A stretch of DNA of 64,000 nucleotides from NCBI RefSeq assembly GCF_002197845.1, contig NZ_NIDE01000003.1:124001-188000 (forward strand), given 5' to 3'. Both the position numbers and the translations under genes were made by a program. Positions 1 to 64,000 of the stretch are shown in pieces; position 1 is the first letter of the stretch, and each line of letters starts with the position of its first letter. A model generated the notes under the pieces. The model saw only the letters and a list, made by a program, of their open reading frames with translations. It searched no databases and had not been told where the DNA came from. This stretch comes from Fimbriiglobus ruber (GTDB lineage: Bacteria; Planctomycetota; Planctomycetia; Gemmatales; Gemmataceae).

Positions 1-2237
1 CGGCCAAAGTCGATAGTGTCGCCGTCGAGAGAATTATCAGTCAGCTCTATCAAGCCAAGCCGATCAAATACAACGAGTTGAGCGACAACCTCGTCGCCCA
101 CGGGCTCGACAAACCCACGCTCAAGGTCACGCTCAAGAGCCAAGACAAGTCGGCGACGGTGAATTTCGGGTCGACGACGATCGGCGGGGACCGGGCGGTG
201 ATGTTCGTGACCACCGGGGTTGCCCCCCGCCGTCCGCTCGCCGTCCGCCGGGCAGACTTCTCCGCCCTGTTCCGCGACGGGTCGAAGTCGGACGGGGCGG
301 CCTGGGTCACGGCCAAGTGGATCACGGATTACCGTGCCAAGCGGTTGCTCGGGGCGAACGCGATGGACCCGACGTCCGAGGTCGCGGCTCTGAAAATCAC
401 CACGGGCGGCAAGGAACTCGCGCTGACCAAGTCGCCGAGCGGCACCTGGACGTTCACCGCGCCGCCCGGGTACGGAGAAGCCGACGACGCGGGCAGTTCG
501 GGACCGACCGCGACGACCGGCGCGTTTACCGGGGTCAACCCGCTCCTGGCCGCGCTGACCGGGCTCCAGGCGATGTCCAACGACGATTTCCTCGAAAATC
601 AGAAGCCGGAAGACTTCGCGAAATACGGGCTCGTCGCGAACGACCCGAAGGTGATCCGCGTCGAACTCCAACTGAAGGGTGCCCCGGCGCCCGAGGTGCT
701 GTTCATCGGCAAGCCCGTCGAGGAAAACGGCAAGCCGGTCGTTCCGTCGAAAGTCTACTGTCGGATCGACGGCGATTCGGCCGTGGTGAAGGTGGCGACC
801 GACCGCGTCGAATCGCTCCGCCAGACCGCGGTCGACCCCAGAGAAATGCGGAACCGCGACGTCTTGCCGCCGTCCAAGCGTGACGAAATCAACGCGATCG
901 ACCTGACCGTGGGCTCCGCGGTGGTCAAACTCCGGAAGTTTGCGGACCCGGCCCCGGCGGCAACGGGGGCTCCGGGTGCCAGGTGGGTTCTTTTCGGCGG
1001 ACCGGGCGACCCGACGGACGCCAAGCGGAGCGAGGTCGAAGCCCTCCTCACCGTCCTCACCCGCCCGCGGGCCGCGGAAGACGTTTTGACCGCGCCCGAC
1101 AACGCCGCCTTCGCCGCCCCGGAGACGAAGGCGGTCGTGAAGGTCTGGTACGGGCCGGCCGAGCAGCCGGCGAAAGTGGAGCCGGGCAAGCCGCAGCCCG
1201 AGCCGAAAGTCAAAGACCCGGCGACCGAGTTGACCTTCGGTCGGACGGACGCCCTGGCCGTGTTCGTCCGGCGGACCGGCGCCGGCGCGCCGGCCGATCT
1301 CAAGCTGTCGCTGGCGACGCTCGCCCAGGTCCAGAAGTCCCGTCTCGTCTTCCTCGATCCGAAGCTCAAGTCGTTTAACGCGGGCACCGTCGTCCGCCTC
1401 GCGTTCAACCGCGGGGCCGAGCAGTACGACATGACCCGCAACGAGACGACCGGGTTGTGGACGTTCGCCAAGCCGGACGGGCGCAAGGGCAAGACGGCCG
1501 ACAGCGAAAAAGCGACCGTTCTGCTCAGCACGCTGACACTCATGTCTCCGGACCGGTTGGTGGCCGAAAACCCGACCCCGGACGAACTGAAGAAATGGGG
1601 CCTCGACCCGGCCGCCCCGCACACGAAGATCACCGTCGGCTTGAACGACCCGGCGGACAAGGAGCGGGTGTACGAACTGGGGGCCGAAACCGAGGACAAG
1701 AAGTCCGTGTACGCCCGCCAGGACGGCCGGCCGTTCGTGTTCCTGGCGAACACTGCCGCGGCCGAGAAGTTCGCCAAGGAAGACCTGCGCGACATGACCA
1801 TCTTCCGCGTCGACCCCGCCAAAGTGACCAAGATCAAACTGAGGGGGTGGCGGGGCCTACTCGGCGGGCCGAACCCCCACGAATACCAGTTCGAGAAGAA
1901 AGGAACCGCGTGGGCACCGGTCGCCCCGACGCCGGCCGAATTCGCGGTCGACCCGGCCAAACTCGACCAACTCCTGACCGCTCTCAAAACGCCGCGGGCC
2001 GCCGCGTTCGTGAACATCCGGCTGGAACCGCAGTACGGCCTGGAACCGGCGATCAACCCGGACTGGTTCGAGTTCACGATCGAGCAGGACGGCAAGCCAC
2101 ACACCCTCGTACTCGGCAGCAAGTCCGACGGGCCGAACGTATACGGCATGTCCTCGGGCGTGCCGGGCGAAGTCTTCACCATCGACGCGACCGCGATTCG
2201 CGCGCTGACCGACAAGCCCGCGTCACTTCAGAAGTAA
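1..2237 (+). CDS. DUF4340 domain-containing protein (5' end outside window)
   Basis: The reading frame is already open at the window edge (first full codon at base 3) and continues without a stop to TAA at 2235-2237, so the N-terminus lies upstream and the TTG at 78 is not a real start. The visible ~744 residues repeat a pattern typical of DUF4340: beta-rich modules reading like 'TWTFTAPPG', 'GLWTFAKPDG' and 'WVLFGGPGDP', followed by segments on whether a residual is 'YGL' or 'WGL' and 'VYARQDGRPFVFL'. In other bacteria such proteins are membrane-anchored and often sit with gliding or ABC-transporter-type genes; their biochemical role is not established. The partners, if any, would be upstream of this window. 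The IS element begins 3 bp after the stop, so the native 3' flank has been replaced. Family call is fairly sure, function is not. Confidence 0.8.
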   Translation, partial: AKVDSVAVERIISQLYQAKPIKYNELSDNLVAHGLDKPTLKVTLKSQDKSATVNFGSTTIGGDRAVMFVTTGVAPRRPLAVRRADFSALFRDGSKSDGAAWVTAKWITDYRAKRLLGANAMDPTSEVAALKITTGGKELALTKSPSGTWTFTAPPGYGEADDAGSSGPTATTGAFTGVNPLLAALTGLQAMSNDDFLENQKPEDFAKYGLVANDPKVIRVELQLKGAPAPEVLFIGKPVEENGKPVVPSKVYCRIDGDSAVVKVATDRVESLRQTAVDPREMRNRDVLPPSKRDEINAIDLTVGSAVVKLRKFADPAPAATGAPGARWVLFGGPGDPTDAKRSEVEALLTVLTRPRAAEDVLTAPDNAAFAAPETKAVVKVWYGPAEQPAKVEPGKPQPEPKVKDPATELTFGRTDALAVFVRRTGAGAPADLKLSLATLAQVQKSRLVFLDPKLKSFNAGTVVRLAFNRGAEQYDMTRNETTGLWTFAKPDGRKGKTADSEKATVLLSTLTLMSPDRLVAENPTPDELKKWGLDPAAPHTKITVGLNDPADKERVYELGAETEDKKSVYARQDGRPFVFLANTAAAEKFAKEDLRDMTIFRVDPAKVTKIKLRGWRGLLGGPNPHEYQFEKKGTAWAPVAPTPAEFAVDPAKLDQLLTALKTPRAAAFVNIRLEPQYGLEPAINPDWFEFTIEQDGKPHTLVLGSKSDGPNVYGMSSGVPGEVFTIDATAIRALTDKPASLQK

Positions 2238-2240
2238 GGG

Positions 2241-3541
2241 ACTCGGAAAGTAATAATTATCCCAGCCGCAAACTTGGTCCGTCGATATCGAGGAACCATT
2301 TTCCGAGTTCGGCATCGCGTGTCACGTGTTTCTCGACCACTTTCATTTGGCGTGGCGAGAGACGAATGCCTTTCCTGTAGGTCCCACACAGCAGCTCGAC
2401 TTCGGGCTTTTTGCCGTTCCACGTCATGGTTCGGGCAAATTCCAGAACCGCGTCCACATCGTCCAACAGTTCGCCGTTCCAGTGGTTTTCCAAGATGCCC
2501 CAGCAATGTTCGATCGCGTTGTACTTGCTGTGGTACGGCGGGTAATAGGCCAGCCGAATCCGCAACGCCTGGTCCCGCGCAAACTGCACCATCCGCTTCA
2601 AAAACTGTGTGCGTCGACTGTGAAGCTCGGGGCCGTTGTCCTGGTTGATCACCAGCGTATCCACACGTGGGAACCGCTGACGGTTGCTCCCCCACCACCG
2701 TTCCAACACATCGACGATGAAGTCACTCGTGACCGCCGACGCCGTGAAATACAAGTGCAGGTCGTCCCATTGCGGCAAAAAGATCCCAAACGGATTCAAT
2801 ATCCCTTTCGGTTGGAAATCGTGGTCCGCCCCCTTCCGCTCCAGCCGATTCTTGCCTCCACGCGAAAAATCGCCGATTTTCACGGCGGCCTTGGCATCCC
2901 ACGACAAACGCAACACCGTTTCCGCTTCGTCCGCGGACCGATTGACCACTTTCAACTTCGCGAAGATGGCGTCGGTCTGCTTGATCTTTTTTTGGGTTTG
3001 CACTTGGCCACCTTGGTCAGGTGAAACCCCAAGTCATTGAGCTTCGTGCGCAATGTCCGCGGCGTCGGCAGTTCCGCCGTCTGATATCCCTTCTGTTCGA
3101 TCAGTTGCCGGCGCAGTTCTTCCGCCGTCAACCGCGTGTACAATCGCCGATTGCGAAACTGTGGGTCCGTTTGACTGAATCCTTTGGCGATGTCCCGGAT
3201 GTCGGCGAGCAAACGCGGCAATTTCTCCTCGGCGCGGGCGCGGCCGCGTGCCGTGGGGGCGTCGCAACAGGTGATACCGGACCGCAGTTCGTGCATCCCC
3301 TTACGAATCGTCACGCGATTCCAGCCGAACTCCGTTTCGGCCCGCCGCTGTCCGCCTGCTCCCAACGACTGAACCGTCCGCGCCATGAACAGCCGGCGCT
3401 GCGAGCCGCGAAGCATTCTTGCCGTTTCGGCGAGAGTGGCTTTGAACCCATCCGTAAGTTCCATGTTCTTGCTCCTCCCACGAGTGGAGAAGCAATATAC
3501 CAATCAACCTCGGAGTCTGGGATATCTATTTCTTTCCGGGT
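2241..3541 (-). mobile_element. ISAzo13-family insertion sequence
   Basis: A roughly 1.3-kb element bounded by imperfect terminal inverted repeats at 2241-2265 and 3517-3541; the two ends match at 21 of 25 positions, sharing CGGAAAG and TATCCCAG blocks. Inside is a single transposase gene on the minus strand split over two frames. I could not identify a convincing target-site duplication: flanks are AAGGG on the left and TCCTAAAGG on the right. The left end lies 3 bp beyond the stop of the DUF4340 gene, and the right end abuts a truncated WD40 gene, consistent with insertion or adjacent deletion. Ends that are well preserved and an otherwise uninterrupted transposase suggest that it is recent or potentially active. 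Confidence 0.85.
2257..3464 (-). CDS. ISAzo13-family transposase (two frames, -1 frameshift)
   Basis: The upstream frame starts at ATG 3464, which has AGGAG about 8 nt before it, and ends at 2952; the downstream frame is open from about 3003 to TAA at 2257. The frames overlap at a run of seven A on the coding strand (positions 2993-2987), and a -1 slip there joins '...KVAKCKPKK' to 'IKQTDAIFAKL...', giving a continuous protein of about 400 residues. The product matches the 'Rhodopirellula transposase DDE' family: likely acidic residues are in 'WDAKAAVKIGDFSRGG', 'INQDNGPE' and 'YNAIEHCWG'. Polymeric-A slippage by ribosome or RNA polymerase is a common way for such elements to make transposase, so the split need not mean inactivation; a plain inactivating indel is the alternative. 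Confidence 0.85.
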
Positions 3542-3544
3542 TCC

Positions 3545-4465
3545 TAAAGGTTCGGCGGGCGGTCGGGGCACCAGCCCCGACCGCCCCTCAGACCCTGGCG
3601 AGGAAGCAGTTCGTGTATGGGATTTGACTTCAGGAAAAGACGGGTGGTCTTTCCCCCGGGCCGGAATTGCTATCTCCGGACTCGCGTTCACCCCCGACGG
3701 AAAACAACTCCTCACGTCGGACGCCGAGTTCGAGTTCCGAAAATGGGATCTGGCGTCGGGAAAGGAGATTGGTGTTCGTCAGCCGTGGGACGGGCCGGGT
3801 AATCCGGTACGTCGACGGGCACGCCGCCTACATCCTTGATCTGGCTTTCACCCCGGACGGATCAAAGGTTCTCAGCGTGAGTTACGACCATACCGGGCTG
3901 GTCTGGGACGTGACCATCCCGACGTTTACCGACCGGAAGCCCGGGGTGCTTACGCCCAAGGCACTCGCCGACAATTGGGGGCCGGCTTGCCGCACTGGAT
4001 CCGGTTCTGGGTTGGCGGGCGATCGCGGAATTGGCCGGTTCGCCAGCCGAGTCGGTGGCGTATTTGGCCGACCACCTCAAACCACTTCCGGTTCCCAACG
4101 CCGCTGTCCTCGACCGGATTTCCAAGCGACTTGACGCGCCAGGGTTCAACGATCGCGAGAAGGCGAGCGCGGAATTGGATGCCTATGGCCCGAATGCGGT
4201 CGTCTTGGTGAAAGAACGTCTCGGAGCAACGGGCTCGTCCGAGATCGAAGAGCGGTTGAAGGCGTTTATCGCCCGCCACGCCGGAGGAAGCGCCTCCCCG
4301 TGGGTGCTGCGCGGGACGCGAGCCGTGGCGGTCCTGGAAGCGATCGGCTCATCAGACGCCCGGAAGGTACTCGCCCGGCTCGCCGGATACCGCCCCGGGG
4401 ATCTTCTCTGTGTCGATGCCGCGTCCGCACTGGCTCGACTGGAGAAACGCAGTAACGCGAAATAA
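3545..4465 (+). pseudogene. WD40-repeat protein remnant, truncated and frameshifted
   Basis: Three consecutive frames carry pieces of one planctomycete-type WD40 protein. The first, from the IS border to about 3780, reads 'AVRVWDLTSGKDG' and 'GLAFTPDGKQLLTS'. The second, to about 3980, reads 'HAAYILDLAFTPDGSKVLS' and 'GLVWDVT'. The third ends at TAA 4463-4465 and carries the C-terminal helical tail seen in Gemmata WD40 proteins ('FNDREKASAELDAYG', 'TRAVAVLEAIG'). The last shift is explained by one extra G in the GGGGG run near 3978. The N-terminal propeller blades are missing at the IS border. The gene is therefore truncated at its 5' side and has at least two further frame breaks; no functional product is expected. 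Confidence 0.8.
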
Positions 4466-4541
4466 TCCTGCGGAGCGGTGTCAAACGACGCATGCCGTAG
4501 GAAACACGGCACGAATCACACCCCCCACGCAATATTGTGCC

Positions 4542-7085
4542 TTACTTCACACCCATCGTCCGCTGGATGAATTTCACTTGGAGTCGCGGGTAGTGCGGGT
4601 CCACGATGCCGTGGCGGTATCGCGGGTAGATCATCACTTCAAAGTCCTTGCCGGCGCGCTCGAGGGCGTCGATCAGTTGGGCGCTATTTTGAAAGTGGAC
4701 GTTGTCATCGATGAGGCCGTGGACGATCAGCAGTTTCCCGTGCAGGTTGGCGGCGGCTTTGACCACCGAGGACTTGTCGTAGCCTTCCTTGTTGTCTTTC
4801 GGCAGGCCCATGTATCGCTCGGTGTAAATCGAATCGTACAGGCGCCAATCGGTCACAGGCGCGCCGGCGATAGCCGCGGCGAACTTCTTGCTGTGCGTAA
4901 GCGCGTAAGCCGAGATGTACCCGCCGTAGCTGTGCCCGCTGATCCCGACCCGCGACGAGTCGGCCCATGAGTTCTTGCAGATCCAATCGACTGCCTCTTC
5001 GAGGTCTTTCAATTCCTGCACGCCCAGGTGCTTGTAACACGCCCACGCCGACTGGGCTCCCTTCCCGCTCGCGCTCCGCGGGTCGACCCGCAGGACCACG
5101 ATCCCGGAATGGGCCAGAGTTTGTTCGAGCAACCGCGGAGCCCAGCCGTCGTGGACGGTCGGCGCGTGCGGACCGGCGTAGGTCAGCACCCAGATCGGAT
5201 ACTTCGCTTTCGGATCGAAGTCGGGCGGGTACGTCACCGCCGCTTCGAGAACGAACTCGTCTTTCGTCGTGATCGTGGTCCGCTCGTACCGCCCGAACGT
5301 GTACTGCTCCACGTCCCGACCCGGGTTCGAGTCGAGGACGCGAACCGCGGCGCCGCCGATTTCAAACAGCGACGTCCGCGGTGGAGTCGTGTCGTCGCTG
5401 AAGCGGTCAACGAAGAGCGACCCTTTCGGGGCGAGTGTGATGCGGTGGGTGGTCGTAGCTGGACCTGTGATTCGCTCGACGGCCGGGCCATCCAGAAGAG
5501 TGCGGTACAGGTGCGTCCGCGCCGGGCCGTCTTTTGTGCCCGTGAAATAGACCCAGCCCGCGGCTTCGTCGATCCGTTCGATGCTTTGGACGACCCATTC
5601 GCCGCCGGTGACGGCACGAATCAGTTTCCCATCTGCCGCGTAGTGGTAGACGTGTTTCCAGCCGGTTCGTTCGCTCAGAATCAAGAATGATCCGTCGGCC
5701 AGGAAATGCGGCTCACCCAGATCCTCGACCCAGGCCTTGGTCGTCTCGCGGAACAGTTTCACCGGCGCGGCCGCGGGGTCGGGCCAGGTCACGAAGTCGA
5801 GCCAGGTTTGCTCGCGGTTCTGCACGTAGGCAAAGACGGTATTCGTTTTGCCCACCCATCCGACCCGCGAGACCAGAGTGCTATCAGGTGGATAGCCGGG
5901 CAGATCGAGATACCGGACCGCGCCGCCGGCCACGTGGGCCACCCCAATTTTCACGAACGGGTTGGCGGCTCCCGCCTTCGGGTAGGAAATGGTTTCCAAT
6001 TGCCCTTCGTTCGGGAACGCCGCGGCGACGGCGAACTTGGGCACGGGCTTGTCGTCGAGCCGGAGGAAGACCACGGCTGTACCGTCGGGACTCCACCAGT
6101 ATGCGCGGCCATTTCGGTGGAAAAGTTCCTCCTCGTACACCCAGTCCGCGTGGCCATTCAGCACCTCGCCGCCGCCGTCGGCCGTCAGTGCCGTTTCGGC
6201 TTGCGTCGCGAGGTCGACCGCGAACAGATTTCCGCTTCGCGTGAACGCGATCGATTTGTCGCCTGGGCTGAAGGAAATGGACTCCTTGCCCGAGGCCGAT
6301 CGCGTGAGCCGGACGGCTGGTGATCCATCGAAGTGTGCGAGTGCGAGGTCTTGGCCGACGTTCACCAACGTGGCGGTACGGGGGTGGTTCATCCGGTAGG
6401 AAGGAGATTTCACGATCTGATCGACGGCGGTCGGCGCGAGATCGGACAGGGCGGCGAGCGACTTCCGCAACTTGTCGGGGTCGACGAACGCTTCGGCCCG
6501 GCCGGACCGCGCGTGGACTTTGTAGAGCTTGCCCTGTTTCGTCTGCAAGAAGTGTTCGCCGTCGGCGAGCCATTCGACCGTGATCCCCGGCCCCCCGCCG
6601 AGCCCGCGGGACGCGAGCATGACATCTACGGTGATCGGCTTCTTCGCGGGGCGATCCTTGGTTGCGGCCGGCGCGGGGCCGACGAGGGCGGTCGGGGCCA
6701 CCGTCAACCGCATCACGCGTACCGGCTTACTGGCGAACGAGGAGACCGCATCGGGAGCGAGGAGTCGCGCCGTCGAGGGACTTTGGCGAACGAGCAGACT
6801 CCCGGCCGAAACCTTCTCTCGTGCCGTAGCCGGCGTCGAAACCGTTTGCCCAAGCTCATACACCTCGCCGGAAAGTTCGCAATCCTCGCGTAATTCTTCG
6901 AGCGGTATCTTTTCGGCCCGAAGCGCGTCAATCACAGCCGGGCTCGCGGGGCGAACGACGTACGCGCCCGACGGCTTCTCCTGAGCATTTGCCGACGTGA
7001 CGGATAAAGCGATCCATACGATCGAGAGAATGATGGGTCGGTGTCCCACGATACGGACGGCCAGCCAGTCGACACGAAGGCCCAT
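4542..7085 (-). CDS. Exported S9 family peptidase (DPP IV/prolyl oligopeptidase type)
   Basis: An 847-residue serine peptidase. Residues 1-35 form a signal peptide with a hydrophobic stretch ending 'SVTSANA-QE', so it should act outside the cytoplasmic membrane. About residues 160-600 look like the eight-bladed propeller (DPPIV_N), with 'WLADGEHFLQ', 'YWWSPDGTAVVFLRLDD' and 'YVYFTGTKDG'-like blades. The C-terminal alpha/beta hydrolase has the nucleophile motif 'GHSYGGY' (Ser719), the acid in 'HGLIDDNVHF' (Asp793/794) and His825 in 'YRHGI', as in dipeptidyl peptidase IV. Residues 40-130 precede the propeller and resemble no part of a canonical DPP IV. Family members release N-terminal dipeptides, usually Xaa-Pro. 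It is transcribed alone, divergently from the MoxR gene. Confidence 0.9.
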   Translation of the reverse strand: MGLRVDWLAVRIVGHRPIILSIVWIALSVTSANAQEKPSGAYVVRPASPAVIDALRAEKIPLEELREDCELSGEVYELGQTVSTPATAREKVSAGSLLVRQSPSTARLLAPDAVSSFASKPVRVMRLTVAPTALVGPAPAATKDRPAKKPITVDVMLASRGLGGGPGITVEWLADGEHFLQTKQGKLYKVHARSGRAEAFVDPDKLRKSLAALSDLAPTAVDQIVKSPSYRMNHPRTATLVNVGQDLALAHFDGSPAVRLTRSASGKESISFSPGDKSIAFTRSGNLFAVDLATQAETALTADGGGEVLNGHADWVYEEELFHRNGRAYWWSPDGTAVVFLRLDDKPVPKFAVAAAFPNEGQLETISYPKAGAANPFVKIGVAHVAGGAVRYLDLPGYPPDSTLVSRVGWVGKTNTVFAYVQNREQTWLDFVTWPDPAAAPVKLFRETTKAWVEDLGEPHFLADGSFLILSERTGWKHVYHYAADGKLIRAVTGGEWVVQSIERIDEAAGWVYFTGTKDGPARTHLYRTLLDGPAVERITGPATTTHRITLAPKGSLFVDRFSDDTTPPRTSLFEIGGAAVRVLDSNPGRDVEQYTFGRYERTTITTKDEFVLEAAVTYPPDFDPKAKYPIWVLTYAGPHAPTVHDGWAPRLLEQTLAHSGIVVLRVDPRSASGKGAQSAWACYKHLGVQELKDLEEAVDWICKNSWADSSRVGISGHSYGGYISAYALTHSKKFAAAIAGAPVTDWRLYDSIYTERYMGLPKDNKEGYDKSSVVKAAANLHGKLLIVHGLIDDNVHFQNSAQLIDALERAGKDFEVMIYPRYRHGIVDPHYPRLQVKFIQRTMGVK

Positions 7086-7215
7086 GTGCGTTACCCCGTT
7101 GTTTTCGTTCCGGTCAAATCGGCAGTCCGTTCGGGCGGGAGGAGGTGCGAGCCCCGGTCCGGTCGGGTTGATATATCAACTCGGTGTTTTTCCCTCCCGG
7201 CGCCCCGCGTGATTC

Positions 7216-8190
7216 ATGCCATCAGACCCCGCGTCCGTTCCCACCCGCGCACTCCTCGAACCGTTTTACCGGGCCGTCGAGGGCGTTCTCGTGGGCCAAC
7301 GCGGTCTGATCGACCGGTTGCTCATCGGACTCCTCACGGACGGCCACGTGCTACTCGAGGGCGTCCCGGGGTTGGCCAAAACGCTGGCCGTTCGGACCGT
7401 CGCCCGCGCATTGCGACTGACCTTCCGCCGCATCCAGTTCACGCCGGACCTGCTCCCGGCGGACGTCATCGGCACCCAGGTGTACAACCCGCGGTCCGGC
7501 GAGTTTACGGTAAAGCAGGGGCCGGTGTTCGCCAACGTCGTCCTGGCGGACGAGATCAACCGCGCGCCGGCGAAAGTCCAGTCGGCCCTTCTGGAAGCGA
7601 TGCAGGAGCATCAGGTCACCATCGGGGACACCACGTTTCCGCTGCCGCGGCCGTTTTTCGTCCTGGCGACACAAAACCCGATCGAGCAAGAAGGAACGTA
7701 CCCGCTGCCCGAAGCCCAGGTCGATCGCTTCATGTTGAAGGTGCTGATCGACTACCCGGGGAAGGAAGACGAACTGGCCATCCTCGACCGCATGGGGAGT
7801 GTCGACGCGAGTACCCACGCCGAACCCGCGCTGGAAGCAGCCGACCTCGCATTGCTACGTCGCACCGTTGATGAAACCTACACCGATACGAAGGTGAAGC
7901 AGTACCTTGTAGACGTGGTCCGGGCGACGCGCAAGCCGGCCGAATACGGCCTGGATCTCGCTGGTCTCATCCAGTACGGCGGCAGCCCGCGGGCGACTTT
8001 GGCCCTCCTCCGGGCGGCAAAAGCTCACGCCTTTCTCAACGGCCGGGGGTACGTCACGCCCGAGGACGTCAAGCGGATCGCGCCGGACGTCCTCCGGCAC
8101 CGCGTCATGGTGTCTTACGAGGCGGAAGCCGAGGACACGCGACCGGACGAAATCGTGAAGCGGGTTCTGGACCACCTCCCGGTGCCGTGA
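7216..8190 (+). CDS. MoxR family AAA+ ATPase
   Basis: A 324-residue AAA_3-type ATPase. Walker A is 'GVPGLAKT' (residues 49-56), Walker B 'VVLADE' (108-113) followed by the family motif 'INRAPAKVQSALLEAMQE', with 'LATQNPIEQEGTYPLPEAQ' as sensor 1 region and a C-terminal lid domain. MoxR proteins are chaperone-like ATPases that work with von Willebrand factor A and DUF58 proteins in maturing metalloenzymes or in envelope stress. No such partner lies next to it here: the neighbours are a divergent peptidase and lgt on the same strand 133 bp downstream, so it is an orphan copy. Length and motifs are complete, and the protein should be active. Confidence 0.95.
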   Translation: MPSDPASVPTRALLEPFYRAVEGVLVGQRGLIDRLLIGLLTDGHVLLEGVPGLAKTLAVRTVARALRLTFRRIQFTPDLLPADVIGTQVYNPRSGEFTVKQGPVFANVVLADEINRAPAKVQSALLEAMQEHQVTIGDTTFPLPRPFFVLATQNPIEQEGTYPLPEAQVDRFMLKVLIDYPGKEDELAILDRMGSVDASTHAEPALEAADLALLRRTVDETYTDTKVKQYLVDVVRATRKPAEYGLDLAGLIQYGGSPRATLALLRAAKAHAFLNGRGYVTPEDVKRIAPDVLRHRVMVSYEAEAEDTRPDEIVKRVLDHLPVP

Positions 8191-8322
8191 GAAGTGAAGA
8201 CCGGAACAGCGTGTTGGGGGTGACAAGCCCGCCCCGGAGCGGGCACAATCCCGTCATCCCCCGGCCGCCGAGTTGGTTGCGGCCGTAATATGTGAGTGGG
8301 ATCTTCCGACCGAGGGGCGTTC

Positions 8323-9770
8323 ATGTATCAGGTGTTGTTCCACATTCCCTTCACTGCCGGGTTGGTGCCCCCGGACGGGCTGCCGGTGTACGGCTTCGGC
8401 GCGATGATGTTCCTCACGTTCGTCCTCACGGCGATGGTTTGGGGGCCACTCCGCGGCGCCAGGATCGGGGTGCCGAAGGACAAAATGCAAGACTTCGCGA
8501 TCCTGCTTTTCCTGTGCGGGTTCGCCGGCGCCCGCGTACTGTATATGGTCCAGTACTCCGACCAATTCCCGGACAAAAGTATCGTCGGCTTGATCAAAGC
8601 GTTTTTCCAGATCTGGAATGGCGGGATCGTACTTTACGGATCGGTGTTCGGAGGACTGATCGCGTTTTTGTATTTTTATCGGCTCGTTTTGCGGAAGCTG
8701 CACGTTTCGGCTTGGAAATTTGCAGACGTTGTAGCTCCCTTAATCGCGCTCGGGATAGCAGTCGGCAGGATCGGGTGTTACCTCAATGGGTGTTGCTGGG
8801 GCCAACCGGTGTGCGCCGAGTGCCAGCCGGTCCCGCTCTCGCCGGCGCTCGGGGAGTTCCCGCTGCTCCCGGCCCACGCCCAGAAGCAAGTCTGTGTCCT
8901 CCCGTCCGCGACCGACCGGATGCCGCAAATCCACGGCTTACAGACGCCGACCGGCTTCTCGATTACGCCGGCCAACAACCTCTTCGGGGTCGGCGACCCG
9001 CGGTCCGTCGTCGACGCGATCGAGCCCGGCTCGGACGCGGGCAAAGCCGGGTTGAAGCCCGGCGACCGCGTGATCCGCGTGAACGGCCGCGTCAACCAGA
9101 TCGTGATCGAACTGTCCGGCGATCCGACCGGAGTCGAACAAACCACCACGAAACTGGTCGCCGAAGGGGGAACCATCCCCGACCGCCCCGCGGACGCCGA
9201 GGACGTCCGTTCGCTTTCGTGGGTCGGGTTCAACGATCCCGCGACGTATCAGAATGCGGTCGCGAAAATCGGGCGCGTTCCGTCCGGTGTCAACCCGATC
9301 GTTCACGACACACTCTGGGAGACGGTCCGCGCGTGGCCGCGCGGGCGGGCCGAATTGGACCTTGTCGTCAACCGCGACGGGAAAGAGGTCGCGATCGGCT
9401 TCGTCCCCACACGGTATCCTTCTTCCCGACGCAGTTGTACGAGACCGTGAGCATGGTGTTGCTGATCTTTTTACTCGTCTCGTTCCAGCCGTTCCGCCGG
9501 CACAACGGGCAACTCATTGTCATCCTGATGCTCGGGTATGCCGTTCACCGATTTCTGAACGAGGCGATCCGCATCGAGCCGACCTACGCGCTCAACTTGA
9601 CGCTCTCGCAGTGGATCAGCATCGGGATCTTTACCGCCGGCATCGGGCTCGAACTGTTCCTGCGGGCAACGCAGCCAAAATTGCCCACGGGCGAATTGCC
9701 GCTGTCCTACGGGGCGACTCCGGCCCCCGCCGCGTCACCGACTCGCGTTCTGGCCGCCGGAAAAGCCTGA
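8323..9770 (+). CDS. lgt: Prolipoprotein diacylglyceryl transferase with PDZ insert; frameshifted
   Basis: Lgt transfers diacylglycerol from phosphatidylglycerol to the lipobox cysteine of prolipoproteins in the inner membrane. The start chosen is ATG 8323, preceded by GAGGGG; an upstream GTG at 8296 is in frame but lacks a ribosome site. The first frame (to TGA at 9450) carries several membrane helices and the Lgt signature as 'GRIGCYLNGCCWG' (residues 148-160); the usual 'FHGG' histidine region reads 'LYGSVFGG'. Residues ~165-360 are an insert in the outer loop containing a PDZ core ('IEPGSDAGKAGLKPGDRVI'). The last Lgt helices, beginning 'FFPTQLYETVS', are in another frame ending at TGA 9770. 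One indel at about 9405-9425 separates the frames. Either a sequencing error or a real lesion; lgt is normally needed, so an error is quite possible. Confidence 0.85.
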
Positions 9771-9788
9771 TCTGAAGACAGGTGAAGC

Positions 9789-9843
9789 AAAAGTGCCGCG
9801 GGCCGGCTGTCCTCGTTGAAGGCAGCCGGCCCGCGGCACTTTT
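9789..9843. terminator. Bidirectional terminator, 21-bp perfect stem
   Basis: Arms 9789-9809 and 9823-9843 are perfect reverse complements with a 13-nt loop; the stem begins with AAAA and ends with TTTT, so it works as an intrinsic terminator read from either side. It lies between the convergent lgt (+) and the exported-protein gene ending at 9865 (-). Confidence 0.9.
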
Positions 9844-9864
9844 CCGAGCCGTATCGCGATTCGA

Positions 9865-10736
9865 TTACCGCTGTGCCGTGATGCCGTATTGAACCGTCGT
9901 GTCGCCCGCCGGCTTCGGCACGGGCTTGCCGCCGGACGCGACCGGGGCCCCGGTCGCCCGGACGACGAGCGCCCGCTGGCGGACCCGGCTGCCGTCGCTC
10001 GTAAAGAACAAAGCCTGGCCGAGCGTACCGACCGGATCTTCTGTTGCGCCGATGACGAGGTAGTCGTCCGGCGAAACCGTCACGTCCCATTGCAGGGTGG
10101 GGTACGTTTCGAGCGGTTTGTGGTCCTGGCGGACGAAACTAGTGTTGTCCGTCGACGGCTGCAGGTAGGCCTGCTTATCCCCGTGCTGGACTTGCGGCTG
10201 GCAGGTCAGTCGAATCCGGCCGCCCGGGAGTGGGACCGCGGCGATCGAGAGCCCGAGTTCGGCCGCCGCGAGGTCGAGGCGGACCGGATCGCCCGCGATC
10301 TCCGTGCGGACCTGGTAGGAACACGTTTCCAACGGCCCGTTGACCGGAATGACCCGGGGTTTGCCGCTCTGCGCGGTGTACAGCATCATGTTGATCGTGG
10401 CGTGGTCGGACCGGATGAGCTGCTCGAATTCGGACGGGATGATGCCCGAGAACAAGCCGACCCGCAGACCGTTCTGGGCCAGTCGCGTCGTGAGTTCGTG
10501 CGGCAACGGTCGGCCGACGGCTTCCCACAAACCTTTATTCAAATACGGGTCACCGGCCGGTCGATCGATCAGCGCGGTTTTCAGGTGCATCCCGCCGTCC
10601 GGGCCGCCCGTGATGGCCCGGAACTGGTCCCACCACCCGCCCGCGGACCGGCTCTCGGACTTGGAGGAAATACACCCCCGAGCGCGGCGCAAACGACCAC
10701 CAACAGCAACCCGCCTGCCTTCCCTGGCCGGCGCAT
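9865..10736 (-). CDS. Exported/lipoprotein of unknown function, probable frameshift after signal peptide
   Basis: The main frame encodes about 270 residues that begin near 'WWDQFRAITGG' and include 'IDRPAGDPYLNKGLWE', 'LAQNGLRVGLFSGIIP' and a C-terminal beta-rich half. I recognise a planctomycete-restricted family with no assigned function. In the main frame the N-terminus is arginine-rich and unconvincing. In the neighbouring frame an ATG at 10736, preceded by AAGGGTGG, opens a classical signal segment (MRRPGKAGG then LLLVVVCAALGG, with a cysteine in lipobox-like context). The two frames can be joined by one indel near 10675-10690. I therefore give the gene as starting at 10736 with a frameshift; a shorter protein starting at the in-frame ATG near 10590 is the alternative. 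The frame ends at 9865, facing lgt across the bidirectional terminator. Confidence 0.6.
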
Positions 10737-10749
10737 GGCGTTCCACCCT

Positions 10750-11390
10750 TCACGAAGTGTACTGATCGGACGGGCGGGAAATACCGGCGCGGAAGTGCGA
10801 TGTCAAGTGAGCGTATGCGCCGAACCTGAGGGCGGCGTGCCACACGTCCCGTTTCGCGGAGCGGGGGACGATCGCGACGAACCTTCCGTCCGGACTCGTT
10901 TCGATTACGGACCACTTTGGTAGCGCTACCCGGCGGAGTTCCTTGCCGGTCACGGCGTCAATCGCAAGAACCGTGTGGTCGGCGCGGGCGAGGATCAACT
11001 CGCGCCCGCCCGCGGCAAACCAGACCTGCTTGCATTCGACGGGGAACGGGCCGAGTGTGCGGGCGGGTTTCAAGTCGCGCAACCGCCCACCGGTTTTGCA
11101 TGGATAGACTTGAACCACTCGACGGGTGGGGTCCGCGGGCTGTCTTGCGACCGCGACCCACGCCCCGTCCGGAGACAACGCGGCGCACGAGATGGCTCAC
11201 TCGGGTGGCTTCGGCTGAGGTACGACAAGAGGTTGAGGCTCAAACGTGGGACGAACGTCTTTCGGGTCGGTGAAATCCCAGAGGTATTTATCCGCCGGAT
11301 CTCGCCATCGGGCCGCCAGAAAATCGCGTTCGTCGGGAAGGCGCCCTCGTTATCCGGGAACAAGTAGAGCCCCCGGCCCGGACCCATTTT
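10750..11390 (-). pseudogene. WD40/beta-propeller gene remnant
   Basis: The last 142 codons (from 11178 down to 10750) read as propeller blades: 'LSPDGAWVAVARQ', 'VWFAAGGRELILARADH', 'IDAVTGKELRRV'. Upstream, the same frame continues as '...DFLAARWRDPADKYLWDF' and '...PLVVPQPKPPE' and is stopped by TGA at 11199-11197, where a tryptophan codon TGG would fit the sequence ('PPE-stop-AISCAALSPDG'). A further in-frame TAA occurs near 11360. No start codon with a ribosome site precedes the blades. This looks like the 3' half of a decayed WD40 gene, similar in nature to the remnant next to the IS element but not obviously the same gene. Confidence 0.65.
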
Positions 11391-11689
11391 TGGTGCCGGA
11401 TGAGCCGCCCGGTTACAGCGTCCAGGAGTGTGAGATGTTCGCCGCCGAACGCGATCGCAGGCCGTCTGGATGTCGGTCGCGCGACAGACCTGCGAACGGC
11501 AGGTCGGGAGCCTGAGCAGCCTGCGAGAACACTACGGAACTGCCATTCGATCGTGGGCTGGCGTCGGGTGCGCTATTGCGTGCCCGACGCCAGCCCACGA
11601 CTTCATTTTCGGTGAGAGTGCCCAGCTCTACCCGTTAGGGGGCATAGCCGGTAACAACTTGATCAAACAGATATTCGCCACCGAGCTTA
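11391..11689. other. Intergenic region with one perfect hairpin
   Basis: About 300 bp without a credible gene, between the decayed WD40 gene and the DUF1501 stop. Apart from the inverted repeat at 11552-11599 I see nothing recognisable. Confidence 0.5.
11552..11599. repeat. 17-bp perfect inverted repeat, terminator-like
   Basis: Arms 11552-11568 and 11583-11599 are exact reverse complements around a 14-nt loop. It lies about 90 bp beyond the stop of the DUF1501 gene (-). There is no T-tract on either side, so it may be a transcript-end stabiliser or a member of an intergenic repeat family rather than an intrinsic terminator. Confidence 0.6.
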
Positions 11690-13036
11690 TCAGGCGACTT
11701 CTTTCAGCGGCACCGAATTGTCTTCGACCAGGTGCTGCGGCCGCCCTTCGAGATCGTTGACCGTCGCCCGGTTCGCGTCGATGCCGAGGTTGCGGTAGAG
11801 GGTCGCGTAGATTTCCCCGAACGTGACCGGCCGGGCGACCGCCTCGCCGGCGATCCGGTCGGTCGCCCCGATCACCTGGCCGGTCCGCATCCCGCCCCCG
11901 GCCATGACCGCGCAATTCACCTGCGGCCAGTGGTCGCGGCCGACCTGGGCGCTGATCCGCGGCGTGCGGCCGAACTCGCCAGCTACGACGACGGTGCAGT
12001 CCTGGTCGAGCCCGCGCTCGTGCAGGTCTTCGATCAGGGCGCTGAGGCAGCGATCGAACACCGGGAAGTCTTCGGCTTCCCGCTTGAAAATCGAATTGTT
12101 CGCCCCGCCGTGCCAGTCCCATTTGCTGTAGTTCAACGTCACTACCCGCGCCCCGGCCTCAACGAGTCGGCGGGCCATCAGCATGCTCTGGGGTACACGC
12201 GGGGCGCCGTTGTCGTCCATGAAGATGGTCGGGTCGCCGGTGCCGTACCGCCCGACCGTCCGCGGGTCTTCTTTGGACAGGTCGAGGGCGTCTGCCAGTC
12301 GGGACGAGGTGAGGAGGCCGAACGCCTGCTCGTTGAACGCATCCATCCCGCGCATCGCGCCACTCGCGTCCGCGTCGCGGCGGGTGTCGTCGAAGCTCTT
12401 GAGGAGTGTCTTCCGGTCGGCCAGGCGGTTGACCGTGATCCCGCGGAGAGACATGTCGTTGCGGGCCGGACCGGTCGGGCGGAAGGGAGAAAGAGCGGTG
12501 CCGAGGAAGCCGGGGCCGGGCTCGTTGTACGGGCCGTGCGTGCAGGGGTAACAGAGGCTGACGAACGGCGGGATGGCCGGGTCGGTCGGCGGTTCGAGCT
12601 TGGCCACGACCGAGCCGAGCTGCGGCCACCCGCCGCCCGGCGCTTTCTTCCCGGGGTGGCGGCCGTTGAACACCTGAATAGCGTCGTGGCCGTCCTGGTT
12701 GCCGACGAGTGAGCGGATGATAACCAGCTTGTCCATGTTGCGGGCGAGCCGCGGGAACGCCTCGCAGATCTGGACGCCGGGCACGTTCGTCGCGGCCGGC
12801 CGCCACGGGCCGGCGATCTCGCGAGGGGCGTTCGGCTTCAGGTCGAACATGTCCTGGTGCGGCGGCCCGCCGACCAGATAAATCATGATCACCGACTTGT
12901 GCGACGTCCGAATCCCCGCCGACGACTCAGCCCGTAGGAGCTGGGGCAACGTCAGCCCGCCGAGCCCGAGCGCGCCGATTTGCAGGAAGCCGCGACGGGT
13001 CGGGCGGGTGGTGATCACATGGTCCCGGGCTGACAT
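11690..13036 (-). CDS. DUF1501 domain-containing protein (Tat-exported, sulfatase-like)
   Basis: A 448-residue member of DUF1501, a family with an alkaline-phosphatase/sulfatase-like fold that is expanded in planctomycetes. The N-terminus carries a Tat signal ('TRRGFLQIGALGLGG'), so it is exported folded. Family landmarks are 'SVIMIYLVGGPPHQDMFDLK' near residue 50, 'GRTPRI', 'GRDHWPQVNCAVMAGGG' and the C-terminal 'GEIYATLYRNLGID'. Genome surveys usually find it directly after a DUF1549/DUF1553 cytochrome-type gene; here no such gene is adjacent, and the neighbours are a WD40 remnant and the metallopeptidase-cyclophilin gene. Its substrate is not known. Start ATG 13036 is the first start before the Tat motif. 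Confidence 0.93.
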   Translation of the reverse strand: MSARDHVITTRPTRRGFLQIGALGLGGLTLPQLLRAESSAGIRTSHKSVIMIYLVGGPPHQDMFDLKPNAPREIAGPWRPAATNVPGVQICEAFPRLARNMDKLVIIRSLVGNQDGHDAIQVFNGRHPGKKAPGGGWPQLGSVVAKLEPPTDPAIPPFVSLCYPCTHGPYNEPGPGFLGTALSPFRPTGPARNDMSLRGITVNRLADRKTLLKSFDDTRRDADASGAMRGMDAFNEQAFGLLTSSRLADALDLSKEDPRTVGRYGTGDPTIFMDDNGAPRVPQSMLMARRLVEAGARVVTLNYSKWDWHGGANNSIFKREAEDFPVFDRCLSALIEDLHERGLDQDCTVVVAGEFGRTPRISAQVGRDHWPQVNCAVMAGGGMRTGQVIGATDRIAGEAVARPVTFGEIYATLYRNLGIDANRATVNDLEGRPQHLVEDNSVPLKEVA

Positions 13037-13343
13037 CGGGCTCTCCGGTCGGGTGGGGGCCGGTAGTCACGTTCGGCTCTCGCAGATGAGTGCCGGACAC
13101 GACCGCTCGCGAAATGAGCCCGAAACGCGGGCTCAGTGGGGTAGGATCTCGTCGTCAACCGGGGGAGAACGGTCGCAAATCGTCTGCTGGCAGGATCAAC
13201 ACCAGTACCGTAACCGAGACTGGGTTATGAGGAAAGCACAATTTGAGTAAACTCGACCACGAGCCACCCGCGGTAGACCTATCACGCGGCGGCCTCCCGC
13301 CATCGAATGCCGTATGTACCTAAGCACATCTGTTTGAAAGCTG
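13037..13343. other. Intergenic region, nothing recognised
   Basis: About 300 bp upstream of the DUF1501 gene and downstream of the cyclophilin-fusion gene. It should hold the DUF1501 promoter, but I cannot point to a convincing -35/-10 pair, hairpin or small ORF. Confidence 0.4.
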
Positions 13344-14687
13344 TTACTCTTTGCGGATCACACGGCGGACGTCGATCGGCGCTTTGATGGCACCGACGTC
13401 GGTCGGCGCGGCGAGGATTTTTCGGGCGACGTCCGCACCCACGATCACGCGGCCGAACGGTACGCACGACACTTTCTCGAGCGGGAGGCTTCCGACAAAG
13501 ATTTTGAATCCGTCCGCGTCTCCCGTCATCGCGATCGTGCCGCTCTCGGGCTGGTTGGCGGAAAGCGGTAAATCGGGCAGTTCGAGTTCCTTCGACCACT
13601 TCTCCTTCCATGCCGGGTTGACGGAAGCACCGATCCACCCGCCTGCCATCTCCTTTTCCTCAGCCCTCGCGGTAGTCGTCGCCCGGTCGAAGCGGCCGCT
13701 GTGATACCCGCCGTCGTTCGCGATTTTGAGGAATCGTTTCGTCGCTTCCGGGGCGCCCTTCGCGTCCAGTTCGAGTTCGATGTCGCCGGCCGCGGTCTGG
13801 ACGGTGACCCGCGGGTGATCCACCAGCGGGGCTTCCCGCCAGCGAAACCGCGGAAGGGTTTTCGGGTCGTAACCGACCAGATGGGCTCGATCCTCCGGCT
13901 TCCGCTCGGCCGGCCTCTTGTACCGCCAGGCGCGGTCGCCGAACACTTCCCCGCACAATTTCGCTAGCTCGGGGTCGTACTCCTTCAGCCGAGTGCGGGT
14001 TCGGACGTCGTTGTGGAGCGCGTCGGGCGGGGCGTTGTCGTCGAACCACGACTGGACACCCTCCGCCCAATATTCCGAGTGGTTGGTTGCGGCGTAGGTG
14101 TTCTTCCACAACCCACGGTCGTTGGCGGCCGCGAACGCAGCCCGGAGACGGCGATCGAACGTCGGGTCGACGCGATTCAGCCCGGTCCCGTGGATCGCGT
14201 GCGCGAATTCGTGGACGAAAATGTTTTCGTTCGGGTACGGGTCGCGTCGGAACCCGAGGAGGTTTTCCTCCCCACAACTCACGACCGGATTGGTCGGCGT
14301 CGCTCCCAGCCCACGGGCTCGCCGGTCCCAGAAGAGTTTTGGCTTGAGTCGGCCGTGTTCCGGGAGATCGGTCGTGTATTCGTCGGCCGCCATGACAGCC
14401 ACGCGAACACGACTTTGCCGCATCGCCTGAAGAATGTCGTCCCGCCCGTCGAGCATCCGGCCGACAATCCAGGCGGCCTCGGCCAGAGCGTTGTCGGATA
14501 TCCGCTCAGAGCCCACGACCGGCAATCCGCCGGCGTCTACGTGCTTCTGATAGAATTTATCGATCTTGCCTTCCGCACGAAGGCGGTCGGGTATCGGACC
14601 GGGGCGATTGTCTTTTGCCACGACCAGCCCAGCAAAAAAAATCGTTGCGAGCGAACTGGCAGCAAAGAGGCGAGGTGAGACTTTCAC
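13344..14687 (-). CDS. Exported zincin-like metallopeptidase fused to a cyclophilin domain
   Basis: Start GTG 14687 is preferred because it places a signal peptide at the N-terminus ('RLFAASSLATIFFAGLVVA-KD') with GAGGA upstream; the open frame extends to 14795 without a sensible leader. The 447-residue product has two parts. Residues ~25-290 contain the zinc-binding helix 'HEFAHAIH' (159-166), with a downstream 'EYWAEGVQSWFDDN' that could supply the third ligand and resembles secreted zincin-type peptidases. Residues ~300-447 resemble the cyclophilin peptidyl-prolyl isomerase fold ('VTVQTAAGDIELELD', 'GTIAMTGDADGFKIFVG', 'FGRVIVGADVARKI'). The cyclophilin part is divergent and the usual catalytic 'FHR' motif reads 'GRFDRATT', so isomerase activity is uncertain. 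It is a planctomycete-type architecture whose substrate is unknown. Confidence 0.75.
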   Translation of the reverse strand: MKVSPRLFAASSLATIFFAGLVVAKDNRPGPIPDRLRAEGKIDKFYQKHVDAGGLPVVGSERISDNALAEAAWIVGRMLDGRDDILQAMRQSRVRVAVMAADEYTTDLPEHGRLKPKLFWDRRARGLGATPTNPVVSCGEENLLGFRRDPYPNENIFVHEFAHAIHGTGLNRVDPTFDRRLRAAFAAANDRGLWKNTYAATNHSEYWAEGVQSWFDDNAPPDALHNDVRTRTRLKEYDPELAKLCGEVFGDRAWRYKRPAERKPEDRAHLVGYDPKTLPRFRWREAPLVDHPRVTVQTAAGDIELELDAKGAPEATKRFLKIANDGGYHSGRFDRATTTARAEEKEMAGGWIGASVNPAWKEKWSKELELPDLPLSANQPESGTIAMTGDADGFKIFVGSLPLEKVSCVPFGRVIVGADVARKILAAPTDVGAIKAPIDVRRVIRKE

Positions 14688-14858
14688 GAGAGCGGTCCTC
14701 CCGATCGCGTCCTGGGGATGTGTCGTGTTGCACGATCGTGAAGCGGCATTACGAACCGTACGTATAGCCGAATACTCTACCCGCAGGTTCGCCACGGCGT
14801 CTATCGGTCGGCGGAGAAACCCGACGCCCGGTCGTAATCCCGCGAACCAACCCCCGCG

Positions 14859-16031
14859 TCAATTCGCCACGAATTGCACGATCCGAGCCGCCGTTCCCGT
14901 ACTCGCCGCGTTCTTCTCCTTGGCCATTCGCAGCACCAGCGTATGCTTTCCGGGCTTCAAGTCGGTGGCGAACATGACAGTCCGCGGGTAGTGCAATCCG
15001 CGGCTGAAGCTGTGGAAGAGATCGACGGTCGCGGCCGGCCCGCCGTCGACCGACGCCTCGACCTTCCCGGCGTCCGGCCCCGCGACGACGTAGGCTCCGA
15101 CCGCCCTGCCCTCGAACGCGAGGGTTAACTCGGCTCCCGGCTCGGTGGCGGTCAACAGCGGGATGTCGCGGAACCGTTGCCGCCATTGCCCCGGAGCCTT
15201 CTTCCAGTCCGCGGGGGCGAGGGTCCAACCGCTGGCAAGGACCGCTGTTTTGGGGTCGATGAACCGCCCGTGGCCGTAATTGCCTTCATCGAGCGGACCC
15301 GACGGTAATGGGGCGGGGGTCTTCGCCGCGCCGTCCCGGAGCGGGGCTTTCCAAGCGGCGTCCAGCACCTGGCCGATCAACTCCGCGGCCAGCGCGTTGC
15401 CCGGGCGGGCGGGGTGGACGCCGCCGTATTCTTTCCAGGTCAGCGTTTTGGCAGCGATCCGGTCGGCCGTCTCTTTGGCAACGTCCACCGACGAAATCCC
15501 GTAGTGGGCGGCGACCGCGTCGTGGGCGGCGACGGTTAGTGGCGTCCGCCCCTCCGCGATCGTTTTCAGCATCCCTTCGTTGACGAAGAACGTGACCACG
15601 ATATCCGCGTTCGGGTTATGCGCCCGGGCGTGACGGACGATTCCCTCCAGACCGCGAATGCACTCCCGGCGGGCGTGTCCCGCGTCCTGATCGTCGTTCA
15701 CTGCGTATTCCACGAACAGCAAATCAACGGGGCCTTTCGCCAGGACGTCCGACGCGAGGCGGAACGCCCCGGTGGTCGAACAGGTCGACGCGATGCCGGC
15801 GTTGGTAAACGTGAACTCGCACTTCGGGAGCCGCTTCCGCAGCCGGTCACAGACCATCGGCCGGAAGCCGTCCATTTCGGTGATCGAGCCGCCCAGGAAC
15901 GCGACGTGCCCCTTACCCGACTCGAACTGAATCCGGGCGTTGTCGAGGCTGCCCCGCGGGTGAACATTCGGGGACAGCCCGGCGACTGCAATGCAGGTGA
16001 ACGCGGCCGAGAAGAGGGAGAGGAATGTCAC
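14859..16031 (-). CDS. Exported SGNH/GDSL-family hydrolase
   Basis: A 390-residue protein with a signal peptide (residues 1-18). SGNH block I is 'FLGGSITE' with nucleophile Ser49, block II 'TNAGIAST' supplies the glycine, block III 'VEYAVND' supplies Asn112, and block V is 'GGVHPA' with His206. The aspartate normally three residues before that histidine is a glycine here, which some active SGNH members tolerate. Residues ~250-390 form a beta-sandwich-like C-terminal domain ('GAELTLAFEGRAVGAYVVAG', 'LKPGKHTLVLRM') of the type seen in carbohydrate esterases. The family removes acyl groups from polysaccharides or lipids. It lies between the cyclophilin-fusion gene and the propeller gene, all on the minus strand but with separate hairpins. 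Confidence 0.85.
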   Translation of the reverse strand: MTFLSLFSAAFTCIAVAGLSPNVHPRGSLDNARIQFESGKGHVAFLGGSITEMDGFRPMVCDRLRKRLPKCEFTFTNAGIASTCSTTGAFRLASDVLAKGPVDLLFVEYAVNDDQDAGHARRECIRGLEGIVRHARAHNPNADIVVTFFVNEGMLKTIAEGRTPLTVAAHDAVAAHYGISSVDVAKETADRIAAKTLTWKEYGGVHPARPGNALAAELIGQVLDAAWKAPLRDGAAKTPAPLPSGPLDEGNYGHGRFIDPKTAVLASGWTLAPADWKKAPGQWRQRFRDIPLLTATEPGAELTLAFEGRAVGAYVVAGPDAGKVEASVDGGPAATVDLFHSFSRGLHYPRTVMFATDLKPGKHTLVLRMAKEKNAASTGTAARIVQFVAN

Positions 16032-16093
16032 GCGGATCTCGGGAAAAGGTTCGTACGCAACGGGTATGGTTCAACCATCGGCGACGATCGATA

Positions 16094-16123
16094 GGCAATG
16101 AACGCCGCCGGGCGTTCATTGCC
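16094..16123 (-). terminator. Hairpin after the beta-propeller gene
   Basis: Arms 16094-16106 and 16111-16123 are perfect complements with a 4-nt loop, 10 bp beyond the stop of the minus-strand propeller gene. No U-tract follows, so the terminator role is inferred from position. Confidence 0.65.
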
Positions 16124-16132
16124 CTTGGAGGA

Positions 16133-18250
16133 TTACTTCACCAGTTCGTTCAGCGTGTAGTACGCTTCCGGGTGCAGCACGGCTTCGCCGTCCGCGGACG
16201 ACACGCCCGTGAGATGGATTTCGTACACGCGACCCTGCCGCAACCCCGGGACGGTGACCGAGACTTTCTTGCCGTCCTTCGAGACGGTCGTCTTCGTCAC
16301 CTTCTCGGCCCGCTGGTCGACCTCGGGGCAACCGTAGTTCGAGTAGTAGACGTAGGTGAACGACTTGACCGAGACCGCGTCGAGTTTCTCGGCCGTCTTC
16401 GGGTTCAGGGGCTTGGTGAACGTCAGGTCGAAGCCGGACTCGGTCAGCGCGACGGAGTGGATCTCGAGCGGCACCTCGCCGGTGAACGCGATCCGCTGCA
16501 GTCCGTAAGGCTTGCCACCGACCGAGCCCCAGCCGCGGTTCGTCTGGCCGACGTAGAGACTCCCATCGGGGCCGAACACCAGCCGGTTGACGCCGCATTG
16601 CAGGCCGCTGCGGAACGGGAAACAGGCTCCCTGGTAGACGCCATTCACCTTTTCCAATGCGACCCGCATCACCATCGACCGCGTCTGGTCGCCGACGAAG
16701 CACTGCCCGGCGAACGGGCCGAACTTGCCCTTCGTCGTGTCCCACTTCGGCTCGCTCGCGGACTGGCCCATGCGGCCGTACGGGAACCAGACGCACGGCG
16801 GGTCGAGGTCGGGCCGCGGGACGTCCTTGTTCAGCGCCGGGTAGTTCTGCCCGTCGTAGGTCATGCCGCTGGCGACCTTGTCCGGTACCTTCCCGGCGAA
16901 CTGCGAGTCCTTGACCCACTTCAGCCCGGCCTGGTGGCCGTAAAACTTGCCCTTCTTGAGGTGGTGCAGTTTGTTGGTGGCGACCCACTCGCCCTGGTTG
17001 TCCGCGTAAAACAGTTCGCCGTCCGGGGCGAACGTGATCCCGTTCGGCGACCGCAGGCCGTACGCCCAGGGCTCCATCGCCCCGGTCGGCGAGATCTTCA
17101 CGCACCACCCGCGCCACGCCGACTTCGCCTGGTGGCCGCCGCCGAAGCCGACGTTCAGGGTGACGAAGAAGTTTCCGTCCTTATCCACCGCCGGGCCGAA
17201 CGCAAACTCGTGGTAGTCGCCGGACACGCCCCACTTGTCGCAGAGAGTAACAAACGAGTCGGCCAAGCCGTCGCCGTTTTCGTCCACCAGCCGGGTCAGT
17301 TCCGGCCGCTGGGTCACGTAGACGGTGTTGTTGTCCACCACGTGCAGGCCGAGGGCTTCGTGGAGGCCGGCGGCGAACCGGGTGAACTTGACCTCGCTCG
17401 CCGTGTCCGAGCCGGGGTTGTGGACCAGCCAGACTTCCCCGCGGCGGGTGCAGGCGAGCAACTTGCCGTCTGGGCGGAAGCCGAGTCCACCGACTTCAAG
17501 GACGCAATCCTGCGGCTGCTGAAGGGTGACGATCTTGTAAAATCGCGCCTCGTTCCCCGCCGCCGCGCTCTGACTTTGAACCACGGCGGGCTCGGGGAAG
17601 TCCCGGTCGATCCGCTTGGCGATAGTGGCGGGCAGGACCGAGGGCGTTTCGGGGCTGACGTAAACCTCCCAACCGCCGGCGTATTGACCGATCTTGATGA
17701 GAAGTTGGTTCTTCCCCGCTTTCACCTTCATGTCCACCCGCGCCTGGTCCGCGGCCGCCGGGCGGGTGTGGTCTTCGTGCAAGACGCGGGTGCCGTTGGT
17801 GAACACGGAGAGCGTGTCGTCGCTGCCCAAAGACAGTGGCAAGGTGAACGCCTTGGGGGAGTCGAATTCGAGGTACAGGTAGACGACGGCATCCGTCCGC
17901 GCGTTCGCGGGGAACAGGGGGGCGAGGTCGACGATTTCACCGAGCTTGAACTTCGGGAACTCCTTCCAGCCGAACGTCGCGCCGTTCTTGCCGGTGAACG
18001 TCGCCTTCGGGTCGTACCCCTTCTCCGGCGGGTACGCCTTGTCGAACCCTTCCTTGTCCGCGTTGTCGAACGGCCCGGCGTACAGCCATTTCCCCTCAAG
18101 GTTCGGCAGCCCGTGTGAAGCCAACGTCGCCCGAATCGTCTCGGACCGGGTCTTCTTCTTGACGTACTCCGGCGGGATGTCGGGTTTGGTTTGGGCGACC
18201 GCGGGCGCGGCGGTCAGGAAACCGCAAAGGGCAATGGCGAGGGTACGCAT
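16133..18250 (-). CDS. Exported beta-propeller protein, PQQ-dehydrogenase-like
   Basis: A 705-residue protein with signal peptide 'MRTLAIALCGFLTAAPAVAQ'. Residues ~50-210 form a PA14/jelly-roll-like segment ('WLYAGPFDNADKEGFDKAY', 'SLGSDDTLSVFTNG', 'GKNQLLIKIGQYAGGWEVYV'). Residues ~230-600 are a propeller of the soluble glucose dehydrogenase/NHL type ('GGLGFRPDGKLLACTRRGEV', 'ELTRLVDENGDGLADSF', 'YGLRSPNGITFAPDGELFY', 'NRLVFGPDGSLYVGQT'). The C-terminus ('YEIHLTGVSSADGEAVLHP') is an Ig-like cap. It lacks the C-terminal haem-binding domain that many planctomycete relatives carry, so electron transfer would need a partner. Substrate unknown; the fold is more certain than any enzymatic role. 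Confidence 0.8.
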   Translation of the reverse strand: MRTLAIALCGFLTAAPAVAQTKPDIPPEYVKKKTRSETIRATLASHGLPNLEGKWLYAGPFDNADKEGFDKAYPPEKGYDPKATFTGKNGATFGWKEFPKFKLGEIVDLAPLFPANARTDAVVYLYLEFDSPKAFTLPLSLGSDDTLSVFTNGTRVLHEDHTRPAAADQARVDMKVKAGKNQLLIKIGQYAGGWEVYVSPETPSVLPATIAKRIDRDFPEPAVVQSQSAAAGNEARFYKIVTLQQPQDCVLEVGGLGFRPDGKLLACTRRGEVWLVHNPGSDTASEVKFTRFAAGLHEALGLHVVDNNTVYVTQRPELTRLVDENGDGLADSFVTLCDKWGVSGDYHEFAFGPAVDKDGNFFVTLNVGFGGGHQAKSAWRGWCVKISPTGAMEPWAYGLRSPNGITFAPDGELFYADNQGEWVATNKLHHLKKGKFYGHQAGLKWVKDSQFAGKVPDKVASGMTYDGQNYPALNKDVPRPDLDPPCVWFPYGRMGQSASEPKWDTTKGKFGPFAGQCFVGDQTRSMVMRVALEKVNGVYQGACFPFRSGLQCGVNRLVFGPDGSLYVGQTNRGWGSVGGKPYGLQRIAFTGEVPLEIHSVALTESGFDLTFTKPLNPKTAEKLDAVSVKSFTYVYYSNYGCPEVDQRAEKVTKTTVSKDGKKVSVTVPGLRQGRVYEIHLTGVSSADGEAVLHPEAYYTLNELVK

Positions 18251-18426
18251 AGGTGGGTGGGCCGTGAGAGGCGCCGGTGTGGGTGGGAGGCTCTGGCGTC
18301 ACGAAGCCGGTCGGGGGCAGGCTCGCGCCCCGTCAATCGTGGGTGGCGAGATTATCCGGCATCGGGTTCGACATGGCAACTGCGGAAACGCGAGAGATGA
18401 AGCCGGACAAGATCCCGTCAACGAAA

Positions 18427-18456
18427 GAAGCCGCGGTGAATGTTCACCGCGGCTTC
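18427..18456 (-). terminator. Terminator of the YTV-repeat gene
   Basis: Arms 18427-18440 and 18443-18456 are perfect 14-bp complements. On the minus strand the stem is followed by CTTTCGTT, moderately U-rich, 32 bp beyond the stop at 18488. Confidence 0.75.
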
Positions 18457-18487
18457 GGAGACTTCAACGGGCGTCAGTGGTCGACGC

Positions 18488-20143
18488 TTAGTTGCAGGTG
18501 TTCTTGTGGCAGAGGCGGGCGAAGAGGCCGGGCTTCTTCACGTGGCCGCAAGAGGCGGTCGACCCGCAGGTGGAGCAGGAAGCGGCCGCGCCGCAAGCGG
18601 AGCCGTAGCCGTAGCCGACGGCGGAACCGTAGCTGCCGCAGGCGGACACCGGGGCGGCGACCGGGACTTGGATCGTCTCGGTGTAGGGGACGGTCACGCA
18701 TTCGGTGACGGTCCGCATTTCTTGCGTCGGGACGCAGTCGACAACCGTCCGGGTGCCGGTCTTGGCCACGGTGCTGTAGGTGGTCACCGGGACGTCGATC
18801 GTCTTGGTCATCGGGACGACTTCGCAGACGACGCGGGTGGCGGTCATGGCAACCGGGACGCACTTGATGACCGGGACGTTCACGGTCGTGGTGACCGGGA
18901 CGCAGGTGTTGACGGTCCGGGTGCCGGTCTTGGCGACCGGGACGCAGGTGGTCACGGGAACGTCGACGGTCCGGGTGACCGGGACGACGGTGTTGACGGT
19001 CCGGGTACCGGTCTTGGTCACCGGGACACAGGTGGTCACGGGGACGTCGATGGTCCGGGTAACGGGAACGCAGGTGTTCACGGTCCGGGTGCCGGTCTTG
19101 GTCACGGTGCTGTAGGTGGTCACCGGGACGTTAACGGTCTGCGTCTGGACTTGTTGCTGCATGACCGTCCGGGCCACGGTTTGCATTTCGCACACCGTCT
19201 GGCAGGCGTAGGAGACGGCCGGGGCGGCCGCGGTCGCGCACCCGCCGCCGCACGGGGCCGCGGCGGCACACCCGCCACACCCTTGCGAGGCGGCCGGAGC
19301 GCCGTACCCGCCGGCGGCCACGCCGCACGGGTTGGTCGCGACCGGCACCATGACTTGCCGCGTAACCGGGACTTGTTGGGTCACGGTCGTCGGCACGCAG
19401 ACGGTGTACGACCGCGTCTGCGCTTGCATGGTGGTGACGGGAACTTGTTCCGTGTACGAGAACGTTTCCGTCTTCGGAACGATCTGGTTCTCGGTCACGG
19501 TCTGCTTCTGCGTCGTGGTCGCGTACGTCATTTCCGTGTACGAGAACGTTTCCGTCTTCGGAACGATCTGGTTCTCGGTCACGGTCTGCTTCTGCGTCGT
19601 GGTCGCGTACGTCATTTCCGTGTACGAGAACGTTTCCGTCTTCGGAACGATCTGCATCGAAGTGACCGTCCGCGGTTCCGTCACGGTCTGCTGTTGCATG
19701 ACCGTGTACGTGTACGGGACTTGCTTGGAAACTTGCTGGTACTCGGTGACCGTTTGCTTTTGTGTGGTCGTGACCGGAACCGTTTCGTTGTAGGTGTACG
19801 ACTCGTTGCGGCTGACTTGCTTCAACACGGTCACGGGGACCTGTTTGGTCACCAGTTCCTGACGGTAGCGGGTCACGGTCTGGGTCGTGAACGTCGGGGC
19901 CGGGGCGCAGGGCGCGGCAACCGGGGCCGCAACGACGCCACACGGGGCCGCGGCGTATGGGGCCGCGGCGACGCCACACGGGGAAGCCACCGCGGACGTG
20001 CCACACGAAGCCGTCGCGACCGGAGCCGCACAGCAGCTCGATTTGCTCTTGAAGATCCCGCCGAATGACAGCCCGGTGGCCGGCGTCATGGCCACCCACG
20101 CGGCGGCGCCGACGACGGCGGCCACAAACAAACGACGCTTCAT
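18488..20143 (-). CDS. YTV-repeat cell-surface protein
   Basis: Start ATG 20143 has AGGAG 9 nt upstream and gives a signal peptide ('KRRLFVAAVVGAAAWVAMTPATG'); the open frame continues further upstream without a leader. The 551-residue product has alternating cysteine/alanine/glycine-rich linkers (about residues 35-80 and 275-325) and long stretches of valine/threonine/tyrosine-rich repeats such as 'TETFSYTEMTYATTTQKQTV' and 'CVPVTRTIDVPVTT'. This composition matches the YTV proteins described from planctomycete cell walls (Rhodopirellula). Two repeat classes have the same 28-residue period; one is encoded by perfectly identical 84-bp units. A cysteine-rich C-terminus could allow disulphide cross-linking. 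A structural envelope role is inferred. Confidence 0.85.
   Translation of the reverse strand: MKRRLFVAAVVGAAAWVAMTPATGLSFGGIFKSKSSCCAAPVATASCGTSAVASPCGVAAAPYAAAPCGVVAAPVAAPCAPAPTFTTQTVTRYRQELVTKQVPVTVLKQVSRNESYTYNETVPVTTTQKQTVTEYQQVSKQVPYTYTVMQQQTVTEPRTVTSMQIVPKTETFSYTEMTYATTTQKQTVTENQIVPKTETFSYTEMTYATTTQKQTVTENQIVPKTETFSYTEQVPVTTMQAQTRSYTVCVPTTVTQQVPVTRQVMVPVATNPCGVAAGGYGAPAASQGCGGCAAAAPCGGGCATAAAPAVSYACQTVCEMQTVARTVMQQQVQTQTVNVPVTTYSTVTKTGTRTVNTCVPVTRTIDVPVTTCVPVTKTGTRTVNTVVPVTRTVDVPVTTCVPVAKTGTRTVNTCVPVTTTVNVPVIKCVPVAMTATRVVCEVVPMTKTIDVPVTTYSTVAKTGTRTVVDCVPTQEMRTVTECVTVPYTETIQVPVAAPVSACGSYGSAVGYGYGSACGAAASCSTCGSTASCGHVKKPGLFARLCHKNTCN
19450..19654. repeat. 84-bp tandem repeat inside the YTV gene
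   Basis: Two identical 84-bp copies (19450-19533 and 19534-19617) and a 37-bp partial third. Each unit encodes 28 residues of the YTV gene on the minus strand. Identity at the DNA level, including third positions, points to recent duplication or gene conversion. Confidence 0.9.
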
Positions 20144-20482
20144 AGAAGAAACTCCTGATGACGGGGACACAGGAACCGGGCCAGCCCCATATCCCTGGAA
20201 ACGGCACGGCCGGAAGTAGTGCGAATCGCACGGACTAGGCATCTTGCCCAGCCTGCCTATCTCCTGCACGACGAACAGCATAGGTACTAGCTTTAGGCAT
20301 GACAACTAAAACTCGTCCATCTTCTCCCATTTTTCCATCTTACCGAGTTCCGGTTGTGCGACGTGTACGCGGTCGGTGTAGTCGGGGGTAGCCGTTCCGC
20401 GCGGAATCACTTAGTTTGTTTCAAGTCGTATGCCACCCGCGGGCGCTCCGCCCGATGTATTCCCTAGAAACGGAGATTTCGG
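20144..20482. other. Divergent promoter region for the YTV and DUF1080 genes
   Basis: About 340 bp, more AT-rich than its surroundings around 20285-20345, between two divergently transcribed genes for exported proteins. It must hold both promoters, but I cannot place -35/-10 boxes reliably. No small ORF or hairpin stands out. Confidence 0.5.
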
Positions 20483-21223
20483 ATGTTTCTCTCCACGCAG
20501 GCCGTGATGCGCTGCCTGGTCGCGGCCGCCGCACTGGTCGTTTCCATCGTTCCGGTCGCGGCCGAGGACAAGAAGAGCGAAGACGGGTGGATCCAGCTGT
20601 TCAACGGCAAAGATCTGACCGGGTGGAAGATCCCGAACCCGCCGAGCGGGCACTTTAAAGAGGTGATCGAAAAGAAAAACGACGAGGGGAAAGTGATCGC
20701 GTTCGTGGGCGTGGAAAAAAATGGCGGCAAAGAAGTGCCGCTGTGGCGCGTCGAAGACGGGACGATCATCGGCGGCGGCCCCTCGAGCCACATCTTCACC
20801 GAGTCCGGCGACTACGACAACTTCCATTACCGCGTCGAAGCCAAGATCAACGACCACGGCAACAGCGGGCAATACTTCCGGACGAAGTTCGGCCCGGGCT
20901 TCCCGGCCGGCTACGAGACCCAGATCAACGCCACCCACGGCGACCCGATCAAAACCGGGAGCATCTACCCGGCCGGCTCGCTCGGCAAGTACAAGAAAGA
21001 CATCGTCGTCCTCAATACCGCCCCGCACAAGCCCGACGAATTCTTCACCCAGGAAGTGATCGCGGACGGCCCGCACATCACGGTCATCGTCAACGGCAAG
21101 CAAACGATCGACTGGACCGACCCGGACAGCACGTACACCAAGGGCCACTTCGCCCTGCAAGGGCACGACCCGGGCTCCGTCATGACCTTCAAGAAAGTTG
21201 AGTACAAGCCGATCAAGAAGTAG
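20483..21223 (+). CDS. Exported DUF1080 (3-keto-disaccharide hydrolase-like) protein
   Basis: A 246-residue protein with GGAGA upstream of ATG 20483 and a signal peptide ending 'VPVAAE'. The concanavalin-like DUF1080 domain fills the rest: 'GWIQLFNGKDLTGWK' opens it, then 'VEDGTIIGGGPSSHIFTE', 'FHYRVEAKINDHGNSGQYFR' and the closing 'GHFALQGHDPGSVMTFKKVE'. Family members are planctomycete and Bacteroidetes exported proteins; some cleave 3-keto-glucosides. It is complete and of usual length. It is transcribed alone and followed by two hairpins. Confidence 0.92.
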   Translation: MFLSTQAVMRCLVAAAALVVSIVPVAAEDKKSEDGWIQLFNGKDLTGWKIPNPPSGHFKEVIEKKNDEGKVIAFVGVEKNGGKEVPLWRVEDGTIIGGGPSSHIFTESGDYDNFHYRVEAKINDHGNSGQYFRTKFGPGFPAGYETQINATHGDPIKTGSIYPAGSLGKYKKDIVVLNTAPHKPDEFFTQEVIADGPHITVIVNGKQTIDWTDPDSTYTKGHFALQGHDPGSVMTFKKVEYKPIKK

Positions 21224-21239
21224 GAACGAAAGATCCGAC

Positions 21240-21260
21240 AAAACCGGTCATTCCGGTTTT
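21240..21260 (+). terminator. Intrinsic terminator after the DUF1080 gene
   Basis: Arms 21240-21247 and 21253-21260 pair perfectly (AAAACCGG with CCGGTTTT) around a 5-nt loop, 17 bp after the stop, and the stem ends in TTTT. Confidence 0.8.
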
Positions 21261-21277
21261 GATGCCGAACGACTGCA

Positions 21278-21321
21278 CCGGCCCCCGTCGCCGACCGAAC
21301 TCGGTCGGCGACGGGGGCCGG
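21278..21321. repeat. 21-bp perfect inverted repeat
   Basis: Arms 21278-21298 and 21301-21321 are exact complements separated by 2 nt. It stands 18 bp after the DUF1080 terminator. It may be a second terminator or a mobile palindromic repeat. Confidence 0.75.
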
Positions 21322-21665
21322 ATTCGTTCCGAAGTAGCAATGTCATGCCGAGGTTGTGCGTTTGTTCTGCGTTTGACAGAACTGTTGCCCGTGACATGTA
21401 AGGGGTTCTGGTTTAGCCGGTACAGGAAGTGTAGAATGTTGACGCGGTGAATTGCCTTCCTGACAAAGCCCATGCGCGAAGTCTTATCGCTCGGACCCGC
21501 CGTTATGCTCAGCTGACGACTTGCAAACCAACCCCGGATCGGCGACTGGGAATGCGAGAGCGTGTTTGGCATCGCATGATTTCGGGGTAAAACAGACTGT
21601 GCAGGCAGGCTCTCCGAACGGGTTCATCCGCCAACCAGGCCGGCAAATTCCTCGAAGGTGTTGCG

Positions 21666-22994
21666 ATGACAGGAGTTGATCAAGAGAAAACGGGTCTCGG
21701 CAACTACTTCATTGCCAATTACCCCCCTTTCTCGTTTTGGAAAGCGGATTACGTTCCAGACGCGTTGGCCGCGTTGAACCGGCCGCCGGTTCCGGGCACG
21801 CCACTCGGTCTGTATCTGCACATTCCTTTCTGCCGCAAGCGGTGCAAGTTCTGTTACTTCCGGGTTTACACCGACAAAAACGCCAAAGACGTCGAAGTGT
21901 ATCTGAACGCGATCCTCAAGGAAGTCGAGCTGCTTTCCCAGACCGCCTGCATTGATGGGCGAAAACTCGACTACGTCTACTTCGGCGGCGGCACGCCGTC
22001 TTACTTGAGTGCCACGCAGTTGCGCGGGCTCATGGAACGGCTCAAGGCCATCATGCCCTGGGACGGCGCCCGCGAAATCGCGTTCGAGTGCGAACCCGGC
22101 ACGCTCCAGCAACACAAATTACAAACGCTGAAGGAACTTGGGGTCACGCGGCTCAGCCTCGGGGTGGAAAACTTCAAGCCGGAGATTTTGCAGTACAACG
22201 GCCGCGCGCACCTCGAAGAGGAAATTCATCGCGCGTTCGGCTGGGCTCGGGAACTCGGGTTCGATCAAATCAACATTGACTTGATCGCCGGCATGGTGGG
22301 TGAAGACTGGGACAACTGGCGAAGCTGCGTCCAGAAAACGATCGCCCTCGACCCAGACAGCGTAACCGTTTACCAGATGGAACTGCCCTACAACACCGTC
22401 TTCTCGAAAGAGTTGAAAGAGTTGAAGGTGATCGGCAACGACGAGCCCGCGCACAGCATCGCCGACTGGCCGACCAAGCGGGCGTGGGTGCGGTACGCCT
22501 TCGACGAGTTTCAGAAAGCCGGGTACGACATCTCCAGTGCGTACACCGTCGTCAAGAATAAGGCAAAGACTCAGTTCGTTTACCGCGACGCCCTGTGGCG
22601 CGGGGCGGACATGTTCGGCACCGGTGTCGCCTCGTTTGGGCACGTCAACGGCGTTCACGTTCAGAACGTCGACACCTGGGAAGCCTACGTCGAGAAACTG
22701 AACAAGGGCGAGATCCCGTTAGGTCGTGCCTTACCGGTCACCGACCACCAACGGCTCGTTCGCGAAATGATCCTGCAGCTCAAAACCGGCCACCTGGACC
22801 GGGATTACTTCCAGAAGAAGTTCGGAGCCGACATCCTGACCGAGTTCGCAGACGGGTACGCCAAGCTCGAAAGCGAAGGGTGGCTGATTGTCACCCCGAA
22901 CGGGGTGGAATTGACCCCCGACGGGTTCCTGCAAATCGACAGGCACCTGCCGGCGTTCTTCGAGCCGCAACACCTCAGCGCGCGGTACACCTGA
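21666..22994 (+). CDS. HemN/HemW-like radical SAM protein
   Basis: A 442-residue member of the coproporphyrinogen III oxidase-like radical SAM family. The iron-sulfur motif is CX3CX2C in 'PFCRKRCKFCYF' (about residues 57-68), followed by the SAM-binding 'YFGGGTPSYL', 'FECEPGTL' and 'LSLGVENF'. The C-terminal region ('LVREMILQLKTGHLDRDYF', 'LESEGWLIVTPNGVELTPDG') matches the HemN C-terminal domain. True oxygen-independent HemN, the haem chaperone HemW and methyltransferase-type relatives share this architecture, and sequence alone does not separate them. No haem genes adjoin it, so I keep a family-level name. The start ATG 21666 is close to the leader 'LGNYFIANYPPFSFW', which is conserved in related proteins. 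Confidence 0.85.
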   Translation: MTGVDQEKTGLGNYFIANYPPFSFWKADYVPDALAALNRPPVPGTPLGLYLHIPFCRKRCKFCYFRVYTDKNAKDVEVYLNAILKEVELLSQTACIDGRKLDYVYFGGGTPSYLSATQLRGLMERLKAIMPWDGAREIAFECEPGTLQQHKLQTLKELGVTRLSLGVENFKPEILQYNGRAHLEEEIHRAFGWARELGFDQINIDLIAGMVGEDWDNWRSCVQKTIALDPDSVTVYQMELPYNTVFSKELKELKVIGNDEPAHSIADWPTKRAWVRYAFDEFQKAGYDISSAYTVVKNKAKTQFVYRDALWRGADMFGTGVASFGHVNGVHVQNVDTWEAYVEKLNKGEIPLGRALPVTDHQRLVREMILQLKTGHLDRDYFQKKFGADILTEFADGYAKLESEGWLIVTPNGVELTPDGFLQIDRHLPAFFEPQHLSARYT

Positions 22995-23018
22995 TTTAAG
23001 GCTGCGAGTCGACGGATG

Positions 23019-23065
23019 ACGCGTGTGGGCCGCCGAGAGAACCTCTCTCGGCGGCCCACACGCGT
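23019..23065. terminator. Bidirectional terminator, 22-bp perfect stem
   Basis: Arms 23019-23040 and 23044-23065 are exact complements around a 3-nt loop, directly between the convergent radical SAM gene (+) and DUF1501 gene (-). The right arm abuts the DUF1501 stop codon. TTT follows on the plus strand. Confidence 0.85.
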
Positions 23066-24475
23066 TTAGGAGGGTCGAGTCAGGATTTCTGTCACCACGC
23101 GCCCGCCGTGGCTGATCGGAATCGGCCGCGTAGTGTGGTCCGGGACGGTTCCCTCCGGGTCGACGCCGACGAGGTGATACACCGTGGCCGCCAGATCGCC
23201 CGGCGTGACCGGGTGATCGACGGGATACGCCGCGGACTTGTCGGACTTGCCGTGAACGCACCCTTCCTTGATTCCACCACCAACTAGCAGGCAGAAGCCG
23301 CACTGCGGCCAGTGGTCGCGCCCGGCGGCCGCGTTCACCCGCGGCGTCCGCCCCATGTCGCCCTGAACCATCACGAGCGTCGAATCCAACAACCCCCGGT
23401 CGCGCAGATCGTCAATCAGTGCGGACACGGCGCGGTCGAGGAACGGCAGGAGCAGGTGCTTCAGCATCTTGAAGTTGTTGCTGTGCGTGTCCCAGTGTCC
23501 GCTCGCCTTCGCCTCCGTGTGGACGGTCACGAACGTGACCCCGGACTCGACCAACCGCCGGGCAAGGAGAACGCTCGAGCCGAACAGGTCGCGGCCGTAG
23601 CGGTCGCGGGCCGCCGGTGCTTCTCGGCCCACGTCGAACGCCCGCCGCGCGCCGGGCGACATCAACAGCTCGAACGCCCGCCGCCGGCTGTCGACCATCC
23701 CGCGGGTGCCGGCCACCTGTGCGGCCTGCGCGTCGATCTGGCTCACGAGCGTCCGCCGGCGGTCGAGGGCGTCGAGCGTGATCGTTCCCTCCGGCTTGGG
23801 AAGGTCGGGCTCGCCCATCGCCTGAAGGGTGTGGTCGTAAAAGTCGCGATCCGCGTTGACCTCGCGGGACCACTTCGGTGCGCACGTGCTAAACACGGGG
23901 TCGAACGCCGACCCGAGGTAGCCGCCGTAAGGTCCGGCGCGTCGCAACCCCTGACTGTAGCCCGGAAAGGCCGGGAGCATGACGTAGCCCGGCATCTGCG
24001 TCCCGCGACCGACGCCGAAGTATTGGCAGATCGACGGAATGCTCGGGTGGTTGGTCGGCTTCGAGTAGTAATCGACCTGGTCTTGCCCGCCGGTGTACCC
24101 GGTCATGACGGCGTAAGGATTGTGGCTGTTGTACCCGTGCGACAGGGTCCGAATTGTGCAAAAACGGTCGGCTCTTCGCGCGAGTTCGGGCAGGTGTTCG
24201 CAAAACCGTACGCCCGGCAGCGCGGTCGGAATTGTGCCGAACTCCCCGCGAACCTCCGGCGGCGCGGCCGGTTTGGGGTCGAACGTGTCGATGTGGCTCG
24301 GGCCGCCGAACAGGTCGATGAGGATGACCGCCCGCGCGGGCGGACCGGCCCCACCGGACGCGCGGGCAGACCGCGGCAGCGCGGCCGTCAGGGCGGCGAG
24401 CGAGCCCGCGCGAAGCAGATCCCGACGGCTCAAGCCGTCGCAAGCTGTCGAAGAATGACCGAGAATACGGAGCAT
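23066..24475 (-). CDS. DUF1501 domain-containing protein (Tat-exported)
   Basis: Start ATG 24475 gives the leader 'LSRRDLLRAGSLAALTAAL', a Tat signal; the frame is open to 24517 but the extra residues are not leader-like. The 469-residue protein has the DUF1501 landmarks 'VILIDLFGGPSHIDTFDPKP', 'SGVTFVTVHTEAKASGHWDT', 'GRTPRV', 'GRDHWPQCGFCLLVGGG' and 'GDLAATVYHLVGVDPEGTV'. It is one of three DUF1501 genes in the window and the second without a DUF1549/DUF1553 gene beside it. The catalytic role of the family is not established. Confidence 0.93.
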   Translation of the reverse strand: MLRILGHSSTACDGLSRRDLLRAGSLAALTAALPRSARASGGAGPPARAVILIDLFGGPSHIDTFDPKPAAPPEVRGEFGTIPTALPGVRFCEHLPELARRADRFCTIRTLSHGYNSHNPYAVMTGYTGGQDQVDYYSKPTNHPSIPSICQYFGVGRGTQMPGYVMLPAFPGYSQGLRRAGPYGGYLGSAFDPVFSTCAPKWSREVNADRDFYDHTLQAMGEPDLPKPEGTITLDALDRRRTLVSQIDAQAAQVAGTRGMVDSRRRAFELLMSPGARRAFDVGREAPAARDRYGRDLFGSSVLLARRLVESGVTFVTVHTEAKASGHWDTHSNNFKMLKHLLLPFLDRAVSALIDDLRDRGLLDSTLVMVQGDMGRTPRVNAAAGRDHWPQCGFCLLVGGGIKEGCVHGKSDKSAAYPVDHPVTPGDLAATVYHLVGVDPEGTVPDHTTRPIPISHGGRVVTEILTRPS

Positions 24476-24724
24476 AAGAAGAGGCTCCGGGCGGGGCAGG
24501 TATGGCGGGCGGCGCACATGACGCCGTGGTTTCGGCAGGTAAAGATGAGAGTACCCCCTACTATTGCGGCGATCAAGCCACCAGAACCTTTTTTCGCATT
24601 ACGTACCGACACACATTTCGCATTTTGCATTCAGCAGATCGACACCCGCGCACCGACGGCATTCGGCGACCTTGCGTGGGACACCGGTGGTGGAGATAAT
24701 CCCTCTGTAACTAGGGGGTTGATC

Positions 24725-25426
24725 ATGCCGCTGAACGACTGGCGGGACGAGCGGGAGTGGGACGGCGTTCACCTCCTCTGGCTGGCGCAGCTGTTGGACT
24801 GGGTCCAACCCCGCCTGCCGCCCGGTTTCCGGGCCTACGTCGGTTCCGTGCCGGCCCTGACTCTGGAGACCGGCGACGGCAAGCCCGATGTCACCGTCCG
24901 CGGATGGCGCGGACCGCCGGTCGCCCCCCCGGGTCCCGCTGTCGCGTTGGCACCCGACCGCGAGACCGTGGCCGCGTTCACGCCCGATTCCCAGCGCGCC
25001 CTCCACGTCGATTGGCACGGGCAGTTGATCGCGGCGATCGAGTTGGTGTCCCCGCGGAACAAGGACAGGCTGGACGCGAAGGCGCGGTACGCCCGGCGGT
25101 ATCTCGGATACCTACGACAGGGGGTCCACCTGATGCTGGTCGACGTGTTCTCGCAGCCGGCTGGGTTCTCGTTTGCGGACACGATGTCCGACGACCTCGG
25201 GTTGGGGGAGCCGCCCACCCCGCCGCCGTTCGCGGTCAGCTACCGGGTCGGCGCCCCGGTCCCCCATGGCGAAGCGATGGGCACTCCGGTCGCCCTGTGG
25301 CGGCGGCCCCTCGGAGTCGGTCAGCCGCTGCCGGAGGTGCCGCTGCCGTTAGACGAGGACACAGCGGTCGTGATTGATTTGGAGGCCACGTACCACCAAG
25401 CGGCGAGGCGCGTATATCTCGGATGA
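24725..25426 (+). CDS. DUF4058 family protein
   Basis: A 233-residue cytosolic protein starting at ATG 24725; the frame is open far upstream only because it runs antisense to the DUF1501 gene. It matches the short planctomycete/cyanobacterial DUF4058 type: 'MPLNDWRDEREWDGVHLLWL', 'IAAIELVSPRNKDRLDAKAR', 'YLRQGVHLMLVDVFSQP' and 'VIDLEATYHQAARRVYL'. The central 'ELVSPRNK' segment resembles the PD-(D/E)XK-like core suggested for the family, but no activity has been shown. It has its own transcription unit, divergent from the DUF1501 gene. Confidence 0.85.
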   Translation: MPLNDWRDEREWDGVHLLWLAQLLDWVQPRLPPGFRAYVGSVPALTLETGDGKPDVTVRGWRGPPVAPPGPAVALAPDRETVAAFTPDSQRALHVDWHGQLIAAIELVSPRNKDRLDAKARYARRYLGYLRQGVHLMLVDVFSQPAGFSFADTMSDDLGLGEPPTPPPFAVSYRVGAPVPHGEAMGTPVALWRRPLGVGQPLPEVPLPLDEDTAVVIDLEATYHQAARRVYLG

Positions 25427-25531
25427 GGGAGGCCCGGCCGACCCAGGAACGTCATTGAGAGATGACAAATCGTTGCGAACTCTCGGCGCGCATCACGGCG
25501 GCGCATGCGACGGTAAGCCTTGTTCGAGCCG

Positions 25532-27142
25532 TCACGGCAACACGACTTCCCGTTCGCTCGGCGCGTCGCCGGGTTTGATGTCGACGAGCGTCAGCTTGAG
25601 CGGCGCCTTGCCCGCGGCCGCGGGCAGGGCTTCGCCGTAGAACTCGGCCGGCGTGGCGACCGGGACGTTGTTCACGCGGGTGACAAGCCACTGATTCTTT
25701 ATGTCGCCTAACGGCGTCAACCGGCGTTCGGCGGGGCTCCCCGCTTCCAGGTCGCGGATCATCACCCCGGGCGGCAGGATCACGTCCCGGGCCTGGGGGT
25801 CTTGAGCCTTGATCAGTTGCATCAGAAGCACGCTACTGTAGTCGACCCGGAGGCCGTAAATCGAGGGTGGGTTGGTCGACACGATTCTGGCCATCTTGTG
25901 AAGAAATTTGGTCAGAACGACATCGACCGCGCGGGACTGGCCGTCGCGGACGACCGTCAATCTCACCTTGGTCCCGGCCAGGGCCGCCCCGACGTGCAGG
26001 AACAAGTCGTCCTGCTCGCGGACGGGGTTGCCGTCGATGCCGATGATCAAATCGGCCGCGGTCAATCCGGCCCGGGCGGCCGGGGTTCCCGGACTGACCG
26101 AACTGATCGGGAGCCCGCGGTCGAACCGTGCGGTGTTAGCCAGCCCGACGGACACGCCCAAAAAGCCGTACTCGACCTCTTTCCCTTCGGCCAGCACCCC
26201 GATGATCCGCCGGTAGTTCGTGTCCATCGGGATGGCGAACCCGCCGGCCGTTTCGATCCCGGTGACCGCGGCCATCGGCGTCGTCAGCCCGACGAGTTCC
26301 CCGTCGAAGTTCAAAAGGGCTGCCCCGCTGCAGCCGATCGTGACCCGGGCGTCGGTTTGGAGCAGGCTGCCGTACTGATAAAGAGCCCGGTCGGCCTGAG
26401 CGTCGCCGAACGGGCCGGGCGTGCGCTCAGCGCCCGCCCGCCGGCGGACGTTACTCAAAATCCCCCACGACGCGCTCGGCGTCCCGTCCGCGAACCCGGC
26501 GGCCTGCGGGTGCCCCAGTGAGATGACCCACATGCCCCTGGCAACACTCGGCTTTTCACCGTTCGGGCCGGGCGTGAGGCGGACGGCGGCCATCTTGATT
26601 GCCCGGAGACCGGGCACCGGGTCGATCAACTTCAGGACAGCGAGATCGCTCCGCGCGTCGGCCGCGAAGATGTCCGCGTAAGACCCCCTGCCCGAAGACG
26701 AGCGGACGTAAATTTTCGTGGCCGATTCGATCAGGTGGTACGCGGTCAGCACCAGGCCGTTTCGGTCGTCCAAAACGACCCCGGACCCGAACTGGTTGTC
26801 GGGGATGTTTTGCGGATCGCTCAGGTCGAGTTTGGGGTCGATACCGCTGAACCCGGCCCCGCCCGGAAAGCCCAGGGGTCGCACCTGCCGCACGACGTCC
26901 GCGACCGGGTATCGACCCAGGCGCCCTTGAGGCAAGCGGTCGGACGCCGGCAACGGCGGGTATTTTTTGTGCGAAACGACAACCGCCACGACGCCCGGTT
27001 CGGCCGCGTCGATCACCTGCTTGAGGTGTTGCTCGATGGCCTTAACTTTGTCCCGGGCCGCCCCGTCGTCGCCGCGGGCGTCGACCGGCACGACGGCAAA
27101 CAGCATAAATAAAGACACCAACCCGATAACTCGACCATGCAT
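25532..27142 (-). CDS. Exported HtrA/DegP-like serine protease with two PDZ-like domains
   Basis: A 536-residue protein with a signal peptide (1-22, 'LVSLFMLFAVVPVDA'). The trypsin-like domain has the triad His136 in 'LTAYHLIES', Asp166 in 'ARSDLAVLK' and Ser272 in 'TIGCSGAALLN'; the usual GNSGG reads GCSGA. A PDZ domain at about 335-415 ('GLPISSVSPGTPAARAGLTA') and a second at about 470-530 follow ('VMIRDLEAGSPAERR'). The order signal-protease-PDZ-PDZ is that of DegP/DegQ, periplasmic quality-control proteases, though the substitutions around the nucleophile leave activity to be shown. It lies alone on the minus strand. Confidence 0.88.
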   Translation of the reverse strand: MHGRVIGLVSLFMLFAVVPVDARGDDGAARDKVKAIEQHLKQVIDAAEPGVVAVVVSHKKYPPLPASDRLPQGRLGRYPVADVVRQVRPLGFPGGAGFSGIDPKLDLSDPQNIPDNQFGSGVVLDDRNGLVLTAYHLIESATKIYVRSSSGRGSYADIFAADARSDLAVLKLIDPVPGLRAIKMAAVRLTPGPNGEKPSVARGMWVISLGHPQAAGFADGTPSASWGILSNVRRRAGAERTPGPFGDAQADRALYQYGSLLQTDARVTIGCSGAALLNFDGELVGLTTPMAAVTGIETAGGFAIPMDTNYRRIIGVLAEGKEVEYGFLGVSVGLANTARFDRGLPISSVSPGTPAARAGLTAADLIIGIDGNPVREQDDLFLHVGAALAGTKVRLTVVRDGQSRAVDVVLTKFLHKMARIVSTNPPSIYGLRVDYSSVLLMQLIKAQDPQARDVILPPGVMIRDLEAGSPAERRLTPLGDIKNQWLVTRVNNVPVATPAEFYGEALPAAAGKAPLKLTLVDIKPGDAPSEREVVLP

Positions 27143-27391
27143 GAGCGCGACTCGTGGGGTGCCGAGGGATGAGCCCGGAGTCCGGAGGAGAACGGCACCC
27201 AGTCTTTCTACCCCATTGTCACCTCCGATGCCAGAACTCTGCGGCGTAATCTCCCGCTCTCCCGCCCGAGGGTTGGTTCGCCGAAATGAACTTTGACCGA
27301 CGGCCGGCGCGAGTGTCCCGTCGCCGAATCGTCACCCCGCCTGGATATGATGGTATCGGAGCGAGTTGCGATACGCGGTGCGGGGTCCGAC

Positions 27392-29587
27392 ATGCTCAGG
27401 GAAGAACAGATCGACATCCGCCGGCAGCGTGCCCGGGCCGGGCGGTTCCGGATCGAAAATCTCGGCAAAAAGCGTGTGTTCTCCGAATACCGGGTGACCA
27501 ACCCCGAGTCCGGCGGCCAGTACACCGTCACCGTCCACGGTTTCGACGTGGGCGACAACGCCTGCACCTGCCCGGACTTCAAGTCGAACACCCTCGGGAC
27601 GTGCAAGCACATCGAAGCGGTTCTGGAGAACCTGAAGGACGACCTGCCCGCGCACCTCCAGAAGAAGAAAGCCACGATCACGCGGCCCGAAGTCTACCTC
27701 CATTACGGTGACACGCTCCAACTCGCCCTGCACCTCCCGCAGCGGCACTCGGACAAACTCGGGCAACTGGCCAAACGGTTCTTCGATGAGAAGTGGCGGT
27801 GGTCCGGCCGCGGGCGGTACGAAGACTTCATCCCGGCCGTCGAGGCGGTGCCCGAAGACGTCACGGTCATGTCCGACGCGCTCGACTTCGTCGACTCGGA
27901 GATCAGTCGGGCGGAGATGGCCGCGCGGGAAAAGGAGTGGGTCGACCAACTCGCGGCCGGCAGCCTCGACCTCAACCTGCTCCCCGTCCCCCTCTACGAC
28001 TACCAGACGCGCGGGGCCCTCTTCCTGGCGTGCCGCGGCCGCACCATCCTCGGCGACGACATGGGCCTCGGGAAGACGATCCAGACCCTCGCCGCGGTCG
28101 AACTCCTCGCCCGCGAGCGGGGCGTCTCACGGGTCCTCGTCGTCGCCCCGGCGTCGGTCAAGTACCAGTGGGAGTCCGAGATCCGGAAGTTCACCCGGCG
28201 GGCCGTCCAGATCATCGACGGCAGCCCGGACGACCGCAAGGACCAGTACGCCGAGGTCACCTTCTACCGGCTCGTGAATTACGAGCAAGTCGTCCGCGAC
28301 CGCGAGGCGATCAACGCCTGGAAGCCGGACGTGATCGTGCTGGACGAGGCCCAGCGGATCAAAAACTGGGAATCGAAGACGTCCAAGGAGGTCAAGAAAC
28401 TCAAGAGCCGGTACGCCATCGTTCTCACCGGCACGCCGCTGGAAAACAAGCTCGAAGAACTTTACAGCATCGTCCAGTTCGTGGACGAGCGGCGGTTCGG
28501 CCCGGCGTTTCAGTTCCTCCACGACCACCGCGTTTTAGACGAGAACGGGAATCTGACCGGCTACCGCAACCTGGACAAGATGCGCGAGAAGCTCGAGCCC
28601 ATCTTCCTCCGCCGCACCCGGGGCGAAGTTCTCACGCAACTGCCATCGCGCACCGACAACACCGTCTTCGTCGAACTGGCCGAGGCGCAGCGGGTGCCTT
28701 ACGAGGACCAGCGAACGACGCTCGCCCGGCTCCTGCAAAAAGGCCACCTCACCGACCTCGATCGCAAGCGCGTCCTCGCCTGCATCGTCAACATGCGGAT
28801 GTTGTGCGACAGCACGTTCCTGTTCGACAAGCAGACCAACACGTCGCCAAAGCTCGCGGAGTTCGCCGAACTAATTCCGGAATTGCTCGCGGGCGAAGAC
28901 CACAAGGTCGTCGCGTTCAGCCAGTGGGAAACGATGATCCTCAAGGCGGCCGAGGTACTCGACGGTCTCGGCGTCGCCTACGTGATCTTGCACGGCGGGT
29001 TGGCCGGCAAGGACCGGAAGGCGGTACTGGAACAGTTCAACACCGATCCGGAATGTCGTGTGTTTCTCAGTACGGACGCCGGCGGCACCGGGTTAAATCT
29101 CCAGGTCGCGGATACCGTCGTGAACCTGGAACTCCCCTGGAACCCGGCCGTGTTGGAACAGCGGATCGCGCGGGTCCACCGGATGGGCCAGAGCCGGCCG
29201 GTCCGCGTGGTCAACCTGGTCACACGGGGGACGATCGAGGAGCGGGTGCTGCGGACGCTGGAGTCGAAACAATCGCTGTTCGCGGGCGTGTTCGACGGCG
29301 ACGAGGACGAGATCGCATTTACAGGGGCGACCCAGCCGAAATTGTTTGACGCGGTACGCGAATTGGTGGGCGAGCCGAAACCGGAGTCGGTAGTCCCGGC
29401 AGTCGAACAAGCGGTTCCCGCGCCGGCTGCCGCGATTGCTCCGTCGGCTGTCGTGGTCGCGTCGGTGCAGATGTTGGAAGCAGTGGTCGGGGTGTTGACC
29501 GCAGATATGGTGCGCGACCTCGCGCCCGACTTGCGGGCGCGGATCGCGGCGGCGGCGGCGGCGCTGGGGCGCGTGGCGGCAGAATGA
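27392..29587 (+). CDS. SWIM zinc-finger SNF2-family helicase
   Basis: The start is placed at ATG 27392; the frame is open from 27293, and ATG codons near 27347 are alternatives. The 731-residue protein begins with a SWIM zinc-binding motif ('CTCPDFKSNTLGTCKH', about residues 55-70). The SNF2 ATPase has motif I 'LGDDMGLGKTIQTLAA', motif II 'DEAQ' in 'VIVLDEAQRIKNW', motif III 'VLTGTPLENK', motif V 'STDAGGTGLNLQ' and motif VI 'QRIARVHRMGQ'. A low-complexity Ala/Val tail follows about residue 660. Bacterial HepA/RapA-like SNF2 proteins remodel nucleoprotein complexes; the exact role here is not known. It converges with the metallopeptidase gene, with 11 bp between stops. Confidence 0.92.
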   Translation: MLREEQIDIRRQRARAGRFRIENLGKKRVFSEYRVTNPESGGQYTVTVHGFDVGDNACTCPDFKSNTLGTCKHIEAVLENLKDDLPAHLQKKKATITRPEVYLHYGDTLQLALHLPQRHSDKLGQLAKRFFDEKWRWSGRGRYEDFIPAVEAVPEDVTVMSDALDFVDSEISRAEMAAREKEWVDQLAAGSLDLNLLPVPLYDYQTRGALFLACRGRTILGDDMGLGKTIQTLAAVELLARERGVSRVLVVAPASVKYQWESEIRKFTRRAVQIIDGSPDDRKDQYAEVTFYRLVNYEQVVRDREAINAWKPDVIVLDEAQRIKNWESKTSKEVKKLKSRYAIVLTGTPLENKLEELYSIVQFVDERRFGPAFQFLHDHRVLDENGNLTGYRNLDKMREKLEPIFLRRTRGEVLTQLPSRTDNTVFVELAEAQRVPYEDQRTTLARLLQKGHLTDLDRKRVLACIVNMRMLCDSTFLFDKQTNTSPKLAEFAELIPELLAGEDHKVVAFSQWETMILKAAEVLDGLGVAYVILHGGLAGKDRKAVLEQFNTDPECRVFLSTDAGGTGLNLQVADTVVNLELPWNPAVLEQRIARVHRMGQSRPVRVVNLVTRGTIEERVLRTLESKQSLFAGVFDGDEDEIAFTGATQPKLFDAVRELVGEPKPESVVPAVEQAVPAPAAAIAPSAVVVASVQMLEAVVGVLTADMVRDLAPDLRARIAAAAAALGRVAAE

Positions 29588-29598
29588 CAGCCGGGCCG

Positions 29599-30462
29599 TT
29601 ACAGTTCCGAGTACGGCGTGTCGAAGAACAGCTTGAGCTTGCTCATGTCGCCCGTTTGGACGCCGAGGCGGAAATACTTCACCCGCTGCGCCGATTTCCC
29701 GTGCGTGAACGACTCGGGCGACACCCACCCCTGAGCCTGCTTCTGGAGGCGGTCGTCGCCGATCGCGTCGGCCGTCTTCAGCGCTTCATCGATGTCCTTG
29801 TCTTCCAGGATGTGAAACTGCTTGTCGGCGTGGTACGCCCAGACGCCGGCCAGGTAGTCGGCCTGGAGTTCGAGCCGGACCGAGTACTGTTTCTCTTCCC
29901 GCGTGCCCCGCTTTGCGTCGACAATCTTGGAATACCCGAGCAGGTTCTGGACGTGGTGGCCGACTTCGTGCGCGATGACGTAAGCTTCGGAAAAATCGGC
30001 CTTGGAGCCGTGCAATTTCCCGGCGAGTTCGTCGAAGAACGTCGGGTCGAGATAGAGCGTGCGGTCGGCCGGACAGTAGAACGGACCGACGGCCGACGGC
30101 GCCCGTCCGCACTTGGTGTCGACCTCGGTATCGAACAGGACCATGTGCGGCTTGGTGTAGACTTTGCCGGCCTTCTCGAACTGCACGGTCCACACTTTCT
30201 CGGTCAGGGCGAGGATCTTTTTCGAGAAGACCAGCGCGCGGTCGTGCTTCCCGGGGGCCTGGCCTTCCTGCTGGGCTGCCCGCTGTTGACCGACGCCGAC
30301 CTGGTTGGCGACCTGTTGGGCCTGCTTTGGGTCGATGCCCAGGAAGTACGCCGCCACAAGTACGAGCAGGGTCGTGATCCCGCCCCCGGCGATCATCGCC
30401 GGCTTGGCCATACCGCGACGGTCCTCGACGTTTTCGCTTTCCTCGCCGCCTTCCCACTTCAT
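29599..30462 (-). CDS. Membrane-anchored neutral zinc metallopeptidase (YpfJ family)
   Basis: Start ATG 30462 has GGAGA 7 nt upstream and matches the family N-terminus ('MKWEGGEESENVEDRRG'); the frame is open to 30492. The 287-residue protein has one transmembrane helix at about 22-41 ('IAGGGITTLLVLVAAYFLG') and the zinc motif 'HEVGHHVQ' with a downstream 'ELQADYLAGVW' supplying the third ligand. Residues such as 'CGRAPSAVGPFYCPADRTLY' are diagnostic of the family. Length matches the family. The active domain should face outside the cytoplasmic membrane. Substrates are unknown. Confidence 0.93.
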   Translation of the reverse strand: MKWEGGEESENVEDRRGMAKPAMIAGGGITTLLVLVAAYFLGIDPKQAQQVANQVGVGQQRAAQQEGQAPGKHDRALVFSKKILALTEKVWTVQFEKAGKVYTKPHMVLFDTEVDTKCGRAPSAVGPFYCPADRTLYLDPTFFDELAGKLHGSKADFSEAYVIAHEVGHHVQNLLGYSKIVDAKRGTREEKQYSVRLELQADYLAGVWAYHADKQFHILEDKDIDEALKTADAIGDDRLQKQAQGWVSPESFTHGKSAQRVKYFRLGVQTGDMSKLKLFFDTPYSEL

Positions 30463-30557
30463 AACCGTCTCCGATGTTGGAAATCTCGTCACGGCAGCCG
30501 ACAGTCCGCCGGGTCAGAAATGAAACTGCTCAATTATGTCAATCGGACCCGACCGTA

Positions 30558-30941
30558 TTACGTACCGGGATGGGCCAGGTCGAGCGCGTGGGCTTGGAGG
30601 TCGTCGAGGTCGACAAATTCCAGTGATGCGATGTGAGTCGCTTCCAGCACCACCGGCGGGGCCATGCCGGCTTCGAGCGCTTCCTTCCACCGCGTGGCGC
30701 ACAAGCACCAGCGGTCGCCCGGCTTGATCCCGGCGAATTCGTACATCGGGTTCGGCGTGGACAGGTCGTTGCCCACGCTCGCGCTGAACGACAGGAACGC
30801 GGCCGTCGCCTGGACGCAAACGACGTGAACCCCCATGTCGCCCGCGCCGGTGTCGCAACAGCCGTTTCGGTAAAATCCGGTGAGCGGCTTGGTGGAACAG
30901 GATTTCAGCGGCGTACCGAGTACGTTCTTGGCGGTGGACAT
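30558..30941 (-). CDS. DUF2237 family protein
   Basis: A complete 127-residue protein matching DUF2237 end to end: 'NVLGTPLKSCSTKPLTGFYR', 'NGCCDTGAGDMGVHVVC', 'GNDLSTPNPMYEFAGIKPGD', 'RWCLCATRWKEA' and 'PPVVLEATH'. Several cysteines are invariant in the family and suggest metal or redox binding, but no function has been shown. It has no signal peptide. It stands alone, with the mdh terminator upstream of it. Confidence 0.93.
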   Translation of the reverse strand: MSTAKNVLGTPLKSCSTKPLTGFYRNGCCDTGAGDMGVHVVCVQATAAFLSFSASVGNDLSTPNPMYEFAGIKPGDRWCLCATRWKEALEAGMAPPVVLEATHIASLEFVDLDDLQAHALDLAHPGT

Positions 30942-31017
30942 TGCGAACTCCGAGCGGCGTGGCAGCGTTTCGGCACTAGATTGGGGAGTGCCGAGTCGAT
31001 GGTTAAAGTTTGATTAT

Positions 31018-31062
31018 ACTGAGTCGCCCGCGTCCGAACGGGTCGGACGCGGGCGACTCAGT
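31018..31062 (-). terminator. Terminator of mdh, 19-bp perfect stem
   Basis: Arms 31018-31036 and 31044-31062 are exact complements with a 7-nt loop, 12 bp beyond the mdh stop on the minus strand. The downstream side is AT-rich but has no pure U-run. Confidence 0.8.
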
Positions 31063-31073
31063 AGAGCCCCGGG

Positions 31074-32102
31074 TTAGCCGGGCAGCAAATCCTTGACCGC
31101 GTCCTTCTCTTCCAGCAATTCGGTGAGGGTCTTCTGGAAGGCGGCCTTGCCGAAGGCGTCGAACGACAGGCCGTCGATGATCTTCCAGTTGCTGCTCTTG
31201 TCGATGGTGACGGGGTAGCCGAACACCAACCCGGCCGGGACGCCGTATTCGCCCTTGGACACGACGGCGGCGCTGGTCCAGTCGCCGGCCGGGGTGCCGC
31301 GGACAAAACTCTTGACGTGGTCGATCGCCCCGTTGGCGGCCGACAGGGCGCTGGACAACCCACGGGCTTTGATGATCGCGGCCCCGCGGTTCTGGCACTG
31401 GGGAACGTAGGTCGTTTCCAGCCAGGCGCGGTCGGTGATGACCTCGGTGGCCGGCTTGCCGTTGATCTTGGCGTTGGTGAAGTCCGGGAATTGCGTGTTC
31501 GAGTGATTACCCCAGATCGTCACGCTGGTGACAGCCGCGTTCGGGACGCCGGCCTTGACCGCCAGGGCGGAGACGGCCCGGTTGTGGTCGAGCCGGGTCA
31601 TCGCGTGCCAGCGGTCGGCGGGAATTTCTTTCCCGTTGTGGTACGCCACGAGGCAGTTCGTGTTACACGGGTTGCCGACGATGAGGATGCGGACGTCGCT
31701 GGCCGCGTTCTTCGCGAGCGCCTTGCCCTGGCCGACGAAGATCTTGCCGTTCAGGCCGAGGAGGTCTTTCCGCTCCATCCCCGGGCCGCGGGGGGCGGCG
31801 CCGACGAGCAGCGCCCAGTTCACGCCGTTGAACGCCTTGTTCGCGTCGTCGGTGACGACCACGTCGAGGAGCGTGGGGAACCCGCAGTCGAGGAGTTCCA
31901 TCGCGTTCCCCTCTGCGATGTCGAGGGGTTGCCGGGCGGTGGGGTTCGGCGGGGTCCAGTCGGGCTTCTTGGGGATTTCGAGCAGATGCAGGATCACCTT
32001 GGTGTCGTCCCCGAACACCTCGCCGGACGCGAGCCGGGCGAGCATCGCGTAAGAAACTTGGCCCCCGGCCCCGGTAACGGCCACGCGAACGGTCTTGGAC
32101 AT
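31074..32102 (-). CDS. mdh: Malate dehydrogenase
   Basis: A 342-residue cytosolic NAD-dependent malate dehydrogenase of the TCA cycle, of the longer 'type 2' kind (about 330 residues) shared with many bacteria and chloroplasts. The nucleotide-binding loop is 'GAGGQVSYA' (about 11-19), the substrate loop '[15 protein letters not shown]' carries the arginines, 'VGNPCNTNC' and 'TRLDHNRA' follow, and the catalytic histidine is in '[12 protein letters not shown]'. All key residues are present. It is monocistronic with its own terminator. Confidence 0.96.
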
Positions 32103-32294
32103 GGACAGGCCCCTGAGTTGTGCGGGCGGGGCCGGAATCCGGGGCCAACCCCCGCCCGCCCGAACGCGCCGCCACTCCTGTCAACGTAGCGACGTGCGGG
32201 GCGGGCGTCGAACCTTGCGGGGGCAGGGAGGTAAGCGGGGATGGCTTCCAAGCAGTTCTCCACTTTCAACTCGCCCAAGCCGGCGACAGTCGCG

Positions 32295-33794
32295 CTACGT
32301 TCTGCGAGACCAAGTCATCGTCGGGATGTCCAACGCGAACGTATCAGAATTGTCCCGGTAGTTCTCCTCCCCATCCTCCAACCTGCAGACCTTCCCACCA
32401 GTCAATTCAATACGGTTGTCGACGAGCTTTGCCTTGTGGCTGCTGATCCAACCCGGCCCATCACCTGTGGTCTCGACCGGCTCGATCGCCAGAGTGCCGA
32501 TGTCGAACCGACACACTTGTGTCGTCCCGTAGCGGCGCAGCTCGGGGTATCCGAGATTCCCGACGATGTAGATTGCTTCGTCGACCAACGTGGCGGTATG
32601 GAAGTCGGTGGGTGGAAAGATATCTTTGGGATAGCCGTAGATGTCAAACGCACCGTCGCCATAATGGACGAAGACGTCGTTGTAGATGCAGAAGTCCGGG
32701 TCGTAGAAATCCTCATATTCGCCCGCGATCTCGATGATCCGCCCGTCCGGCAGTTCGGTGAGAGATGTGCCAAACCGGTCGAAACACCAGACGGCCTCGC
32801 CATCTATTCGACCTTCGTCGAACTGCGCCCTCGCTCGGTACGCGCAGCCACCGCCGGAAACCATCGCCTTCCAGAACGGGAAATTCATCCGTTCCGGGTT
32901 CGACCTGCCGAAGATCCGGTGCTTGGCCGCTTGATACTCGTCAGGGGTGCAGACTATGGACCCGTCATGGGGAAGGCGGGTCAGCTTGGCCCGCAAGGAG
33001 CCATAAATGTCGTTGATGTCCGCGCCCGCCGCGACTAGAAGGCGCATGGTCTCGAGATCGCGAGCCGACCCGATCACCGACCCGATCATTGAACAAGAGC
33101 CGCTGCGTCGGTGTACGTCCGCGCCGGCGTTCAGTAGAAGGCGTACGCACTCTTGAGAACCGGCACCGGCTGCCATGTGCAGCACGGTATAACCGTGCTC
33201 GTTCGCACTGTTTGGGTCAGCTCCCCGTTCGAGCAGCCACCTCGTCATCGCCACATCAGCCCTTTTGGCCGCGCACATCAGAGGCGTCTTCCCGTCTCTT
33301 CCTCGGTCTTCGATGTTGGCACCGGCTGTGAGTAGCAACTCGGCCTTCTCAATATCACCCGTTAGAACGCTCATCAACCAGGCCGTTCGCCCCCAGCGGT
33401 CCCGCGCGTTCAAATCGTCGCCCGCTTGGATCTGTAACCGGATTCGTTCGAGGGAACCGAACGCCACGACCAAGTGAAGTAGCGTCCATTCGAGAGGGGC
33501 GGGATCGGCACCCGCTTCGAGTAGCACGCGCACAACGTCGAGGCGCCCAGCCCCTGACGAAACACTTAACCCCGATTCACCGTAGTCGCTGGACGCGTTG
33601 AGATCCGCCCCTTGCTCGATCAGGAACCGAACGATCGGAATGAGTTGGGAATCTTCGGCGATGGAGCAACGGAACATTACGTCGGTCATCACGGTGTAGC
33701 CGCGCGGGCGTACATACCGAATGTCGGCACCGGCGTCAAAAAGGGACCGGATCTCCTCCAGGTTGCCTTCTCTGACCGCTTTTTTGAGGTCCAT
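32295..33794 (-). CDS. Ankyrin-repeat protein with Kelch-like C-terminal domain
   Basis: Start ATG 33794 has GAGGTGA 8 nt upstream; the frame extends to 33851. The 499-residue protein has about seven ankyrin repeats in residues 1-265 ('DVVRVLLEAGADP', 'KAELLLTAGANIEDRGRDG', 'MTRWLLERGADPNSANEHG', 'ECVRLLLNAGADV'). The C-terminal half (about 310-499) is tryptophan- and aromatic-rich and reads as Kelch-like strands ('WCFDRFGTSLTELPDGRIIE', 'DPDFCIYNDVFVHYGDG', 'PPTDFHTATLVDEAIYIVG', 'ELTGGKVC'). No signal peptide, so cytosolic. Both halves are protein-interaction folds; no enzymatic motif is visible. Overall AT content is a little higher than its neighbours, which may point to transfer. Confidence 0.85.
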   Translation of the reverse strand: MDLKKAVREGNLEEIRSLFDAGADIRYVRPRGYTVMTDVMFRCSIAEDSQLIPIVRFLIEQGADLNASSDYGESGLSVSSGAGRLDVVRVLLEAGADPAPLEWTLLHLVVAFGSLERIRLQIQAGDDLNARDRWGRTAWLMSVLTGDIEKAELLLTAGANIEDRGRDGKTPLMCAAKRADVAMTRWLLERGADPNSANEHGYTVLHMAAGAGSQECVRLLLNAGADVHRRSGSCSMIGSVIGSARDLETMRLLVAAGADINDIYGSLRAKLTRLPHDGSIVCTPDEYQAAKHRIFGRSNPERMNFPFWKAMVSGGGCAYRARAQFDEGRIDGEAVWCFDRFGTSLTELPDGRIIEIAGEYEDFYDPDFCIYNDVFVHYGDGAFDIYGYPKDIFPPTDFHTATLVDEAIYIVGNLGYPELRRYGTTQVCRFDIGTLAIEPVETTGDGPGWISSHKAKLVDNRIELTGGKVCRLEDGEENYRDNSDTFALDIPTMTWSRRT

Positions 33795-33943
33795 GCGATC
33801 ACCTCGGATAACACCACCGGCAGCCGCGTTGACCCCCAGCCAGACAGTCACACGCCCGCCGGTCGGGCTCGGATTATTGTGGAGAGAGGGAAGAGAGCCA
33901 GGGAGGTTCGGATTTGCGCGGTAATTGGCTCAGCCAGTCGTTC

Positions 33944-34342
33944 TCACTCACCCAGAACCTGAACCATCGCGGTCCGGTGGCGCGGCCCATCGAATTCGCA
34001 GAAGTAAATTCCCTGCCACGTTCCGAGTACGAGGTCGCCGCCTTCGATGAGGACGGTGGCACTCGACCCGATCAGGCTCGACTTCAGGTGGGCGTCGCTG
34101 TTGCCCTCGGCGTGGCGGAACCCGGGCACGTCTTTCGGGAGGTGCTTGTTCAGCCACAAGAGCATGTCGTGGACCACGTCCGGGTCGGCGTTCTCCTGGA
34201 TCGTGACCGCGGCGGTCGTGTGCGGGCTATAGACCACGCACGCGCCCGATTCGACCCCGGTCGCCCGCACCGCCGCGCGGACTTCGGCGGTGATTTCCAC
34301 GAACGCGGTCCGGGTTCTGGTGTGAACGCTAAACTTACGCAT
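33944..34342 (-). CDS. yjbQ: YjbQ/UPF0047 family protein
   Basis: A 132-residue protein of the YjbQ family, which has thiamine-phosphate synthase-like side activity in some bacteria. Diagnostic segments are 'ACVVYSPHTTAAVTIQENAD', 'DAHLKSSLIGSS' and 'GTWQGIYFCEFDGPR'. The conserved histidines and aspartates of the proposed active site are present. ATG 34342 is preferred over a GTG three codons upstream. Monocistronic on the minus strand, divergent from the LolA-like gene. Confidence 0.92.
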   Translation of the reverse strand: MRKFSVHTRTRTAFVEITAEVRAAVRATGVESGACVVYSPHTTAAVTIQENADPDVVHDMLLWLNKHLPKDVPGFRHAEGNSDAHLKSSLIGSSATVLIEGGDLVLGTWQGIYFCEFDGPRHRTAMVQVLGE

Positions 34343-34538
34343 ACGCGACACTCGCGGGTTCTGGTTGGCGAACGGGCGCCCGAAGCCCTATCTTAATCGT
34401 AGTCTGCGTGGTCCCGTCTTTCGGTCCGGTCGTGGGCACCGCCCCGGATTCCGTCGCCCGTGGAGCGACAGTCGGCGGCTCTCGCCCTGTTCTTCCGACC
34501 GCGGTTTTGGTTCGTCCCTGCTTTTGAGGAGGTTTGCG

Positions 34539-35297
34539 ATGAACAAGTGGGTACTCGGATTGGCCGTCGCCCTGGTCGTCGCCCCGGTCCGGGCGGACGA
34601 CGCCGGCGACGCGAAAGCCGTCGTCACGAAAGCCATCGAAGCCCACGGCGGGGCGACCGCTTTGGGCAAGTACAAGGCCGGGTTCAGCAAGATCAAGGGC
34701 CAGATGACCGTCTTCGGCATGGACCTCGACTTCACCGGCGACATGACTTACGAACTGCCCAACAAATACAAGCTGACGATCAGCACCGACGTGAACGGTC
34801 AGAAACTGGCCGTCGAACAGGTGACCGACGGGAAGAACTTCAAGAACACCCTGAACGGGATGGCGGTCAAGCAGACCGACGCCGAGAAGAACGAACTCGC
34901 CCAGGCCGCCCTGCTCCAGGACGTGACCCAGCTCACCCCGCTGCTGGTCGGGGACAAGTACACCCTGAAAGCCGAGAAGGACGCGACCGTCGACGACAAG
35001 CCCGCCTCCGTCGTCACCGTCAGCTCGAAGGAACTCAAGGAAACCCGACTCTTCTTCGACAAAAAGACGGGCCTGCTCGTGAAGACCGAGCGGAAGGCGC
35101 TCTCTCCGTCCGCCCCGGGCGAGACGAAGGAAGTGAATGAAGAAACGTTCCTGTCCGATTTCAAGGAAGCAGACGGCGTGAAACTTCCCATGAAGTTGCT
35201 GGTGAATCACGACGGCAAGAAGTTCATGTCGATGACCGTGACCGAAACCAAGCTGATGGATAAAGCCGAGCCGAAAACGTTCGATATCGCTGACTGA
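34539..35297 (+). CDS. Exported LolA/outer-membrane-lipoprotein-sorting-like protein
   Basis: A 252-residue protein with an excellent ribosome site (GAGGAGGT 6 nt before ATG 34539) and a signal peptide 'KWVLGLAVALVVAPVRA'. The mature part has the beta-rich pattern of the LolA/LppX/YceI-like half-barrel: 'KYKAGFSKIKGQMTVFGMD', 'LDFTGDMTYELPNKYKLTIS', 'TLKAEKDATVDDKPASVVTV' and 'TRLFFDKKTGLLVKTERKA'. It is lysine/aspartate-rich, unusual for this GC-rich neighbourhood. Such planctomycete proteins are abundant periplasmic proteins of unknown ligand. The role in lipoprotein sorting is by fold only. Monocistronic. Confidence 0.8.
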   Translation: MNKWVLGLAVALVVAPVRADDAGDAKAVVTKAIEAHGGATALGKYKAGFSKIKGQMTVFGMDLDFTGDMTYELPNKYKLTISTDVNGQKLAVEQVTDGKNFKNTLNGMAVKQTDAEKNELAQAALLQDVTQLTPLLVGDKYTLKAEKDATVDDKPASVVTVSSKELKETRLFFDKKTGLLVKTERKALSPSAPGETKEVNEETFLSDFKEADGVKLPMKLLVNHDGKKFMSMTVTETKLMDKAEPKTFDIAD

Positions 35298-35390
35298 TAC
35301 CGGCCGCCCGGATCGAGTTGCGAATTTCACTCCCGATCATCCCGGCGACCCGCCCGCGGGTCGCCTTTGTCTTTTTCTCGGAGCCGCGCC

Positions 35391-36530
35391 GTGCCGCACA
35401 TCGAATTTCTCGCCGACGGCCGGGAGGCCGGGTTGACGGTCGCCGCCCTCCTTCGGGTACGGTTCAAACTCACCTGGACCCAGGCCAAGCGGCTCGTCGA
35501 GAACGGGCACATCCGCGTCGCCGGGTTCGCGTGCAACGACGTGGGTCACCGGATCAAGGCCCGGAACCGTGTCTGGATTCGCGAAGGTACCGTGGAACTG
35601 CCGCCCGGGATGCGGGCGATGAAGACCGCTGAACAACCGCCCGCCAAGACGCCTCGTGCCGCCGCCGACAAAGCGAAAGGCAAGCCCGCCGCCGGGAAAA
35701 CACCAGCCGGGAAAACGGCGGAACAGGGGGCATCGCGCTCGCCAGGAAAGAAGCCGGCGGTGCCCAAGGCTTCGGCCGTCGCCGCCGTGAGCCCTCTCAA
35801 CGAGGACGCCCTGGTTTACTCGGACGACGACGTGGTGGTCGTGAACAAGCCGGCCGGGTTGACGACCATGCGGCACGAGGAAGAGGCGGCCGAGTTCGGC
35901 CCGCGGGGGATGAAGTTCCTGCCCAAGACGCTCGCCGATTTCGTCCCCGCATTGATCGGCATCCCGAACGTGCCGGTCCTCCCCGTCCACCGCATCGACC
36001 GCGACACGAGCGGCCTGGTCGTGTTCGCGAGAACGCCGTCGGCCGCGGCAGAGTTGACCAAGCAGTTCCGCAAGCACACGGCCGACCGGCGCTACCTCGC
36101 GCTCGTGCGCGGCACGCCCACGGACGGCCGCATCGAATCCGTCCTCGTGCCGGACCGCGGGGACGGTCGCCGCGGGAGTTCAACCGCCGCCGATGCAGAA
36201 GACGGCAAGCGGGCGGTCACGTATGTGAGCGTTCTGGAGCGGTTCAACGGGTTCGCGCTGGTCGAATGTCGGCTGGAGACGGGCCGCACCCACCAGGTTC
36301 GCATCCACCTGGGCGAAGCCGGGACACCTTTGTGCGGCGAGCGGGTTTACGACCGCCCACTGAACGGCAAGCCGGCCCCGGACGATAGCGGCGCGACCCG
36401 CCCGCTATTGCACGCCGCCCGGCTCGGGTTCGCCCACCCGGAAACAAGCGCGGCCCTGCGATGGGAAGTACCCGCGCCCGCAGACTTCGTGAGCGTGCTG
36501 GGTCGATTGCGAGAAGGGACCGGCAAGTAA
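35391..36530 (+). CDS. RluA-family pseudouridine synthase with S4 domain
   Basis: Start GTG 35391 (GGAG 8 nt upstream) is preferred over the ORF start at 35367. The 379-residue protein has an N-terminal S4-like RNA-binding segment (about 5-70, 'LLRVRFKLTWTQAKRLVENG'), an Ala/Lys/Pro-rich linker (about 80-130) and the catalytic domain, with motif II 'HRIDRDTSGLVVFART' carrying the catalytic Asp, plus 'RYLALVRG' and 'ETGRTHQVRIHL'. RluA-type enzymes convert specific uridines of rRNA or tRNA to pseudouridine; which position cannot be told. The window contains a second, shorter family member at 56326-57201. Confidence 0.9.
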   Translation: MPHIEFLADGREAGLTVAALLRVRFKLTWTQAKRLVENGHIRVAGFACNDVGHRIKARNRVWIREGTVELPPGMRAMKTAEQPPAKTPRAAADKAKGKPAAGKTPAGKTAEQGASRSPGKKPAVPKASAVAAVSPLNEDALVYSDDDVVVVNKPAGLTTMRHEEEAAEFGPRGMKFLPKTLADFVPALIGIPNVPVLPVHRIDRDTSGLVVFARTPSAAAELTKQFRKHTADRRYLALVRGTPTDGRIESVLVPDRGDGRRGSSTAADAEDGKRAVTYVSVLERFNGFALVECRLETGRTHQVRIHLGEAGTPLCGERVYDRPLNGKPAPDDSGATRPLLHAARLGFAHPETSAALRWEVPAPADFVSVLGRLREGTGK

Positions 36531-37102
36531 TTGCGATCCTGGCGGGCGGGCAAGTTGGTGCCCGCACCGCGGCTACTTGGGGCGACTCGACGGATCACAT
36601 CCCGAATTCCGGGAGTGGAAGACGTGTCGGGAACGTCCTTCGGCCTCGCTTCTCGGGAACGTCTCGTTCGGTCGATTCGAGCGCACAACCGCGCAGAAAC
36701 CCACCCCGGCCCGCGCGTGCAAGTCGATGCCCGTCGACGAAACGCGGTCCACTGCGCCGACATTTTTCCCGGCAGTGATATCCTTGTCCGTCCACTGTCA
36801 GAAAACGCCCTGCAAGGCGCAAAAAGCGCAGAAATTCCCTCGGACCCAGGTTTCGAGGCCCCGCCGGCCCTCTCCCCGTCACGACGGGCGGTCGGCCCCG
36901 GGGCCCGTCCTACCGGTGTCCGGGGTTAGTCGGGTTAGCCGGGGTTAGTCGGGTTAGTCTGAGGTCGCAGGGGCGGTTTGATCCGCTCGGAGCCCCGCGG
37001 GTCCGGACCGCGTCGGCTGGTCACGGCCCTGTCCGGACGGGAGAGAACGATCCCGAATGTTCTCCGACCGCGATTTCCGAGAACTTATCTTTCGGCCGAT
37101 CC
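36531..37102. other. Intergenic region, short direct repeat only
   Basis: About 570 bp between two convergent genes. It contains the 19-bp direct repeat at 36921-36958 and a segment at about 36632-36690 that loosely resembles 37058-37110 (about two-thirds identity by eye). No ORF with coding character and no convincing terminator was found. Confidence 0.45.
36921..36958. repeat. 19-bp tandem repeat, GGGTTAG-rich
   Basis: Two adjacent 19-bp copies (36921-36939 and 36940-36958) differ at one position; each contains GGGTTAG twice, so the block is effectively four GGGTTAG units. Confidence 0.8.
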
Positions 37103-38578
37103 TTACCAAGCGCCCATCAACCGCGCTGCGATTGCCGATGCGATCAAGGTGCCGAAGAGGACGGTCAGCGCCAGGGCCACGATCGTCATCGGCATGATTC
37201 CCCGGCGCGGCGGCGTGGCGATTCGCCGGGGGATTGCGATCGGCGTGACACCGTCTCCGGCGTCGAACGTCGGGCTGATCTCGATGCCGGCCCACGGGGA
37301 AGCGTCCGGCACCTCTACGGCGACCGCAGCCGATCTCACGGCTGCCGTTGCGACGGCCGGCGGCAACGGCCTCTCGGCCGGCACGGGGTGCGCGCCGGTC
37401 AAGACGGGATGAATCGCGGAGGGCGCGCTACTCATGAACGACGGCGGCCCGCCGGGCAGGGCGTCGAGGTTGAAGTCGACGCCGACGGCCGGGTCGTCGG
37501 ACTCGGCGAACGGTTCGAGGCGGATCGCGACTTCGGCGGCCGAACCGAGCCGGTCCGCCGGCTTCTTAGACAAAAGCGCACGGACAATGGCCGCGACCGC
37601 GGGCGGTACGTCGGGCCGGAGCAGTTCGACCGGCGGCGGAGCCGTGAATAGGTGCTGGCTCGCCTTCTCCTTCGCGGTGCCCCCCGGGAACGGGGGGCGA
37701 CCGGTCAGGAGATAAAAGAGCGTACACCCGAGCCCGTACAGGTCGGCCCGCGGGCCAGGCGTCCCGTCCTCCGCGAGCGCTTCCGGGGCGCGGAAGTCGG
37801 CCGGGTCGCAGCCCGAGGTCGCGACGGCGTCCGACTCGATCGCCCGGGCCACGCCGAAGTTGGTGACCTTCACTTCCGGTCGAACCGGCCTACCCGGCGC
37901 GGTACTTTCACTGCCGCCGTGGCCGGAACCCCCGACCCGCCCGACCAGAATGTTCCCCGGATACACCACTCCGTGGGGCGTGCCTTTTTCGTGCGCGTGT
38001 TGCAACCCGAGGGCAGCCTGCCGGACGATTTCGCACGCCCGGGAAACCTTGAGCGAACCGACCCGCCGGAGGACGTGGTCCGCGCTCGCCCCGTCGACGT
38101 ATTCCAGGACGAGGTAGATTCGGTCGTTCACCTCGTTCGAGTCGAGAATGGTGACGACGTTCGGGTGGGCCAGTCGGGCCGCAGCCCGCGTTTCGGTTTG
38201 GAACCGGGCGCGCCGGACCGGCTCTTGAGTTTGATCGGGGGCAAAGACTTTGACCGCCACGAGCCGGTTCATGGTCCGGTGTCGGGCACGGTATACGCGG
38301 CCCGTGCTGCCCTTCCAAATTTGGTCGAGAATGAGGTACTGGCCCAGCACCAGGCCGTTGTATTTGCCGGTCAACAGCCGATCCGCCTGGAACCGCGTCA
38401 ACGTCCCGTCGGCAACGAGGGCGACCGCCGCTTCCGCCCCGGTCCGCACGTCGGCTGACAGTGCGGCCGCCGCACGGTCGAGCTGCGCGCCGACGAGTAC
38501 ACCCGAATGACGCGCGCGGTCGAGGAACGCGGTTCGGGTGACGTCGGGTACGGCGTTCGGAGAAGTCATACTGCGCAT
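37103..38578 (-). CDS. Hanks-type protein kinase homologue, probable pseudokinase
   Basis: The ATG at 38578 is used; another at 38569 is equally possible. The 491-residue protein has an N-terminal helical segment (about 1-75) seen in Gemmataceae kinases, then a kinase fold: the ATP lysine is in 'LVAVKVF' (Lys110), but the glycine loop reads 'WKGSTGRVY', the catalytic HRD loop reads 'HGVVYPGNILV' with no catalytic Asp, and DFG reads 'NFG' (Asn240). 'ADFRAPEAL' and 'DLYGLGCTLFYLLTGRPPF' keep the C-lobe. A Pro/Ala-rich region leads to a C-terminal transmembrane helix ('IVALALTVLFGTLIASAIA'). Loss of both acidic residues predicts no phosphotransfer; a membrane-tethered scaffold or sensor is more likely. 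Confidence 0.87.
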   Translation of the reverse strand: MRSMTSPNAVPDVTRTAFLDRARHSGVLVGAQLDRAAAALSADVRTGAEAAVALVADGTLTRFQADRLLTGKYNGLVLGQYLILDQIWKGSTGRVYRARHRTMNRLVAVKVFAPDQTQEPVRRARFQTETRAAARLAHPNVVTILDSNEVNDRIYLVLEYVDGASADHVLRRVGSLKVSRACEIVRQAALGLQHAHEKGTPHGVVYPGNILVGRVGGSGHGGSESTAPGRPVRPEVKVTNFGVARAIESDAVATSGCDPADFRAPEALAEDGTPGPRADLYGLGCTLFYLLTGRPPFPGGTAKEKASQHLFTAPPPVELLRPDVPPAVAAIVRALLSKKPADRLGSAAEVAIRLEPFAESDDPAVGVDFNLDALPGGPPSFMSSAPSAIHPVLTGAHPVPAERPLPPAVATAAVRSAAVAVEVPDASPWAGIEISPTFDAGDGVTPIAIPRRIATPPRRGIMPMTIVALALTVLFGTLIASAIAARLMGAW

Positions 38579-39176
38579 CCGTGGGCCGCCGGGTGGCACG
38601 CGGGGGTAATCCCCAGACGTCCGCCCGACGTTTCAGGCAACAAGTCCGTTCGTGGTGCGGCCGGCGGTGACTGACTGCGTGAACCTCACGCGGTCAATGT
38701 TTACGGAAAGCCCGGGTCATACCCCGAGCAAAGCGGTGGGGTTAACTCAGCGCGCGTTCCGTCAGTGTGGCAGTTTCCCGAGCCGCTCCGGTGGACGACG
38801 CCGGAGCCGCACCCACACTTAAGACGAAACTGCCACCTTAATGTAGCTCGTTAATTCCGATCGTCACGGGAACTTTTTTATTGCCTCGTGCGAACATTCG
38901 GTCTGGCTTGGAGTTACGAGTTTTTCGGCGATGGGTCGGGAAGCCCCCATCCACAACAAAGAATTCTCATGCGTTGTACCCGAGTGAACCCGAATGAGTA
39001 AAAACGCAAGTTACCCAGAACTTACACATTCGACTCTATCCGTTATGCGATTTGTCCATGTTGCGGTGCCACGAATCCGAGGCTCGGGTCGGCGGGTGGT
39101 CAGCTCGGCTTGCCCACTCCGCCCACGCCCCTAAGAACAACCCGGTTAGGCTCGGGGCATTTGAAGGAGCGTGGGC
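38579..39176. other. Intergenic region with nested inverted repeat
   Basis: About 600 bp between divergently transcribed kinase and hom genes. The structured element is listed separately; the part from about 38840 to 39060 is clearly more AT-rich than the surroundings and likely contains the hom promoter. No ORF is supported. Confidence 0.5.
38767..38836. repeat. Nested inverted repeat upstream of hom
   Basis: Outer arms 38767-38776 and 38827-38836 (GTGGCAGTTT / AAACTGCCAC) pair perfectly; inside them GCTCCGG and CCGGAGC form a second stem around 38785-38808. The element lies about 340 bp before the hom start. It could be a leader RNA structure, a transcription-end hairpin or a decayed palindromic repeat; I do not recognise a known riboswitch. 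Confidence 0.5.
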
Positions 39177-40481
39177 ATGTCGTCGGAACCTCTCGGCGTG
39201 GCGCTGGTCGGGTGTGGCACGGTCGGCACCGGGGTCGCCAAACTGTTGCTTGAAAAAGGCGACCGGCTCGCCCAGCGCGCGGGGCGGTCGCTCGTCCTCC
39301 GCAAGGTCGTCGTCCGCGATCCGGCCAAGGTTCGCGGGGCTGACGTCCCGCGCGAGCTGGTTACGACCGACCTGGCAGCTGTTCATGACCCGGCAGTCCA
39401 CGTGGTCGCCGAGCTGATCGGCGGCACGACGACGGCCCGGAAGGTTGTCCTCGACGCGCTGGCGGCCGGCAAGCACGTGGTGACGGCCAACAAAGCCCTC
39501 CTCGCGGAACACGGCCCCGAACTCTTCGAGGCGGCCCGCAAGGTCGAGCGGACGATCTGCTTCGAGGCGGCCGTGGCGGGCGGCGTGCCGATCATCCGAG
39601 CGCTGGCCGAGAGCCTCGCGGCGAATCAGGTGACGGCGCTCCAGGGCATCCTCAACGGCACGTCCAACTTCATCCTCACGTCGATGGCCGAACAGGGCAC
39701 GAGCTATGCGGCCGCCCTCGCCGAGGCCCAACGACTGGGTTACGCCGAGGCCGACCCGACCCTCGACGTGGACGGCTCGGACGCCGCCCATAAGCTCGCG
39801 GTCCTCGCCCAGATCGCCTTCGGAGTGACCGCGAAGCCGCACGAGATCGAGAAGATCGGCATCGACACGATCGACGCGATGGACATCCGTTTCGCGGACG
39901 AGTTGGGGTACACGATCAAGCTGCTGGCGGAAGCCTGGGCGGACAACGGGCGGGTCGCGCTGCACGTCGCCCCAGTGTTGTTGCGGCACACGGACATGCT
40001 CGCCCAGGTCCGCGGGGCGTTCAACGCGGTCCAGGTGGTCGGTGACGTGGTCGGGGAAACGCTGTACCAGGGGCCGGGCGCGGGGATGATGCCAACGGCG
40101 AGTTCCGTCGTCGCCGACCTGATCGACCTGGCCGTCGGCCGGGCGCAGCGCACGTTCGCGGCGGCCAAGCTCTGGTCCGGCCAGTCGCGGGGATTCGTGA
40201 TCGAGCCGTCCGAAACGGTCCGCAGCCGGTTTTACCTGCGACTGCTCGTACTCGACCGCCCGGGCGTCCTGGCGGACGTCTGCCGCATCCTGGCGGACCA
40301 CGCGATCAGCATCTCCTCCGTCATCCAACACGAGGCTCTGGAAGGACGAGCGGAGCAGACCGTTCCGCTGGTCATCATGACCCACTATTCCGAGACGGGG
40401 AAGTTTCGGGCGGCCGTCGGGGCGATCGGCAAGGTCGCGAACGTCGCGGCGCCGGCCGTGTTTTACTCGGTCGACGACTGA
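39177..40481 (+). CDS. hom: Homoserine dehydrogenase
   Basis: ATG 39177 is chosen because AAGGAG (39164-39169) lies at proper distance; the GTG at 39171 is too close to it. The 434-residue enzyme reduces aspartate semialdehyde to homoserine with NAD(P)H in threonine/methionine synthesis. The Rossmann motif is 'GCGTVGTGVAKLL', followed by 'VVTANKALLAEHG', the catalytic region 'GILNGTSNFIL' with 'EADPTLDVDGSDAAHKLA', and a C-terminal ACT domain ('RLLVLDRPGVLADVCRIL') for feedback control. It has the length of the three-domain bacterial enzyme and is monocistronic. Confidence 0.96.
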   Translation: MSSEPLGVALVGCGTVGTGVAKLLLEKGDRLAQRAGRSLVLRKVVVRDPAKVRGADVPRELVTTDLAAVHDPAVHVVAELIGGTTTARKVVLDALAAGKHVVTANKALLAEHGPELFEAARKVERTICFEAAVAGGVPIIRALAESLAANQVTALQGILNGTSNFILTSMAEQGTSYAAALAEAQRLGYAEADPTLDVDGSDAAHKLAVLAQIAFGVTAKPHEIEKIGIDTIDAMDIRFADELGYTIKLLAEAWADNGRVALHVAPVLLRHTDMLAQVRGAFNAVQVVGDVVGETLYQGPGAGMMPTASSVVADLIDLAVGRAQRTFAAAKLWSGQSRGFVIEPSETVRSRFYLRLLVLDRPGVLADVCRILADHAISISSVIQHEALEGRAEQTVPLVIMTHYSETGKFRAAVGAIGKVANVAAPAVFYSVDD

Positions 40482-40622
40482 CCCACGAAGGGCCACGAAG
40501 AGCTGATTTTGGCGATGCGATCGCCACTTTCGGTAAAACCCAAGTAATTTCTTTACGCCGGCCGTCGGCGCCGGTAGTGTATCTGCGACCGAGCGTCCCT
40601 CCCGACAGTCACACAGTCTCCG

Positions 40623-41123
40623 ATGGCTTTCCCGTTCCTAGCCCGGTGGCTCCCATCCGCGCGAAGCGTCATCGCTTTCGTGCTGGTGGTCGCACACGCG
40701 CTGGCTTCAGCGGGCTTGCCCGTGCCCCGCGGATCGCGGGCTACGGCGGGCGGCCGGGCGTTCCCGTGCCAGACCAAGGCGTGCGGGTGTTCAACGGTGG
40801 AGGATTCGTTCGGAGCGGGTTGCTGCTGCTCGTCGCACGCGGAGAAGGTTGGCCGCGTTCGATCGTGTTGTGCCAAACACCCCGAACCGTCCCAGATACA
40901 TTCACCAAGCGGCGGTTCGTGCTGCTCCAGCGAGGCCCAGGCCGTTGATAAAGAAACACAGCACCGGCCGACCTGGCGAACGGTTCTGGGGTGGGACGCC
41001 GCGAAGTGTCGCGGGTTCGGGACCGGCCCGTCTGGTATCATCTCCCACCCCACCGCGATCCCGCCGGCCGAACCGGTCACGTTCCACGTCGATGCCCCCC
41101 AGGCGCCCGCATTTCGGAAGTAG
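40623..41123 (+). CDS. Exported cysteine-rich protein
   Basis: A 166-residue protein with a hydrophobic leader ('SVIAFVLVVAHALASAGLPV') and dense cysteines: 'FPCQTKACGCSTVEDSF', 'GAGCCCSSHAEKVG', 'SCCAKH', 'SGGSCCSS'. Similar short exported planctomycete proteins with a 'PC...CGC...CCC' pattern exist, but no function has been assigned. The clustered Cys and His could bind metal (copper or iron-sulfur), and it precedes pseudopilin-like, BNR and cytochrome c-thioredoxin genes on the same strand. No strong ribosome site precedes ATG 40623. Being real is supported by leader plus family-like pattern; metal binding is inference. Confidence 0.7.
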   Translation: MAFPFLARWLPSARSVIAFVLVVAHALASAGLPVPRGSRATAGGRAFPCQTKACGCSTVEDSFGAGCCCSSHAEKVGRVRSCCAKHPEPSQIHSPSGGSCCSSEAQAVDKETQHRPTWRTVLGWDAAKCRGFGTGPSGIISHPTAIPPAEPVTFHVDAPQAPAFRK

Positions 41124-41292
41124 CGTCTCACTGCGTTCCTCATCCCGTCCGTCCGCCCGTCCGCCCGCCGAAATTCTCCTAACTCCCTGCTTTTTTAAGT
41201 GATTTCGTATCCGCGTGCTTCCAGCCGCGCGACCTTTGTCATGGTCGCGCCGGAACGCATGCGCGTATTCTTACACCGGGAGTTAGTCCGTC

Positions 41293-42309
41293 ATGCGGTC
41301 CAGGCGTGGTTTTACCCTCATCGAATTGCTCGTGGTAATCGCGATCATCGCGATTCTGATCGGCTTGCTGTTGCCCGCGGTCCAGAAAGTGCGAGAATCC
41401 GCCTCGCGGGCGAAGTGTATGAACAACCTGAAACAACTCGGTCTCGCGCTGCACAACTATCTCGGCGTGAATCAGGTCTTCCCGCCCGGCCGGGCGGCAT
41501 ACCCGATCGTCGTGTCGTCGCAAGGCAGGATTCTTTCCTATGTCGAGCAGAACGCACTCGGGCAGTTGGTCGACGTGACGCAGGTTCCGTTGTACAACTC
41601 GACCCCGTCCCAATACCCGCTGACGCAAGGCAACTACCAGGCGTCGATCACCCCGATCAAACTCTTCGTCTGCCCGAGCGATTACATGAACGGCATCGTC
41701 CCGACCGCCTCGGCCGTGCTGCCGAGCGGCGCGACGTCGCCCACCGACATCTACGCCGGGACGAACTACGTCGCCTGCATCGGCAGCGGCGACGGGACCA
41801 CAGCCGCCTGGGGCAAGTACGCGAACAGCGACGGGATCTTCGGGCAGACGCCGATTTCCGCACTGGCCGTGACCGACGGCCTATCGAACACGGTCGCGTA
41901 CAGCGAGAGCCTGCTCGGGACCGGCGTCCCGGACGCGACCGGAGCGACCCCGACCGATCCCGTCCGCCAGGTACTCACGCTGACGGGCAGCACGACGACG
42001 GACGACACCACCTGCGCCGGCGGGGCAGGGGGCGGGGCCGTCTGGTCTGGGATGCGCGGGGCGAAGTGGATCAACGGCCACTACGCCGACGCCAACTACA
42101 ACCACCACCTCATGCCGAACGACCCAAAGTGGGATTGCAGCAACGCCTCCCACAACCCCGGTCAGGCGGCCGCCCGGAGCATGCACCCGGGCGGCGTCAA
42201 CCTGATGATGGGGGACGGGTCGGTGCGGTTCGTCAGCAACGCGATCGACGTGACCACCTGGCGGGCAATCTCGACCCGTGCCAATGGGGAAGTTTTCGGA
42301 AACTTCTAA
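41293..42309 (+). CDS. DUF1559 type IV pilin-like (H-X9-DG) protein
   Basis: A 338-residue protein with a prepilin leader: '[20 protein letters not shown]', where cleavage before Phe and N-methylation is expected, followed by a long hydrophobic helix and '[20 protein letters not shown]'. The DUF1559 body ends in the planctomycete hallmark '[20 protein letters not shown]'. The family is massively expanded in planctomycetes and is thought to form pilus- or pseudopilus-like surface structures. The paralogue next door is 42503-43486. Confidence 0.95.
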
Positions 42310-42502
42310 GCACACCGGGCGGGAGTAGACCCCAAGTCGTCCGACGCGTTTTTCGGCCGAGTAGCATCCTGGTGCCCGGCCGACTCACGCCGCGATGGCA
42401 ATCTGTTGCCTTCGAAATCAAAGCCAAATTATCTCACAGCGCCCTTCATAGCGAATGCGCGCACGACGTTGAGCCATCATCGAGACACTCCAGAGACCGA
42501 AC

Positions 42503-43486
42503 ATGACAAAGATCAGACGCCCGGGATTTACGCTCATTGAATTGCTGGTGGTAATCGCGATCATTGCCATTCTGATCGGCCTGCTGCTTCCCGCAGTCCA
42601 GAAGGTGCGGGAAGCCGCCGCGCGAATGAAATGTACGAGCAACCTGAAACAATTCGGGATCGCACTGCACGCGTACCACGACACTAATCAACACTTCCCG
42701 GCAGCCCGCGACCCATACCCCCTCGCGTTCTCGCCACATGCCCACATCCTGCCGTTCGTCGAGCAGCAGAACCTGTTCCTGCTCATCGACTTCACCGGGG
42801 CCAACGGGGCGACCGCGACTTATAAGGGCGTGAACGCCACCGCCGCGGCGACGCCCGTCTCGATCTTTTCCTGCCCGAGCGACGTGGGGGCTGTTCAGGG
42901 CGGAAACGGGGCCGTCACGGGTATCGTTTTCGGCGGGACGAACTACGTCTCGAACGTCGGTACCGGGCTCAGTAGCAGTGGCGTCATCAACGGCGACTAC
43001 GTGAGTGGGAACGGCGTGTTCCTGCTCAGTCCGGGTGGACCGATCGGGATCAAGGACATCACCGACGGCACCTCGAACACGGCGATGTTCAGTGAATCGA
43101 CCTACGGCAACGGTACAGCCGGTTTGTCGTCGGTGACGGGACCGATCGACCCGAACGTCCTGGCGATCGACATCTCCGGCAGCGCGATGGACCCGGGCAC
43201 CTGCGCCGGGACGACGACGTACACCGGCCAGCGCGGCGATCGGTGGATCAACGGCGGCTACCTCTCGACCGCTTACAACCACTGGGTGGTGCCGAACTCG
43301 TCGACCCTCGACTGCCTGAACTCGGCCAACAACTACGGACTGAAGACCGCCCGCAGCCGGCACACCGGCGGGGTTAACGTGCTTTTGTGCGACGGGAGCG
43401 TGCGGTTCGTGTCTAACAGCATCTCGCTTCAGACCTGGCAGTCGCTGGCAACCCGTGCCGGCGGCGAGGTGGTGGGGAATTATTGA
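42503..43486 (+). CDS. DUF1559 type IV pilin-like (H-X9-DG) protein
   Basis: A 327-residue paralogue of the preceding gene, in tandem on the same strand with a ~190-bp gap. The leader is '[20 protein letters not shown]', followed by '[20 protein letters not shown]'; the C-terminus has '[20 protein letters not shown]'. The leader and helix are nearly identical to the neighbour, while the bodies diverge, so the pair arose by an old duplication. The next gene starts 68 bp downstream, so co-transcription with the BNR gene is plausible. Confidence 0.95.
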
Positions 43487-43553
43487 CCGACTTCGTGGGG
43501 GCACGGACGCCCCGATCGTTCTTTTTCCTCAATACGCACAGCGGAGTAGCGTT

Positions 43554-44963
43554 GTGAAGCGAGAACAGGTCCGAGGTGGGTGGATCAAATACGGGTTGCT
43601 CGTCCTGCTCGCCGCGGCCAGCGCGGCAGGCGGGTGGTATTTCTCGACGGGGCCTACAAGTTCATCGGCCCCACCCTCGGGTGCTGAATCTTCGGTGCCC
43701 GATGCCCCGAATGTCCATCGATTTCCCCTTTCGGCAGCCGACGTTAAGGACACGAACGAAGCGCCGACGCTTGCGGCTGACGCGGCCGGGCGCGTATTCC
43801 TGGCGTGGGCGTCCAAAACCGGCGACCGTGAACGAACGGTCTTTTTCACGCGGACGACCGACAGCGGCCGGATGTTCGACGCGCCACACACGATCAGCAA
43901 GGGCGGGATTTACCGCTCGCGGTCGTCGGAAAACGGAAAAATCGTCGGGTACGAGCGACGGGCAGTACCCCACCTCGCCACGGCCGCCGACCGCCTGGAG
44001 CTTTCCTGGTCCGAAGCGCCCGCGGACGGGTCGGGGATTACCCTGCGGCTCGCGACCTCGGCCGACGCCGGCCGAACGTTCGCCGCGCCTGTGTCGGTGC
44101 CCCACCTCGATGGGATGCGGACGACGTTTACCGACATGGCCAGTGGTCCGAACGGGGCGCTCGCGTGCTGCTGGCTGGGAGACCGGAACGGTGCCCAGCA
44201 ACCATACGCCGCCGTGCGCCCGGCCGGTGCAACGGCTTTTGAGACGGAACAGGTGGTTTATCTGGGGCAAAACGGTAAAGGGGTCTGCCCGTGCTGCCCG
44301 ACGGCCGTTGGGTTCGCACCAGACGGGACATTGTACGTGGCTTATCGCAACGTCAACGACGGCTACCGCGACATCGCGATCGGACGTCTCCGCCCCGGCC
44401 AGACCGCCTTTGAAGGCCCGTTCTCGGTGGTCTCGAACACCTGGAAGTTCGACGGCTGCCCGCACGACGGACCGTCCCTGGTCGTGATCGGCGACGACAT
44501 CCACGTCACCTGGATGGACGCCCGCAACGGACCGCAGCGGGCGTACCACGCCCGGGCGAAGTGCGCCGACATGATTTTCTCCGCCCGCGAACTGAACCCG
44601 GCCGGCCCCGGAACCCAGGGTAACGCCCGTTTGTTCAAGGACGCCGCCGGTGGATTACATGTGGTATGGGAAGAAAGCCTGGGTGCGGAGTCAACAGCCG
44701 ACGAGCATTCGGGCCACCGGCACGCGCCCGTCGTGCCGAAACCCGGGGCCGGTGGCGGGCGGGCGATTCAGTACGCCACGATGGCACCGGGGGCGACTGC
44801 GTTCGGCCAGCCGCGGGCGGTGGCACCTCGGGCCGGTGCGTTCCAGACGCGGCCAGCTCTGGTCACGACCTCAGACGGATCGGTTTTCGTCGCGTGGAAC
44901 GAACTGGACGAGTCCGGCAAGGTGGTCGTCGTTACACGTTTGGCCCGAGGGGTAAACCCGTGA
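43554..44963 (+). CDS. Membrane-anchored BNR/sialidase-like propeller protein
   Basis: GTG 43554, with GGAG upstream, is preferred over the frame's upstream start at 43455, which overlaps the DUF1559 gene. The 469-residue product has an N-terminal membrane anchor ('YGLLVLLAAASAAGGWYF') and a six-bladed BNR-type propeller with Asp-box strands ('TDSGRMF', 'SADAGRTF'). Two cysteine motifs are unusual for sialidases: 'GVCPCCPTAVGFAPDG' and 'FDGCPHDGPSLV'. The catalytic residues of true sialidases are not evident, so I do not call it one. Its stop overlaps the GTG of the next gene by 4 bp, implying translational coupling to the cytochrome c-thioredoxin protein. Confidence 0.85.
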   Translation: MKREQVRGGWIKYGLLVLLAAASAAGGWYFSTGPTSSSAPPSGAESSVPDAPNVHRFPLSAADVKDTNEAPTLAADAAGRVFLAWASKTGDRERTVFFTRTTDSGRMFDAPHTISKGGIYRSRSSENGKIVGYERRAVPHLATAADRLELSWSEAPADGSGITLRLATSADAGRTFAAPVSVPHLDGMRTTFTDMASGPNGALACCWLGDRNGAQQPYAAVRPAGATAFETEQVVYLGQNGKGVCPCCPTAVGFAPDGTLYVAYRNVNDGYRDIAIGRLRPGQTAFEGPFSVVSNTWKFDGCPHDGPSLVVIGDDIHVTWMDARNGPQRAYHARAKCADMIFSARELNPAGPGTQGNARLFKDAAGGLHVVWEESLGAESTADEHSGHRHAPVVPKPGAGGGRAIQYATMAPGATAFGQPRAVAPRAGAFQTRPALVTTSDGSVFVAWNELDESGKVVVVTRLARGVNP

Positions 44964-45886
44964 GCGAGCCGTCAGCACCTCTGCGGAACTACCGGTTCAT
45001 ATTCCTCGCGGCGGCTGTCGTGGCGGGCGCCTGCGGCGTCGGGTGGGCCGTGGGCCGGTTCCGCCCAAACCCAGAGCCGGTTGTGCGGTCGCCGGAGACG
45101 ACCGCCGCGGACGGCCGCCGGGGGGAAGTGTTGTTTCAGGTCCATTGCGCGTCCTGTCACGGGCCGGACGGTCAGGGCGACGGGCCGAGTGCGGCAGCCC
45201 TCAAGCCCCCGCCCCGGGATTTCGCTGCCCGGCCGTGGCGCTTCCCAGTCACCCCCGAATCGATCCGGCGGGTCACCACGGACGGCATCCCGGGTACGGC
45301 GATGGCGGCGTTCGGAGCCGCCCTGTCCCCGGCCGATTTAGACACCCTGACAATGCACGTCCACCGCTTGGCCACCAACCAACCCACACGGACTAACCAG
45401 CCGACGGTGGAAGAAACACTCCTACACGAAGCCGGATTTGTTGACCTACGGGGCACGACTCCTCCGCCCCTGATCGTGAGCGATGCGGCCGGGAAAATGG
45501 TTCGCCTCTCGGATTTTCAGGGCAGGGTCGCCCTCGTTCACATCTGGGGTATCTCGTGTACACACTGTCTCAAAGCCATGCCCCGGCTGATCGACCTGGA
45601 ATCCGCTTTTGCGGGCAAGGGCCTGGTCGTGCTGCACGTCTGTGCCGACGCGGACGACGTCAAAGACGCGCAGGCGCTGGCGGAGAAAACCGTGCCCGGG
45701 GTTCGGGTCTTCGCGGACGCGGCCGGGGTGGGGCTCGCCCGGTTCGAGGTCCAGACGCTGCCCACGGTCTGGCTGATCGGGCCGGACGGTCAGGTGATTG
45801 GGCGGACTACGGGAGCGCAGGACTGGGCGGCCCAAGCCGTCCGTAAACTGATCGAACACTGGCTCCCAAATCGGGAAGCGCGATAA
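44960..45886 (+). CDS. Membrane-anchored cytochrome c-thioredoxin (TlpA-like) fusion
   Basis: Start GTG 44960 overlaps the upstream stop (GTGA) and has GAGGGG before it. The 308-residue protein has a transmembrane helix (about 12-32), a class I cytochrome c domain with haem motif 'CASCH' (63-67) and a likely distal Met in 'GIPGTAMAAFG', and then a TlpA/ResA-like thioredoxin fold from about 150 ('DFQGRVALVHIWGISC') with the active-site pair 'CTHC' and 'QTLPTVWLIGPDG'. Both domains should face the periplasm, allowing electron flow between a thiol-disulphide centre and c-type haem. Its coupling to the BNR protein suggests a joint function. Confidence 0.92.
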   Translation: MSEPSAPLRNYRFIFLAAAVVAGACGVGWAVGRFRPNPEPVVRSPETTAADGRRGEVLFQVHCASCHGPDGQGDGPSAAALKPPPRDFAARPWRFPVTPESIRRVTTDGIPGTAMAAFGAALSPADLDTLTMHVHRLATNQPTRTNQPTVEETLLHEAGFVDLRGTTPPPLIVSDAAGKMVRLSDFQGRVALVHIWGISCTHCLKAMPRLIDLESAFAGKGLVVLHVCADADDVKDAQALAEKTVPGVRVFADAAGVGLARFEVQTLPTVWLIGPDGQVIGRTTGAQDWAAQAVRKLIEHWLPNREAR

Positions 45887-45949
45887 CCAATTCGCGACCT
45901 GCCGAAAACCCGCGCTTGACCGTTTCCGCGGGACGCTACAATTGCCCGC

Positions 45950-47188
45950 ATGAGTACATCCATCCCCACACGGCAGTACCCCGACCGCACTTTTTTTTTC
46001 GCGGACGTCTTGTTGTTATGCTTCGGCCTCGTGTTCGGGGTTTCCTTCTGCGCGTTCGTAGGCGGGTTGGGCACGATCGAGGAACAACTGCCGCGCGTGC
46101 CGACATTCTTTGGCGCGTGGTTCGTGGGGCTACTACTCCCACGCCTCTACTTCAACCGCTTCCGCGTCCTCGCGTTTACGCCGTATTGCGCCACCGCGGC
46201 ACTCGTGGTCGCTGCCGTCGCCGAACTGACTTGGTGGTCGAATGTTGCAGTCGCACTGTTTTGCTTATTCGAGGGGGTGGCGCTCGGCGCGATACTCCGC
46301 TACCGGGACACGTTCCGCGTTCGCTACCTGAATTTCCTTCTCGCGGCCGCTGTCGGAGCCGGCGTCGCACTGACCTTCATCGTCTACTGCACGACCAATC
46401 GCGATTCCGAAACAAACTATCCGCGCCTCCTTTTTGTGGCGAGTGCCGTTCTCGCGGCGGCTGCGGTGGCGTCGTTGTTGCGGGTCGCTGTCGAGCTGTT
46501 CGTCGAAAAGCTCTTCGGGATCTCGTACCGCGTCCGCGGGCACGGGCCGGGGTTCGCTACCCTCTCGAAGACGGGGCCGGTCTTGGTCATTGCCAATCAC
46601 GCGTCGTGGTTCGATCCGCTATTTCTGGCCACGCTGATCCAGCGGCCGACCACCCCCATGATGACCGCGAGCTTTTACGACAAGCCGGGCCTGCGGCAAT
46701 TGATGTACTACGTCTTCAACACGATCCGGGTGCCGGAGATTGCCGCCCGCCGCGAGGCCCCGGAAGTGCGGGAAGCGATCGCGGCACTGGACGCCGGCAA
46801 GTGCGTGGTCATTTTCCCCGAAGGATACCTGCGGCGCTCGGACGACCAGATCCTGCGCCGGTTCGGCCAGGGGGTGTGGCAGATCCTGAAAGAGCGGCCG
46901 GACACGCCCGTGATGTCGTGCTGGATCGAAGGCGTGTGGGGAACGTTCTTCTCGCACTACAAAGGGCCGCCGACGAAGAACAAAAAGTTCGACCTCTGGC
47001 TGCCCATTCGGGTGAGCGCGTCGGCACCCGAAGTCGTTCCGGCTGAAACCTTAAAACATCACCTGCGCACGCGAATCTACCTGATGAACAAGGTTCTCGA
47101 CGCGCGAACCCATCTCGGTCTCCCTGCCGTGCCGCGAGTCGAACTCCCGGCCCGTGACGACGAGAAAGATTCGCCGATACAAGAGTGA
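45950..47188 (+). CDS. Integral-membrane PlsC-type acyltransferase
   Basis: A 412-residue protein with several N-terminal membrane helices (about residues 15-185), which is unusual for the family, followed by a 1-acylglycerol-3-phosphate acyltransferase domain: motif I 'NHASWFD' (catalytic His/Asp), motif II around 'TIRVPEIAARR', motif III 'VIFPEGYLRR' and 'VMSCWIEGVWG'. PlsC-type enzymes move acyl chains onto glycerophosphate or related lipids. The added membrane domain suggests a lipid other than lysophosphatidate, but this is inference. It begins 64 bp after the previous gene on the same strand. Confidence 0.88.
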   Translation: MSTSIPTRQYPDRTFFFADVLLLCFGLVFGVSFCAFVGGLGTIEEQLPRVPTFFGAWFVGLLLPRLYFNRFRVLAFTPYCATAALVVAAVAELTWWSNVAVALFCLFEGVALGAILRYRDTFRVRYLNFLLAAAVGAGVALTFIVYCTTNRDSETNYPRLLFVASAVLAAAAVASLLRVAVELFVEKLFGISYRVRGHGPGFATLSKTGPVLVIANHASWFDPLFLATLIQRPTTPMMTASFYDKPGLRQLMYYVFNTIRVPEIAARREAPEVREAIAALDAGKCVVIFPEGYLRRSDDQILRRFGQGVWQILKERPDTPVMSCWIEGVWGTFFSHYKGPPTKNKKFDLWLPIRVSASAPEVVPAETLKHHLRTRIYLMNKVLDARTHLGLPAVPRVELPARDDEKDSPIQE

Positions 47189-47516
47189 GCCGGCGAGTGC
47201 CGAGCGCCGTACCGAATACCGCATCCGCGCCCTTCGACCCGCACAGCCCGCAGACTTTGCCGAAATTCTCCGAACCGATCGCGCGGCACATCCGTCACAC
47301 GCGGCCCATTCTCCTGCGAAGTGGCCGAAAATTCGCCCCGTCCGTTTTGCGTGACGTTTGCCGTCGACCTAGGGTTTAACGGCGACTGGAAGAATCGGAA
47401 CAACGGTTCCGACCGGACTCGGGGGGTTAAATCCCTGCGTCTCGGTTCGGCGGCACACAGGCCAGCCCCGAATCGGTCACGGACGGCACTCCCGCGGCCC
47501 GGTGGAGAATCGGACA
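47189..47516. other. Intergenic region, nothing recognised
   Basis: About 330 bp before the small lipoprotein gene. No hairpin, ORF or promoter element stands out. Confidence 0.4.
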
Positions 47517-47660
47517 ATGTCATTCAAACAAATTTGGTTGATCGCGGCCGGGATCGGCTTGCTCGTGTCTGGCGTCGGGTGTTGTGGGGAACGCAACTGG
47601 TGCCACCGGGACCAATCGGTCAGTTCGTCGTCGTGTAATCGCTACGGACCCTGTCCGTGA
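47517..47660 (+). CDS. Small cysteine-rich lipoprotein
   Basis: A 47-codon gene: ATG 47517 (GTGGAG about 10 nt upstream), an Ile/Leu/Val helix 'WLIAAGIGLLVSGVG' and the lipobox-like 'SGVGCC', then a short polar tail with four further Cys in total. The frame ends at TGA 47658-47660. In the +1 frame an uninterrupted Pro-rich sequence ('SPSPPAPPFYLTGPIVTYHT') runs to TAA 47820, so the original protein may have been about 100 residues with a frameshift near 47650. Lipoprotein call rests on leader and Cys; function unknown. Confidence 0.55.
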   Translation: MSFKQIWLIAAGIGLLVSGVGCCGERNWCHRDQSVSSSSCNRYGPCP

Positions 47661-48056
47661 GCGGTGTCGGCGGCCGAAGTCGTATGAGGATTTCGGGCGG
47701 CCTTCGGGGTCGCCCTCACCCCCCGCCCCGCCGTTCTACCTGACCGGACCGATCGTCACTTACCACACGTCTTACCCACCTCCGCTGGTTCCCGCTGTCG
47801 CGCCAACAATCTTAGATTAAGCCTCTTACGGAACGATTCCCAACCCCCGCGAGTTGCCCGCTTCCCCAAGTCGCGCATACTTCCACCGACGGTCGAGGAA
47901 CGGCCGACCCTGCCGACTCGGTTCGGCATTGTTTCACCAGACGCGGGCGTGAGACCGCGGCCACCTCGGTCATCCGGGGCGGACGTGCCGACACCGACGG
48001 AATGGAAATCGGCCGGGTCCCGCCGGTGGCATCTCGATCAGGAGGTTCGCCTCATC
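47661..48056. other. Intergenic region / possible frameshifted lipoprotein tail
   Basis: About 400 bp. The first 160 bp hold the Pro-rich frame described for the small lipoprotein, ending at 47820. The remaining 236 bp up to the next lipoprotein have no gene I can support. Confidence 0.4.
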
Positions 48057-48632
48057 ATGGACCGTCGTTTAATCCGTTGGGGCGGCGTACTCGTTGTCGC
48101 CACCCAGTTCACGGCCGGATGCTGTTACTACCAGCCACGCCCCGTTGGCTGGCGGTTTCCTTTGATAACGGGCGTCAATTTCGCCCCGGGCGCGGGTCCG
48201 GTTGTGGGCTCGCCCGCGCCGGTCGTCGCCGGCCCAGCCGCTCCGGTTTCGCCCCTCTTCCCGGGACCGGGCGCGGGGGCGTACCCGTCGTACCCCGGAC
48301 AGGTCATGGGCGACCCCGGGTACGGGCCGGGCCCGGGTCCGGGCGGCTGCTCGTCGTGCGGGTCGTCGCCCGTGTCGGGATTACCGGGCGGAGCCGGCCC
48401 GGATTTTGGTGGCCCGCCCCACGTCGCGGGTGCTCCCACGAGCTACCCCATCTTTCCCGGCGGCGGGCCGGCTTACCCGGTTCTCCCGAATGGCCCGCCG
48501 CTCGCCGGCCCGGTGTTTAATTCCTCCCCGTCGACCCTCATGCCTCCGCCACAGGTGTTTCGTTCGCAAGATCAGCCGCCGGCACCAATGCAAGGCTCTG
48601 TGACCAACGGTTCTGGAAACGGATCGAAGTGA
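48057..48632 (+). CDS. Gly/Pro-rich exported lipoprotein
   Basis: A 191-residue protein starting at ATG 48057 (AGGAGG 12 nt upstream; the frame is open earlier but without a leader). The leader 'RWGGVLVVATQFTAGCC' contains the lipobox 'TAGC' with the lipid-bearing Cys. The mature protein is dominated by Gly and Pro with short Tyr/Cys patches ('PSYPGQVMGDPGYGPGPGPG', 'GGCSSCGSSP'). This low-complexity type occurs widely in planctomycetes and is probably surface associated. No function is known. Its small neighbour at 47517 has a similar Cys leader and may be related. Confidence 0.7.
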   Translation: MDRRLIRWGGVLVVATQFTAGCCYYQPRPVGWRFPLITGVNFAPGAGPVVGSPAPVVAGPAAPVSPLFPGPGAGAYPSYPGQVMGDPGYGPGPGPGGCSSCGSSPVSGLPGGAGPDFGGPPHVAGAPTSYPIFPGGGPAYPVLPNGPPLAGPVFNSSPSTLMPPPQVFRSQDQPPAPMQGSVTNGSGNGSK

Positions 48633-48663
48633 TCACCGCGGAATGACTCGTCTTGTCTGACCC

Positions 48664-48690
48664 GAGTGGCCGGAAGACTTCCGGCCGCTC
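48664..48690. terminator. Terminator between lipoprotein and tsaB genes
   Basis: Arms 48664-48675 and 48679-48690 pair with one mismatch around a 3-nt loop and are followed by TTTTT on the plus strand. It separates convergent genes and overlaps the last codon of tsaB. Confidence 0.75.
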
Positions 48691-49384
48691 AGGTTTTTAT
48701 CGCGTTTGAAATCGTCCGCGCTTTCTCCTCGGCTGAACTCCCCCGCAAGTAAATCGGCTCTAGCTGTAAGATCGCGTCCCCTGCGAGGGCCGGCAGCATG
48801 AGCCCGACCTTCAGCACGGCCGCCAACCCCGGTACGCGGTCCGCCGGCGGAACCCGCGGGACAAACGACGGGATCGCGGCGTCGTAGGTCGTAAGCCCCG
48901 GACCACTCACCCACACCTGCGGGTTTGTCGACTCGGCCCAATTCACAACCGGCACAATTCGCAGCTCATCGATCGGCGTCCAAACCGCGCCCGCTTTGTG
49001 GAAACGCTGAACGTAAACGTGCCCCTGGAGGGCGTCCGCGATCACGTCGACGGCCATTGTTTCCGCCGGCGACTGCTCGGCGATCGCGTGAAACGTCGGC
49101 ACCGCGACCAGTCGGCAGCCGGTCGCGTAAGCCAGCATCTTGGCGGACATTACGCCTACTCGAAGACCGGTATAGCTCCCGGGTCCGACGCTGACGGCGA
49201 CCCCAAACAAGTCTTTCGGCGCCAGCCCCGCGGCCTTGAGGAGCGCGTCGCCCGCCGGCGCGAGGTCGCGGTTGTGCCGCCGCGCGGGATCGAGTTCGAC
49301 GGTGCCCGCCAATTGGCCACCGATCGCCAGCCCGACGCGACCGCCGCGGCCGGACGTTTCCAGAATCAACCAGGGTTCGCTCAT
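48689..49384 (-). CDS. tsaB: tRNA threonylcarbamoyladenosine biosynthesis protein TsaB
   Basis: A 231-residue ASKHA-fold protein, using ATG 49384 (GGAAGG 5 nt upstream). TsaB partners TsaD and TsaE in making t6A37 on ANN-decoding tRNAs. Diagnostic features are the N-terminal 'LILETSGRGGRVGLA', the TsaB signature 'VSVGPGSYTGLRVGVMSAK' and 'RRHNRDLAPAGDALL'. TsaD and TsaE are not in the window. The gene is divergent from the RNase H gene with an 80-bp gap. Confidence 0.92.
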   Translation of the reverse strand: MSEPWLILETSGRGGRVGLAIGGQLAGTVELDPARRHNRDLAPAGDALLKAAGLAPKDLFGVAVSVGPGSYTGLRVGVMSAKMLAYATGCRLVAVPTFHAIAEQSPAETMAVDVIADALQGHVYVQRFHKAGAVWTPIDELRIVPVVNWAESTNPQVWVSGPGLTTYDAAIPSFVPRVPPADRVPGLAAVLKVGLMLPALAGDAILQLEPIYLRGSSAEEKARTISNAIKT

Positions 49385-49461
49385 CACACCTTCCCGGCTA
49401 CAATTTCGCTCATTCTACCGACCCACGCGAGCGGCCGGCACGACCCGGCCGGTTTCGATTT

Positions 49462-50169
49462 ATGAGCGAACACCACGCAACGATACATATCGACGGCGGA
49501 TCGCGGGGAAATCCCGGCCCCGCGTCTTACGCCGTCGTCCTTCGGAGACCGGGTTTGCCGGTCATTGAAGAAGCCGAAACACTCGGCATCGCGACCAACA
49601 ACGTGGCCGAATACACGGCACTGGTCCGCGCCCTGGAACGGGCGAATGCGCTGGGGTTACGCTCGCTCGCCATATTTAGTGATAGCGAACTCATGGTCCG
49701 GCAGATGAAGGGCGAATACCGGGTCAAGAGTGCCGACCTGCAAGACCTGTATCGGGAAGCCGTCGACCTGCGGAAAGCCTTCGACAAGGTCACACTGACG
49801 CACGTCCGCCGGGAATTTAACTCCGACGCCGACCGACTCTGCAACGAAGCCCTGGACGGCCGCCCCCGTCCCCGGCCGACGCCGGAGGAAGTTCCGGAAG
49901 CAGCGCCAGCCGAGGAGCCGGCCGTTGTTGGCCCTCCTATGGATTCGCCCCCTGCCGCAAAAAAAGGAGCGGAAGAGGTCGGCGACGACCATGCCTCAAG
50001 TGACACGATCCGCTCCGAGGCGTTCGGCATCCTCACACGGGCCGCGGCCGATTGGTCGGTCCACGGCCCGCACAAGATTGCGGTCGGCGACGTCTGGGAC
50101 GAATTGTGGGCGTTACTAAAAAAGCACGACGCTTTGAAAAAGAAGCGGACTAAAAAAGAACCCGAGTAA
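49462..50169 (+). CDS. RNase HI with C-terminal extension
   Basis: A 235-residue protein whose first ~130 residues are RNase H: 'IHIDGGSRGNPGPASYAVV' with the first catalytic Asp, 'NNVAEYTAL' with Glu, 'FSDSELMVRQMKGEY' with the second Asp and 'EFNSDADRLCNEALD' with the last one. RNase HI cuts the RNA strand of RNA-DNA hybrids. The remaining ~100 residues form a Pro/Glu-rich linker and a lysine-rich helical tail ('LWALLKKHDALKKKRTKKEP') not found in E. coli RNase HI. The next gene starts 32 bp downstream and may be co-transcribed. Confidence 0.92.
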   Translation: MSEHHATIHIDGGSRGNPGPASYAVVLRRPGLPVIEEAETLGIATNNVAEYTALVRALERANALGLRSLAIFSDSELMVRQMKGEYRVKSADLQDLYREAVDLRKAFDKVTLTHVRREFNSDADRLCNEALDGRPRPRPTPEEVPEAAPAEEPAVVGPPMDSPPAAKKGAEEVGDDHASSDTIRSEAFGILTRAAADWSVHGPHKIAVGDVWDELWALLKKHDALKKKRTKKEPE

Positions 50170-50201
50170 CGGCCCCGCCCTCGACCCACCCGCGAGCCGC
50201 C

Positions 50202-52733
50202 ATGTCCGACATCTTGTTTTTCGACGCAATGACCGACGCCGACACCGCGCGGGTGGGCGGCAAGGGACTCAGCCTCGGACGCATGGCGGCCGCCGGATTG
50301 CCGGTGCCGCCCGGGTTCGTCGTGACCACGGCCACCTACCGCTCGCTGCACGCGACAGGCGTTCGCGCAAGCACCACGTTAGTCCAGGACGTACTCGCAG
50401 CTTACCACCGGCTCGGGGCTGGTCTCGTCGCGGTCCGCTCGTCGGCGACCGCGGAGGACGGGGCCGAGACCAGCTTCGCCGGCCAGCAGGCGACGCTGCT
50501 CGGCGTCACCGGCGACGAAGCGGTTCTCGACGCGATCGACGCTTGTTGGAAATCACTCCACACCGATCGGGCCATCGCGTACCGGCGGCAGCAATCCGTC
50601 GCGGACGACGGGCTCGCGATGGCGGTCGTGGTGCAAACGCTGGTCCCGGCCGAGGTCGCGGGCGTCCTGTTCACGCGCGACCCGCAGGACGCGACTGGCA
50701 AACTCATGGCGGCCGAGGCGTCGTGGGGGTTGGGTGAGGCGGTCGTGTCCGGCCGCGTCACGCCGGACCGCTTCCGGCTGGCGTTCGACACCGGGGCGGT
50801 TGTCGAAAAACACGCGGGCCACAAGTCCATCGAGATCACGGCTTCAGGAGAACAGCACGTCGCGCCCGAGCGGCAAGACATTTTATGCTTGAACGACGAT
50901 CAACTCGCGCAACTCGCCGATTTGGGCCGGCGAGTCGAGGAATACTACGGCGCCCCGCGCGACATCGAATGGGCTTACGTGGACGGCAAATTCCTCTTGT
51001 TACAGGCCCGGCCGATCACGACCGGGTCGGCCACCGACCGCGAGAACGTGCGGGCCGATGTGGTCTCGCACCTGACGACCAGGGCCGACCCCCGCGGGAC
51101 GGTCTGGGTCCGGTACAACTTGAGCGAAGTGCTACCTGAGCCGACCCCAATGACCTGGGGCGTGGCCGCGCGATTGCTCGCTGCCGACGGCGGGTTTGGC
51201 GCGATGAACCGCGATCTGGGTGCCGCCCCTGACCCGGCGCTCGGGTCCGAGTCGGCGTTCGACCTGGTCGCCAGCCGGCCCATGTGCAACCTGTCGCGGT
51301 TGCCGCGGATGCAGTTCGCCCGGCCGCCCATCGAATACCCGTTCGCCGCGCTCAAAGCCGACCCGCGGGCCGCGCTCGATCCCAAGCCGGTCCTCAACCC
51401 ACTACGCGACGGCTTCGGTTCGCTCCTCCGACTGCCGGCCACGATCTGGCGATTGACCAAGATGGCCGCCACGAGCCGCAGCGGGGCAGCTACGTTCGCG
51501 GCCCGCTTCACGAACGATGTCGTGCCTCCGTTCACGGCCGACGCCAAGGCGGCGCTCGCGCAAGACTGGTCGAAACTCGACCTCTCGGGACTCGGGGCGG
51601 CGTTTCAGACCTGGACAGAGCGGACACTGGTTACGTTCGCGCGCGACAGCCTCAAGCCGACCGTGTTCGCCGATCTGGCGTGGTCGTCGCTCGTGGAAAT
51701 GCTCAAGCCGAAACTCGGCCCCGAGCGGGCGGCGACGGCGGTCGGCGAACTCTCGCTCGGCGCCAAGCCACCGTCCGGAGCGGACCTGGCGACCGGCGTC
51801 ACGCAGTTCGCGGCCGGTCGCCTGGATCACGGCACGTTCCTGGCCACTTACGGGCACCGCTGCCAGAATGAAATGGAGCTGTCTCAGCCTCGGTGGAGCG
51901 AAGACCCTGCGGCCGTCGACAGGCTAGCCGGCAGTAGCCTGTCTCACGGGATAGAGGCATCCGCGAGCCTGGGGCGTGTCGCCGCACAAATCGACTCGTT
52001 GGGGCAGGGGCACGGCGAACCGGATGCAGCCAACGCCACCTGGGAGCGAATCGCGACCGAGGCTAAGTTAGCTGGCCCGGCTCGCGACGCCGCGAAGGTG
52101 TGGGCCGATCGACTTCGCGTCTACTTGGGATTAAGAGAAGCAGCCAAGCACTACCTTTTACTCGGGTACGCGGTCATCCGCCGCGCGCTCCTCGAACTCG
52201 GTAGCCGGACGGGCGTGCGCGACGGGATCTTTTATCTCGTTCCGGGTGAAATCCCGGATGTGATCGCGGGAAAGGATCTGTCGGCCACAATCGCGGCGCG
52301 GAAGAAGCGGCGGCAGCTCGAACTGAGCCTGGAAGTGCCCCCGGTGCTGTTCAGCGACGATCTGAACGCAATCGGCCGCCCCCTCCCCGCGCCCGAGGGG
52401 GCGACACAATTCGCCGGCACCGCACTCTCGGCCGGGACCGCGGAAGCCGCGGCACTCGTGCTGACCGCGCCGGCAACCGTCCCGCCCACGGGCGACCCGT
52501 ACATTCTCGTCTGTCCGTCCACCGACCCCGCCTGGGTGCCGCTATTCGCGAAAGCCAAGGGATTGGTCATGGAGACGGGCGGGGTGTTGAGCCACGGAGC
52601 CATCGTTGCCCGTGAGTTCGGTCTGCCGGCAGTAGCCGGCTTACCGGGGGCCACGCGACAAATTCGGACGGGTCAGCGGGTTCGGGTCGACGGCGGCCGG
52701 GGGACCGTCACGATCATCGCCCCGGACGCCTGA
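50202..52733 (+). CDS. PEP synthase / rifampin phosphotransferase-like enzyme
   Basis: An 843-residue multidomain phosphotransferase. The N-terminal ATP-grasp domain (about 1-315) has 'GGKGLSLGRMAAAGLPVPPG', 'VAVRSSATAEDGAETSFAGQ' and 'PRDIEWAYVDGKFLLLQARP'. A long helical central domain (about 320-730) follows, and a C-terminal phosphohistidine domain has 'GGVLSHGAIVAREFGLPAV' with His798. True PEP synthase needs a PEP/pyruvate-binding TIM barrel, which I do not see. The ATP-grasp/central/His order instead matches rifampin phosphotransferases and their uncharacterised relatives, so the substrate could be an antibiotic or another small molecule. Confident in superfamily, not in substrate. Confidence 0.85.
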   Translation: MSDILFFDAMTDADTARVGGKGLSLGRMAAAGLPVPPGFVVTTATYRSLHATGVRASTTLVQDVLAAYHRLGAGLVAVRSSATAEDGAETSFAGQQATLLGVTGDEAVLDAIDACWKSLHTDRAIAYRRQQSVADDGLAMAVVVQTLVPAEVAGVLFTRDPQDATGKLMAAEASWGLGEAVVSGRVTPDRFRLAFDTGAVVEKHAGHKSIEITASGEQHVAPERQDILCLNDDQLAQLADLGRRVEEYYGAPRDIEWAYVDGKFLLLQARPITTGSATDRENVRADVVSHLTTRADPRGTVWVRYNLSEVLPEPTPMTWGVAARLLAADGGFGAMNRDLGAAPDPALGSESAFDLVASRPMCNLSRLPRMQFARPPIEYPFAALKADPRAALDPKPVLNPLRDGFGSLLRLPATIWRLTKMAATSRSGAATFAARFTNDVVPPFTADAKAALAQDWSKLDLSGLGAAFQTWTERTLVTFARDSLKPTVFADLAWSSLVEMLKPKLGPERAATAVGELSLGAKPPSGADLATGVTQFAAGRLDHGTFLATYGHRCQNEMELSQPRWSEDPAAVDRLAGSSLSHGIEASASLGRVAAQIDSLGQGHGEPDAANATWERIATEAKLAGPARDAAKVWADRLRVYLGLREAAKHYLLLGYAVIRRALLELGSRTGVRDGIFYLVPGEIPDVIAGKDLSATIAARKKRRQLELSLEVPPVLFSDDLNAIGRPLPAPEGATQFAGTALSAGTAEAAALVLTAPATVPPTGDPYILVCPSTDPAWVPLFAKAKGLVMETGGVLSHGAIVAREFGLPAVAGLPGATRQIRTGQRVRVDGGRGTVTIIAPDA

Positions 52734-52790
52734 GCCAGGGAACCCTGTCGACTGGGCGATCTCGGGTGTCTGTCTGGAAGTTACTTGCGA

Positions 52791-53291
52791 TTAGAACGAG
52801 CCGAGTTCTTCGACCCAGGAACTCCAGAAACCCGTCCACCACCAGACGCCCGCGCTCTGGTATTCTTCGCCGAATAACTCGGCCGAATAGACATCGAAGA
52901 ACATCGACCACCACTGGACGAACTCGGCCTCGTTGGCCGGTTCGACTCCGACGTAGGCCATATATTCGAACGCCATTTGCGTGTAGCCGAAGAGGTCATT
53001 GAACGTGTCCAGATCCATCGGATTACCGTAGACCAGTGGCCCGCCAACGAACCCGGTCGAGTTGCTAGCCGCAGCTGAAGTCGCGGTGGTGTTCGTGGCA
53101 CCGGTCGAGCCAGTCGAAGTTGAACCGGTCGTCGATGATTTCGATGTGGTGCTCCCGGTGGACCCAGTACTCCCAGTAGACCCGGTGTTCCCAGTAGAAC
53201 TCGTTTGAGCCGAGGCAGAGAGTGCGCCAACCACGGCTACCGAGAACAGCGCGAGTAGGAATTTACCGAGTGGGCGAAAATGAGTCGTCAT
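52791..53291 (-). CDS. Exported Ser/Thr/Gly-repeat protein with aromatic C-terminus
   Basis: A 166-residue protein with a signal peptide ('FLLALFSVAVVGALSASA'), a low-complexity Ser/Thr/Gly tract (about residues 30-75, repeats of 'GSTGSTGST') and a conserved-looking acidic aromatic C-terminus ('GFVGGPLVYGNPMDLDTFND', 'QWWSMFFDVYSAELF', 'AGVWWWTGFWSSWVEELG'). The tract may be a glycosylated or flexible linker; the C-terminus could be a binding or membrane-interacting domain. I do not recognise the family. Minus strand, alone. Confidence 0.7.
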   Translation of the reverse strand: MTTHFRPLGKFLLALFSVAVVGALSASAQTSSTGNTGSTGSTGSTGSTTSKSSTTGSTSTGSTGATNTTATSAAASNSTGFVGGPLVYGNPMDLDTFNDLFGYTQMAFEYMAYVGVEPANEAEFVQWWSMFFDVYSAELFGEEYQSAGVWWWTGFWSSWVEELGSF

Positions 53292-53563
53292 AGATGTCTC
53301 GCAAATCGGTGTTGGGCTACAGCCGAGAACGGAAGAGAATCCACGGACTGAAGAATAGCAAGAAAGTAACCGATCCGGCGTGAAAACGAGATGAGACAGG
53401 TAAATTGGCTAATATGGGCTGCTGCAGATTCACAGACCAGTGTGTCGGTGGGGACAATTCTTAACGGTTGGGCCGGTTTTAACGGGTTTGACTGCTCTCG
53501 GGCTGCCACGAGGCGAAGTGTTCCACATTCGCCACATCGTTTCCACGCTGCCGCTGTTGGTGT

Positions 53564-56014
53564 TCAGTGATTGAACGCGAACTCCAGCGAGTTCAACATC
53601 GCCCACGCGAGATCATCGACCGCACGTACCCGGGCAGACGGGTTTTTGTGTAAGTGAGCCGTAGCCCGTTCCCGTTCGGCCCGGGTCGGCAGCCGGGTGA
53701 AGAACGTCAGGTAAAGCTCGTCGACGAGGGCCGCGTCGTCGGTCTGACGACTCAACCGGACGACGGTGCCAGCCGGGTGGCTGAGTTTCGCCTCGATCGC
53801 GGGTGAGTTGAGCAGGTTCAAGACCTGGGCGACACTCGGCTCGTGGCTGCGTTCGCATTCGCACGCGCTCGCGCGGACTGGACGTCCGAACAATTTCAGG
53901 AAGTCGTTCCGGGCCTTGCTGTCCCAGAGCTGGACGGCGCGAATGCCGGCCGGACTGCCGGGGAATCGCTCGGGAGCGCCGGTCGCCCGGCCGATCATGT
54001 CGAGTAGCACCTCCGCGTCCGGGCGTTTGAAGAGTCCGCGGGAATAGTTTTGTTCGTCCCGGTCGTTCGTTTCGTTCGGAGCCGTCGACGTCTGGTAGAC
54101 GCGGGATTGAGTAATCACCCGGATCAAGGCGCGGAGGTCGTACCGACGCTCGACGAGGGACCGGGCAAGGGCGTCGAGGAGTTCGGGGTTCGTGGGCGGG
54201 TTCGTCGCCCGGGCGTCGTCCACCGGTTCCACCAACCCGCGGCCCAGCAGGTGAGCCCAAACCCGGTTGGCCGCGTTCCGGGCGAAATACGGGTTGGACG
54301 GGTTGGTCATCCAGACGGCTAGTTCCACCCGGCGGTCGCCCGTGATCTTCTGCGCGGGGTCGGAGAACGGCGGCACTGTTCCGAGTGCGTGAGCGGGAAC
54401 GGATTCTTTCGTTCGTGGGTGTTGAGTGACCGCATCGCCCTGGTAGAAGAGCGCCTCGGCCGTCTGGCCGCCGCGGACCGAGACAGGCGCGAAGTACGCG
54501 ACCATGCCGGCGTAGTCGGTCTGGGCCCAGCGGTCGTAAGGGTGGTGGTGGCACTCCGCGCAGGCGATCCGCACGCCGAGGAAGACTTGCGAAAGCGTAT
54601 TCGCCATCTCGCCCGGCTTCGTGACCACTTTGTAAAAGTTGGCGGGGCCAGACTCCGCGAGCAGTCCGTCCGCGGTAACGAGTTCGCGGGCGAGTTGGTC
54701 GAAGGGCTTGTTCGTGGCGAACGATTCGCGGAGCCAGCGGTAGTAAGCGTAGGCCCGCTGGTGCCCGAGCGCCTGCCGGTCGACGCGAAGCACGTCAGCC
54801 CACTTGAGGGCCATCAGGTCTGCGAACTCCGGCCGGGCGAGCAAGTCGTCGACGAGCCGGGTGCGCTTGTCGGCAGCCGTGTCGGCGAGGAACCGGCGGG
54901 CTTCGGCGGCCGTCGGCAGCGTCCCAGTCAAGTCGAGTGTTGCCCGACGAAGGAAAGTCGCGTCGTCGCAGACGGGCGATGGGGTGATGCGCAGTGCGGC
55001 CAACTTCTTATCCACGAATTCGTCAATGAAATTGAACTGCGGCGGCCGGTTGCCCGTAACCAGTGGACCAGATCGCGGGACGAACGCGCGAAACGCGCCG
55101 ACTTGGCCCATGTAGGCGGCCATCACCGCCACGTCGCCGGGCGCGTCGGTGGTCGTAACCAGCCCCTCAGCCGATACCGTGGCGACTCCTTCGTTGTTCA
55201 CCTGGAACCGGGCGTGCGTGGTCACGTCGGTTTCGCGGCCGTCGGTGTACCGGGCGACGACCCGAACCTGTTGACTCGCCCGCATGCCCATCACCCGCTC
55301 GGCCGGGTCGACGCGGATGCTTTCCACCCGTGGGGCGGCCAAGTCACCAACCGGCCCACCGGCCGCGACCCACGTCCGCAAAATCGCGAAGTCTTCGCTC
55401 TCCGGTTTGACCCGTGTCCCCCCGCCGTGCGCCGTCCGCCCGCTCGCTTTCAAAAGCAAAAGACTCGCATCTGGGGCGGCCGGGAAGACCCGCCGACCGC
55501 GACCCTCCTTGATCAGTGCCGCGTAATCGGCTGTGGGGTCGAAGCCGAATACCGAGAGCTTGAACCCGCCCTGCCCTTCGGCTTTGCCGTGACACCCGGA
55601 CGAATTGCACCCGTACCGGCCCAGAATTGGCATCACGTCGTTCTCGAAATGGAGCGGTCGCGGGCGACCGCTCTCCACGACTTCCACGGCGACGGCCATC
55701 GTATGGCGGCCGACCGCCACGTCGATTGCCGTTCGCCCGTCGCGGACGCCGCGCACGCGGCCGTCGGAGGAAACCGAGGCCACCTCGGGGTTGCGGCTCT
55801 GGTAAATCGCTTGTCGGGTCAAATCAACCTGGGTGCCATCAGTCGCCAGGCCGGTCACCAATAACGACCACGTCGCCTCCGGCCCGACGAGCCGGACGGC
55901 ATTCGGATCGGCTGCAACCGTGGAAAAGCCTTCCGGCCCCTCAGCCGCGGGACACCAGCCGTGCGCAAGTAGGCCGAACAAAAGGGCGAACCCGGCACGG
56001 GAGAGGGTGGTCAT
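53564..56014 (-). CDS. DUF1549/DUF1553 exported protein with Ig-like and cytochrome-c-type domains
   Basis: An 816-residue protein with a signal peptide (1-23). Order of domains: Big2 Ig-like fold (about 35-110), a cytochrome-c-like region with haem motif 'CNSSGCH' (about 135), a second Big2 fold (about 240-310), DUF1549 (about 330-530, 'FLRRATLDLTGTLPT' and 'CAECHHHPYDRW'), and DUF1553 (about 570-800, 'NRVWAHLLGRGLVEPVDD', 'VQLWDSKARNDFLKLFGR'). This is the planctomycete 'PSCyt' architecture, usually operonic with a DUF1501 gene; here no DUF1501 gene adjoins it. Its role is thought to be in extracellular electron transfer or polymer breakdown, but is unproven. Confidence 0.93.
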   Translation of the reverse strand: MTTLSRAGFALLFGLLAHGWCPAAEGPEGFSTVAADPNAVRLVGPEATWSLLVTGLATDGTQVDLTRQAIYQSRNPEVASVSSDGRVRGVRDGRTAIDVAVGRHTMAVAVEVVESGRPRPLHFENDVMPILGRYGCNSSGCHGKAEGQGGFKLSVFGFDPTADYAALIKEGRGRRVFPAAPDASLLLLKASGRTAHGGGTRVKPESEDFAILRTWVAAGGPVGDLAAPRVESIRVDPAERVMGMRASQQVRVVARYTDGRETDVTTHARFQVNNEGVATVSAEGLVTTTDAPGDVAVMAAYMGQVGAFRAFVPRSGPLVTGNRPPQFNFIDEFVDKKLAALRITPSPVCDDATFLRRATLDLTGTLPTAAEARRFLADTAADKRTRLVDDLLARPEFADLMALKWADVLRVDRQALGHQRAYAYYRWLRESFATNKPFDQLARELVTADGLLAESGPANFYKVVTKPGEMANTLSQVFLGVRIACAECHHHPYDRWAQTDYAGMVAYFAPVSVRGGQTAEALFYQGDAVTQHPRTKESVPAHALGTVPPFSDPAQKITGDRRVELAVWMTNPSNPYFARNAANRVWAHLLGRGLVEPVDDARATNPPTNPELLDALARSLVERRYDLRALIRVITQSRVYQTSTAPNETNDRDEQNYSRGLFKRPDAEVLLDMIGRATGAPERFPGSPAGIRAVQLWDSKARNDFLKLFGRPVRASACECERSHEPSVAQVLNLLNSPAIEAKLSHPAGTVVRLSRQTDDAALVDELYLTFFTRLPTRAERERATAHLHKNPSARVRAVDDLAWAMLNSLEFAFNH

Positions 56015-56325
56015 AATTCGATCCCGTGCGGGATGATGAGCAGTTAAGGCGGGATACTAACGGAATGCAAATCGGCGGGATGACTATTCTTCTAACACAA
56101 TTCCCGTCGGCGAGCAACGATCACGAAGAGAGAAATTCGCCGGAGATCAGAACGAAGAGATTAGCCACAGAGGTCACAGAGGCCACAGAGAGAAGAAGGC
56201 AGAGAATAAAACGATAGAAATGAATACTCTGTTTTATTCTCTGCCTTCTTCTCTCTGTGGCCTCTGTGACCTCTGTGGCTAATCTCTTCGTTCTGAGTCG
56301 CGTGGAGCTGCGGCGAAAAAGCTCT
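56015..56325. other. Intergenic region holding the long inverted repeat
   Basis: About 310 bp between two minus-strand genes. Nearly half of it is the 150-bp palindromic element listed separately. The stretch 56015-56146 likely carries the promoter of the DUF1549/DUF1553 gene; no motif is clear. Confidence 0.5.
56147..56296. repeat. 66-bp perfect inverted repeat built of CACAGAG units
   Basis: Arms 56147-56212 and 56231-56296 are exact reverse complements over all 66 bp, separated by an 18-nt loop (56213-56230). Each arm contains CCACAGAGGTCACAGAGG-type tandem units followed by a purine run (AGAGAGAAGAAGG). Composition is far more AT/purine-biased than the surrounding GC-rich genes. Similar intergenic CACAGAG repeats are known from planctomycete and verrucomicrobial genomes. 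It would form a very stable RNA hairpin and could be a small mobile palindrome or act as terminator after the pseudouridine synthase gene. Confidence 0.95.
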
Positions 56326-57201
56326 TCAACTCACGATGCGTCGTAGGTTCGTCGGGTGCGGGGCTTCCAGTTCGATGCGTTTGCCCGTGACCGGGTGGTT
56401 GAATGCCAGGCGCCACGCATGCAGGCCAAGTCGGCCGGCCGGATCGGACTTTGCCTCGTACACGGTGTCGCCAATGACGGGGTGGCCCAGACCCGCCAGG
56501 TGAACGCGGATCTGGTGTTTGCGGCCCGTTTCGATGACCACTTCCAGAAGCGAATGGGTGCCTCGCTTTGCAACAACGCGATACCGCGTAATAGCAAACT
56601 TTGCCCCCGGCCGCTCGTGGTCGCTCGCGCGGACGCGGAAATCCCGGCCCTCGGTCAAAAAGTTCTGCACGCCCCCTTCGGCCGGGGTGGGCACCCCTTC
56701 GACCGTCGCCAGGTAGGTTTTCGCGACGTTCTCCCAGTCGACTTGCAGTTGGTCCCGTATTTCCTGTGTCCGCGCGAAGATTAGTAACCCGGACGTTTCG
56801 CGGTCGAGCCGATGGACGACGAACGGCCTGCCGAGTCGCTTCGTATTGAGGTAGGCGTTCAGCCAGGCGAACGCGGTGTCCACGCGCTCGCCCTCGGTGG
56901 CCACGGTGAGCAACCCCGCCGGCTTGTCGATGACGATGACGGCCTCGTCTTCGTGAATGATCGCGATGCCCGACCGATCGAGGTCGCGACGGGCCGGGTC
57001 GTTCGGCGTGCGCGACAACGTCACCGTGTCCCCGGGCCGCAACGGGTAATCGAATCGCGTCGTCGGCTTGCCGTTGACCGAGATTTGCCCGTGTTGGAGC
57101 AATTGCTTGATGCTGGTCCGCTTCATGGGCTGCAGCACGTCGAGCAGCCACGCGAGCAACGGTGCCTCGGCGGCGGGTGGCGGTAGCGTGCGTGCGGACA
57201 T
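56326..57201 (-). CDS. RluA-family pseudouridine synthase
   Basis: A 291-residue enzyme with an N-terminal S4 domain (about 20-70, 'MKRTSIKQLLQHGQISVNG') and catalytic domain: motif I 'VIDKPAGLLTV', motif II 'HRLDRETSGLLIFART' with the catalytic Asp, 'KTYLATVEG' and 'ETGRKHQIRVHL'. It isomerises uridine in rRNA or tRNA, site unknown. It lacks the Ala/Lys/Pro linker of the other family member at 35391, so the two probably modify different targets. Monocistronic and minus strand; the perfect 66-bp hairpin lies right after its stop. Confidence 0.92.
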   Translation of the reverse strand: MSARTLPPPAAEAPLLAWLLDVLQPMKRTSIKQLLQHGQISVNGKPTTRFDYPLRPGDTVTLSRTPNDPARRDLDRSGIAIIHEDEAVIVIDKPAGLLTVATEGERVDTAFAWLNAYLNTKRLGRPFVVHRLDRETSGLLIFARTQEIRDQLQVDWENVAKTYLATVEGVPTPAEGGVQNFLTEGRDFRVRASDHERPGAKFAITRYRVVAKRGTHSLLEVVIETGRKHQIRVHLAGLGHPVIGDTVYEAKSDPAGRLGLHAWRLAFNHPVTGKRIELEAPHPTNLRRIVS

Positions 57202-57252
57202 TGTGAACCGTGGGGTGATACGCGATCAGGACAAATGCAGCGATTCGCGGCG

Positions 57253-58776
57253 TTAACGGGCCGCTTTCAGCCGTTCGTCGTCCAGGTCGAGTCGGTAAAG
57301 CAGTTGGTTATATTCGTAGCGCGGGGTGGCGATCGGGTTGCTGGTAAAACTCTTGGTGTATGTCCCCTCGAAGTAAATCGTTTTGCCCCCGTCCTCGTCG
57401 AAAAACGTGTGGTGGCGGGGGTTATAGAACGAGTAGTTCGGGTGCGTCGCGACCTTCACCGCCTTGCCCCACGGCCCCGCCACGTCGTCCGCCTCGGCGT
57501 ACCAGACTTCGCCGAGGTACGACGGTGCGCCCTTTCCTCCCTGTTGTGTTCCGATCATGACCCAGCGCTTTCGGTACTCGTTCCAAGTGATAGACGCCCG
57601 GTGGAAGGTGACCGGCGTACCGGTCTTCGCGTCGTCGATTTGATAGCGGGCGTTTTCCTTGGCTAACCGGCCGGCCTTGACCAATCGCGATTCTTCGGTC
57701 TGGGTCGTCGGCGGTCGCTCGCGCTGCCAGCGGTACGTGCCCGTTTCCGGGTCAACTTCGAGCGCCTCATAGTGGCTCGGGTCGAGTATGTCGCCCCACA
57801 CGGCTTTGACGCGGGTGTGACAGAACGGTGACGCGAAGTAGAAGTAGTCGCCGTCGGTACCGCGCACGCGGATCGCGTTCTCGCGGGGAAATCGCCACTT
57901 ATTATCGCGATCAAAGGTCTTGATCTTCTTGAAGACGCCGGCCGCGTCGTCGAACCGCACCAACCCGTGTTCCGTTTCCTCGGCCAAACTCTTCCGGCGA
58001 GAGAAGTGCGCGACCAATGAGTCCTGACCGGACTCGTCCGTGACGGTCAACAAGCCGAAGAGCCAGACGACGCCGGGTTCGGTCATCGGCACCATCTTGC
58101 GAACCCGGTCGGGCCGTGCGGGGTCCGTGAAGTACGTCAGATCGATCCCCACCCCCGGGCGGACGCCATCCGTCCCCGGTAGCGGCGACGTGGCAGCCGT
58201 CGTGTGGAAGTTGCCGAGTGGGTAATCGGGCAAATTGGTATCGCCCCACAACCAGAACAGCCGCCCCCTGTACGGCACCGCCTGCACCGAATCCTGCCCG
58301 AGTACACCCGCGTTGAGATTCGGCTCCGTGATCGGAACGGGTAAGCCGAGCAACGAGCTATCGCGGTAGACGCCCTGCCCCGTGATGCGGTACAACCGCT
58401 CGGCGACGTTCGTCCTCGTGACCTTGATGACGGCCGTCGTACCCGCCTTGGGCGTGAGCCGTGTGCCGCGGAAGCCGAAACCGTCCTTCGCGCACTCGTA
58501 TCCGGCCGATTCAACCCCGAAATAGACCTCGCGCCCCATCAAACCGGGCTCGTGGAACGCGACCCAGCCGGCACTGTCGGTGTAATACGAAACGTCGTTA
58601 ACCGTTCGCAGTTCCGCCAGGGGAACGCCCCGGCCGGTTTTCTCATCGACGACGTGGATTCCGAAGTAGGGCGGGGCTATTTTGTTTTGCGCCGCGGCGA
58701 CGGGCGCGCACAACGGGAAGGCCGTCAAAAAAACCGCTACGAGTAAAGCAAAGATCGGTCGAAGCGAGCCGGCCAT
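57253..58776 (-). CDS. Exported DUF4185-like propeller protein
   Basis: Start ATG 58776 is preferred, giving the leader 'FALLVAVFLTAFPLCAPVAA'; a start four codons upstream is possible. The 507-residue protein has an N-terminal Ig/carboxypeptidase-regulatory-like segment (about 35-130, 'GIHVVDEKTGRGVPLAELRT', 'DSAGWVAFHEP') and a five-bladed-propeller-like body with 'RLFWLWGDTNLP', 'GTYRWQRERP', 'KRWVMIGTQQGG' and 'NYSFYNPRHHTFFDEDGG'. The 'WLWGDT' and 'NPRHH' features are those of DUF4185/glycosidase-like folds. Substrate, probably glycan, is inferred. Divergent from the kinase gene. Confidence 0.75.
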   Translation of the reverse strand: MAGSLRPIFALLVAVFLTAFPLCAPVAAAQNKIAPPYFGIHVVDEKTGRGVPLAELRTVNDVSYYTDSAGWVAFHEPGLMGREVYFGVESAGYECAKDGFGFRGTRLTPKAGTTAVIKVTRTNVAERLYRITGQGVYRDSSLLGLPVPITEPNLNAGVLGQDSVQAVPYRGRLFWLWGDTNLPDYPLGNFHTTAATSPLPGTDGVRPGVGIDLTYFTDPARPDRVRKMVPMTEPGVVWLFGLLTVTDESGQDSLVAHFSRRKSLAEETEHGLVRFDDAAGVFKKIKTFDRDNKWRFPRENAIRVRGTDGDYFYFASPFCHTRVKAVWGDILDPSHYEALEVDPETGTYRWQRERPPTTQTEESRLVKAGRLAKENARYQIDDAKTGTPVTFHRASITWNEYRKRWVMIGTQQGGKGAPSYLGEVWYAEADDVAGPWGKAVKVATHPNYSFYNPRHHTFFDEDGGKTIYFEGTYTKSFTSNPIATPRYEYNQLLYRLDLDDERLKAAR

Positions 58777-58909
58777 ACCACCCCACAAGTGAACGAGCCC
58801 TTCGGACGCCGACGGAACCGCGAGAGCGGCAACCGTCCGAGACGCAACGAAAGCTGCTGATATAATACCGGACCGCCAAGGATGGCGTGCTTAGCAGTGC
58901 TGGAGACAC

Positions 58910-60007
58910 ATGAAGTCGACGTATACGTTTAACATCGTTCCTTCGGATACGACGCCCGCGGACGTCGGCCGCGGGCTCACGCTCCTCACCGCTTACCAGC
59001 TGCTCCTCGAAGGCCAGTCTCTGAGTTGGGTGAGCCGGTACCGCGACCTCCACCACCTCGGCAGCGGCGGCCAGGGGATTGTATTCCTCGGCCACCGGGA
59101 AGGCGCCGACGGGTTCACGCTACCCGTCGCCCTCAAAGTGTTTTCCCCCGAATCGTACCGCGACCCGGAAGCCTACGACCAGGACATGGCGCGGGTGGCG
59201 GCGGTGGCCTCGCGGGTCGCGTTGATCCAACACGATAACCTGCTCGACGTCCACGACTTCGTCGCCCACGAGGGCGTTCGCGTCATGGTGATGGAGTGGG
59301 TGGACGGCTTCGACCTCCGACAACTCCTGACCGACGCGACGCTCGAAAAGAGCCGGACCAGTCTAGAACCCGCCCACTGGCGGTACGTCAACGACGTCAT
59401 CTTCACGGCCGGTCGGACCCAGCCGCGGTTCAAGCCCGGGGTGGCCATCCAGATCCTCCGCGATTGTCTGGCCGGACTCGCCGCGATCCACCGCGAAGGG
59501 ATCGTTCACGGCGACCTCAAGCCGGCCAACGTCATGTTGAAGCGGACGGGGACGGCCAAGATCATCGACATCGGCTCCGCCCTCGACCTGGCGAACGCCG
59601 CGGGCCGGCGGATGTGGTCCCCGGCCTACGCCGCCCCGGAAGTGCTGGACGGCGGCCCCGTCACGCCCAGCGCGGACCTCGCGAGCCTGGGGTACGTCCT
59701 GGTCGAAATGCTCGCGGGCCGGCCGCCGTTCGAAGAGGCCAAGACGATAGCAGAACTCCGCGACGCCAAGCACGGGCTCGAACAACGGCTGACGGAACTC
59801 CTACCGGACGACGTGAGCGGGAACGAACTGCTCGTCTACCTCTGCCGCCGACTCATCGCCACCGACCCGGCCCGCCGGTTCGCGGACGCCCAGTCCGCCG
59901 ACCTCGGCCGGAAAGGGGCCGCCGCGTTCCACCGCCAACTCATCAAAGGTAACCTCGCCAGCGAATACGACAACGACCTCCGCGTCTGGCTCGAACAACT
60001 GAAGTAG
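58910..60007 (+). CDS. Hanks-type serine/threonine protein kinase
   Basis: A 365-residue cytosolic kinase (GGAG 5 nt before ATG 58910). The glycine loop is 'LGSGGQGIVFLG' (50-61), ATP lysine Lys76 in 'VALKVF', catalytic loop 'HGDLKPANVM' (200-209) with Asp202 kept although Arg of HRD is Gly, the metal-binding DFG reads 'DIG' (Asp220), and 'AAPEVL' marks the APE motif. Unlike the copy at 37103-38578 it keeps both catalytic acids and should be active. No transmembrane or sensor domain follows, so input must come through protein contact. Alone between divergent propeller and phospholipid genes. Confidence 0.92.
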   Translation: MKSTYTFNIVPSDTTPADVGRGLTLLTAYQLLLEGQSLSWVSRYRDLHHLGSGGQGIVFLGHREGADGFTLPVALKVFSPESYRDPEAYDQDMARVAAVASRVALIQHDNLLDVHDFVAHEGVRVMVMEWVDGFDLRQLLTDATLEKSRTSLEPAHWRYVNDVIFTAGRTQPRFKPGVAIQILRDCLAGLAAIHREGIVHGDLKPANVMLKRTGTAKIIDIGSALDLANAAGRRMWSPAYAAPEVLDGGPVTPSADLASLGYVLVEMLAGRPPFEEAKTIAELRDAKHGLEQRLTELLPDDVSGNELLVYLCRRLIATDPARRFADAQSADLGRKGAAAFHRQLIKGNLASEYDNDLRVWLEQLK

Positions 60008-60148
60008 TTCATTTTTCACCGCAGACGAACATAGGTCGACGTGACTGAGAACGACAGACCCAGCCAATAGCCTTGAAAAATCCGCTGATTTCCCGCTCGC
60101 TCCAATACCGTAGTGTTTCCGAACTGTCACAAGTCGAGCTAAGTAGCA

Positions 60149-60829
60149 ATGGCTGAATCGGCCTACCAACCAACCGATCGCCGACCGATCGCGGCTCGGC
60201 GTTGGCCGATCTGGCAACATGCCGCGAAATGGCTGGCGCACCGAGGGGTTTCTCCCAACGCCATTTCGCTCGCTGGCATGGGTTGTGGCACCGCGGCCGG
60301 CGTGGCGTTGGCGGGGACCACATATACCGCCGACTGGGAGCCTTTCGCCTGGCTGGGCGGGGCCGCGCTTATTCAACTTCGTCTACTCGCCAACCTGCTG
60401 GACGGCATGGTGGCCATCGAGTCCGGGCGAGCATCGCCGGTCGGCGAACTGTACAACGACGTGCCCGATCGGGTCTCCGATACGGCGACCCTGGTTGGGG
60501 CCGGGTGCGCCGTCGGGGGAGACGTCGTCCTCGGTTGCCTGGCTGCCTGCGCCGCCCTGTTCACGGCCTACGTCCGCGCCATCGGCAAGGCCGCCGGTGC
60601 CCCCCAGGAATATTGCGGTCCCATGGCCAAGCAGCAGCGCATGGCCCTGTTGACTTTGATCGCCTTGTACTGCGGCCTGGCGCCGACCAGTTGGCGGCCG
60701 CTCTGGGGCGACCCCGCCGGGCGAAGCCTGGTTGCCGCCGGTCTTTTGATCATCACACTCGGCAGCCTCCTAACGGCCGCCCGCCGTCTGGTGCGAATTG
60801 CCGCTAACCTGAGGGGGATCAGGTCATGA
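60149..60829 (+). CDS. CDP-alcohol phosphatidyltransferase
   Basis: A 226-residue membrane enzyme with about five to six helices. The CDP-alcohol motif reads 'LLDGMVAIESGRASPVGELY' followed by 'NDVPDRVSD', matching DG-x2-A-x8-G-x3-D-x3-D with all aspartates present. Such enzymes join CDP-diacylglycerol to glycerol phosphate, inositol phosphate, serine or another alcohol; the acceptor is not readable from sequence. Its stop overlaps the cdsA start by 4 bp (ATGA at 60826-60829), so the two are translationally coupled. Confidence 0.9.
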   Translation: MAESAYQPTDRRPIAARRWPIWQHAAKWLAHRGVSPNAISLAGMGCGTAAGVALAGTTYTADWEPFAWLGGAALIQLRLLANLLDGMVAIESGRASPVGELYNDVPDRVSDTATLVGAGCAVGGDVVLGCLAACAALFTAYVRAIGKAAGAPQEYCGPMAKQQRMALLTLIALYCGLAPTSWRPLWGDPAGRSLVAAGLLIITLGSLLTAARRLVRIAANLRGIRS

Positions 60830-61830
60830 GCCCGGAAGCCCGGGAGCGGCTTTTCGGCGCTGGTCACGCCTTCGATCACCCCGTCGTACTGGTGGCGACG
60901 TTGGCCGTGGCGGCGCTGCTGTTGTTGACGCCGGTCGTCGTCTGGCTTCTGGTGCGGTTCGGTCGGATCGACGCGAAGTTGCGGACGGAATTGATGCTCC
61001 GGTATTGGTCGTGGACGGTCCTGACGCCGCTGATCGCGGCGCCAATTCTGCTCGGGGCCGCGTGGACGATCCTGGGTATCGGGGTTCTGAGCCTCTTGTG
61101 CTACCGCGAATACGCGCGTGCCACGGGCCTGTTCCGCGAAAAAGCCATTAGCCTCGTGGTTGTGCTGGGAATCCTGGCGGTCTCGTTCGCGGAACTCGAC
61201 CACTGGTATCGCCTCTTCGTGGCCCTGGTGCCGTTCACCGTTGGAGCGATCGCGATTGTGGCCCTTCTCCGCGACCAGCCACAGGGTTACATTCAGCGGG
61301 TCGCGCTGGGGGTTCTCGGCTTTGTCCTCTTTGGCTCCTGCCTGGGGCACCTCGGCTATCTCGCCAACGACCGGAACTATCGGCCCGTGTTGATCCTGAT
61401 TTTCTTGAGCGTTGAGCTGAACGACGTCTTTGCGTTCACAGTGGGCAAGACGCTGGGGGAGCGCAAGCTAGCGCCCAACACCAGCCCGAAGAAAACCATT
61501 GCCGGCGCGGTCGGCGCGCTCGTGCTGACGACGCTGATGGTGACGGGCATTGGCATTAGCGTTTTTCAGGGGACCGTGCTTGCGAGCCCGTTTCACCTCT
61601 TGACCCTGGGAATACTCGTTAGCGTCCTGGGGCAGTGCGGCGACTTAATGCTTTCGTCCATCAAGCGCGATTTGGGCATCAAGGACATGGCCGCCACCAT
61701 CCCGGGCCATGGCGGACTCCTGGATCGCTTCGATAGTGTCATCCTCGTGGCACCCGCGGTGTTCCATTACGTCAACTATTTTGTGGGTGTGGGGGCCGAT
61801 CAGGCTCCGCACGTCCTGACCGGAGGCTGA
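60826..61830 (+). CDS. cdsA: Phosphatidate cytidylyltransferase
   Basis: A 334-residue polytopic membrane enzyme (about eight helices) that makes CDP-diacylglycerol from phosphatidate and CTP, the common donor for phospholipid headgroups. The signature is complete: 'SSIKRDLGIKDMAATIPGHG' followed by 'GLLDRFDS'. It overlaps the preceding CDP-alcohol phosphatidyltransferase by 4 bp and is followed 3 bp later by a PlsC-like acyltransferase, so substrate supply and use are encoded together. Confidence 0.95.
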   Translation: MSPEARERLFGAGHAFDHPVVLVATLAVAALLLLTPVVVWLLVRFGRIDAKLRTELMLRYWSWTVLTPLIAAPILLGAAWTILGIGVLSLLCYREYARATGLFREKAISLVVVLGILAVSFAELDHWYRLFVALVPFTVGAIAIVALLRDQPQGYIQRVALGVLGFVLFGSCLGHLGYLANDRNYRPVLILIFLSVELNDVFAFTVGKTLGERKLAPNTSPKKTIAGAVGALVLTTLMVTGIGISVFQGTVLASPFHLLTLGILVSVLGQCGDLMLSSIKRDLGIKDMAATIPGHGGLLDRFDSVILVAPAVFHYVNYFVGVGADQAPHVLTGG

Positions 61831-61833
61831 TCC

Positions 61834-62610
61834 GTGCAGAAGTGGGATCTCCAGCCCGCACGCGACTTGGGCATGCCGGTGGGGGAGCAACTGCGCAGCT
61901 TGCGGCGCGAAAATGGGTTGGTTTCGACCGGCTTGCATATGGCTTGGTGGTCTCTGGTCCGCGGCTATCTGGCGGTGTGGCATCGATTGGCCGTTTCCGG
62001 GCAACAGAACCTCCCCGCGCAGCCGCCGTTTATCCTGGTCGCCAACCACACGAGTCACCTCGACGCCCTGGTGCTTGCGGCTTCGCTACCTGTGTCGCTG
62101 TGGGATCGTACCTTCCCAATCGCCGCAGGTGATGTCTTCTTTCAAACAACACTGGTTTCGGCCTTTGCTGCCGGTGCGCTGAACGCGCTGCCCATGTGGC
62201 GGAAGAAATGCGGGCCACGCGCCTTGGGACAGCTGCGACAGCGACTGCTGGAAGATCCTTGTGTCTACATTCTTTTCCCGGAAGGTACCAGGAGCCGTGA
62301 CGGCCAACTGTCCGCCTTCAAGCCCGGACTGGGTATGTTGGTCGCGGAGACTAACGTGCCCGTGATACCTTGTTATCTTGAGGGTTGCCACCGGGCGTTT
62401 GCCGCGGGCCAGCTCTGGCCGCAACCGCGGCGGATTCACTTGCGCATCGGCGAGCCGCTCACCTTTGCGGCCGTGGCGGACAACCGAGAAGGTTGGCTTC
62501 ACATCGCGGCAACGATGGAGGAGCGAGTCCGAGCGCTCGCCTCTGGTCCTACCCAGACGGCGTCGCAAGGTGTCACACAATCGTCGCCATTTCATACCGA
62601 TTTGCGTTGA
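61834..62610 (+). CDS. 1-acyl-sn-glycerol-3-phosphate acyltransferase (PlsC-like)
   Basis: Starts at GTG 61834, three bases after the cdsA stop. The 258-residue protein carries the acyltransferase motifs 'NHTSHLD' (catalytic His/Asp), 'ALNALPMWRK', 'ILFPEGTRSRDG' and 'VIPCYLEGCHRAF'. It acylates lysophosphatidate at sn-2 to phosphatidate, the CdsA substrate, so the operon encodes three consecutive or connected phospholipid steps. It is a typical-length member, in contrast to the long membrane-type family member at 45950. Confidence 0.92.
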   Translation: MQKWDLQPARDLGMPVGEQLRSLRRENGLVSTGLHMAWWSLVRGYLAVWHRLAVSGQQNLPAQPPFILVANHTSHLDALVLAASLPVSLWDRTFPIAAGDVFFQTTLVSAFAAGALNALPMWRKKCGPRALGQLRQRLLEDPCVYILFPEGTRSRDGQLSAFKPGLGMLVAETNVPVIPCYLEGCHRAFAAGQLWPQPRRIHLRIGEPLTFAAVADNREGWLHIAATMEERVRALASGPTQTASQGVTQSSPFHTDLR

Positions 62611-62863
62611 ACAAAATGGCACTTCCCAACAGCTCGGCGTGGGTTCAGGAGTCTCTTTCGGGCTCCCGCGCGGGGCACGGTTGATGGCGGACACAGGGCC
62701 AGCGCGCATTCGTCTCATGGTCATTTCGGCAGTTTCCAATTGAGCCAGACGACTGTTTCGTAAAGGCTTCTCGGCCGCTCATTTTTGCGTTGCACAGCCC
62801 GTCGTGCTTGTTACGATATCAGCTCCTCCCGCCTTACGTTCACTTCATTCATCCGGGGCCGAC

Positions 62864-63976
62864 ATGGCACACGAGCCGAACCGGCGTGATTTTCTGCGTG
62901 TTGGCGCCTCAGCCCTCGTCGCGGCGGGTGTCCCCGCGTTGCCCGTGGCGATGGCCGGGCCGACGATTCGCGAGATCGCGCCGACGGCCGACGCCTGCAT
63001 CTTCCTCATGCTGACGGGCGGCCCGAGTCAGCTCGACACCTGGGACCCGAAGCCGGACGCCCCGAGCGACGTGCGCGGCCCGTTCCGGCCGATCCAGACG
63101 AAGATACCGGGCGTTCAGTTCAGCGAATTGTTCCCGAAGATGGCGGCCATTGCGGACAAGTTCAGCCTCATCCGCGGCATGCACCATACTGCCGCGCCAG
63201 TCCATGAAACGGGCTTTCAACTGGTCAACACCGGGCACCTATTCGGCGCCGGTCCAGCTTGGCCGGCCGCGGGTGCGGTCGTGAATTCCCTGGTAGGCGA
63301 TTCTCGCAACCCGTGGTGTGTGTTGCCGGACGCTGCCCTTTCGACCGGCATCACAATCGGCCACGGGCAGACTTCTGGCTTTTTACACGGATCGCAGTCT
63401 GAATCGGCCAGGCAGACAATCTCGCGAGAGAACAGCCACGGGCGTCGGTTCGAGGCGGCGTGCCGCGATGCGATCGCACGAGTGAGCGGAGGCGCGCGGT
63501 TCGTCACCGTCAACATGTTCCCGACCGTGTTCGATTCCATCTCCTGGGACTGCCACGCGGACGGCGGCTCTCTCGCCACCGACCTGAACGACTACCGCGA
63601 TACCGTCGCGCCGTCGTTCGATCTGGCGTTTAGCTCGCTGATCGCCGACCTTGACGAGTGGGGCCAACTTGAACGCACGCTGGTCGTCGCGACTGGCGAG
63701 TTCGGGCGCACGCCGAAGCTCAATGCGAACGGCGGCCGCGATCACTGGCCCGGGTGCTGGACCGCGCTCGTGGCCGGCGGCGGCACGCAAGGCGGCCGCG
63801 TCGTTGGCGCGTCGGACGCAACCGCCTCGGCCCCGAAAGACCGGCCGGTTTCGCCGCAAGAATTCGTTGCCACCATTTTCCACGCCTTCGGCTTCCCGCC
63901 AGAAACCACCATACCCAGCCCCGCCGGTTCGCCGGTCCGTGTCGTCGACGCGAACCCGGTCCGCGAGTTGTTCTGA
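62864..63976 (+). CDS. DUF1501 domain-containing protein (Tat-exported, short form)
   Basis: Start ATG 62864 gives the Tat leader 'NRRDFLRVGASALVAAGVPA'; an ORF start at 62804 adds no leader. The 370-residue protein is shorter than the other two DUF1501 proteins but complete: 'CIFLMLTGGPSQLDTWDPKP', 'GVQFSELFPKMAAIADKFSL', 'EFGRTPKLNANGGRDHWPG', 'PVSPQEFVATIFHAFGFP'. The C-terminal conserved block is intact. It lies near the window end, so a DUF1549 partner downstream cannot be excluded. Confidence 0.92.
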   Translation: MAHEPNRRDFLRVGASALVAAGVPALPVAMAGPTIREIAPTADACIFLMLTGGPSQLDTWDPKPDAPSDVRGPFRPIQTKIPGVQFSELFPKMAAIADKFSLIRGMHHTAAPVHETGFQLVNTGHLFGAGPAWPAAGAVVNSLVGDSRNPWCVLPDAALSTGITIGHGQTSGFLHGSQSESARQTISRENSHGRRFEAACRDAIARVSGGARFVTVNMFPTVFDSISWDCHADGGSLATDLNDYRDTVAPSFDLAFSSLIADLDEWGQLERTLVVATGEFGRTPKLNANGGRDHWPGCWTALVAGGGTQGGRVVGASDATASAPKDRPVSPQEFVATIFHAFGFPPETTIPSPAGSPVRVVDANPVRELF

Positions 63977-64000
63977 TTCTTCACCCCTCGTTTTTACCTA

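Follow-up and report, generated by a model that had tools for sequence, protein, structure and literature searches.

A PDZ domain in the periplasmic head of the divergent prolipoprotein diacylglyceryl transferase of Fimbriiglobus ruber and related planctomycetes

E. coli Lgt (5azb/5azc, PF01790) carries a periplasmic head, E151-P197, between the transmembrane segments TM4 and TM5, and deletion of lgt is lethal to most Gram-negatives, as stated in the accessible text of PMC4728403. According to the accessible parts of PMC13251419, the size of this head varies widely, head swaps reveal that it matters for function, and the authors hypothesize a contact with the linker of the prolipoprotein, while treating what the head does with its protein substrate as an open question. 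The same source reports Lgt proteins with the exchanges H103Y, N146C and E151C/D, among them the N146C enzyme of Leptospira interrogans, which in E. coli restored morphology, but viability only poorly. As far as its main text is accessible, the words "PDZ" and "Planctomycetes" are absent from that paper.

Lgt and PDZ have been brought together in a single chain by engineering. In the accessible text of PMC9893748, E. coli Lgt was fused at its ends to PDZ, SH3 or GBD modules; these fusions are an artificial scaffold, in which the PDZ sits at the N-terminal end instead of being a natural part of the head. The accessible open-access literature yielded no description of a naturally occurring PDZ-Lgt, which may have been described elsewhere or be present in domain databases without comment. 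The terms "lipoprotein", "prolipoprotein", "diacylglyceryl" and "lgt" are absent from the main text, as accessible, of PMC6411480, in which 7,852 prokaryotic PDZ proteins were surveyed in 2019, and in the accessible text of PMC12419801 Lgt and PDZ both occur, in unrelated places only.

The window analyzed here, a stretch of 64,000 nucleotides, belongs to the Fimbriiglobus ruber assembly (12.36 Mb, 20 contigs, rated 97% complete). It encodes one prolipoprotein diacylglyceryl transferase (Lgt) as two halves on the plus strand, at 8323-9450 and 9417-9770. The first open frame (375 aa) begins with ATG at 8323, stays open to 9450, and contains TM1-4, the Lgt signature and the head with the PDZ insert; its final ~13 residues are out of frame. 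The second frame contributes PTQLYE, TM5-7 and the equivalents of R239 and E243 (within HRFLNEAIR). The Pfam LGT profile matches the first frame at residues 20-168 (1.3e-30, 107 bits) and the second over profile positions 160-237 (9e-13, 48.5 bits), both above the cut-off of 24.9. A first-pass annotation, made from the sequence of the window, had described an Lgt whose last helices lie in another frame, and both points hold. The TM1-4 part of the core spans 8380-8802 (plus strand, residues 20-160, by Pfam and the AlphaFold2 model), to which chain residues 22-169 of E. coli Lgt correspond in the alignment with the profile of relatives, and the signature GRIGCYLNGCCWG occupies 8764-8802 (plus strand, residues 148-160, by alignment to 5azb and invariant columns). 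In the 12.36-Mb assembly the PF01790 search returned the two lgt halves only; the second intact lgt that the first-pass annotation had considered was not found by it. LspA was matched once in the genome. Next to lgt, at 9865-11700 on the minus strand, we read a WD40-like remnant that is interrupted by stops and spread over several frames; its piece 9868-10746 gave no Pfam match, and the stretch looks like a decaying gene or fragment.

The Lgt core shows both kept and exchanged residues compared with E. coli. R149 corresponds to R143 and G160 to G154, both in invariant columns, and R239 is retained as the R of HRFLNEAIR in the second frame of the window and as R412 in the intact close relative L089. 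In the alignment to 5azb, Y26, H103 and N146 are replaced by F25, Y105 and C152, and E151 by C157. The protein is thus an Lgt of the known divergent type "GC..NGCC", sharing cysteines at signature positions with the N146C and E151C/D enzymes of PMC13251419, in the text accessible. Since three of the six essential E. coli residues (Y26, H103, N146) are replaced and the full E. coli-type set is therefore absent, we regard diacylglyceryl transfer by this protein as putative.

Unlike E. coli Lgt, the protein has a head that holds a whole PDZ domain. The enlarged periplasmic head, between TM4 and TM5, extends over 8803-9408 (plus strand, ~residues 161-362), as delimited by models and by span comparison with insert-free relatives. 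Signature and PTQ are separated by ~203 residues in the alignment of the window's Lgt, as against 41-43 in 27 of 28 measured copies of family f3 and 63 in the remaining one. Pfam PF00595 (PDZ) matches residues 207-256 of the first frame (2.9e-5, 24.8 bits, cut-off 23.2); PF17820 reaches 23.5 bits and stays below its cut-off of 27. The insert of about 200 residues with a PDZ core in an outer loop, as first proposed for this gene, is thereby confirmed. The PDZ comes in two parts, both on the plus strand. Its first part (8932-9090, residues 204-256, by Pfam and loop conservation) consists of the HGLQTPTGF loop followed by the core AIEPGSDAGKAGLKPGDRVIRVNG; its second part (9289-9408), a helix and the last two strands, was placed by the model and by the match of L089 to DegP. 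Nested between them, according to the secondary structure of the model, lies a small beta-alpha-beta-alpha-beta domain (9091-9288, plus strand, ~residues 257-322).

Structure prediction, as proposed in the first-pass annotation, put the PDZ in the periplasmic head. AlphaFold2 reached a pLDDT of 89.1 and a pTM of 0.84 for the first frame of the window, and 93.2 and 0.87 for L089; the window's Lgt was modelled for the first frame alone, and the structure comparisons were run on L089. The L089 model superimposes on E. coli Lgt 5azb with Z 21.2 (rmsd 3.1, 253 aligned, 30% identity), and its residues 212-366 on the PDZ of DegP with Z 10.8 (rmsd 3.0, 84 aligned), which VIA-align places above the RseP PDZ (Z 8.8). 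Foldseek lists the A. aeolicus RseP PDZ entry second after 5azb, weakly (E 3.1e-3). A profile alignment of 88 rows, 84 of them from Gemmatales (A4), matches E. coli Lgt before and after a gap at chain residues 170-193, and in between it matches the PDZ domains of A. aeolicus RseP (2.5e-17), its best non-Lgt match in the PDB, and DegP (7.4e-15). The inserted domain is a PDZ of the HtrA/RseP kind. It shares its fold with the PDZ domains of the HtrA proteases DegP, DegS and DegQ (Z up to 10.8), but it sits in a membrane acyltransferase, not in a protease, and is split by the nested domain in the window and in relatives with long inserts. With the PDZ tandem of the RseP/S2P intramembrane protease it has in common the periplasmic position in a membrane enzyme, whereas the enzyme is another one and Lgt has a single PDZ as a rule. 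The equivalent of the nested domain in L089 (261-331) resembles the ferredoxin-like part of BipA (Z 9.2), a score that common folds reach likewise. Judged by insert length, this domain is absent in L019, L020, L023 and L029; it seems dispensable, since the two of these that were scanned keep a PDZ match without it, L020 to PDZ_6 over the cut-off and L029 to PF00595 under the cut-off.

In PDZ domains one loop holds the end of the ligand, and no other piece of the insert is as well conserved as this loop. Its glycine is present in 100% of A4 and of the 60 filled rows of A2, the alignment of relatives outside the Gemmatales set introduced below. In A4 the glycine is preceded by Gln (95%) and Thr (85%) and followed by Phe (95%), near the level of the catalytic positions. 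The PDZ helix lining the groove is poorly conserved in A2.

The first-pass annotation had suggested an alignment with Lgt of other Gemmataceae to see whether the insert is conserved, and conservation was found across the order and beyond it. In the family of the window, 85 of 95 genomes, including the window's own, have an LGT match. Complete main copies are available from 82 of the other 84 (the partial copies of G048 and G091 were left out), and together with seven copies from the order's second family they form a Gemmatales set of 89, or 90 with the window (A1). All 90 members of A1 match Pfam LGT, and all 89 complete copies from other genomes carry an insert at the same place, of 108-299 residues, or 109-300 when measured by pattern. 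The insert is consequently neither a mis-assembly nor private to this genome. PDZ_6 (E up to 0.01) was detected in 83 of 90 A1 sequences, in 41 of the 61 sequences of A2 (30 from family f5, 30 from f4, and L130 of another class), and in none of the 28 insert-free controls from f3, which match no PDZ model and represent 28 of 29 members (L217 was left out for length). Most of the unmatched members, seven in A1 and 20 in A2, the latter including L130, presumably contain a diverged PDZ.

Counted by the span of the Pfam match, enlarged heads predominate in four further families. They occur in 48 of 50 f4 genomes (G552 and G583 have short or partial matches only), and, among genomes with an LGT match, in 53 of 56 of f5 (the other three are fragments), in 33 of 38 of f9, and in 6 of 6 of f6. 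The f9 exceptions are G650, G660 and G664 with insert-free size, G653 with a partial match and G659 with a short copy only. In family f3, LGT is matched in 60 genomes; 59 of them show an insert-free span and the remaining match is a fragment. By locus title, Rhodopirellula, Botrimarina, Mariniblastus and Thermoguttaceae (Pirellulales) have an enlarged head, while Singulisphaera acidiphila, Tautonia sociabilis and one MAG of the Isosphaeraceae lack the insert, with 41 residues between signature and PTQ; four Brocadiaceae have 51. A locus titled Singulisphaera (L252) contains the insert and falls among Gemmatales in the tree. A clean split of the insert by order was considered; against it speak the loci titled Planctomycetaceae, 7 of 12 of which (MAG titles) have an enlarged head; the only one of these seven included in the tree, L287, falls among f5.

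Several loci deviate from the common pattern. The Lgt of L430 (G650, f9, genus g428) has no PDZ, although other members of g428 have an enlarged head, and it represents a natural deletion control. In L117 (2447-4129; G043), three tandem PDZ domains, seen as three Pfam stretches, occupy a 299-residue insert of the Lgt head; the insert of L249 is of equal length. L130 (G152) and L301 (Phycisphaerales) possess large inserts at the same head position without signs of PDZ, L130 having been profile-scanned. The Lgt head may thus be especially prone to insertions. Of the 85 family genomes in which LGT is matched, 12 additionally encode a short Lgt-like protein (frames of 243-309 aa, L122-L129 among them), which was not found in the window's genome. 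Seven of eight fetched proteins of this kind have an R-W-G-C signature, and three included in the tree fall very far from the main copies. The Lgt of L239, titled Bacteroidales, is that of L089, and the locus is probably a mislabelled planctomycete MAG.

The origin of the insert was addressed with a core tree of 95 of 255 core rows, built by a quick method with SH-aLRT support only. Insert-free Isosphaeraceae group beside insert-bearing Gemmatales (SH-aLRT 84), and insert-free f3, together with the Schlesneria loci, beside insert-bearing f4/f5 (SH-aLRT 91). This topology implies a single gain followed by losses, or else that the insert was gained twice at one site. The fewest insert changes on the tree are four, an overcount, as L205 was scored insert-free yet has the insert; L130 and L301 were scored as insert-bearing, and both show no PDZ. 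Similarity between the PDZ domains does not decide the matter, because a PDZ core from one group resembles those of the other group no more than it resembles further PDZ domains of the window's genome. L430, found beside L429 with its enlarged head in the same genus, is most simply explained by loss of the PDZ. Since site and boundaries are the same and L430 likely lost the domain, one old gain with subsequent losses is favoured by these comparisons.

What the PDZ does in Lgt can be approached from the membership of the protein in the family, its fold, the position of the insert, and an order-wide conservation that includes the glycine of the PDZ binding loop. Our preferred reading, tentative and held with somewhat less than even confidence, is a docking and gating PDZ in the divergent Lgt, the only one found in the genome, with no part for the frame break. 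Folded into the periplasmic head over the active-site cavity, the PDZ would form a docking and gating piece at the cavity mouth. It would grip the arriving prolipoprotein by a segment in extended form, and this segment would most likely be the flexible linker that follows the lipobox cysteine, not the C-terminus. Access of prolipoproteins to the catalytic arginines, and their seating, would in this way depend in part on the PDZ. The core fold (Z 21.2 to 5azb), the place of the insert, the published data on head function, the conservation of the loop and the presence of LspA in the genome are consistent with such a role. Other observations point away from it: A2 shows poor conservation of the groove helix, and a third of its members (20/61) gave no PDZ_6 match; the loop glycine may be kept for the fold alone; and the PDZ is absent in L430 and, by span, in three f9 copies. 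As relatives without it exist, the PDZ is not needed in every lineage. A more far-reaching version, in which Lgt of Gemmatales and Pirellulales would act as a gatekeeper whose PDZ checks the prolipoprotein for its linker, its folding state or the completion of its export before permitting transfer, is improbable in our estimation.

Of the other readings, the one that survives best would have the PDZ cover the periplasmic mouth as a size-exclusion gate that recognizes no specific peptide, so that a substrate could enter only if the part following its lipobox is unfolded or slim. For RseP, an intramembrane protease with a pair of PDZ domains, gating of this type has reportedly been proposed, and it is the PDZ of A. 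aeolicus RseP that leads the non-Lgt PDB matches of the profile and follows 5azb in the Foldseek ranking, if weakly. "Size-exclusion filter" is used with RseP and PDZ in the accessible literature, and the weakly conserved groove helix in A2 would fit. A plain filter, however, needs no conserved Q-T-x-x-G-F loop, yet Gemmatales have one, and by VIA-align the DegP PDZ outranks that of RseP. On balance we consider a simple gate unlikely.

A rival of a different kind concerns the gene of the window itself: the frame break, a net one-base slip within ~9405-9417 on the plus strand according to the frames read and a codon-usage scan, might be real and fixed in the strain, leaving a dead or two-piece Lgt. 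The assembly has only 20 contigs, which speaks for a real break, as does the outcome of the scan. It flagged six direct same-strand frame switches in the window: one at 9405/9406 inside lgt, four that on reading are ordinary gene junctions, and a sixth at 50166; among the switches read (all but 50166), lgt was the only case of a break within a gene that is intact apart from it. Against a real break stands that this is the sole lgt found in the genome, in view of the lethality of its deletion in most Gram-negatives (PMC4728403, accessible text). Furthermore, the out-of-frame end still shares 71-77% identity with eight relatives, compared with 70-73% in three comparisons between intact relatives, and halves in different frames are seen elsewhere as isolated cases (G534 of f5, G662 of f9). 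A fixed break is therefore unlikely. The first-pass annotation had treated the split as belonging to the gene, which finds no support: all 82 complete family copies from other genomes are one open frame with signature and PTQ. A programmed ribosomal frameshift was likewise rejected, none of these 82 copies sharing the break. Because the out-of-frame end has retained its identity to relatives, the break is probably an isolated sequencing or assembly slip or a very recent mutation, and it looks like a private blemish of this genome, outside any mechanism.

Returning to the PDZ, a tether would hold the periplasmic C-terminus of a partner, such as a translocon, a chaperone or a protein of the lipoprotein pathway, and thereby keep Lgt in a complex. 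PDZ domains commonly scaffold, and the conserved loop is of the carboxylate type. No partner was found in the gene neighbourhood of the relative loci. Of these 89 loci, 80 of which include more than 1 kb of upstream sequence, 34 have a same-strand gene for a MoxR-type ATPase upstream of lgt, but MoxR-type ATPases are cytoplasmic. The ends of LspA, SecDF and YidC are cytoplasmic as well, which also argues against this role, and we regard it as quite unlikely. Still less credit is due to the PDZ as a passenger, a fold-neutral enlargement of an insert-tolerant head without a ligand. The wide variation in head size (PMC13251419, accessible text), the large non-PDZ inserts at the same place in L130 and L301, and the missing PDZ in L430 would agree with a passenger; that all 89 complete Gemmatales copies have retained the insert, as have 48 of 50 f4 genomes judged by span, and that the loop glycine is invariant, makes it very improbable.

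The first-pass annotation had proposed that the PDZ might pick out prolipoproteins, or present them, through their C-termini, since PDZ domains bind protein C-termini, and the conserved loop would suit this. C-termini were surveyed in 260 loci (1.97 Mb) of PDZ-Lgt genomes, a sample of small numbers with crude gene calling. Here 3 of 21 lipobox candidates end in V/L/I/F/M; after removal by eye of eight doubtful ones (three being Lgt itself, and all three hydrophobic ends included) the count is 0 of 13. Among exported proteins of the PDZ-Lgt genomes G009 and G051, 6 of 96 have such ends, and 104 insert-free loci gave three candidates, one with a V/L/I/F/M end, too few to compare. With no enrichment of classical PDZ-ligand C-termini among the 21 candidates, or the 13 kept, of this small and crudely called sample, selection by C-terminus finds no backing so far and is the least probable of the readings weighed here. 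As a separate observation, exported proteins of G009 and G051 (L349-L388) end in K/R in 47 of 96 cases, against 28 of 192 cytosol-like proteins by the same crude gene calls, and against 12 of 49 exported proteins in G327, the sole control (Fisher p 0.007). Such ends may give protection from periplasmic proteases; conceivably an unusual C-terminal K/R preference could also provide a ligand for the PDZ.

With the PDZ-bearing Lgt, the proteins in which bacterial PDZ domains are found come to include a membrane acyltransferase that is essential in most Gram-negatives. Some planctomycetes have a head with a well-understood peptide-binding module and relatives do without it (L430, f3), which constitutes a natural experiment on the head of Lgt.
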